Virus record (IMG/VR): IMGVR_UViG_3300043015_002110
Location: 1 to 25,186 of that record
Reading direction: 5' to 3' (one strand)
Origin: a virus
DNA length: 25,186 nucleotides
Part shown: positions 1 through 25,186 of the stretch, piece by piece
Numbering within the stretch: the first letter of the stretch is position 1
Layout of the letters: each line of letters begins with the position of its first letter
Translations under genes and position numbers: made by a program
Notes under the pieces: generated by a model
Databases searched by the model: none
What the model was told of the DNA's origin: nothing
What the model saw: only the letters and a program-made list of their open reading frames with translations

Positions 1-182
1 TTATATATCCATTGAAGAGCGTCCTCTAGTTTACGAAGAAACGCTTCACTCATAGGTTCAGTCTTATGGATCATGCCCTTTTGTCCATACTCTGGCCAAT
101 CCCAACCATACTTCTTATTCATATATTTGTCGTGAACATAACTTACCCAGCGGTCACGATAAGGCCCTATATAAATTTTCAT
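1..182 (-). CDS. Small hypothetical protein, N-terminal part (cut by left edge)
   Basis: The frame starts at an ATG at 182 and stays open for 60 codons to the window edge, so the C-terminus is missing. The N-terminus begins MKIYIGPYRDRW and is rich in Tyr, Trp and basic residues. I recall similar MKIYIGPY starts in uncharacterised proteins of T4-like marine phages, but know no function. The start overlaps the stop of the HNH gene (ATGA at 182-179), so translation is probably coupled to it. No signal peptide or membrane segment is visible. Confidence 0.7.
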   Translation of the reverse strand, partial: MKIYIGPYRDRWVSYVHDKYMNKKYGWDWPEYGQKGMIHKTEPMSEAFLRKLEDALQWIY

Positions 183-691
183 ATAAACAACTCCCAACTC
201 GGATGCTTTATTGTAAACTCCATTTGTTTACGCTTTCTTACAAGCTCCCAATATCCTGGCTTGTAAGGTTTATATTTTGGTTTCCAACCACGTGTCTTAT
301 TACCCTTATTTCCGTTGCAAGTTTGGCACGCGGCAACAATGTTAGTCCACCCGGTTGTTCCACCTTTACTTAAAGGAACAACATGGTCCATTGTTAAATT
401 TGACTTAGAGAAAAAATTGTCACAATACAGGCATCTATACTGATCACGCAAATAAAGGTTAGATTTTGAAAACCTAACCTCCGACTTCTGTTTGATGTAT
501 TCCTTCATCATAATAACAGCGGGAACTTTCGTTTCCCAGGAGGGGCTCCTAACAAGCCAATCATCATACCATTCAAGCACATCGCATTTATCGTGGTAAA
601 GATATCTGATTGCTTCTTTCCATTGAATGACACTTAAAGGCAAATAACTTATCGGTTGGGCGTTAGCATTCAAGATAAGTACGTCAGACAT
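179..691 (-). CDS. HNH endonuclease
   Basis: The 170-residue protein carries a complete zinc-binding HNH nuclease core in its second half. The first Cys pair is CLYC (87, 90), followed by the catalytic DH (102-103), a conserved Asn near 117, the second Cys pair CQTC (122, 125) and N126. HNH enzymes of this type cut DNA using one metal ion at a beta-beta-alpha fold. The N-terminal part (about 1-75) resembles the leader seen in free-standing phage and bacterial HNH proteins. No intron or split host gene surrounds it, so it looks free-standing, either a homing-type or a host-DNA-attacking nuclease. It follows the epimerase gene by 13 bases and has an AAGGA ribosome site. Its target cannot be told from the sequence. 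Confidence 0.88.
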   Translation of the reverse strand: MSDVLILNANAQPISYLPLSVIQWKEAIRYLYHDKCDVLEWYDDWLVRSPSWETKVPAVIMMKEYIKQKSEVRFSKSNLYLRDQYRCLYCDNFFSKSNLTMDHVVPLSKGGTTGWTNIVAACQTCNGNKGNKTRGWKPKYKPYKPGYWELVRKRKQMEFTIKHPSWELFI

Positions 692-704
692 TTATGATCC
701 TTTA

Positions 705-1592
705 CTAATGCTTCTTGATACTATTTATTTCCAAATTGTACTGATCTAAGCACATATCTTCAAGTGTACGAGTTAAATTACAGTGCTTTGATAGCTCATC
801 TACAATACAAGAAACGGCATCTCCAGGTCTACGCCCTGATATCTTTGTAAGAATCTTTTTACCAGTAACCTGTTGCATAGTATCTAATACTTTGCTGACT
901 GAATAACCTTTTCTGCTTCCAAGACATTCATATGGAGTGTTGGTTGGCCCTGCATCGAGCGCGTTAAGGATAGCGTCGCAAACATCAAGGACATGTATAT
1001 AATCACGAACGCAAGTGCCGTCAGGAGTATCATAGTCGTTACCAAAGATTTCAATCTCGGGAAGTAACCCAGCAGCCGCCATAGCAGCACGCCTAATAAG
1101 ATGGGAAGGAAGACCCAGCTGACGATTTGTACCGTCGCTACCGCTAACATTAAAAAATCTAAAAATTGTATATTCATCTGAATATTCCTTTATGATATCC
1201 TCAGCGCCTACTTTACTTCGTGCATATGGTGAGGCCATTTCAAATGCTGAGCTTGTGCTTGCAAATATGAAATGATTGTGATCGGTATACTTTAATAAAT
1301 TTTCAGTACCCATAGTATTTATACGGTAATATTCAGAAGGTTCCTTAAGGCTTTGCGGAACAACGCTTCTGCCTGCAAGGTGTATTATGGCATCATAGTA
1401 CTCGTAAGAAATTCTTCCTGTTATATCGTGAAACCATGTGGCATTGCCAGAAACATAATTAGAGATATCGTTATATTCTCCATGAAATCTAGTATCCATG
1501 TAAGTTGTATCGTAACCGCCATGTTCAGCAAGCATTCGTACTAAATGACTACCAATGTAACCTTCCGCACCAGTTACTAATACCTTTTTCAT
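705..1592 (-). CDS. NAD-dependent sugar-nucleotide epimerase (GalE-like SDR)
   Basis: This 295-residue protein is an extended short-chain dehydrogenase/reductase. The N-terminal NAD-binding loop is GAEGYIG (8-14), an upstream Ser/Thr cluster lies at 112-115, and the catalytic YxxxK is Y123/K127. The family interconverts UDP- or GDP-sugars, most often UDP-glucose and UDP-galactose. It is slightly shorter than E. coli GalE (338 residues), so substrate is uncertain. In a phage it could supply sugars for glycosylating DNA or virion proteins, or alter host surface polysaccharide; no glycosyltransferase is visible in the window. It has its own minus-strand promoter (1620-1648) and a GGAG ribosome site, and the HNH gene follows closely. 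Confidence 0.85.
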   Translation of the reverse strand: MKKVLVTGAEGYIGSHLVRMLAEHGGYDTTYMDTRFHGEYNDISNYVSGNATWFHDITGRISYEYYDAIIHLAGRSVVPQSLKEPSEYYRINTMGTENLLKYTDHNHFIFASTSSAFEMASPYARSKVGAEDIIKEYSDEYTIFRFFNVSGSDGTNRQLGLPSHLIRRAAMAAAGLLPEIEIFGNDYDTPDGTCVRDYIHVLDVCDAILNALDAGPTNTPYECLGSRKGYSVSKVLDTMQQVTGKKILTKISGRRPGDAVSCIVDELSKHCNLTRTLEDMCLDQYNLEINSIKKH

Positions 1593-1619
1593 ACAAAACT
1601 CTCCATTCGCATATTATTA

Positions 1620-1648
1620 AATATAACACATTATCATATCTATGTCAA
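1620..1648 (-). promoter_or_regulatory. Sigma70-type early promoter for the epimerase gene
   Basis: On the minus strand, TTGACA (1648-1643) is followed after 17 bases by TATATT (1625-1620). This matches the promoter pattern repeated across the window. The start of transcription would fall about 20 bases before the epimerase ATG. Confidence 0.75.
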
Positions 1649-1650
1649 TA

Positions 1651-1658
1651 GATAAATA
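1651..1658 (+). promoter_or_regulatory. Possible late-promoter box (GATAAATA) before the lipoprotein gene
   Basis: GATAAATA differs by one base from the T4 late promoter box TATAAATA. It ends only five bases before the ATG at 1664, so initiation at the usual distance would give an almost leaderless message. No other plausible plus-strand promoter or strong ribosome site is visible. Weak call. Confidence 0.3.
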
Positions 1659-1663
1659 ACATA

Positions 1664-2194
1664 ATGAGAAAATATGTTTTTAGCTTATTTGTTTTACTAT
1701 TAATAACGGCTTGCACTAAGCCGCCTGAAGCTGCGAACTCTATTCGTGTTACTAAGAATACCCTTACTCACAAGGCGTACTATTGGTATGGTCTTAACGA
1801 AGAAAGAAACAGACAAACCATAAAAGATATTATGGGTGTGGATCCTGTGCATACTGAATGGTGTGCTGCATTTGTCAATATGGTATTACGCGAAAATGCT
1901 TTACCACAATCCTCAGAATATAACGATTATCCGTTAATGGCGCGAAGCTTTTTATATTGGGGAGACCCAGTTGATGAACCTGAACAAGGTGATGTACTCA
2001 TCTTTGAAAGAGGCAGTACCGGTTGGCAAGGGCATGTCGCTTTCTATGTAAGTACCAAGGTTGTGAATGGCCAAATAGTATATAGCGTGCTCGGAGGTAA
2101 TCAAGATGATGCCGTAAATATAAGAGAATACCCAGAAAGTAAATTACTAGGTATTCGTAGGCTTTCATCAGAAATCAATACAACCATTTACTAA
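1664..2194 (+). CDS. Exported lipoprotein with CHAP/NlpC-like amidase or peptidase domain
   Basis: The 176-residue protein begins with a lipoprotein signal: a basic start, a hydrophobic stretch and an ITAC lipobox with C17 as the expected lipid-bearing residue. The mature part resembles the TIGR02594/CHAP group of cell-wall hydrolases, with a candidate catalytic Cys in EWCAAF (C67) and candidate His in GHVAFYV (H124), then a GGNQ segment. Such enzymes cut peptidoglycan peptides or amide bonds. Lipid anchoring would place it at a membrane facing the periplasm, which is unlike a soluble endolysin. It is the only plus-strand gene inside the left minus-strand block. It could act in lysis, or in blocking superinfection by changing the wall. 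Its stop overlaps that of the convergent gene at 2191. Confidence 0.75.
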   Translation: MRKYVFSLFVLLLITACTKPPEAANSIRVTKNTLTHKAYYWYGLNEERNRQTIKDIMGVDPVHTEWCAAFVNMVLRENALPQSSEYNDYPLMARSFLYWGDPVDEPEQGDVLIFERGSTGWQGHVAFYVSTKVVNGQIVYSVLGGNQDDAVNIREYPESKLLGIRRLSSEINTTIY

Positions 2195-2658
2195 TACAAC
2201 CCTAACAGCCGCCTCAATAATGCACTCGTTTCTTTTTTGTTTGATGCCATTGGGTTAAAGATTTTTTCGTATTCCCAAACAGGTCTACCGATCTTACCAT
2301 CTTTTTCTTTATAATAGCTAGGTCCTTGCGGCCATAAATGTTTATATGAAACAATACCGCTATACCATGTATCGTACTCAACATTTCCAAGATCGCTATA
2401 CAACCATTCGCAATATCGTTTTTGATATACCCAAACAGGATTCTCATTAATAGTAGGATATTCCGCTTCTGCTGCGCCTTCTGATATCATAATCTGACCT
2501 TCGTGTACTACAATATCAATATCTTTCATTCCATAACCAGAATTAATTTTATCAAATTCATATTTCTCAGATAGAACGCCATCAATATAAAGATCGTACC
2601 TTGTGTTTGGTTTTGTCTCGATATTTACACGAATTGTTGCCTCATGCAACTTTGCCAT
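2191..2658 (-). CDS. Hypothetical protein coupled to the TauD-like gene
   Basis: I do not recognise this 155-residue protein. The start chosen is ATG at 2658 (MAKLHEATIR), which has a GGAGG ribosome site eight bases upstream. A longer in-frame reading from 2757 lies inside the preceding dioxygenase gene and has no support. The protein is rich in Tyr and Trp in its second half and lacks a signal peptide, membrane segment or cysteine motif. It begins 17 bases inside the end of the dioxygenase gene, so the two are probably translated together and may work together. Confidence 0.75.
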   Translation of the reverse strand: MAKLHEATIRVNIETKPNTRYDLYIDGVLSEKYEFDKINSGYGMKDIDIVVHEGQIMISEGAAEAEYPTINENPVWVYQKRYCEWLYSDLGNVEYDTWYSGIVSYKHLWPQGPSYYKEKDGKIGRPVWEYEKIFNPMASNKKETSALLRRLLGLY

Positions 2659-3652
2659 ATATCCTCCGTCGCTCAGTATCAACCATATTTGCAAACGTTT
2701 CATGGTCGAGTTTTTGCCCATCATATAAAACGTAATCATTTGGAGCTTGATCTTCAAACAGGTTGTTCATATAGGTTACCATACGTGTCATTGTTCGTTT
2801 ATCGCCATCCTTAACATTTGTCGGTCGAGCATGGAGAGTAATATTCTGATCCATAAAGACAATTTGGCCATCTTTCCAATTTTGAGTATAAATGTTTTCG
2901 GGTTTATTCAATAGGCTCCAAATATGAGCTTTGATTTTTTGACTTTCTTCAACCGATACACCTTTAAAATTGGTAAATGAATGCGATGGGAATTTGATGC
3001 CACGTCGACCAGAGGCCGTGGTATCAATTAGAGGACATTCCATGCCAGGGTGTGGTACCATATGGTATTTTACAATTTCCATCTGAGAAGGAATAAGTTC
3101 TTCTGACATTTTACCGCCATCCCATTCCCATACAGAAATTAGTTCATCAAACATTGTTCGGTCTTCGTGGTTTAATGCTTCATATACAGGAGCTGTTCGT
3201 AAAAACGTAGTTTGACTTCCTTCAGTACCATACAGACTCATTAGACCGATAACTCGTTGCTTGTCGTAATGTGCCTGTTGATCTGAATGCCAATCCAATT
3301 CGCCGTTGGTAAAAATGCCAGTCGGTTTGCCTTTTGCATTTTTTGCATAACTTACTCGTGACATGCCGTCCTGAAAATCTTCAACACCTTTTGAAATATA
3401 TCCAAGGTTTAATAGAACCTCACGCCAATGACTGCCTTTTAAACGTTTTTCGCCGACATACTTGTGAAGCAACGCCCGAGATGGATCGCCCCACAAAGTT
3501 TGGATCTCATATAACCGCTTTTCTGAAATCTTCTGGTCGACCATGACAACGCATTTATCAGCAACGATTCTGCCAAGATCTCTGCATTCCTCGTCGTTAT
3601 TGAGATCAATATCTGAGACCTCATACGCATTATTCAATTTAGTCAACTTCAT
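2642..3652 (-). CDS. TauD/TfdA-family Fe(II)/2-oxoglutarate dioxygenase
   Basis: The 336-residue protein shows the metal-binding facial triad of the TauD family: HxD in LDWHSDQ (H122, D124) and a distal His (H274) in NITLHARP. Arg residues at 286 and 290 lie at about the spacing used to bind 2-oxoglutarate. The family hydroxylates small substrates with O2 and 2-oxoglutarate, releasing CO2 and succinate. TauD itself frees sulfite from taurine, but members act on many compounds, and viral members have no agreed substrate. It may be an auxiliary metabolic gene, or may modify nucleotides or a cell component. It lies downstream of the tRNA and co-chaperonin genes on the same strand. Confidence 0.85.
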   Translation of the reverse strand: MKLTKLNNAYEVSDIDLNNDEECRDLGRIVADKCVVMVDQKISEKRLYEIQTLWGDPSRALLHKYVGEKRLKGSHWREVLLNLGYISKGVEDFQDGMSRVSYAKNAKGKPTGIFTNGELDWHSDQQAHYDKQRVIGLMSLYGTEGSQTTFLRTAPVYEALNHEDRTMFDELISVWEWDGGKMSEELIPSQMEIVKYHMVPHPGMECPLIDTTASGRRGIKFPSHSFTNFKGVSVEESQKIKAHIWSLLNKPENIYTQNWKDGQIVFMDQNITLHARPTNVKDGDKRTMTRMVTYMNNLFEDQAPNDYVLYDGQKLDHETFANMVDTERRRIYGKVA

Positions 3653-3692
3653 AATTTACTTATCCTTGCCTTTCAGTCTTCAATTAAAAATG

Positions 3693-3700
3693 TATTTATT
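3693..3700 (-). promoter_or_regulatory. Possible late-promoter-like box (AATAAATA) before the dioxygenase gene
   Basis: Minus-strand AATAAATA, one base off TATAAATA, overlaps the stop of the 47-residue gene and lies about 40 bases before the dioxygenase start. It is AT-rich enough to occur by chance. Confidence 0.3.
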
Positions 3701-3842
3701 AGTCTATGTCTAAATCGTCGATGTCGAGGAAATCAGTAAATAACTTGTTAAGATCCCATACAACGTATGCGCCAATAGCAACAATTGCTAGGCCGACAAA
3801 TCCTACGATTCCTAGTAATCCCCAAAATATATATTCTAACAT
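3699..3842 (-). CDS. Small single-span membrane protein (47 residues)
   Basis: The frame runs from ATG at 3842 to TAA and is preceded by a GAGGAG ribosome site. Residues about 4-29 form one uninterrupted hydrophobic helix starting EYIFWGLLG. The tail is short and very acidic (DFLDIDDLDID). This is the profile of a small inner-membrane protein. Function is unknown; phage proteins of this size sometimes modulate lysis, superinfection or host membrane enzymes, but nothing here singles one out. It directly follows the two tRNA genes and precedes the dioxygenase gene on the same strand. Confidence 0.65.
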   Translation of the reverse strand: MLEYIFWGLLGIVGFVGLAIVAIGAYVVWDLNKLFTDFLDIDDLDID

Positions 3843-3857
3843 AAACTCCTCTTTATT

Positions 3858-3942
3858 TGGTACTCGCAACCGGACTCGAACCGGTACGCCCTAAGGCAAA
3901 AGATTTTAAGTCTTCATTGTCTACCAATTCCAACATGCGAGC
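3858..3942 (-). tRNA. tRNA-Leu (UAA)
   Basis: The 85-base minus-strand sequence folds as a class II tRNA. The acceptor stem GCTCGCA pairs with TGCGAGT (first pair G-U). The anticodon stem GAAGA/TCTTT encloses the loop CTTAAAA with anticodon TAA, and a long variable arm fits leucine. The T loop is TTCGAGT. The CCA end is encoded. It would read UUA codons, which suit this AT-rich phage. Confidence 0.93.
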
Positions 3943-3947
3943 AATTT

Positions 3948-4024
3948 TGGCGTCCCCGGGAGGACTCGAACCCCCAACCTAGGCATTAGAAGTGCCTTGC
4001 GCTATCCAGTTGTGCCACGGAGAC
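3948..4024 (-). tRNA. tRNA-Arg (UCU)
   Basis: The 77-base minus-strand sequence folds as a class I tRNA. The acceptor stem GTCTCCG pairs with CGGGGAC (one G-U). The anticodon stem AGGCA/TGCCT encloses CTTCTAA with anticodon TCT, reading AGA. The T loop is TTCGAGT and the CCA end is encoded. It lies three bases downstream of the co-chaperonin stop, so both tRNAs are probably cut out of the same transcript. Confidence 0.93.
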
Positions 4025-4027
4025 TAA

Positions 4028-4291
4028 TTAATTAAATACTGCAAAAATCTGATCTTGTTTAACCGCAGCAAGCATTTGTCCATCATTAGTAAACGGTTGT
4101 GAGGTTTGCCAATTGAAGTAGCAAACATTTCCTGCTTGAACTTCCGTAACATTTGGGCCAATTGCAATAACTCTTCCTGGTTTGTGCCCAGTTGATACTT
4201 CGGTTGTTAGTATAATACCACCTGCAGTTGTCTTGCTATCTTTTTCACTTTCTTCTTGTACTACAATAACGTAATCATTTAAAGCTTTCAT
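4028..4291 (-). CDS. GroES/gp31-like co-chaperonin
   Basis: The 87-residue protein has the layout of a Cpn10 subunit: an N-terminal strand LNDYVIVVQEE, a flexible loop region KTTAGGIILT like the GroEL-binding mobile loop, then GRVIAIGPNV matching the GroES GxVxAVGPG core, and a C-terminal barrel strand. GroES-like proteins cap the GroEL folding chamber. T4 gp31 replaces GroES so that the major capsid protein can fold, and that is the likely role here. It is shorter than T4 gp31 (111 residues) and nearer to bacterial GroES (about 97). Its ATG overlaps the stop of the 35-residue gene upstream (ATGA). Confidence 0.78.
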   Translation of the reverse strand: MKALNDYVIVVQEESEKDSKTTAGGIILTTEVSTGHKPGRVIAIGPNVTEVQAGNVCYFNWQTSQPFTNDGQMLAAVKQDQIFAVFN

Positions 4292-4395
4292 ACTTCTCCA
4301 TAATTGTCAATGAATTTCTGCATAAGGTATTGTGGAAGATATGATAATGCAATCCACACCGTCCAAAATACTATATTCATAATAATTATTTCCAT
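4288..4395 (-). CDS. Very small membrane-like protein (35 residues)
   Basis: The frame begins at ATG 4395, inside the last codons of the glycine-zipper gene, and ends in a TGA overlapping the co-chaperonin ATG. These overlaps on both sides suggest translational coupling. A GAGG ribosome site lies about 11 bases upstream; a second ATG at 4380 is an alternative. Residues about 2-24 are strongly hydrophobic (MNIVFWTVWIALSYLP), followed by a short polar tail. No function can be assigned. Confidence 0.5.
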   Translation of the reverse strand: MEIIIMNIVFWTVWIALSYLPQYLMQKFIDNYGEV

Positions 4396-4838
4396 GGTAA
4401 TATTACCTCAAGTCTACGGTTTATTCCGTTTTCTTTAAACGTCATAACACTATGGGAATAAATCTTTTTATATTTGGTTTCGTATTCAGTAACAGTTTCA
4501 CACCGCCGCTCAACACGAGAGCCGCCGTTACCTTGATTTTTATCAGCAGTAATAACGCCGCCTAGTACAGCGCCCGCGGCAGCACCGCTGTCGTTACCAC
4601 CAATTGCTTTGCCAAGAATGCCGCCAAGAATCATGCCGCCTAACACGTCACCGCCTGAGGCACCACCTTTTTCTTGTATTCTAACATTACGGCATTGCTC
4701 ATAATATTTTGGGCTATTAAATTCTTCGTACACATACACATCTTCGATATTTGCGTTGCGAAGGTTGCGTTTGCCGTCAGCGTAAGCTGATGTACTGATT
4801 AATACTGCAGCTGCAGTTACCGTAAGTACTTTAAACAT
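4386..4838 (-). CDS. Exported glycine-zipper protein
   Basis: The start taken is ATG at 4838, giving 150 residues that open with a cleavable signal peptide (MFKVLTVTAAAVLISTSAYA, cut probably after AYA). An earlier in-frame start would run through the upstream gene. The middle holds a glycine-zipper helical hairpin, seen in GGMILGGILGKAIGG and AAAGAVLGGVITA, like the two-helix domains of the 17-kDa surface antigen/OsmB type. Two Cys residues outside it could form a disulfide. It should be exported to the periplasm or outer membrane. Possible roles are envelope change or superinfection exclusion; there is no direct evidence. It begins eight bases inside the end of the upstream gene. Confidence 0.7.
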   Translation of the reverse strand: MFKVLTVTAAAVLISTSAYADGKRNLRNANIEDVYVYEEFNSPKYYEQCRNVRIQEKGGASGGDVLGGMILGGILGKAIGGNDSGAAAGAVLGGVITADKNQGNGGSRVERRCETVTEYETKYKKIYSHSVMTFKENGINRRLEVILPWK

Positions 4839-5049
4839 ACGGTTGCTCCTCTGTAACACCATTGAAATACTCAAAAGGATTACTACTTTCGTCGTAATCA
4901 AACTCTGAAACTGAACCGTGCTCTTTAAGTTGAGCTTCCCAATATTTTTCAACCAAATCGGTAATGGATCCACCGGCTGAATCATTATCAAGTGCGTAGT
5001 CAATTGCTGCGCTTTCGATTAGTTCGTTCATTGTTGTTTCGTATTCCAT
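4831..5049 (-). CDS. Acidic hypothetical protein (72 residues)
   Basis: This acidic protein begins MEYETTMNELIES and lacks cysteines, a signal peptide and membrane segments. I do not recognise it. It is the first gene after a strong minus-strand promoter (5079-5107), has an AAGGA ribosome site, and overlaps the start of the exported glycine-zipper gene by eight bases. Acidic first genes of early units in phages are often host-takeover proteins, but that is only a suggestion here. Confidence 0.72.
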   Translation of the reverse strand: MEYETTMNELIESAAIDYALDNDSAGGSITDLVEKYWEAQLKEHGSVSEFDYDESSNPFEYFNGVTEEQPYV

Positions 5050-5078
5050 GATCGTATCCTTTTTGCTGATCTGGTACT

Positions 5079-5107
5079 AGTATAATCCATTTTGAAATGA
5101 ATGTCAA
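5079..5107 (-). promoter_or_regulatory. Sigma70-type early promoter for the 5049 to 3699 gene series
   Basis: On the minus strand an A-tract (AAAAAAACTA) precedes TTGACA (5107-5102), then 17 bases, then TATACT (5084-5079). It should drive the acidic gene, the glycine-zipper gene, the small membrane genes, the co-chaperonin and both tRNAs. Confidence 0.85.
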
Positions 5108-5115
5108 TAGTTTTT

Positions 5116-5358
5116 TTAGAATTTATACGAAGTATTTTTATTTATTGCACCATGAATGATTTTCCATTTAACCCAGGATCCTAAGCAGTGATCTTCATCA
5201 TACCAAAAAAATAAATCAATCAACCAACAAATATGCCATTTGCCTTGGCGCTTTCTTCCATATTGACCCGCTGATATTGTTGCGTTGCTTTTACCACCTA
5301 ACAATACATTAAAGAAAATCGAGGTTGCAACCCCCAACCTTTTAAAATAGTTTTTCAT
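5116..5358 (-). CDS. Small hypothetical protein, phage-conserved type (80 residues)
   Basis: The protein begins MKNYFKRLGVATSIFFNVLLGG. It is basic, with a partly hydrophobic N-terminus and a tryptophan-rich middle (KWHICWLIDLFFWYDEDHC). I recall short proteins with the same MKNYFKRLG start and an IDLFF-CL-SW pattern in other phages, always without function. Its ATG overlaps the stop of the topoisomerase gene (ATGA), which implies coupled translation. It might be a membrane-associated protein. Confidence 0.72.
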   Translation of the reverse strand: MKNYFKRLGVATSIFFNVLLGGKSNATISAGQYGRKRQGKWHICWLIDLFFWYDEDHCLGSWVKWKIIHGAINKNTSYKF

Positions 5359-6692
5359 AATTCTTCGAGATCCTTTGTGAATTGGTTTTTAGGAGTCTCC
5401 TTCAACCAAAACTTCTCTTCTTTAATCGCGGCCTTTATTTCTTTGGCTAGTTCCTTAACCATCTCGTCAGTCAAGCTTAGAATATTGATACGAAGTAAAC
5501 GGTCTACATCTTCTGCAAGAGCAGACGTCATACCAAGAATATCTTTGCCAACTTCATTCTTTTTACGATTCTTAAACACAATAACATCATCAAGTACAGC
5601 TTGAATAAATTCCATTTTGACAGTCAACCATCGGGCAAGTTCAGTTGCTTCTTCGTGGCGTTTAGAAATTCGTTTTTGTAGAATACCCATACGGTAATCG
5701 CAAAAATCCTTTACAAGTTGGCGTTCGTCATCATACTCACGAAGTTTGCCATTAAAGTCAATAACCGTAAGGTTTTCAGTTAACGGTTTGCTAAGCTTAA
5801 ATTTCTGTATAATTTTCTGGTCGTTCCAATCGGAGCTACCTTTTTGTTTTAATTTAACTTCGAAACGAAAACCTTGTTTATCACACATATCGTCATAGCT
5901 AACAATATCGCCATCGTCTTCGAGTTTATCAAGAACCTTGACGTATCCTTCGCGGTCAAAGCCGTATGGCACTTCAGTGATAGTCAGTTGAGTTTTCGAC
6001 GTTTTATGGAATTTACCCCAAACAGTATACTTGTTTTCAACGTCATCATATGTAACTGCACCATTGAAATCAGGAAAGCACACTGGAAGCTTGTTGGTTA
6101 TATTACCACTCGACAAGTATTCACGACAAGCACCAGAAAGTGCATTAGGATCTCGTGGAAGTATGTTTGTAGCAAAACCGGTTGCAATACCTTTGGTTCC
6201 GTTTGCTAAAACCAAAGGAATGACTGGCAAATAAAACGCCGGTGGTTCGTGTTCTGGATCCACGTGTGCAGGGGCGAGGTCAGCGTCACGGAGATACTTG
6301 TTGAAGTTCTCATGTAATCGCGTATAGACATAACGTGGAGCACCTGCTTCCTGGACCAGTCGAGTACCGAACGAACCACGGCCTTCAACTAAGCAGATGT
6401 TATTATTCCACGACGCAGCCATGAGCTGCCCCGCCCCTGCGGCCGACGACTCACCGTGGTTATATCCATAATCGGAAATGATACCTGCAACAGCAGAGAC
6501 TTTTTTGAAATCTCGTTTGGAGTTCAATATCGACGAATATAGATAAAACCTTTGCACGGGTTTCAGGCCATCAATCATGTTTGGGATAGCACGTGATTCA
6601 ACCGTATACATAGCAAAGGATAACCACTCTTGTGAGGCAACCTTTGAAATAGGATACTCATTAGAGTCAGTAGTAAAATTTAGTACGCTCAT
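5355..6692 (-). CDS. 52: DNA topoisomerase II medium subunit (gp52)
   Basis: The 445-residue protein is the breakage-reunion subunit of the T4-type type II topoisomerase (T4 gp52 is about the same length). It shows the GyrA-like core: SRAIPNMIDGLKPVQR near 33-48, the YGYNHGESS segment near 75-83, and the active-site region APRYVYTRL with Arg120-Tyr121 as the DNA-linking tyrosine. A charged helical C-terminal half follows. With the 39/60 subunit it passes one duplex through another, relieving supercoils during replication. It is transcribed from its own promoter (6720-6748), which overlaps the end of the upstream gene, although the large-subunit gene lies upstream on the same strand. Confidence 0.95.
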   Translation of the reverse strand: MSVLNFTTDSNEYPISKVASQEWLSFAMYTVESRAIPNMIDGLKPVQRFYLYSSILNSKRDFKKVSAVAGIISDYGYNHGESSAAGAGQLMAASWNNNICLVEGRGSFGTRLVQEAGAPRYVYTRLHENFNKYLRDADLAPAHVDPEHEPPAFYLPVIPLVLANGTKGIATGFATNILPRDPNALSGACREYLSSGNITNKLPVCFPDFNGAVTYDDVENKYTVWGKFHKTSKTQLTITEVPYGFDREGYVKVLDKLEDDGDIVSYDDMCDKQGFRFEVKLKQKGSSDWNDQKIIQKFKLSKPLTENLTVIDFNGKLREYDDERQLVKDFCDYRMGILQKRISKRHEEATELARWLTVKMEFIQAVLDDVIVFKNRKKNEVGKDILGMTSALAEDVDRLLRINILSLTDEMVKELAKEIKAAIKEEKFWLKETPKNQFTKDLEEL

Positions 6693-6719
6693 AGCAAACC
6701 TTTTTCAATTTATAGTACT

Positions 6720-6748
6720 ATTCTATCAAAGAATAATACGAATGTCAA
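6720..6748 (-). promoter_or_regulatory. Sigma70-type early promoter for gene 52
   Basis: Minus-strand TTGACA (6748-6743), 17 bases, TAGAAT (6725-6720). The TGA stop of the zinc-ribbon gene (6747-6745) lies inside TTGACA. Confidence 0.85.
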
Positions 6749-6948
6749 CCATTATTTTCTTTTTCTCGCATTTGTTTTGAACCATTTCCCCACTTATGTA
6801 ATGGGCATTTGGCTTTAAGGAACTTGACCTTGAGCGGAACAACGCAGGCGCACTTTAAACACATGTTCGTCATCTGAAAATACTCAGGACACATATGGCA
6901 TATATTAAGCCGCTGCTGTTGTATTACCTTTGGCGCTTTTCCTATCAT
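6745..6948 (-). CDS. Small zinc-ribbon-like protein (67 residues)
   Basis: The protein has a cysteine-rich core: CHMC, then MCLKCAC, then KCPLHKW, enough ligands for one structural zinc. The remainder is basic (QQQRLN, KQMREKEN). Phage zinc-ribbon proteins of this kind often bind nucleic acid or RNA polymerase, but this is not shown. Its ATG overlaps the stop of the preceding 74-residue gene (ATGA), and its own stop is embedded in the gene 52 promoter. It lies between the two topoisomerase subunit genes. Confidence 0.75.
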   Translation of the reverse strand: MIGKAPKVIQQQRLNICHMCPEYFQMTNMCLKCACVVPLKVKFLKAKCPLHKWGNGSKQMREKENNG

Positions 6949-7169
6949 GAGAAATACTTATCGAGCATATCAAGAACGTCTTGGTATTTTGCCATTTCAA
7001 GGATTTCCTGTTCCATAGCTTCAAACACATCAGGGTGCTCACCAATACCCGCTGGGTTGTTTAAGTATACCTCAACGTTTACCTTATGCTTTTGAATGTG
7101 CCCGTGGGCATGTGCTCTCATACCTTTAATCATTGTTTCTTGTAGTGCGTTATTACGTTCGTCTGTCAT
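6945..7169 (-). CDS. Hypothetical protein (74 residues)
   Basis: The protein begins MTDERNNALQETMIKGM, has a His-rich stretch (AHAHGHIQKHK), and ends in an acidic, probably helical segment (EAMEQEILEMAKYQDVLDMLDKYF). No function is recognised. A GGAGG ribosome site precedes the ATG, nine bases after the large topoisomerase gene ends. Its position in the topoisomerase operon may mean a replication-linked role, but small genes are common fillers in T4-like operons. Confidence 0.72.
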   Translation of the reverse strand: MTDERNNALQETMIKGMRAHAHGHIQKHKVNVEVYLNNPAGIGEHPDVFEAMEQEILEMAKYQDVLDMLDKYFS

Positions 7170-7178
7170 TAGGGCCTC

Positions 7179-8999
7179 CTATGCCATCATATATTGTTTT
7201 CGTAGTTCAGAATTTTTACCAAACATCATTTGAAAAATTGACGCATCATCAACAGTCACGGTGTCGTATTGTGGTTTGTTGATAATGGTATCATACTCTT
7301 CTTCGGTTAATGAACCAAGTCCTTTGATGTAACGATGTTTCCAATTTTTGCCTTCAGCTTTAAATGCTGCGGCTTCCTCGTATGTATAGAACCATTTGAC
7401 TTCACTTCCTTGTGTTGAAATCATAATAGGTGTACGAGTAATTTTAACACGTTTCTCGGTTAATAGCCGTGGCCAAAATTTGTAAAAGAAAGCAATTAGC
7501 AATGGGCTAATGTGTCCGATACCATCGTGGTCAGCATCAGTTAATGTGGCAATGCTTTCATAATTAATGTTGTCCACGCTATTAGGATTATTTATATCCA
7601 AGCCAAGAACAGCAACCAATTCTGACAGTTCTTTGTTTTTCAATACGTCGGCAGGTTTCATATCCCACGTATTCATAATCACACCACGTAACGGGTATGC
7701 ACCAACCTTATTAGCGTCTCGAACCTTCAACAAGAAACCCATTGCCGAATCACCTTCGACGATCTTTAGAGTTGCGGAAGGTTTGTTAGCTGCAATGTGT
7801 TTTGCGACCTTAACTTTGCGCAATCCTTTTTGTGCCAACGTCGCTGCACGTTTATCGGCAGCAATCTTTTTAGCAAGCTGTGCCTCAATAATTGGATCAA
7901 TGATTGAAGGAGTATTAAGAATTTTACGAGCAAAGAATTGAGCATCTTTAATTCCCGCAGCAATTGCGTGATCACGTACGTTACCCATTGGGTTTGTTAA
8001 GCGCTCTTTTGTTTGAGAGTCAAACTTCGGATTTGTGAAGTTTCGAGCAAACATAACAAAGGTAAGACCATTTTTAATAGTCGACTTAACAACCTCAATC
8101 TTGTGCTTGCGCTTAATCATTGTGACCAATTCATCAACCATACCATTAACAACAAAGTCAACGTATGTCCCACCCATTCGAGTATTCACACCATTGATAA
8201 ACGAGTTCGTGCGGAAGCCATCCTCAGATGATGTAATAAAGAATGATAGGTCTTCGGTCTTTTCAACAATAGCATCTATACCAAACAGTTCAGAATATTT
8301 CTTGAGGTTGTTAACCTTAATGCGTTTACGATTGAACGAAAAAGCAATTTCAGGAAATGCCATTTGCAAACTAATAAGACGATCTTCGATTAATGCAACA
8401 GTATCCATTTCTGATAAACTGTCTGCTTCAAACAATTCAAAGTCAGGAATAAACCAAACCTCTGTACCGTTGCCATCTTTAGGAGTATTCTTTTCACGAA
8501 TATCCTCGGCACCGTTCTTACATTCAACTGTAAGCATTGTTCCATTTGACCACGTCTTACCTACAAACTTTGAAGATAAGAAATTGGTTGCAGCTGAACC
8601 GACGCCGTTGGTACCGATCGTAACACGGTTATCGTCAAAGCTTGTACCTGCATTCACACGAGTCCATGCGGCAGTTGCCCGAGCAATTTTACTGTCGGTT
8701 GTCTCGTCATAAACGAGTTCTTGCGGAATACCACGTCCGTTGTCGGATATGGTTACCTTATTATTATCTACAGAAACGTTAATCTTGTTTGCATATTTAA
8801 AATTAGTACGAATTGCTTCGTCAATTGAGTTGTCGAGAATTTCATCGACCATTTTTGATAAAGCAGGAACATACTTTGCAGTTTTCCATTCGCCCATCAC
8901 AAAACGTTCGACCTTCTCCTCGGCACTTGAACCCATATACATGCCAATACGTTCACGAACGTGTTGACGCGCGGTTAAAATTTTAAAGTCTTCACTCAA
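7179..8999 (-). CDS. 39: DNA topoisomerase II large (ATPase) subunit, fused gp39/gp60 type
   Basis: At 606 residues this is the GyrB-like ATPase subunit. The GHKL ATP site shows VDEILDNSIDE (E53, N57), SDNGRGIP (85-92) and GTNGVGSAATNF (129-140). The C-terminal Toprim part shows EGDSA (415-419) and DADHDG (488-493), which bind Mg2+. In T4 this protein is split into gp39 and gp60; here both parts are in one frame. The start is a TTG at 8999 with GGAG eight bases upstream: the nearest ATG upstream hits a stop at once, and the next downstream ATG (codon 20) would cut the conserved N-terminus. It partners gp52. Confidence 0.95.
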   Translation of the reverse strand: MSEDFKILTARQHVRERIGMYMGSSAEEKVERFVMGEWKTAKYVPALSKMVDEILDNSIDEAIRTNFKYANKINVSVDNNKVTISDNGRGIPQELVYDETTDSKIARATAAWTRVNAGTSFDDNRVTIGTNGVGSAATNFLSSKFVGKTWSNGTMLTVECKNGAEDIREKNTPKDGNGTEVWFIPDFELFEADSLSEMDTVALIEDRLISLQMAFPEIAFSFNRKRIKVNNLKKYSELFGIDAIVEKTEDLSFFITSSEDGFRTNSFINGVNTRMGGTYVDFVVNGMVDELVTMIKRKHKIEVVKSTIKNGLTFVMFARNFTNPKFDSQTKERLTNPMGNVRDHAIAAGIKDAQFFARKILNTPSIIDPIIEAQLAKKIAADKRAATLAQKGLRKVKVAKHIAANKPSATLKIVEGDSAMGFLLKVRDANKVGAYPLRGVIMNTWDMKPADVLKNKELSELVAVLGLDINNPNSVDNINYESIATLTDADHDGIGHISPLLIAFFYKFWPRLLTEKRVKITRTPIMISTQGSEVKWFYTYEEAAAFKAEGKNWKHRYIKGLGSLTEEEYDTIINKPQYDTVTVDDASIFQMMFGKNSELRKQYMMA

Positions 9000-9031
9000 G
9001 ATTTGTTCTCCATTGAGATAATTATTAAACC

Positions 9032-9060
9032 ATTCTATACCAGTTTTTCGGATATGTCAA
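9032..9060 (-). promoter_or_regulatory. Sigma70-type early promoter directly before gene 39
   Basis: Minus-strand TTGACA (9060-9055), 17 bases, TAGAAT (9037-9032). It is one of two tandem minus-strand promoters before the topoisomerase gene. Confidence 0.85.
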
Positions 9061-9063
9061 TAG

Positions 9064-9138
9064 TTAAATTTGACCGATCCAATGAGTACAATCGTCACAG
9101 GGATCATCGAACGCTATACATCGATAGTCGTCTGTCAT
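9064..9138 (-). CDS. Possible micro-protein with Cys motif (24 residues)
   Basis: A 24-codon frame lies between the two tandem minus-strand promoters. It starts at ATG 9138 with AAGGTAG about eight bases upstream and ends in TAA at 9064, just before the next TTGACA. The product starts MTDDYRC and includes DPCDDCTHW, a possible metal-binding CxxCxH. Without it, the gap between the promoters has no visible purpose. It is too short for composition to prove coding. Confidence 0.4.
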   Translation of the reverse strand: MTDDYRCIAFDDPCDDCTHWIGQI

Positions 9139-9169
9139 TTTTTGTCTACCTTTTGGTAATGTTGTTCAG

Positions 9170-9181
9170 TATTTATAAATA
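9170..9181. promoter_or_regulatory. Palindromic bidirectional late-promoter box
   Basis: TATTTATAAATA is its own reverse complement and contains the T4 late box TATAAATA on both strands (plus 9174-9181, minus 9177-9170). The plus-strand copy lies 43 bases before the tail-tube-like gene; the minus-strand copy points to the micro-ORF and gene 39. Late boxes are read by RNA polymerase carrying gp55, which is encoded at 12477. Confidence 0.65.
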
Positions 9182-9182
9182 T

Positions 9183-9211
9183 ATACTAATACAGAATGAA
9201 GTATATGTCAA
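9183..9211 (-). promoter_or_regulatory. Distal sigma70-type early promoter before gene 39
   Basis: Minus-strand TTGACA (9211-9206), 17 bases, TAGTAT (9188-9183). It reads through the 24-codon frame toward gene 39. Its -10 box is two bases from the palindromic late box, so early and late polymerase forms would compete. Confidence 0.8.
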
Positions 9212-9223
9212 TAGGAAAATGAT

Positions 9224-9709
9224 ATGATTACGAATTATTTAGCACCAACGTCATTTGTTGTTACGGTTTCTAGGATGCCAAACGTTGAATTTTTTACTCA
9301 ACGTGCGTCTATACCTGCATTAACAATGAACCCTGTTTCTGTGCAGTCACCGATTACAACTTTATATGGTACTGGCGACCGTATATCGTATGCGGACTTT
9401 GATCTAGGATTCATTGTTGACGAACGCATGAATAATTACCTTGAAATCCTTCGTTGGATTGAAGGCCTAGGTTCTCCAGAATCAACTGACCAATACAAAA
9501 ATCTTGAAGGTACAAAAGACGGTACTGTATCTGATATATCTGTTGTCATACATAACAGCCACAAAAACCCGTCTATTAAAATGACCTTAAAGAACTGCTT
9601 CCCAGTATCTTTGTCTTCAATCAACTTGAGTGTTGCAGCATCAGATATTCAATATCCCGAGGCAACAGCAACATTTAGATACGATACGTTTGAGATTGAG
9701 CAAATTTAA
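9224..9709 (+). CDS. gp19-like tail tube family protein
   Basis: The 161-residue protein resembles the T4 gp19 tail-tube family. It opens MITNYLAPTSFVVTVSRMPN, followed by FFTQRASIPALTMNP, GDRISYADFDLGFIVDE, NYLEILRWIEGLGSPES and, late, TLKNCFPVSLSSI. These are the alternating strand and turn blocks I associate with tube proteins that stack into hexameric rings. It is shorter than but comparable to gp19 (163 residues in T4). A single tail gene at the edge of a replication cluster suggests a paralogue of the main tube gene, or a tail-completion or baseplate-tube component. An AGGA ribosome site precedes ATG 9224, and a late box (9174-9181) fits structural-gene timing. Confidence 0.75.
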   Translation: MITNYLAPTSFVVTVSRMPNVEFFTQRASIPALTMNPVSVQSPITTLYGTGDRISYADFDLGFIVDERMNNYLEILRWIEGLGSPESTDQYKNLEGTKDGTVSDISVVIHNSHKNPSIKMTLKNCFPVSLSSINLSVAASDIQYPEATATFRYDTFEIEQI

Positions 9710-9712
9710 CTA

Positions 9713-9741
9713 TTGACATTTACGTCGAACTGTTGTAGAAT
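9713..9741 (+). promoter_or_regulatory. Sigma70-type early promoter for uvsY
   Basis: TTGACA (9713-9718), 17 bases, TAGAAT (9736-9741). It begins four bases after the stop of the tail-tube-like gene and separates late-type from early-type expression. Confidence 0.87.
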
Positions 9742-9773
9742 AGATTATAAAATGTTTAATTGAGAAGGCTGTT

Positions 9774-10211
9774 ATGAGCACAGACGATATATCCGAAATC
9801 TGGTCAAAAGACTGTAAAATTGACGAAACAAACCTTGGTCGAGAATCCCAACGCATTCCTGAGCTACACGCAAAGTACTACTCTCTATTTTATAAAGAGG
9901 CATTGCGTGTTAAAAAATTAAAGCACGATTACAAAGAGCTTGAACACGCAAAGCGTGAGTTCTATGACGGCAGTATGGCTGAGGAAGATCTACGGGATCG
10001 AGGTTGGAAACCCTTTCAAAAGAAAGTCCTTCGGAACGACCTTGACAAATACATTCAGCAGGATCAAGAAATCATCAACCTTAGTCTCAAAATTGACTAC
10101 CATTCAACGCGTGCTCACTTTCTTGAGGATATCGTTAAGACAGTTCATTCACGCAACTTTATTATCAAGAACATGATTGATATTATGAAATTTCAAGCTG
10201 GTGACTATTGA
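9774..10211 (+). CDS. uvsY: UvsY recombination mediator
   Basis: The 145-residue protein matches T4 UvsY (137 residues) in length, in its charged helical middle and best in its C-terminus, where SRNFIIKNMIDIMKFQAGDY parallels the T4 ending SRGFAIKHIQDMRAFEAGK. UvsY loads the recombinase UvsX onto single-stranded DNA covered by gp32 and is essential for recombination-dependent replication. UvsX and gp32 are not in this window. The gene has its own early promoter and a GAGAAGG ribosome site. Its stop TGA directly touches a TATAAATA late box serving uvsW. Confidence 0.85.
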   Translation: MSTDDISEIWSKDCKIDETNLGRESQRIPELHAKYYSLFYKEALRVKKLKHDYKELEHAKREFYDGSMAEEDLRDRGWKPFQKKVLRNDLDKYIQQDQEIINLSLKIDYHSTRAHFLEDIVKTVHSRNFIIKNMIDIMKFQAGDY

Positions 10212-10219
10212 TATAAATA
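10212..10219 (+). promoter_or_regulatory. T4-type late promoter for uvsW
   Basis: A perfect TATAAATA begins at the base after the uvsY stop and about 38 bases before the uvsW ATG. In T4, uvsW is also expressed late. Confidence 0.75.
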
Positions 10220-10256
10220 ATGGTATACATTGCTATACTATTGGAGTTTTTATACA

Positions 10257-11744
10257 ATGGAACGTGTGAACGTCGAACCTATCAATGCAGTACATATGAA
10301 AATTGATGCCGATTCTGGTACAAAAATGGAACTGCAAAGTTATTTTTCCTTCCGACCTACAGGATACCAATTTGTACCCGCGTACAAAAATCGTGTATGG
10401 GATGGTTGGGTTCGACTCTTTTCCCCTTTACGACCTGTACTATATGTAGGCTTATTACCTTACCTTACAAAATTCTGTGAGGATCGTGGATATGAGTTAA
10501 ACGTTGGTGGCGACATGTACGCCGAGGAAAATGTTCCTGACAACTATGGGTATGAAATTGCCGAGGAGATCGGTTGCAAATTTCAGCCACGCGATTATCA
10601 AAACGAATATGTTGTTAATGCTATCCGCAAGAACCGTTCGTTATCTTTGTCTCCAACTTCATCGGGCAAATCGTTAATAATTTACTTAATTCAACAACAT
10701 TACTATCAAGCTTATGGGCACAGAACACTTATTATTGTACCAACGATATCTCTGGTACACCAAATGGCTGGAGACTTTATCGACTACGGGTGCACCGACG
10801 AAATCTATAAAATTCAAGGTGGCGTGGATAAGAATACAGATTCTCCGATTGTCATTTCAACGTGGCAATCACTGATTAAACAGCCGAAGGATTGGTTCGA
10901 CCAATTCAGAGTTGTTCTAGGAGATGAAGCGCACCAATTCCAAGCAAAGTCATTGCAAAAGATTATGGATGCGTTGGTCAATTGTCAATACCGCCACGGA
11001 TTCACTGGTACTCTCAAATCTGACGAAAGTAAAACTCACCGCCTTGTACTCGAAGGGTGTTTTGGTGAAGTTAAACGATACGTAACCACGAAGGATCTAA
11101 TGGATTCAGGTACTGTTGCTGATTTTAAAGTAAAGGCAATCGTGCTTGGATATGAAGATGGAATTAAAAAGGAATTTCGCAAGGCATTCAAAAAGATTGC
11201 CGAACCATCAAAGAAGTATCCTGCTGAAAGAGAATTCCTAATCAATAACCACAAAAGAAACATTTTCATTCGTAATTTGTTGTGGTCTCTTGAAGGTCAA
11301 AACAACCTGGTCTTGTTTGATCTGGTTGAGAAACATGGTAAGGTATTAGAACCTTTGCTTCGCAAAGACGATCGTCAACTACATTTTATATATGGAGGCA
11401 CTAAAGGCGATGAACGAGAACGGATACGAAACTTGGTTGAGAATGATCCAATCAAACAGCATGATATACTTGCATCTTATGGCGTGTTTTCAACGGGTGT
11501 GAACCTTAAGAAACTCGATAACGTAATCTTTGCTTCAGGATCTAAATCTGAAATTAAAGTACTACAATCAATCGGTCGAGCACTACGTAAAGGAAATGAT
11601 GCCGACAAGGCAACTCTATATGACATTACTGATGACCTATCGCATGGATCTTTTGAAAACTATACTCTTAAACATTTTAAGAAACGGATCGAGATCTACG
11701 GCTCTGAACAGTTTGCCTTCAAAATCTACAACGTTAATATCTAA
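10257..11744 (+). CDS. uvsW: UvsW DNA/RNA helicase (superfamily 2)
   Basis: The chosen ATG at 10257 gives 495 residues (T4 UvsW has 503); nine upstream codons in frame lack support. An N-terminal domain precedes the helicase core. Motif I is PTSSGKSLI (about 132-141), motif II is DEAH (about 224-227), motif III-like GFTGTL follows, and near the C-terminus QSIGRALRKG is motif VI. UvsW unwinds R-loops and branched recombination intermediates and is needed to shift T4 from origin-dependent to recombination-dependent replication. A late box lies upstream. An antisense-facing promoter lies just past the 3' end (11770-11797). Confidence 0.93.
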   Translation: MERVNVEPINAVHMKIDADSGTKMELQSYFSFRPTGYQFVPAYKNRVWDGWVRLFSPLRPVLYVGLLPYLTKFCEDRGYELNVGGDMYAEENVPDNYGYEIAEEIGCKFQPRDYQNEYVVNAIRKNRSLSLSPTSSGKSLIIYLIQQHYYQAYGHRTLIIVPTISLVHQMAGDFIDYGCTDEIYKIQGGVDKNTDSPIVISTWQSLIKQPKDWFDQFRVVLGDEAHQFQAKSLQKIMDALVNCQYRHGFTGTLKSDESKTHRLVLEGCFGEVKRYVTTKDLMDSGTVADFKVKAIVLGYEDGIKKEFRKAFKKIAEPSKKYPAEREFLINNHKRNIFIRNLLWSLEGQNNLVLFDLVEKHGKVLEPLLRKDDRQLHFIYGGTKGDERERIRNLVENDPIKQHDILASYGVFSTGVNLKKLDNVIFASGSKSEIKVLQSIGRALRKGNDADKATLYDITDDLSHGSFENYTLKHFKKRIEIYGSEQFAFKIYNVNI

Positions 11745-11769
11745 TATTGTTTTGTTGTTGATAAATCAA

Positions 11770-11797
11770 ATTATAACCTAGTTGAAAGATATGTCAA
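11770..11797 (-). promoter_or_regulatory. Promoter facing backward into uvsW (antisense)
   Basis: On the minus strand an A-tract precedes TTGACA (11797-11792), then 16 bases, then a perfect TATAAT (11775-11770). Transcription would run leftward into the uvsW 3' end. I see no minus-strand gene there, so the product would be an antisense RNA. Confidence 0.6.
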
Positions 11798-11825
11798 TGG
11801 TTTTTTTCAGTTAAAGGAGAAAAAG

Positions 11826-12431
11826 TTGTTTATTGATTTTGGTGCAGGGTATGACATGTCTGCTATTCGTAATAAATTCAAACACATACCAGAATTTGAG
11901 CAGCTGATTGCAATTGATAGACGACCTGATTTTCCTTCACAATTTCCTGAATTCTTTGAGTTGATGGATAAACATTATGTAAAAATTGATAATATGTGGA
12001 TCAAGAAGACAGACCCAGGATTCAAGTTCTATGATTGCTACATACAAGACGATATACGCAATGACATCGAAGTCCTTGAACTTGCTGATAACTGGAGATG
12101 CGTATCAACTCTTGAACACGTGTACGATGCGGAGGTTGAAGACTTTATGAAAGGTCTTATATCAAAGATTCACCAATCGTCAAATGGATATATTCACATT
12201 GATTTGACTGACCACCGCAAATACCCGCCAGATCCTGACGATTGTTTTTATCATTATGAAAACGAACAATACGGCAGGCAAAAAGGAAAATACTATACTG
12301 GGTTGTATTTAAACAGAATTCGCAAACAAGAATGGGTTGATATGCTTAGCCAATGGTTTACGTATACTCCCACCAGTAATGATGATCACATGTCGCTATC
12401 CTGGAAAAATGTTCGATTAAAAAACTATTGA
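11826..12431 (+). CDS. SAM-dependent methyltransferase-like protein
   Basis: The 201-residue protein starts at a TTG with AAGGAG six bases upstream; the next ATG would remove the best motif. It opens directly with DFGAGYD, resembling class I methyltransferase motif I (D/E-x-G-x-G). AIDRRPDF may be the acidic strand-2 end, and CVSTLEHVYDAEVEDF resembles the post-motif II SxLEHVxD of small-molecule methyltransferases. Substrate is unknown. The fold begins unusually close to the N-terminus, so a partner or a shortened fold is possible. The gene lies between uvsW and late sigma gene 55. Its TGA stop lies inside the TTGACA of the gene 55 promoter. Confidence 0.6.
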   Translation: MFIDFGAGYDMSAIRNKFKHIPEFEQLIAIDRRPDFPSQFPEFFELMDKHYVKIDNMWIKKTDPGFKFYDCYIQDDIRNDIEVLELADNWRCVSTLEHVYDAEVEDFMKGLISKIHQSSNGYIHIDLTDHRKYPPDPDDCFYHYENEQYGRQKGKYYTGLYLNRIRKQEWVDMLSQWFTYTPTSNDDHMSLSWKNVRLKNY

Positions 12432-12455
12432 CATTTATCAAATATTGGATATTAT
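12428..12455 (+). promoter_or_regulatory. Sigma70-type early promoter for genes 55-47-46
   Basis: The A-tract AAAAAACTA precedes TTGACA (12428-12433), then 16 bases, then TATTAT (12450-12455). The upstream gene's TGA stop (12429-12431) is within TTGACA. An AAAGGAGG ribosome site follows before the gene 55 ATG. Confidence 0.83.
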
Positions 12456-12476
12456 TAAATAAAGGAGGTACTTTAT

Positions 12477-12986
12477 ATGGCACGCAAACGTAACTATGTT
12501 AACAACAAAGACTTCCTGGACGCACTGATTGTGTACCAAGCCAATTGTCGAGAAGCAGAGGATGCTGGTGAAAAAACTCCTCGTGTTCCTGACTATATTG
12601 GTGAATGCATATATAAGATCGCAACCAGGTTAGCAACTAAACCAAACTTTTCAGGATATTCCTACAAAGAAGATATGATCTCAGACGGCATTGAAAACTG
12701 TCTACAATATATCCACAACTTTAATCCTGAGAAATCTCAAAACCCATTTGCTTACTTTACTCAGATTATTTGGTATGCATTCCTACGCCGTATCGCCAAG
12801 GAAAAGAAACAGATGTACATTCGTTACAAGTCATCACAACAGATGATTGCTCAAGGTAACACGTATGATACGATGGCGGGTGAAGAAATTCAGCTAAACC
12901 TTTCGCTCAACGCAGATTACATCAACGATTTTATTACTGACTTCGAAGCAAAGCTTGCGAAGGATAAGGCGAAAAATACTAAATGA
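12477..12986 (+). CDS. 55: Late-transcription sigma factor (gp55)
   Basis: The 169-residue protein is a divergent sigma factor of the T4 gp55 type (T4: 185 residues). The sigma region 2-like core is visible as LATKPNFSGYSYKEDMISDGIENCLQYIHNFNP-type sequence followed by NPFAYFTQIIWYAFLRRIAKEKKQ, the helix that binds core polymerase and melts the late box. It redirects host RNA polymerase to TATAAATA promoters, three of which are visible in this window. A strong AGGAGG ribosome site precedes ATG 12477. The stop overlaps the start of gene 47 (ATGA), making 55-47-46 a tight operon. Confidence 0.92.
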   Translation: MARKRNYVNNKDFLDALIVYQANCREAEDAGEKTPRVPDYIGECIYKIATRLATKPNFSGYSYKEDMISDGIENCLQYIHNFNPEKSQNPFAYFTQIIWYAFLRRIAKEKKQMYIRYKSSQQMIAQGNTYDTMAGEEIQLNLSLNADYINDFITDFEAKLAKDKAKNTK

Positions 12987-14044
12987 AAATAGCAATTGTA
13001 ACTGACATGCATATAGGAGTGCGTGGTGACTCGCAGATATTTGCCGACCATCAAGAAAGATTCTTTAAGGAAGTATTCTTCCCGTATTTGGACGAACATG
13101 GCATTAAGACTGTATTTGATCTTGGTGACACTTTTGATCGTCGTAAGTACATTAACTACGTTTCTTTAAAGCGTGGTAAGGAATTCTTTTTTGACCAAAT
13201 GGAAAAGCGCGGTATCGAGTACCACGCACTCGTAGGTAATCACACTACCTATTATACAAACACAAACGAAGTAAACAGCATGGATCTGTTGCTTCGAGAA
13301 TATTCAAACTTTCATATTTACGAAGACCAAGCAAAAGAGTTGACATTTGGGTCAACTAAGTTTATAATGGTACCGTGGATCAATAAAACAAACGCCGAAG
13401 GGATCTTTGAGCAGATTGAGTCTTCGGACGCAAATGTTCTCGCAGGACACCTTGAGGTTAAAGGTTTTGAAATGATGCGCGGACAACTTTGTACTCACGG
13501 CGTTGATATGAAAAGGTTTGGTCAATTTGAACAGGTTTGGTCTGGTCATTTTCACCACCCTTCTCATCATAGCAACATTCGGTATCTTGGCGCACCTTAT
13601 GAAATGACTTGGTCAGATTATCAAGGTCGTCGTGGTTTCCACGTATTTGATACTGAAACGAGAGAATTGGAAAACATTCAAAACCCTTTCCAAATTTTCC
13701 ACAAGATTGAGTATGATGATGCAGATATGACCATTGAGGATGTGGCACGACTTGATACCACAAACATTAAAGATGCTTATATTAAAGTAATCGTTAAGAA
13801 CCGTACTAACCCATATATCCATGACTTATTTTTGAATAGGTTAGCAAGTGAAGGCGCAGCAGACGTCAAATCAATTGAGGATACGTTAAACTTTGAAGGC
13901 GAAGGTGTTGAAGATATTCTCGATGAGACCAAGGATACTAAGGAAATCCTGCACGGTTATATCGACTCTCTTGATACCAAAGCAAATAAGGTTAGTATTA
14001 AAACTGTGATTGATGAATTATATAATGAGGCCTTGAGCGTATAA
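12983..14044 (+). CDS. 47: Recombination nuclease subunit gp47 (Mre11/SbcD-like)
   Basis: The 353-residue protein (T4 gp47: 339) has the calcineurin-like phosphoesterase motifs in order: TDMHIG (D8, H10), DLGDTFDRR, GNHTTYY, AGHLEVKG and SGHFHHP. These bind two metal ions. With gp46 it forms the Mre11-Rad50-type complex that resects double-strand ends to make 3' tails for strand invasion. The C-terminal part (about 230-353) is acidic and probably binds gp46. It overlaps gene 55 by four bases and is followed immediately by gene 46. Confidence 0.94.
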   Translation: MKIAIVTDMHIGVRGDSQIFADHQERFFKEVFFPYLDEHGIKTVFDLGDTFDRRKYINYVSLKRGKEFFFDQMEKRGIEYHALVGNHTTYYTNTNEVNSMDLLLREYSNFHIYEDQAKELTFGSTKFIMVPWINKTNAEGIFEQIESSDANVLAGHLEVKGFEMMRGQLCTHGVDMKRFGQFEQVWSGHFHHPSHHSNIRYLGAPYEMTWSDYQGRRGFHVFDTETRELENIQNPFQIFHKIEYDDADMTIEDVARLDTTNIKDAYIKVIVKNRTNPYIHDLFLNRLASEGAADVKSIEDTLNFEGEGVEDILDETKDTKEILHGYIDSLDTKANKVSIKTVIDELYNEALSV

Positions 14045-15757
14045 ATGAAAATAGTTTTTAAGAAGCTACGTTACAAGAATATCTTGTCAACGGGCAACAC
14101 GTTTACTGAAATTCAATTAGATCGGAGATCTACCACACTTATTAGTGGTACCAACGGCAGTGGCAAGTCTACTGTCCTTGATGCGATCGTCTTTGCTTTA
14201 TATGGAAAGGCATTTCGTAAAATCAACAAGAATCAGTTGATTAACAGCATTAACTCTCGTGAGTTGCATGTTGAGGTTGAGTTTACAATTTCGCAAAACC
14301 AATATATGGTACGCCGTGGTATCAAACCAAATATCTTTGAGATCTATCGTAACGGCGAACTAATCAACCAAGACGCCGCGGCACGTGATTATCAAGCGTA
14401 TCTCGAGCAGAACATTCTAAACCTAAACTACAAATCGTTTAATCAAATTGTTGTATTGGGTTCAGCAACATACGTTCCATTTATGGAATTGCCTGCTCAT
14501 ACACGCCGTGAAATCATTGAAGACTTGTTGGATATTCAAGTATTCAGCACAATGAACACACTCCTTAAAGATAAGGTTTCAATTAATAAAGAACATATAT
14601 CAGAAAACAGTTATAGCCGAGATTTGACAGAGTCAAAGATTGAAAGTGCGGAAGCACATAATGCTTCAATACGTAAGATCCGTCAAGATGAAGTTGATAA
14701 GATCAAAGAGAAAATGGGTGAACACATTTCAAAGATTGAATCTGAAAAGGCTGCTATTGAAACGATACAAGATATCATTGAGGTTTGTGTATCTGATATT
14801 CAAGACAAAGCTGATATAAAGCAAAAGCTTGAAAAGGCAAAAGGCATTCATCGAGATTTGAGGAATTCTTTACGGAAAGTACACGACGATCTTTCTTTCT
14901 ATAACAACCACGACAATTGTCCTACATGCCAACAAGGCATTGCTCACGATTTCAAGGAAAATGTTATTAAAGAAAAAGACGAAAAGATTGTTGAAATCGA
15001 AACTGGTTTAACTGCTTTGGCTGAAAAGATTACTGAATACGAAACTCGTATGGAATCAATTTCAAGCATTGAAGATCAGATTGCGTCTGCCAATGTCAAA
15101 ATCAGTGAGCACCGTGCAACAATTAAAATCTCAAAGAATGCGTTGGTCTCATACAAATCAGAACTTGATAAAGCAGAAGAAGAAGTCGAAGCAATTGACC
15201 AATCTGCGCTGAACAAGCTCAAAGAAAAGATGGCAAACCTAAACGGCGATCAAGAAAGGTTGTTTGAAGATAAAGAAGTGCTTAGCGTTGTATCAACTAT
15301 CCTTCGTGATGGTGGCATCAAATCTAAAATCATTGCACAATATATTCCTGTAATGAATAAGCTTATTAACAAATACCTAACTGCGTTTGACTTGTTTGTT
15401 GATTTTCAACTTGACGAAAACTTTAATGAGCAAATCAAATCAAGATTCCGCGATGCCTTTTCTTATGCTTCATTCTCTGAAGGTGAAAAGCTACGGATCA
15501 CATTGAGCATTATGCTTGCTTGGCGTACTGTTGCTAAATTGCGCAATTCAGTTTCAACAAACTTGCTTATCCTTGATGAAACGCTTGACGGTGCGTTGGA
15601 TGGAGTTGGTATTGATAACCTTATTGATACACTGCATAATCTTAACGCCGACGATAACATTTTTGTCATATCGCACCGCGGAGATCAATTCGGTGAAAAA
15701 TTCCATTCTCATATCAGATTCCAAAAAGTAAAGAACTTTAGTGAAATGGCCGCATAA
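14045..15757 (+). CDS. 46: Recombination nuclease subunit gp46 (Rad50/SbcC-like ATPase)
   Basis: The 570-residue protein (T4 gp46: 560) has an N-terminal Walker A GTNGSGKST (35-43), a long coiled coil from about 170 to 430 interrupted by a zinc hook CPTC (C292, C295), and at the C-terminus the ABC signature SEGEKLR (about 477-483) and Walker B LLILDE (about 507-512). ATP-driven closure of the heads controls gp47 nuclease activity, and the zinc hook joins two complexes. ATG directly follows the gene 47 stop (TAAATG), so the two are expected to be made in a fixed ratio. Confidence 0.94.
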   Translation: MKIVFKKLRYKNILSTGNTFTEIQLDRRSTTLISGTNGSGKSTVLDAIVFALYGKAFRKINKNQLINSINSRELHVEVEFTISQNQYMVRRGIKPNIFEIYRNGELINQDAAARDYQAYLEQNILNLNYKSFNQIVVLGSATYVPFMELPAHTRREIIEDLLDIQVFSTMNTLLKDKVSINKEHISENSYSRDLTESKIESAEAHNASIRKIRQDEVDKIKEKMGEHISKIESEKAAIETIQDIIEVCVSDIQDKADIKQKLEKAKGIHRDLRNSLRKVHDDLSFYNNHDNCPTCQQGIAHDFKENVIKEKDEKIVEIETGLTALAEKITEYETRMESISSIEDQIASANVKISEHRATIKISKNALVSYKSELDKAEEEVEAIDQSALNKLKEKMANLNGDQERLFEDKEVLSVVSTILRDGGIKSKIIAQYIPVMNKLINKYLTAFDLFVDFQLDENFNEQIKSRFRDAFSYASFSEGEKLRITLSIMLAWRTVAKLRNSVSTNLLILDETLDGALDGVGIDNLIDTLHNLNADDNIFVISHRGDQFGEKFHSHIRFQKVKNFSEMAA

Positions 15758-15762
15758 AGTGG

Positions 15763-15791
15763 TTGACAGATCGTTTCTTATAGTATACAAT
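15763..15791 (+). promoter_or_regulatory. Sigma70-type early promoter for gene 43
   Basis: TTGACA (15763-15768), 17 bases, TACAAT (15786-15791), about 32 bases before the polymerase ATG. Confidence 0.83.
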
Positions 15792-15822
15792 GGTTATTAT
15801 ATGATACAGTTAAAGGATATTC

Positions 15823-18357
15823 ATGTCTAAATTCTATACATCGGTTGAACGTTATATGAATGAGCTGCGGTGGCGCGGTTACGACAACGGTCGACCTTTT
15901 ATGAAAAAGGTTAGGTTCAAGCCAACCTTGTTTGTTCGTGCTCGAGAAAACGCAACGCATAAATCATTACTTGGTGATATCCCGCTTGGCTCGGTATCAT
16001 TTGATGCTATGTCTGAAGCAAAGCAATACATTGAACAATACAAAGATGTGCATGGATTTGAAGTATGCGGTACAAGTAATTACATTACTCAGTTCATTCA
16101 AGAACAGTACCCTGACCAAATCAACTATGATATGTCAAAGATTAATATCTGTTCATTTGATATTGAGGTTGACATCAGTGACGGTTATGCAGATATCAAC
16201 CAAGCGGATAAAGAAATTACTTCTATTGCTTATAAATCTTCAAAGTCAAGCACATACCATTTGCTCGGCCGTAAGGATTACGATAAAACGCAAACCCAAA
16301 CTGATATCCCACAGGATGATATCCAATTCATGAAGTTTGATACTGAGGCGGCATTGCTGCAGCGGTTCATTCAGATTTGGCAAATGGATTATCCTGATGT
16401 TGTTACAGGATGGAACGTCGAGTACTTCGACATTCAATATATCGTTACTCGTATTATCCGCTTGCTCGGTGAAGAAGCAGCAAAGAAACTGTCGCCTTGG
16501 GGTTCAATACGCCAATCGTCACGAACGTTCTTCGGTAAAGAACAGTTTACCTATATTATTTCAGGTATGTCGGTAATCGACTATATGGATGCGTTCAAAA
16601 AGTTTGGTTACAAATACGGTCCGCAAGAATCTTGGAAACTCGACCATATTGCTTACGTCGTCCTTGGCGAAAAGAAAATGGATTACTCTGATTATGGCAA
16701 CCTAACAAACCTGTACGAACAAAATCCTCAACTGTATCTCGACTATAACCTTAAGGATACTTGGTTGATCCAAAGGTTTGAAGATGAAACCAGTTTGCTT
16801 GAATTGGTTATGACTGTTGCTTACGGCGGCGGTGTTAACTATACTGATGCTTTTGGTACGGTTGGCATATGGGAATCAACAATCTATCGTCGCTTGATGA
16901 AAGACAAAATTGTTCCTCACCTCAAAGGTGGCCCAGGTCAACGTGCTGGCGATTTGGTTGGCGGATTCGTTAAAGATCCTAAGGTTGGTATGCACCCGTG
17001 GGTTGTTTCTTTTGATTTGAACTCGCTGTATCCACACTTGATGCTACAATATAATCTGTCGCCTGAAACATACGTTGAGGATGCTCGAGAATATGTGTCT
17101 CAAGATATGGTTCTTGATGGCAAGTATCAGAATAAATCAGAATATGCGGTCTGTGCAAATGGCGCGTGTTTCAGTAAAAAGAAACTCGGTATCATTCCTG
17201 AAATCATTGACGAATACTATAACCGTCGTAAAGTTATTAAGCAGGATATGCTTAAGGTTGAGCAGGCTCTTGAAAACGCAACAGATCCAAAAGAAAAGGA
17301 CAAGCTGAAACGGCAGGCAAACCAATTACACAACTCGCAAATGGCTATTAAGATTGCTATGAACTCGTTGTATGGCGCAACCGCAAACGTATATTTCCTT
17401 TACTATATTAACGATATGGCTGAAGCAATTACTACTTCAGGTCAGCTGTCTATTCGATATGCTCAGAAATCTGTTAATGATTATCTCAACAAGATTCTCA
17501 AAACGCAAGACAAAGACTATATCATTTATATTGATACTGACTCTATCTATGTTGACTTTGGTCCATTGGTTCAAGCATCCTTTGGTACTACGGATATCAG
17601 CCGCAAGCAAGGCGAGGAATTCCTTGATAAAGTTTGCTCATCCAAGATTGAAGAAGTAATCGAGAAAGGTTACATTGACCTTGCAAATCGTATGGGTGCA
17701 TACCGCCAAGCCATGGTAATGAAACGTGAAAAGATTACAGACAAATCTGTGTTCATTGCCAAGAAACGTTACATTATGAATACTCTCAACTCTGAAGGTG
17801 TTCATTACGAAACTCCTAAGATTTCGGTAACAGGCCTTGAGTCTGTTCGTTCATCAACTCCTGAGGTTTGCCGCGACAAACTAAAAGCAGCCTTCAAGAT
17901 TATTATGAACGAAGGTGAAGATGCCACTCAGGAATTCATTGCTGATTTCAAAGAACAGTTCAAGACATTAGGTCCTGAAGATATCGGTCGTAACAGTGGT
18001 ACTGATAATATTGAAAAGTATACAAACAATGTTTCAATCTACAAAAAAGGTTGCCCAATGCATGTCCGTGGCGCCTTGCTGTATAACCACCACCTAAAGG
18101 ATAAAAAGCTAGGTTCTCGGTATGAAGAAGTAAAAGGTGGCGATAAGATCAAGTTTGTTTATCTGAAGGTACCAAATCCTATTCGTGAGAACATCGTGTC
18201 ATTCCCTGGCGTTTTGCCAAAAGAAATGAATTTACATGATTACGTTGATTACGATCTACAATTTGAAAAGGTATTCCTATCCCCGCTCGAGTCTATCCTT
18301 GAAGCAATTGGATGGTCTGCCGAGAAACAAATGACATTGGATGCATTCTTTGGTTGA
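15823..18357 (+). CDS. 43: Family B DNA polymerase (gp43)
   Basis: The 844-residue replicative polymerase (T4 gp43: 898) has the 3'-5' exonuclease motifs FDIEVD (about 111-116) and GWNVEYFDI, then polymerase motifs SFDLNSLYP (about 395-403), [10 protein letters not shown] and [11 protein letters not shown] (around 570), whose Asp residues hold the catalytic metals. The C-terminal [10 protein letters not shown] resembles the sliding-clamp peptide at the end of gp43-type polymerases. It is continuous, unlike split polymerases in some relatives, and I see no intein. An AAAGGA ribosome site precedes ATG 15823. Its TGA stop lies inside the next promoter. Confidence 0.96.
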
Positions 18358-18382
18358 CACAATGCACATTATGTTGTATTAT
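18354..18382 (+). promoter_or_regulatory. Sigma70-type early promoter for the MazG-like gene
   Basis: TTGACA (18354-18359), 17 bases, TATTAT (18377-18382). The gene 43 stop TGA (18355-18357) is inside TTGACA. Confidence 0.87.
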
Positions 18383-18418
18383 AAACATAACAGATAAAAT
18401 ATTAAAAGGAACTATACT

Positions 18419-18868
18419 ATGAGCGATTGGGCAAACGATATTTACATGATGCACAACAAGTTTGGTGTACGTGATTGGTTTGAGAAAAACAAAGACAATA
18501 AAGAGTTGATGCGTAAATACCTTATGTTTCGTGCTCTGATGTGTCAGGAGGAATTAAGTGAAACTTTGGTGGCAATTAACGAAGGAGACCCTGAAGAAAT
18601 TGTTGATGGTCTCATTGATCTTTGCGTTTTTGCTATTGGCACTCTCGACGTATTTGGTGTTGATGCTAATGACGCTTGGGATCGTGTTTATAGCGCAAAT
18701 ATGGCAAAAAATCCTGGCGTTAAAGCAGGTCGTCCTAACAAGTTTGGATTACCGGATTTGATGAAACCTGGCGGATGGACTGCGCCTAATCATAACGGTA
18801 ACCATGGCGATTTTGAAAAAGCCTTGGATATTTTGCCAACTCAAAAGAATGAGGAAGGTACTTGGTAA
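18419..18868 (+). CDS. MazG-like nucleotide pyrophosphohydrolase
   Basis: The 149-residue protein carries the all-alpha NTP pyrophosphatase pattern: EELSE (E44, E45, E48) on one helix and EEIVDGLIDL (E60, D63, D67) on the next, which chelate Mg2+, followed by NMAKN. The family hydrolyses (d)NTPs or phosphoribosyl-ATP to monophosphates. Phage members are thought to reshape nucleotide or (p)ppGpp pools during infection; substrate here is unknown. The C-terminal 50 residues (PGGWTAPNHNGNHGDF) are an extension I cannot assign. An AAAGGA ribosome site precedes ATG 18419, and the stop overlaps the next ATG by one base (TAATG). Confidence 0.82.
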   Translation: MSDWANDIYMMHNKFGVRDWFEKNKDNKELMRKYLMFRALMCQEELSETLVAINEGDPEEIVDGLIDLCVFAIGTLDVFGVDANDAWDRVYSANMAKNPGVKAGRPNKFGLPDLMKPGGWTAPNHNGNHGDFEKALDILPTQKNEEGTW

Positions 18869-19065
18869 TGGCTGAACAAACCGAAATGTTTAGTGACGAA
18901 GAAATGGGAGTCGGAACAGATCCTGGTATTATGTCTGACGAAGCAATGGTTTCTGTGTTAATTACAAAAGCGCATTGGACAACAAAGGAACCTTGGACCC
19001 AAATTGCGCGTCGACTGCAGTTTCTATCCGAAAAATACCACGAAAAAGGCGGAAAAAGTAGTTGA
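18868..19065 (+). CDS. Hypothetical protein (65 residues)
   Basis: ATG 18868 overlaps the MazG-like stop (TAATG) and has AGGAAGG upstream; a TTG two codons earlier is less likely. The protein has an acidic, methionine-rich first part (MAEQTEMFSDEEMGVG) and a basic helical end (WTQIARRLQFLSEKYHEKGG). I do not recognise it. Coupling to the MazG-like gene suggests a shared early role. Its TGA lies inside the TTGACA of the next promoter. Confidence 0.7.
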   Translation: MAEQTEMFSDEEMGVGTDPGIMSDEAMVSVLITKAHWTTKEPWTQIARRLQFLSEKYHEKGGKSS

Positions 19066-19090
19066 CATTCTCTAAATGATTTGATATAAT
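19062..19090 (+). promoter_or_regulatory. Consensus sigma70 promoter for the metallopeptidase gene
   Basis: TTGACA (19062-19067), exactly 17 bases, TATAAT (19085-19090): both boxes and the spacing are perfect consensus. An A-tract lies just upstream and the previous gene's TGA (19063-19065) is embedded. Confidence 0.93.
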
Positions 19091-19114
19091 AGTCTAGTCA
19101 AATTGGAGAAACAT

Positions 19115-19528
19115 ATGATTTTTATTCATGTTACTGGTGGAACCCGCCGCGAGAAAGAACTCGTCACTGAAGTCGCATATTGGGCACAAAAGAAATTGTT
19201 GCCGCGAATTCGCAATCTTGATATCACAATCAAAATTCAAAATCTAAAAGGAATATATGCAGACGTGCTACACGCTGACCACCGTAATATGGAAATGCGG
19301 TTGCAGCGTGGTTTGTCGTTGTATAATTTAGTAAGTACAGTATGCCATGAAATGGTTCATATCAAACAATATGTTAAAGGTGAACTAGGAGACTTTCGTC
19401 AATGGAAATCTCGCAAGATATCAGACAAAACAGAATATTACGACCTACCTTGGGAAAAAGAAGCGTATAGGTTAGAAGAACGCCTTGCAATTGAATGTTT
19501 TAAAGAATTAAGATTTGTTCCAAAATAA
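19115..19528 (+). CDS. SprT-like zinc metallopeptidase
   Basis: The start taken is ATG 19115, with GGAG seven bases before it; an upstream TTG lies within the ribosome site. The 137-residue protein contains the zincin signature CHEMVH (HExxH) in STVCHEMVHIKQYVKGEL, with likely third ligand Glu in PWEKEAYRLEERL about 35 residues later. The arrangement resembles SprT-like domains and other small metallopeptidases. It sits behind the strongest promoter in the window, so it should be made early and in quantity. That suits a role in cleaving a host protein or DNA-protein crosslinks; its substrate is not deducible. Confidence 0.78.
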   Translation: MIFIHVTGGTRREKELVTEVAYWAQKKLLPRIRNLDITIKIQNLKGIYADVLHADHRNMEMRLQRGLSLYNLVSTVCHEMVHIKQYVKGELGDFRQWKSRKISDKTEYYDLPWEKEAYRLEERLAIECFKELRFVPK

Positions 19529-19537
19529 CGATAACAA

Positions 19538-19568
19538 ATTGTAACAATACCAAGTGTTAACGGTAACA
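19538..19568. repeat. Two adjacent small palindromes in the 90-base gap
   Basis: ATTGT-A-ACAAT (19538-19548) is followed by TGTTA-ACGG-TAACA (19555-19568). Both arms are perfect in each. No T-tract follows, so a terminator is unlikely. They could be operator half-sites or small hairpins before the GTG-started gene at 19619. No good promoter is visible in the gap. Confidence 0.4.
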
Positions 19569-19618
19569 TTATTACACTCCCAGTATATATAGTTGTATAC
19601 ATTGACAAGGAGTTCAAA

Positions 19619-19855
19619 GTGTGTAGCCCATACATCCGCAAAGAAGCCAACCGTTTACATTGGATTGTAAAAGGTCATCTTATACCATTGAACGAAAGTG
19701 ACTCAACTGTAGAAAAAATCTATGATAGTTACCTCACGCGAATATGGGGAAACAATGAAGCATATGTTCACGAAGATGGTTTCTCTGATGCTTGGGAAGC
19801 AAGGTATGATACTGATCCAGATATCTCCCACGTAGCTGTACTAGGTTACGACTAA
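19619..19855 (+). CDS. Hypothetical protein with GTG start (78 residues)
   Basis: The gene starts at GTG 19619, with AAGGAG six bases upstream. The protein begins MCSPYIRKEANRLHW and becomes acidic in its second half (WEARYDTDPDISHV). No domain is recognised. It sits in the run of small plus-strand early genes, but lacks the standard TTGACA promoter directly before it. It may be read through from the metallopeptidase transcript or use an activator-dependent promoter. Confidence 0.65.
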   Translation: MCSPYIRKEANRLHWIVKGHLIPLNESDSTVEKIYDSYLTRIWGNNEAYVHEDGFSDAWEARYDTDPDISHVAVLGYD

Positions 19856-19893
19856 AAAATTCAAATTAATTTCACAAAAACTGAAAAAAGTTG

Positions 19894-19922
19894 TTGACAT
19901 TCCTTTTCGTTTAGATTAGTAT
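19894..19922 (+). promoter_or_regulatory. Sigma70-type early promoter
   Basis: An A-tract (AAAAAAG) precedes TTGACA (19894-19899), then 17 bases, then TAGTAT (19917-19922). It should drive the genes from 19950 to 21161. Confidence 0.87.
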
Positions 19923-19949
19923 AGTATTATAAATTGAAAAGGAAACAAC

Positions 19950-20225
19950 ATGTCAAGAATCGTACACCTCACAAATGGCGCCACAATCAAAGCTGATGTC
20001 GTTGAATCATTCGACCGCGCAATTAAAAATCCTGTAAACTTCTACACTGATGGTTCTATCAATTGGAACTTCGTTGATGCGGATATGAATTTGGATTGCG
20101 GATTTTATTCAGCATCATATATCTCTGAATGTTTTGAAGTTCTCGCAGATGAATACGAACTCAACAAATCGTGGGATATGTTAAATGTTCTTCGTACTGA
20201 TTACCTTGGTTTGGAGGCAGTATAA
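19950..20225 (+). CDS. Hypothetical protein (91 residues)
   Basis: The protein begins MSRIVHLTNGATIKAD and has a moderately acidic body with FYTDGSINWNFVDADMNLDCG. It has no membrane segment or signal peptide, and only two Cys. I do not recognise it. It is the first gene of a five-gene cluster with tight overlaps, behind an AAAGGA ribosome site. Its TAA overlaps the next ATG by one base (TAATG). Confidence 0.72.
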   Translation: MSRIVHLTNGATIKADVVESFDRAIKNPVNFYTDGSINWNFVDADMNLDCGFYSASYISECFEVLADEYELNKSWDMLNVLRTDYLGLEAV

Positions 20226-20362
20226 TGAATATGCCATGCCCTGAAAGTTTTTCAACATATAAAGAATACCGTGACTCACGTTCTGCCGCGGGTCTAAATG
20301 TTCTTCCTGAGTCGCTTTACAATGCTCTTAAGGCAAACCCATTGCCGGCATCGGAGAAGTAA
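20225..20362 (+). CDS. Hypothetical small protein (45 residues)
   Basis: ATG 20225 overlaps the preceding stop (TAATG) and the frame ends at TAA 20362, two bases before the next ATG. The product opens MNMPCPESFSTYKEYRDS and ends in a Pro/Ala-rich tail. The tight packing on both sides is the main evidence that it is translated. No function is recognised. Confidence 0.6.
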   Translation: MNMPCPESFSTYKEYRDSRSAAGLNVLPESLYNALKANPLPASEK

Positions 20363-20364
20363 TT

Positions 20365-20613
20365 ATGTCAGATCTTAAATTTACAACTTGTGGTGATTAT
20401 ATGTCTCAATATGATGAACGTCACGGCGGTCCATATGATCGTGGTTCTGCTGATAGTTACTATGGCCGTGGCTACAACCCTCATTATTACACCGGTGATA
20501 CGTACCGATCTGTTCGTGTTGAGCTAGCTGATATGACTCCTGCAGAAATTGTTGAATACACAAAAGGTTATAATGATAATGAAGAAGATGGTAACTTCAA
20601 AGACTGGGGTTAA
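20365..20613 (+). CDS. Hypothetical Gly/Tyr-rich protein (82 residues)
   Basis: The protein begins MSDLKFTTCGDYMSQ, has a Gly/Tyr/Arg-rich middle (RGSADSYYGRGYNPHYY) that is probably disordered, and an acidic C-terminus (ADMTPAEIVEYTKGYND). The ribosome site GGAGAAG lies within the previous gene's end. The last 35 bases overlap the next gene in another frame. No function is recognised. Confidence 0.7.
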   Translation: MSDLKFTTCGDYMSQYDERHGGPYDRGSADSYYGRGYNPHYYTGDTYRSVRVELADMTPAEIVEYTKGYNDNEEDGNFKDWG

Positions 20614-20710
20614 AGTCAACGGTAAACTATTCACTTGTGTTTTAGATGCAATTGAATATCGTGACTATTTAGATGCTCATTATGTAAAGGTTGTGTGGGA
20701 ATATGTCTGA
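20579..20710 (+). CDS. Small overlapping hypothetical protein (43 residues)
   Basis: The frame begins at ATG 20579 inside the end of the Gly/Tyr-rich gene (a second ATG at 20588 is possible). It ends in a TGA at 20710 that overlaps the next gene's start by eight bases. Without it, the 89 bases between the neighbouring genes would be empty. The product is basic at first (MKKMVTSKTGVKVNGK) and then forms an aromatic-rich segment (AIEYRDYLDAHYVKVVWEY). It looks like a genuine short gene, of unknown role. Confidence 0.55.
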   Translation: MKKMVTSKTGVKVNGKLFTCVLDAIEYRDYLDAHYVKVVWEYV

Positions 20711-21161
20711 TTTCAATCCTATGTTTACTCCATATGAAATGATGGAGCTCGGCATCTTTGATGGTAAGTACTATGGTGAAAACACTGAGGTCACTAATCG
20801 TGATTTTAAAACTCATCCTACTATTACTAAAACCAACTTATTCATGGAAGGGGCTTCACAGCCTCTAGAAGTATGGCAGGAGCAAGGTTGGATTAAGGAA
20901 CACGATCCTATGGGATGGTTCCAATGGTATGTTAGGTATTACCACGGACGTCGTATTGAAGGTTACGACGAATGGCAAATGAAGCGTTGGAAATCTTTTG
21001 TTGCTCGGCATTCTGCTCAAGTTAAAAAGAATGGCAATGGCGATTTAACTAAACGACGCAAACAACGTCAAGCATTGCTTCATTGGGCTGCAGATCCAAT
21101 TCCTGACATTGACGTTGAAGACAAAGTTAGATATTTACTAAAAAAATATGAAATTAAATGA
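20703..21161 (+). CDS. Conserved-type hypothetical protein (152 residues)
   Basis: The ATG at 20703 is preferred over the upstream TTG at 20691. The protein has a distinctive block: WIKEHDPMGWFQWYVRYYHGRR, then DEWQMKRWKSFVARHSAQV, then DLTKRRKQRQALLHWAADP. It is rich in Trp, Arg and Lys, which suggests a nucleic-acid or nucleotide-binding helical fold. I recall very similar DP-GWFQWY-RF-GRR and QRQALLQWA blocks in uncharacterised proteins from large phages, giant viruses and some eukaryotes, but know no function. It ends 10 bases before the next promoter. Confidence 0.75.
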   Translation: MSDFNPMFTPYEMMELGIFDGKYYGENTEVTNRDFKTHPTITKTNLFMEGASQPLEVWQEQGWIKEHDPMGWFQWYVRYYHGRRIEGYDEWQMKRWKSFVARHSAQVKKNGNGDLTKRRKQRQALLHWAADPIPDIDVEDKVRYLLKKYEIK

Positions 21162-21170
21162 AAAAAACTA

Positions 21171-21199
21171 TTGACATTATCATTTAGTTATTGTATTAT
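21171..21199 (+). promoter_or_regulatory. Sigma70-type early promoter
   Basis: The A-tract AAAAAAACTA precedes TTGACA (21171-21176), then 17 bases, then TATTAT (21194-21199). It serves the gene at 21246. Confidence 0.88.
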
Positions 21200-21245
21200 A
21201 GTTATATCAAATGGAAAAACACACAAACACACAAAAGGTGACATT

Positions 21246-21512
21246 ATGAAAATCAATCAAACAACTCTTCGCACAATCCGTAACGCTGACATGGCAACTT
21301 TGAACGCAATCATCAGCGAGATTAAAGATCGTCAACGTGCTCTTCAAGCTGAAATCGGTTCAAGCTTCCGCAAAGGACAATCTGTTCAGTTCACGGGGCG
21401 TCGTGGTGAAGTTGTAAAAGGCATCGTTGAAAAAGTCAATCGCAAAACTATTGTTGTTAAGACTGACTTTGTAACTTGGAAGGTTTCTCCTAGTTTGCTA
21501 CGAGCTGCTTAA
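21246..21512 (+). CDS. Small protein with KOW/SH3-like C-terminal domain
   Basis: The true start is ATG 21246 after AAAGGTG; an earlier in-frame ATG at 21171 lies in the -35 box itself. The 88-residue protein has an N-terminal helix pair (LRTIRNADMATLNAIISEIKDRQ) and then a beta-rich part, FRKGQSVQFTGRRGEVVKG followed by VEKVNRKTIVVKT, that resembles a KOW/SH3-like barrel. Such barrels often bind RNA, ribosome or RNA polymerase. It is highly basic, which fits nucleic-acid binding. It stands alone between an early promoter and a strong hairpin, just before the tmRNA. Confidence 0.72.
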   Translation: MKINQTTLRTIRNADMATLNAIISEIKDRQRALQAEIGSSFRKGQSVQFTGRRGEVVKGIVEKVNRKTIVVKTDFVTWKVSPSLLRAA

Positions 21513-21521
21513 TGCTCGTTT

Positions 21522-21581
21522 GTATTCAGCTCTATATTTTTGTTACTGTAATGTTACAGTTTCGTATAAAGAGCTGAATAC
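21522..21581 (+). repeat. Nested inverted repeat between the KOW-like gene and tmRNA
   Basis: A perfect 12-base outer stem, GTATTCAGCTCT (21522-21533) with AGAGCTGAATAC (21570-21581), encloses a perfect 7-base inner hairpin ACTGTAA-TG-TTACAGT (21545-21560). No T-tract follows, so it is not a standard intrinsic terminator. It ends two bases before the TTGACA of the tmRNA promoter. It may be a message 3' end protector, an RNase III site, or an operator. Confidence 0.75.
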
Positions 21582-21583
21582 AG

Positions 21584-21613
21584 TTGACATTTGATGTATA
21601 TGTATTATATATA
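21584..21613 (+). promoter_or_regulatory. Promoter of the permuted tmRNA
   Basis: TTGACA (21584-21589) is followed by 18 bases and TATATA (21608-21613). The predicted start, about 21618-21621, coincides with the beginning of the acceptor piece. Confidence 0.75.
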
Positions 21614-21617
21614 TCTA

Positions 21618-21680
21618 GTGGATGTTGATACAAGTCAACGTGCGGACAGGACCCGGGTGCGAATCCCGGCATCTCCACCA
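21618..21680 (+). ncRNA. ssrA: tmRNA acceptor piece (3' half)
   Basis: This part has the T-arm, the acceptor 3' strand and an encoded CCA, but no anticodon arm, so it is not an ordinary tRNA. It begins with a small hairpin GTTGA/TCAAC. ACGTGCGG after it can pair, with one bulge, with CTGACGT of the coding piece to form the long tmRNA helix that replaces the anticodon stem. Confidence 0.85.
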
Positions 21681-21744
21681 AATGTATACTAGTGCCCAGT
21701 TAAGTTTGGGACACATCTGATAAAGTGGCTAGTATACATTTGAT
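21681..21744 (+). other. Intervening segment of the tmRNA precursor
   Basis: The segment begins AATGTATACTAG (21681-21692) and nearly ends CTAGTATACATT (21729-21740), a perfect 12-base inverted repeat. The repeat extends through A21680/T21741 and, with one mismatch, into the acceptor stem. It should hold the two halves together until RNase P and 3' nucleases remove it. Confidence 0.85.
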
Positions 21745-21827
21745 GGGGATGAATAGGATCGACTGACGTATAGAGATGAGAGTAGTTCACCGTGGTGGCT
21801 TACGATAGACAGCCAAAACAAATAAGT

Positions 21828-21872
21828 GCAAACGATAACTTCGCACCATCTGGTTTTGCTCTAGCAGCATAA
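21828..21872 (+). CDS. ssrA: tmRNA proteolysis tag frame
   Basis: The frame GCA AAC GAT AAC... to TAA encodes ANDNFAPSGFALAA. It lies in the coding piece after AAATAAGT, matching the spacing before the resume codon in known tmRNAs. The ANDNFA start matches alphaproteobacterial tags such as that of Caulobacter. The ending ALAA is the classic ClpXP degron. Confidence 0.92.
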   Translation, partial: ANDNFAPSGFALAA

Positions 21873-21946
21873 ACACAGGGAGCTGGCCACTTGCTTAGCA
21901 ACAGGAAACGTGGCACTTTAAACAAAAATAATTAGAAAGGAAAAAG

Positions 21947-22726
21947 ATGTTTAAATTACTTACAGCTACAACCGCGCTCGTTATGGCAGGCGGCGCAGGC
22001 TTTGCAGCAGATCTTACTGGAGAGATTGAAGTTAAGATCGAAGAAAACGCGGCAGGTAACTATGGCGCAACCACATCTTTGGACTTAGGTATGTCTGCTT
22101 TAAACGGAACAGCCTATGGTTGGGTTGATTTAAAAGAAGCCGGCGGCAACATTACTCTTGATGAATATCAAATTGGTACTACCGTTGCAGGCGCAAAGGT
22201 AAGCTTTGGTGACCAAGATAATGTTTGGTTGAGCCGTGAATCGGATGCTGCTCACGCAACTCTTGCGGATCCAGCAATGGCTGAATCTATTCAAGTAGCA
22301 GCTTACGGTGCAACAGTAGGTATTGGTTTTACTGATATTGGCGCAGACGTAACTGATATTGAAAACGTGCAAGGTAAATATGAGCTTGGTCTTGGTACTG
22401 CAGTATCAGTAGCAGCCGCTGGCGATTATAACTTGAACAGTGAAGAATGGGTTTTTGGCGGTCGTGCTGATGCTTGGGTTAACGATGACATTTCTGTAGG
22501 TAGTGCATTTACTTATGGTTCAGCAAATGAGACTGTAGCCTTTGAAAGTGATGTGACTGCATTTGGTATTACCGCATATTTAAACGGTGACCAAGACGAT
22601 ATGGCACAAAACGTAGGCGGATCTTATGCATATGCCTGGAACGGTATGGATCTTGGCGCAGGTGTTAACTATAACCTCGACAAGGAAGAAATGAAACCAA
22701 ACGTTACTGTAGGTTTTGCGTTTTAA
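21947..22726 (+). CDS. Small outer-membrane porin-like beta-barrel protein
   Basis: The 259-residue protein has a signal peptide (MFKLLTATTALVMAGGAGFA, cut after about residue 20 or 21). Alternating amphipathic strands with many Gly, Ala and acidic residues follow, and it ends VTVGFAF, a terminal Phe typical of proteins inserted by the BAM machinery. Its length suits roughly a 12-strand barrel, smaller than trimeric bacterial porins. The family is close to porins of marine alphaproteobacteria. A phage porin could replace a nutrient channel, alter permeability or mask a receptor. A GAAAGG ribosome site precedes ATG 21947. It lies directly after the tmRNA, probably on the same transcript, and ends at a strong terminator. 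Confidence 0.75.
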   Translation: MFKLLTATTALVMAGGAGFAADLTGEIEVKIEENAAGNYGATTSLDLGMSALNGTAYGWVDLKEAGGNITLDEYQIGTTVAGAKVSFGDQDNVWLSRESDAAHATLADPAMAESIQVAAYGATVGIGFTDIGADVTDIENVQGKYELGLGTAVSVAAAGDYNLNSEEWVFGGRADAWVNDDISVGSAFTYGSANETVAFESDVTAFGITAYLNGDQDDMAQNVGGSYAYAWNGMDLGAGVNYNLDKEEMKPNVTVGFAF

Positions 22727-22750
22727 TTCGTACTTAAAAATTTGGCAAAC

Positions 22751-22782
22751 AAGGGGCGGAGAAATCTGCCCCTTTATTCTTT
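22751..22782 (+). terminator. Rho-independent terminator after the porin gene
   Basis: AAGGGGCGGA (22751-22760), a GAAA tetraloop and TCTGCCCCTT (22765-22774) form a 10-base stem with one G-U pair, followed by a T-rich tract. It is the clearest terminator in the window and closes the tmRNA-porin unit. Confidence 0.93.
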
Positions 22783-22789
22783 ATAAATA
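22782..22789 (+). promoter_or_regulatory. T4-type late promoter for heme oxygenase
   Basis: A perfect TATAAATA immediately follows the terminator and lies 26 bases before the heme oxygenase ATG. The bilin pathway would thus begin late in infection. Confidence 0.75.
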
Positions 22790-22815
22790 GTTTTGATTAA
22801 ACAATGGAGGATGAT

Positions 22816-23367
22816 ATGTCTTTAAAATTGAAAGAACTAACATGGGCACATCACCAAGCAGCTGAACGCCGAGCGTTCGCTAAGATCCTACTAAGCGGCA
22901 AGATTGAACCAAAACTGTATCACAAGTTCCTTTGCTGCCAGTATCTTAATTATCAGATCCTTGAATCATACGCAGAGATTCCATCAAACCTACTACCAAT
23001 CCGTAGAGAATCCCGCATTTGGACCGACATTCGAGAATTGGAAATTGAATACGGTTTAGGACCTGACGGTGATTACCCAAAATCTGTAGAAGAATATACC
23101 AATCATATTAAATCGCTTGCGGAAAAAGGAGACCAACACGGTTTGCTTGCCCATATGTATGTTCGTCATTTTGGTGAATTGCATGGTGGCCAAATGATTA
23201 AAAAGCGAGTTCCTGGCTCAGGAAAAATGTATGAGTTTGAGTTAGAAAAAGAATATCTTATTGAGGAGTTTAGAAAACTGCTCGATGACGATATGGCTGA
23301 AGAAGCAAAGATATGTTTTGATTTTGCGTCTCAGCTATTTGATGAATTGTCTCAAAATATAGATTGA
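22816..23367 (+). CDS. hemO: Biliverdin-producing heme oxygenase
   Basis: ATG 22816 is chosen because ATGGAGG at 22804 is its ribosome site. The 183-residue protein shows the heme oxygenase pattern: H13 in HHQAAE is the expected axial heme ligand (HxxAE), and MYVRHFGELHGGQMIKKRVPG is the distal-helix signature with the GGQ kink. The enzyme opens heme with O2 and reductant, giving biliverdin, CO and iron. A bilin reductase gene two genes downstream would use the biliverdin. A late promoter lies upstream and an early-type promoter overlaps its TGA, so its neighbours can be timed separately. Iron salvage is an alternative role. Confidence 0.93.
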   Translation: MSLKLKELTWAHHQAAERRAFAKILLSGKIEPKLYHKFLCCQYLNYQILESYAEIPSNLLPIRRESRIWTDIRELEIEYGLGPDGDYPKSVEEYTNHIKSLAEKGDQHGLLAHMYVRHFGELHGGQMIKKRVPGSGKMYEFELEKEYLIEEFRKLLDDDMAEEAKICFDFASQLFDELSQNID

Positions 23368-23392
23368 CATTTCACCCATATAGTATTAATAT
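23364..23392 (+). promoter_or_regulatory. Sigma70-type promoter for the bilin reductase operon
   Basis: TTGACA (23364-23369), 17 bases, TAATAT (23387-23392), with a second candidate box TATAAT at 23390-23395. The heme oxygenase TGA (23365-23367) is inside TTGACA. Confidence 0.8.
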
Positions 23393-23433
23393 AATAACTA
23401 TACTACAGCAAAACACCTAAGGAGGGCAAACAC

Positions 23434-23613
23434 GTGAGTACAGAAGAAATTCAAGTGCACGAAGAAGTTGAACTTAAACCATTGGCACGAGGAAACCGAA
23501 TGTTACGATCCGAAGCCGCACGCGCTAAACGGAAAGAACTTAAATTTGTCCGTGAGCAGCGAGTGCTTAATGAATGGGCCCGAGCAAGGCGAGAAAAGAA
23601 GAAGCGAAAATGA
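23434..23613 (+). CDS. Small basic protein with GTG start (59 residues)
   Basis: The frame starts at GTG 23434 behind a very strong AAGGAGGG site and runs to a TGA that overlaps the next ATG (ATGA). The N-terminus is acidic (MSTEEIQVHEEVEL) and the rest is strongly basic and probably one long helix, ending RARREKKKRK. That profile suits binding to nucleic acid or an acidic partner. No family is recognised. It is the first gene of the operon that includes the bilin reductase. Confidence 0.7.
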   Translation: MSTEEIQVHEEVELKPLARGNRMLRSEAARAKRKELKFVREQRVLNEWARARREKKKRK

Positions 23614-23810
23614 CTAGCTATTTGACTGAAGTAAAGGAGGATCCCCTTAACGGGGACCTCTATATTGAATTCCCACCAGCATTTTTAGAGCAATTGGGTT
23701 GGGGAGAGAATGACGAACTGATCTGGGAAAAGACCGAATCTGGTAGTTGGTCAATAAGGAAAAACGAAGATGCATCCATTATGGATCAAGCTAAACAAAC
23801 TAGCGGATAA
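23610..23810 (+). CDS. Small AbrB/MazE-like protein
   Basis: The ATG at 23610 overlaps the previous TGA (ATGA), giving 66 residues; an upstream in-frame ATG has no ribosome site. DLYIEFPPAFLEQLGWGENDELIWEK resembles the swapped-hairpin AbrB/MazE DNA-binding domain (a strand, then P-x-x-x-L-x-x-LGW-x-x-GD, then a strand), with GSWSIRK as the final strand. No toxin partner is nearby, so it may be a regulator or a fold reused for another purpose. Its last 41 bases overlap the bilin reductase gene. Confidence 0.6.
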   Translation: MTSYLTEVKEDPLNGDLYIEFPPAFLEQLGWGENDELIWEKTESGSWSIRKNEDASIMDQAKQTSG

Positions 23811-24450
23811 TATCAGCGAAAAGTTTGACCAACACTTTACAGAATATCATAACGAAAAAATGGACGGTCTTAATTTTAAAGATTGGACAGATCGTTTTTG
23901 GTCTTCTGACGTTGTATATAAAGCACACTTAAAAACAATTGAACCTAAGGATGGTAAAGGTCTATGGCTTATGCACGTAAATGTGTTTCCGCATTCAGGC
24001 ATAGAATTACCAATTCTTGGGTTTGATATTGTTGCAGGTCCAAAAAAGATTACAGGATCCTTCATGGATTTTAGTCCTCTGTATGGATTTTCTCATCCGT
24101 ATAATCAATATATGGAAAAGGCAGTTGAAAATCTTCAGTGGAATAAGCCAAGGGAACTTCCTCCATGGGCAAAAGAGATTTTCTCAAGCGATATGCTCGC
24201 GGTTGGTAATATTAATACAGACGAAGAATTAGATCAGTTCGTTAATATTACAACACATTTGGTTGATTTTTATTTAGACGGTTTAAATGAAAACGCCTTT
24301 AGATCAAACCGTGACACACTCCCACTACTAAATAAGTATTGTGAAAACCAAAAAATGAATCCACATCTTCATAGATCAATTGAAGCAATGGGTATCTCAA
24401 AAGAAGATAAGAACCGATATGTGGATAATGTTTTATTTGAAGAAAGGTAA
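23770..24450 (+). CDS. pcyX: Ferredoxin-dependent bilin reductase (PcyA/PcyX-like)
   Basis: The 226-residue protein has the bilin reductase landmarks: an N-terminal HPLWIKLNKLADNI like the HPLIxxLAxxI of PcyA, then VFPHSGIELPILGFDIVAGP, MDFSPL, RELPPWAKEIFS and a C-terminal NRYVDNVLFE. Several of these match PcyA more closely than PebA, PebB or PebS, as I recall them. The enzymes reduce biliverdin with electrons from ferredoxin. Oceanic phage PcyX makes phycoerythrobilin despite its PcyA-like sequence, so that product is likely but not proved. The start at 23770 keeps the conserved N-terminus and overlaps the upstream gene by 41 bases. No phycobiliprotein gene is present. Confidence 0.85.
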   Translation: MHPLWIKLNKLADNISEKFDQHFTEYHNEKMDGLNFKDWTDRFWSSDVVYKAHLKTIEPKDGKGLWLMHVNVFPHSGIELPILGFDIVAGPKKITGSFMDFSPLYGFSHPYNQYMEKAVENLQWNKPRELPPWAKEIFSSDMLAVGNINTDEELDQFVNITTHLVDFYLDGLNENAFRSNRDTLPLLNKYCENQKMNPHLHRSIEAMGISKEDKNRYVDNVLFEER

Positions 24451-24458
24451 AAAAGTTG

Positions 24459-24487
24459 TTGACAAAAGCCGGTTGCTGTGATAAAGT
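24459..24487 (+). promoter_or_regulatory. Sigma70-type early promoter
   Basis: The A-tract AAAAAAG precedes TTGACA (24459-24464), then 17 bases, then TAAAGT (24482-24487). It drives the small genes and the probable 33 and 59. Confidence 0.82.
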
Positions 24488-24515
24488 AGATATAACAAAT
24501 GGAAATACGACAATT

Positions 24516-24635
24516 ATGTTTGGCAAGCATAAGTACTATGTTAACGTATTCTTTTGTAACACGTGTGGCTCAATGAAGTCCAACTCATATATTAAACATA
24601 CAAAGGAGCAGACAAATGGCAGAGACCAAGATTAA
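24516..24635 (+). CDS. Possible small Cys-pair protein (39 residues)
   Basis: The frame runs from ATG 24516 to TAA 24635 and overlaps the next gene by 20 bases. The product begins MFGKHKYYVNVFFCNTCGS, with a CxxC that could be half of a zinc ribbon, and ends in a polar tail. The ribosome site is weak. It fills an otherwise empty promoter leader. A competing frame from ATG 24500 has no features. Confidence 0.4.
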   Translation: MFGKHKYYVNVFFCNTCGSMKSNSYIKHTKEQTNGRDQD

Positions 24636-24834
24636 CCAATTCCTTGGAGAAACCGCAGGCAAATCAATGCGCGCAGATGTGTATACCTCTGATGCAGTAG
24701 AACAAGGGTATGTTATTCGTTATCATATTAATGACACGTTTGTTAAAGAAGAAACTATCGTAGGCCATAACATGACATATATTGCAGATGCTTGTAATAA
24801 TTGGATGGCCGGGATTAAGGTGTTAAACGGATAA
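24616..24834 (+). CDS. Hypothetical protein (72 residues)
   Basis: The protein begins MAETKINQFLGETAGK after AAAGGAG. The middle has beta-like strands (GYVIRYHINDTFVKEETIVGH), followed by YIADACNNWMAGI. Short phage proteins with a similar ETxxGHxxxYxxDACxNW pattern are familiar to me from T4-like marine phages, without function. Its TAA overlaps the next ATG (TAATG), coupling it to the probable gene 33. Confidence 0.7.
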   Translation: MAETKINQFLGETAGKSMRADVYTSDAVEQGYVIRYHINDTFVKEETIVGHNMTYIADACNNWMAGIKVLNG

Positions 24835-25073
24835 TGATATCACCGCCTAGAAGTCCTGAAAAAATACATCATGAAATTGCACATATGCTTGCATCAGGTA
24901 TCAACTATATTGACGCACTCGTTGAATACGCACGAGTAAACGAATTAGAAATTGAAACAGTTGCAGACATTGTAAAGAAGTCTTCAATCCTTAAAGAAAA
25001 AGTAAGGCATGAAGCAGTTGACTTGAGAATGGTAAAACAAGATGAGCCTGATATCACACGGATATGCGACTGA
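24834..25073 (+). CDS. 33: Probable late-transcription coactivator (gp33-like)
   Basis: The 79-residue protein shows a pattern like the short gp33-type coactivators annotated in marine T4-like phages: a helix, then INYIDALVEYARVNELEIETVADIVKKS, then LKEKVRHEAVDLRM. gp33 joins RNA polymerase to the sliding clamp so that gp55-dependent late promoters fire strongly. T4 gp33 is longer (112 residues) and divergent, so the call rests on pattern and on the gene lying next to probable 59. The C-terminus (DEPDITRICD) lacks the hydrophobic clamp-binding end I would expect, which lowers confidence. It overlaps its neighbours on both sides. Confidence 0.55.
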   Translation: MISPPRSPEKIHHEIAHMLASGINYIDALVEYARVNELEIETVADIVKKSSILKEKVRHEAVDLRMVKQDEPDITRICD

Positions 25074-25186
25074 GGAATCGTTTCGCCTGTATGTAAATTA
25101 CCTTGCCATGAAAAAGCATTTTACTACAGACGGTTATGATTACCACAGATATAACGGAAAAGTACGTGCTGGATTTGATAAGTATC
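25042..25186 (+). CDS. 59: Probable helicase loader gp59, N-terminal part (cut by right edge)
   Basis: The frame opens at ATG 25042 inside the end of the gp33-like gene and stays open for 48 codons to the edge. FRLYVNYLAMKKHFTTDGYDYHRYNGKVRAGFDKY resembles the gp59 N-terminus (VYKLYLMIKQHM...YDVIKYN... in T4). gp59 loads the gp41 helicase onto gp32-coated forks. The start is uncertain because no strong ribosome site is visible, but coupling to the upstream gene is plausible. Confidence 0.68.
   Translation, partial: MSLISHGYATEESFRLYVNYLAMKKHFTTDGYDYHRYNGKVRAGFDKY

Follow-up and report, generated by a model that had tools for sequence, protein, structure and literature searches.

A circularly permuted tmRNA gene in a marine T4-like phage with a conserved RNA module in its spacer

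The tmRNA gene and its surroundings

The window, by which we mean the whole stretch of viral DNA analysed here (25,186 nt, IMG/VR record IMGVR_UViG_3300043015_002110), has a T4-like gene content, with topoisomerase II subunits, a UvsW-like helicase, gp47/gp46-like SbcCD, a gp43 polymerase, UvsY and MazG. ARAGORN also places a tRNA-Leu and a tRNA-Arg in it, and a GroES-like (Cpn10) gene lies beside these two at 4028-4291. The features at and around the tmRNA gene, whose two pieces are separated by a spacer (IVS), are as follows:

21584..21613, + strand: promoter-like element, TTGACA (21584-21589) and TATATA at a spacing of 16 or 18 (21606-21613), recognized by conservation
21618..21680, + strand: acceptor piece, H2 strand included (RF04321, RF01849, ARAGORN)
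21653-21669, + strand: T-arm, with the T-stem CCGGG/CCCGG at 21653-21657/21665-21669
21670-21676, + strand: acceptor 3' strand CATCTCC, followed by the discriminator A73 (21677) and CCA (21678-21680)
21681..21744, + strand: IVS, 64 nt, expected to be processed out; its arms AAATGTATACTAG/CTAGTATACATTT prolong the acceptor stem (fold z, terminal helix, covariation)
21690..21731, + strand: three-way-junction RNA module within the IVS (core pattern in viral contigs, helix covariation)
21745..21925 (3' end approximate), + strand: coding piece with the 5' end GGGGATG, the D-like loop AATAGGATCGAC and the mRNA-like domain (RF04321, RF01849)
21828..21872, + strand: tag frame ANDNFAPSGFALAA with stop TAA (ARAGORN; pS/pN of the tag in relatives)
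21947..22726, + strand: 259-aa ORF whose start resembles a signal peptide, directly 3' of the tmRNA; a homologous ORF occupies the same place in L087 and L164
22804..23367, + strand: heme oxygenase gene (Pfam Heme_oxygenase, 5.7e-19)
23770..24450, + strand: ferredoxin-dependent bilin reductase gene (Pfam Fe_bilin_red, 1.1e-15)

Two Rfam covariance models, both without pseudoknots, find the gene: RF04321 (tmRNA_permuted) matches 21618-21872 with 111 bits (E = 3.4e-21; gathering score 47 bits), and RF01849 (alpha_tmRNA) matches the same locus with 88.9 bits (E = 3.6e-23; gathering score 50 bits), its match ending at 21917. Together with the independent ARAGORN call of a permuted tmRNA tagged ANDNFAPSGFALAA, these values rule out a chance match. 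The gene runs from acceptor through IVS to coding piece, and GGGGATG (21745-21751) pairs 7/7 with CATCTCC (21670-21676), G3-U70 included. This pair is the alanine identity pair of tRNA-Ala, and direct reading of the sequence gives the window tmRNA an alanine identity through G3-U70 and A73. The tag frame has an alanine resume codon, a hydrophobic AA end and a stop. Compared with most relatives, the D-like loop lacks one base, as it also does in L061. The original prediction, made from the letters of the window, had placed an acceptor end upstream of the 5' end that pairs with it and a tag frame in the downstream half; all these elements were found where it had put them, and in the covariance-model search that it proposed as a check both models scored above their gathering thresholds.

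The order polymerase - MazG - tmRNA - (signal-peptide ORF) - heme oxygenase - bilin reductase is common to viral contigs found via the polymerase, and about 15 related IMG/VR contigs share the position of the tmRNA. Rfam also detects the tmRNA in copies missed by ARAGORN. The shared order identifies the tmRNA as a phage gene. A bacterial ssrA locus, the alternative that the prediction had itself raised, was looked for, and the flanks proved to be T4-like phage genes standing in the same order in other viral contigs. It is thus very improbable that a viral contig picked up a bacterial ssrA gene or the relic of a prophage attachment site: ssrA is a common prophage integration site and the window sequence is of alphaproteobacterial type, but the gene lies among T4-like replication genes at the same place in many viral contigs, a synteny that largely refutes this explanation, and the copy is intact and under selection. 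A bacterial contig, a chance tag and a pseudogene were considered as readings and rejected.

Of 17 copies, those of the relatives and of the window itself, 15 have just upstream of the gene a TTGACA box followed after 16-18 nt by a TATA-like box. Because a strict sigma-70 scan upstream of the tmRNA reported no promoter, the promoter-like element rests on this conservation. Downstream, the 259-aa ORF, for which a family match was sought and none found, is probably co-transcribed with the tmRNA and perhaps encodes a porin-like protein. The bilin reductase has its best phage match, at 35%, in Pelagibacter phage Mosig, which is also the nearest isolate match of the heme oxygenase and bilin reductase cassette (22804-24450) that adjoins the tmRNA. 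When the tmRNA region was compared with 50,697 phage records by DNA similarity, only matches of 9% coverage were returned.

Two-piece tmRNAs in marine phages have already been described by Buchholz et al. 2022 (PMC9004378), where ARAGORN suggested 53 of them among 18,146 phage genomes, 50 marine or aquatic, with Melnitz and Pelagibacter phage Mosig as example carriers, and where the same ideas on function were proposed. A phage two-piece tmRNA is therefore not new in itself, and the claim that a permuted tmRNA is unusual in a T4-like phage has to be corrected, Mosig being one of the 53. Like Melnitz and Mosig, the window represents a T4-like marine phage with a permuted tmRNA behind what would be an early promoter, and like Mosig it has heme oxygenase and bilin reductase genes. 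We located the Mosig tmRNA at 111558-111772 of MT647606.1; unlike that of the window, it is distant from the bilin genes and has as its IVS a 43-nt hairpin lacking the module. A glutamine riboswitch was reported for the Melnitz tmRNA (PMC9004378), whereas Rfam finds no glnA RNA or riboswitch near the tmRNA in the window. With the alphaproteobacterial two-piece tmRNA (RF01849; RF04321) the window copy shares the permuted order, the tRNA-like domain, G3-U70 and the tag frame; it differs in being phage-encoded, with no SmpB gene found, and in its 64-nt IVS with a conserved internal module, most of the 30 bacterial copies read having an IVS of 10-50 nt.

Selection on the tmRNA and its predicted role

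Among 17 copies, the acceptor stem takes six fully paired (7/7) forms, with the 5' strands GGGGATG, GGGGGCG, GGGGTCG, GGGGCTG, GGGGCAG and GGGGGTG each facing its matching partner; one further copy pairs 6/7. G3-U70 is invariant in the 16 related copies counted. The tag is present in relatives as nine distinct 14-aa sequences with pS 0.45 and pN 0.088 (pN/pS 0.20), as expected of purifying selection. Given the Rfam and ARAGORN matches, the phage flanks, the shared place, the compensatory stems, the invariant G3-U70 and the selection on the tag, we conclude from these sequence comparisons that this is a real two-piece tmRNA of the phage, intact and under selection. The ribosome-rescue RNA is thereby confirmed as a shared and maintained gene in a marine T4-like phage group rather than a stray host fragment. 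Loss of the gene is evidently tolerated, as in L411 the IVS and scraps of the tmRNA are kept in the same genomic neighbourhood and the permuted model matches nothing in the 114-kb record. In that relic (7993-8069) most of both pieces is gone and the IVS module is retained.

A search of 14 viral records, partly incomplete contigs but with ones of 221 kb and 129 kb among them, turned up no gene for SmpB; control genomes were positive in 10 of 14 cases. The simplest account would be that the phage tmRNA relies on the SmpB, AlaRS, RNase P and proteases of the host, and either tagging by the phage tmRNA or supplementing of the host tmRNA is a plausible role for it. An alternative is that the phage tmRNA acts as a decoy or competitor, occupying host SmpB or ribosomes and so weakening host quality control. 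Such a role would fit the SmpB result as well as the inhibition of endogenous tmRNA in E. coli that PMC11915505 reports for a tmRNA-like RNA of phage DS6A lacking a tag, but we consider it unlikely, since the tag frame, needless for a pure decoy, has been kept by selection.

We therefore favour, with a probability of roughly 0.8, a functional circularly permuted tmRNA of alphaproteobacterial type that would serve a marine T4-like phage in ribosome rescue with host factors, its IVS being used as a cargo slot. Host RNA polymerase would make a single precursor, in which the IVS hairpin would hold the two tmRNA halves together; RNase P would cut before G21745 and the 3' end would be trimmed to CCA, so that the IVS would be released. 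Charged by host AlaRS, the phage tmRNA would be carried by host SmpB to ribosomes that had stalled on a broken message in the course of infection, the ribosomes would be freed, and their products would be tagged (A)ANDNFAPSGFALAA for host proteases.

A conserved RNA module in the spacer

The mature RNA made from a permuted tmRNA gene lacks the IVS, which is normally regarded as processing waste. That this supposed waste holds selected content is, in our opinion, weightier than the tmRNA itself; the spacer at 21681-21744 had not been noticed as a conserved structured RNA in the original prediction. The two ends of the IVS pair with each other and so lengthen the acceptor stem. Over 112 permuted tmRNAs of viral contigs this helix averages 9.3 bp, versus 4.6 bp when the arms were cross-paired between sequences. 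Because some bacterial IVS (L429, L474) share this terminal helix, we regard it as a general feature.

The 64-nt IVS of the window adopts a three-way junction fold (z = -5.4 against shuffles) with the loops GTTAAGT and ATCTGATAAAG (the second loop also given as CTGATAAAG). A pattern search of 2.9 million viral contigs with the core TAGTGYCCAGTTAAGTTTGGRACACATCTGATAAAGTGGCTA returned 25 other contigs. In 22 of them the module lies inside a permuted tmRNA, for 20 of which a tag was read, and the tags are as different as ANANDYALAA, ANDNYYGDIALAA and ANENFAPSGLALAA. The remaining contigs are the L411 relic and two (L416 and L417, near-identical to each other) in which the module stands between genes without a tmRNA and has a longer closing helix (L416 533-612, L417 7825-7904). 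Relaxing the P2 stem in the pattern yielded no further copies in the viral contigs, and none of 385 genomes of the class of G014 contained the core pattern. L125 and L126 hold module variants with another loop 2. A free-standing copy is also found in an isolated podovirus, beyond its last annotated gene:

OR420748.1, about 42061-42113 (L468 2992-3044): module copy of Roseobacter phage CRP-143, a weaker match (40 bits)

Copies of the module were counted above about 58 bits, and that of CRP-143 was accepted for its nearly identical core. Below this threshold the IVS model (R1) also gives 20-40 bits on many tmRNAs, on both strands, via the generic extended helix; it matched three alphaproteobacterial genomes at about 34 bits, and the one match checked was the genome's own tmRNA. 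Rfam returned only tmRNA and spurious microRNA matches far below the cut-offs for the IVS, and the module corresponds to no Rfam family.

Across 16 distinct module sequences, 98.9% of cells pair and nine pairs change on both sides, the cells with such double changes numbering 30 versus 7.8 in shuffles. Covariation is seen in all three helices and reaches 0.276, where shuffles give 0.144 and slid versions no more than 0.09; in helix 3, A-U is replaced by G-C in half of the sequences. The conservation of the loops is partly ascertained, because the searches fixed them by exact patterns. Judged by this comparison, the IVS module is conserved and structured. Our best guess is that it is an RNA acting apart from the tmRNA, which might be a protein-binding, processing or stability element.

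The spacer has also often been replaced, as judged by comparison of close relatives. Between L134 and L139 the upstream sequence is identical and the coding piece 99% identical, the T-arm/acceptor region falls to 78% and the IVS to 20% (lengths 164 versus 36); thus the spacer and part of the tRNA-like arms were replaced as a cassette. Near-identical flanks around wholly different IVS, with the T-arm/acceptor changed as well, are seen in L134 (7991-8470), L139 (18106-18455) and L088 (16911-17300).

Protein genes nested in the spacers of relatives

Of 93 distinct permuted tmRNAs found regardless of their IVS, the spacer measures 120 nt or more in 22. The longer and open IVS of sister phages contain small protein genes of three recurring families: A (about 38 aa with one hydrophobic stretch, ..WSICADIFLLAGIIYLVFF), B (FELCLRFFGNEILAIKLA..MEVFGF) and C (..HWISWFKGTPFQWGDFRFNSG.PYK.YRLGPLLIRVFM). 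They occur at the following loci:

Nested genes of families A, B and C, under purifying selection: L034, L036, L058, L218, L222, L269, L328-L407; L207, L215; L087, L094, L106, L164, L201, L237, L272-L327

In families A, B and C the pN/pS ratio is 0.14-0.49, 0.34 and 0.09-0.46, respectively, and third codon positions are the most variable; by these measures the nested genes are selected in the relatives, and we infer that they are translated. Family C was found at 56 viral loci; at 38 of them motifs mark the acceptor and coding ends that flank the ORF, and ARAGORN adds 10 more. For family A, 267 viral loci were found and 80 fetched; both ends were recognized by motif in 71 of the 80 and the coding end in six of the other nine, and the IVS length is nearly fixed at about 159 nt (157-160 nt in all but one fetched locus). 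Some family A tmRNAs (L328-L407) have unusually long tags, e.g. ANDNIAVDNVVYASFGSQKTTVSYENFALAA. Among 84,980 bacterial and archaeal genomes the sole match to family A was in a MAG contig of phage-like look. That contig, PALK01000009.1 (L408/L409) of a Rickettsiales MAG, is apparently a phage contig; its permuted tmRNA has a 75-aa ORF in the IVS, and a family A gene stands free at a distance of about 1 kb.

Many nested ORFs share sequence with the processing helix, as their codons run into the helix arm or up to a conserved TGAT just 5' of the GGGG start, where the ORF ends; family A also has a Shine-Dalgarno-like AAGGAG within the 5' arm. Comparison with PHROGs and Pfam gave the nested ORFs no confident name. 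The 64-nt IVS of the window holds no such ORF, and the evidence for nested genes comes from its relatives.

With a conserved RNA module here and small protein genes in sister phages, we propose that the phages put their spacer to use as a cargo slot. Quite probably, the IVS of these marine phages accommodates either small protein genes, whose codons also serve as processing helix and stop codon, or, as in the window, a mobile, structured, loop-conserved RNA module, and one precursor would yield the tmRNA together with a small protein or a free RNA. If so, translation and RNA processing probably compete. Such a content-bearing spacer would be a way of packing two genes into one, and the module a new phage RNA motif.

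It could be argued that the IVS helix is a processing aid only, that the inner sequence is arbitrary and that module and ORFs are there by chance or hitch-hiking. The terminal helix of the bacterial IVS agrees with this view, which is nonetheless improbable: in 19 of 23 long IVS the ORF outdoes 92% or more of the dinucleotide shuffles (Fisher p about 1e-14, each related sequence being counted on its own), and the codon-position pattern and pN/pS of the nested ORFs, the nearly fixed IVS length in family A and the covariation of the module all speak against it. More seriously, though still doubtfully, the module may be a selfish, REP-like mobile hairpin that settles at sites of low harm without serving the phage in any way. 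Near-identical modules do occur in tmRNAs with unrelated tags and arms, as well as outside tmRNAs, and the IVS is swapped between close relatives; yet helix changes are compensated while the loops stay fixed, each fetched stretch has a single copy, and within tmRNAs the module always keeps the same IVS register.

Returning to the cargo slot, a second genetic element within an IVS has one precedent, a tRNA-Ala gene in the permuted tmRNA of a nominally archaeal sequence, which was called unique (PMC11915505). Unlike that single case, phage protein genes and a separate RNA module recur here in many phages. We found no report of protein genes nested in a tmRNA IVS in the open-licence literature, and the part that appears to be new is what the spacer contains: in this phage a conserved RNA element, in its relatives small protein genes. 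As a separate observation, the IVS of L068 (4475-4586, minus strand) and that of L156 show a T-arm-like hairpin and a multi-arm fold with the look of a degenerate tRNA.

Follow-up and report, generated by a model that had tools for sequence, protein, structure and literature searches.

A two-piece, alpha-type tmRNA precedes porin-like and bilin genes in a T4-like virus and carries a tag that appears to belong to the phage lineage

The stretch of DNA analyzed here, referred to as the window, comprises the 25,186 bases of an IMG/VR virus record. Its gene content is T4-like, with topoisomerase II subunits, SbcC/SbcD-like proteins, a DNA polymerase and a late-transcription coactivator. Among named phages, the best counterparts of the DNA polymerase share about 44% identity with it, and the best 40 of its 2,581 matches are all from cyanophages; identity to the enzymes of phages Melnitz, HTVC008M and Mosig is 42, 40 and 39%, respectively. 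At the DNA level, no named phage matched the tmRNA region, and a single 114-bp match to a named phage was found elsewhere. The locus of interest contains a complete, circularly permuted (two-piece) tmRNA followed by a porin-like gene and two bilin genes, with the following features:

21521 to 21582, plus strand: 13-bp perfect inverted repeat (arms 21521-21533 and 21570-21582, exact reverse complements), directly upstream of the tmRNA promoter.
21584 to 21611, plus strand: sigma70-like promoter, -35 TTGACA at 21584-21589, 16-nt spacer, -10 TATATA at 21606-21611; transcription start expected at about 21618.
21618 to 21680, plus strand: tRNA-like 3' piece with a predicted 5' boundary; P2 strand GTGGAT 21618-21623, T-arm 21653-21669, acceptor 3' strand 21670-21676, CCA end at 21680.
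21681 to 21744, plus strand: 64-nt intervening sequence with a 12-bp perfect inverted repeat (arms 21681-21692 and 21729-21740).
21745 to 21914 (mature 3' end approximate), plus strand: mRNA-like 5' piece; acceptor 5' strand 21745-21751, P2 strand GTTCAC 21785-21790, PK1, tag and 3' pseudoknot.
21828 to 21872, plus strand: tag frame ANDNFAPSGFALAA, from resume codon GCA (21828-21830) to stop codon TAA (21870-21872).
21858 to 21868, plus strand: putative degron-codon hairpin, GCT 21858-21860 with AGC 21866-21868, loop CTAGC; wobble covariation in relatives.
21880 to 21914, plus strand: 3' pseudoknot; S1 GAGC 21880-21883 with GCTT 21893-21896, S2 GCCAC 21886-21890 with GTGGC 21910-21914.
21947 to 22726, plus strand: porin-like outer-membrane barrel with a signal peptide, 16 strands and a C-terminal Phe, encoded by the first gene downstream of the tmRNA.
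22804 to 23367, plus strand: heme oxygenase (PF01126).
23770 to 24450, plus strand: ferredoxin-dependent bilin reductase (PF05996), adjoining the heme oxygenase.

ARAGORN called one permuted tmRNA in the window (21584-21963, plus strand) and read from it the tag ANDNFAPSGFALAA. The same region was matched by the Rfam models tmRNA_permuted RF04321 (21618-21872, 111 bits, E 3.4e-21, gathering threshold 47) and alpha_tmRNA RF01849 (21580-21917, 88.9 bits, E 3.6e-23, gathering threshold 50). The tag that the first-pass annotation had placed at 21828-21872 was borne out at its exact coordinates, inside a tmRNA recognized by ARAGORN and both Rfam models, far above chance. The link to alphaproteobacteria, whose absence in a tag comparison that annotation had named as a refutation, holds for the RNA through the alpha-type match. 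The order of the parts is that of a permuted molecule, the T-arm and acceptor 3' piece preceding the acceptor 5' strand and the tag. All seven pairs of the acceptor stem (GGGGATG/CATCTCC) form, including the alanine identity pair G3.U70, and the T-stem pairs as well. A finder that demanded GGGG, ACCA and no fewer than 6 of the 7 acceptor pairs and left U70 free collected 217 unique viral tmRNAs (merged solely if identical); U70 faces G3 in 216 of them, and the single exception looks like a misassigned site. By analogy with known permuted tmRNAs, the intervening sequence would be cut out on maturation. Candidate PK1 pairs, read by eye like those of P2, are CGT 21791-21793 with ACG 21802-21804 and TGGCT 21796-21800 with AGCCA 21811-21815. 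The 3' pseudoknot anchor AGCAACAG was present in 55 of 67 tmRNAs with P[ST]G-type tags, and S1 paired at all four positions in 49 of these 55 when its partner was sought across ten offsets; the S1 types included GGGU/ACCU, GAGC/GCUU, GAGU/ACUU, GGGG/GCCU and GGGC/GCCU. The window RNA resembles the members of RF01849 and RF04321 in its permuted order, its acceptor and T-arm, its ANDN...ALAA tag and a post-tag stretch that closes with a GGCAACAGAA-like motif. It is unlike them in being phage-borne, in its shorter post-tag stretch and in that PK1 is missing in some of its relatives.

The TTGACA/TATATA pair upstream of the tmRNA was omitted by a stricter promoter scan because its second hexamer lacks the final T. 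Pairs of this kind matching at least 9 of 12 positions were present in 165 of 211 stretches upstream of viral tmRNAs, compared with 259 of 1055 shuffles that preserved base composition alone, and 118 of 134 occurrences of TTGAC lay 93-78 nt ahead of the acceptor 3' strand of viral tmRNAs.

Conservation of the tag was analyzed in a tag-independent set of 34 unique tmRNAs (22 distinct tag DNAs) linked to bilin-reductase or DNA-polymerase loci, for which the finder required GC at the start of codon 1 and an A[ASV] end. The proline was present in all 34 tags, P[ST]G in 30 and an ALAA terminus in 32, so that the PSG element described as unfamiliar in the first-pass annotation is recurrent among relatives. 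Across codons 3-9, the 231 (interdependent) pairs of tag DNAs differed 353, 396 and 730 times at codon positions 1, 2 and 3; for the 22 closest pairs the counts were 12, 8 and 37. This third-position excess fits a translated frame and argues against the possibility, set out as a refutation in the first-pass annotation, that it is untranslated. In agreement with this, tag lengths changed by whole codons (for example LF, YV and ESF inserts) among 66 tmRNAs picked for containing P[ST]Gx(x)ALAA, frame retention being partly demanded by the finder; since these 66 were motif-chosen, conservation of P[ST]G and ALAA among them is a selection effect.

A further constraint may act on the codons of the degron itself. 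Among 147 distinct tag DNAs, the first and second Ala codons of ALAA had complementary third bases, which would pair in the putative hairpin, in 116 cases; shuffles averaged 49.9, and 0 of 10,000 reached the observed count. With a single DNA taken per tag peptide the figure was 70 of 92 (mean 31.3, 0 of 10,000), and control pairs gave 50 of 147 and 29 of 147. When shuffling was confined to groups with common first five residues, 131 of 164 were complementary, the shuffles averaging 59.9 (0 of 5,000 reached the count). All four Watson-Crick types were seen at the wobble pair, and RNAalifold selected the identical three pairs in 98 sequences. On the other side, 31 of the 147 were non-Watson-Crick (one a G-U wobble), many of them from other tag types, and in tags without an ALAA end the signal was weaker, with 10 of 26 complementary (mean 5.8; 242 of 10,000 shuffles reached this count). 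Relatedness and recombination were controlled in part in these statistics, and the 44 changes counted among paired wobble types are inflated because the tag recombines. The data suggest that RNA pairing limits the choice of synonymous codons in the degron.

A scan by tag pattern found at least 120 viral loci, at least 20 of them with the exact window tag. The window tag occurred in 17 of the 217 unique viral tmRNAs, 3 of a long type that includes the window and 14 of a short type. The short type comprised 25 unique tmRNAs at 33 loci (L032, L035, L077 and L081 among them), with 46-48 nt from GGGG to the tag compared with about 80-88 nt, and it is considered to be devoid of PK1 because just 10-12 nt or so separate helix P2 from the resume codon. 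ARAGORN called none of L032, L035, L077 and L081, and RF04321 detected the short-type tmRNAs tried (L077, L081 and L417). In E. coli, tagging requires PK1, yet a small hairpin can substitute for it (PMC3968760), and tagging persists in vivo when PK1 is replaced with single-stranded RNA (PMC4236655). As far as these reports go, the need for PK1 has so far been argued through E. coli mutants, and the short type supplies natural two-piece tmRNAs that appear to lack it. In L035 and L099 the short-type tmRNA is followed by a first ORF starting MPTFVYMTACDGCGHCVDICPSDI, whose product resembles the beta subunit of APS reductase.

The two types appear to exchange parts. In the one recombinant dissected, the bilin-reductase carrier L013, the DNA preceding the tag is 97% identical over 62 nt to that of short-type L066, and the tag and tail are 96%, and the next gene region 86%, identical to those of long-type L257; the junction is at the tag, the split falling one base within what is the resume codon in the window. 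Judged from these sequences, the tag is common to related viruses, which appear to exchange it through recombination; in marine T4-like phages it behaves, together with the 3' pseudoknot and the downstream gene, as a module that recombines, and it is a property of the phage lineage rather than of the host.

The genes downstream of the tmRNA were also characterized. The predicted structure of the porin-like protein (pLDDT 83.9) matched the fold of the R. blastica porin (E 3.1e-9), and it is this modeled fold that suggests a porin; sequence searches returned no Pfam family, no useful PDB match, no match in phage records and no convincing match to the porin of HTVC008M. A putative signal peptide was present in 70 of the 170 first ORFs found after 199 tmRNAs examined, by a crude rule that takes in probably non-secreted proteins. 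The bilin reductase of the window is PcyX-like by context; a PcyX-specific catalytic Asp is named in PMC11480375. Its closest counterpart in named phages, 35% identical, is that of Mosig (host SAR11 HTCC1062), whose record holds the tmRNA at 111.6-111.8 kb and the bilin genes at 39.7-40.9 kb. Of 80 bilin-reductase loci, 43 had 3 kb or more of upstream DNA; a tmRNA was found in 40 of these and in 10 of the 37 with less. This count takes tmRNA presence only, because a later GC codon was often taken as the tag start. No tmRNA was detected at L273, L305 and L306 despite at least 3 kb upstream, and therefore the tmRNA is not indispensable. A search of 20 virus records, mostly possibly fragmentary contigs (including contigs of 221, 201, 183 and 183 kb and two isolates), detected no SmpB, and the control search was positive in 10 of 14 genomes. 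The linkage ties a ribosome-rescue RNA to the bilin-gene phages.

The first-pass annotation described a tag that starts like Caulobacter-type tags, ends in ALAA and could name the host lineage or else show that the phage altered it to steer proteolysis. A phage tmRNA of alphaproteobacterial architecture with an ALAA-ending tag stands; the proposal that the tag names the host was not supported. Scans for the tag form in 84,980 species genomes, with patterns limited to the codons used and a TAA stop, found it in no bacterial chromosome (strict, 0 matches; relaxed, 1), a search of plasmid records found only a short T-arm-like stretch, and a literature search for the tag strings gave no usable host tags. 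The single relaxed match (L132), in the metagenome-assembled genome Muricauda sp. TMED12 (G001), was rejected as a host and read as a phage contig because the same contig, C4, carries a T4-like DNA polymerase piece (positions 8-1003). Both C4 and C123 of that assembly carry such pieces, C4 together with a phage-type tmRNA, and they are probably phage contigs binned with the bacterium.

Tags of phages with known hosts also differ from that of the window. The two phages of SAR11 HTCC1062 carry unlike tags, ANFNEYALAA in HTVC008M and, in Mosig, ..GEDNFALAA (ARAGORN) or AFLNGEDNFALAA (our own reading), and Melnitz, which infects the non-alphaproteobacterial OM43 (Methylophilales), has an alpha-type tmRNA with tag ANDNYVPVDYALAA. 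Alpha-type permuted tmRNAs like that of the window, with different tags, were likewise found in DSS3P8 (Ruegeria; ANINNAPMEMAIAA), in MD18 (Phaeobacter) and DSS3_MAL1 (both ANTNAAPMEMAIAA), in RcSimone-Hastad (Rhodobacter; ANDNVRMDAQALAA) and in Phosso (Sinorhizobium; ANDNVSTKVALAA). The tags read by eye in CcrColossus (Caulobacter) and Domovoi (Brevundimonas) were VNDNDAPVMEQLLAA and ASNDNFAAGERVLLAA; the tag of the Caulobacter host, (A)ADNDNFAEEFAVAA, differs from that of CcrColossus. No permuted tmRNA was found in phiM12, Atu_ph07 and phiM9, three of seven named phages searched. Even three virus records whose DNA polymerases are 71-75% identical to that of the window bear other tags, ANDNYKPSGFALAA, ANANRAPKMALAA and ANANRAPAMAIAA. 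Because related viruses share the tag and appear to swap it, with the junction at the tag in one relative, the tag cannot be used to name the host, and more generally host lineage should not be read from phage tmRNA tags. At most, the host can be described as a marine heterotroph, probably an alphaproteobacterium and possibly SAR11.

Overall, it is likely that the locus encodes a working, alpha-type two-piece tmRNA of the phage with the tag of the phage lineage, a reading to which the RNA anatomy, codon pattern, promoter-like signal, linkage and the one recombinant all point at the level of sequence. Expression would start from the host-type (sigma70-like) promoter, and host tRNA nucleases would process the transcript by excising the 64-nt intervening sequence. 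The G3.U70 acceptor would be charged by the alanyl-tRNA synthetase of the host, and, when ribosomes stall on broken mRNA in the course of infection, host SmpB would load the phage tmRNA onto them. The incomplete protein would then gain (A)ANDNFAPSGFALAA and be degraded by host ClpXP through its ALAA end, and the benefit to the phage would probably be that ribosomes and amino acids are kept circulating in the infected cell. As a wider and more tentative proposal, for which the odds are somewhat below even, marine T4-like phages may own a degron module of hairpin-forming tag codons, 3' pseudoknot and attached porin/metabolic cassette that recombines at the tag between tmRNA architectures, natural PK1-less two-piece ones included, so that the tag evolves independently of that of the host.

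Other explanations bear on individual parts of this picture. That the tag is altered by the phage to steer proteolysis is unlikely. Relative to ANDNYAPVALAA, the tag read from the Rfam alpha consensus, that of the window has two extra codons, and the longer linker between the adaptor-binding ANDNFA and the ClpX end ALAA could shift adaptor dependence or protein fate; insertions between SspB and ClpX sites are known to change adaptor dependence, as in the DAS+4 tag (PMC8138137). Against this, the intact ALAA end predicts ordinary ClpXP degradation. We regard as more doubtful still that the tag copies that of a marine alphaproteobacterial host not yet sequenced, which it would name once sequenced. 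The alpha-type architecture would suit such a copy, and an identical tag across phage lineages could mean a common host; the lack of the tag form in any chromosome of the 84,980 species genomes scanned, the unlike tags of the two HTCC1062 phages and of the close DNA-polymerase relatives, and the alpha-type tmRNA of the OM43 phage all speak against it.

A role of tmRNA processing in setting the 5' end and level of the porin/heme oxygenase/bilin reductase mRNA is no less doubtful than host copying. The porin start codon lies 74 nt past the tag stop with no terminator-like site between them on the plus strand, and the order of tmRNA and then bilin genes is conserved, but the genes downstream of the tmRNA vary among phages, and in Melnitz a glutamine riboswitch separates the tmRNA from the next gene. 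Finally, integration at ssrA genes is known, and the authors describing Melnitz raise prophage exchange (PMC9004378), which could make the tmRNA a functionless passenger that imprecise excision carried out of a host ssrA; the codon pattern of the tag, the intact G3.U70 pair, the RNA's own promoter-like signal and its retention at 40 of 43 loci make this very improbable.

Two-piece tmRNAs, mainly in marine phages, have already been reported, 53 of 133 unique phage tmRNA structures being of this kind and 50 of the 53 marine or aquatic (PMC9004378), and a 2025 database holds 97,179 tmRNA sequences, 79 from phages (PMC11915505). To these the window contributes a further member whose tag is distinct. 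It shares with the ssrA genes of Melnitz, HTVC008M and Mosig (PMC9004378) an alpha-type permuted form, a marine T4-like phage background and the ALAA end, and is unlike them in tag, in neighbors (for Melnitz, the glutamine riboswitch and a late-transcription coactivator) and in a DNA polymerase just 39-42% identical. Similarly, the phage hemO-pcyX cassette (PMC11480375) unites heme oxygenase and a ferredoxin-dependent bilin reductase in aquatic phages, whereas an adjoining tmRNA goes unmentioned in the text of that report, in which "tmRNA" has no occurrence. None of the papers listed in a literature search unites tmRNA with phage bilin genes. As far as our searches show, the bilin-gene linkage, the class of 25 unique PK1-less tmRNAs, the degron hairpin and the tag mosaic are new.

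Several named phages showed peculiarities of their own. In CcrColossus (L428, about 1500-1800), the tag frame, read by eye from the usual place, appears to resume at a Val codon, which is unusual for a tmRNA. The intervening sequence of Phosso between CCA and acceptor 5' strand is unusually long, at more than 350 nt (L443, 568-1170), and its tmRNA is missed by ARAGORN. A GOLLD RNA adjoins the tmRNA in DSS3P8 (L427, 875-1308) and DSS3_MAL1 (L445, 1-460), and Domovoi, a phage with a permuted tmRNA, also carries a gene annotated as a putative ribosome-rescue factor (L420, 869-982).
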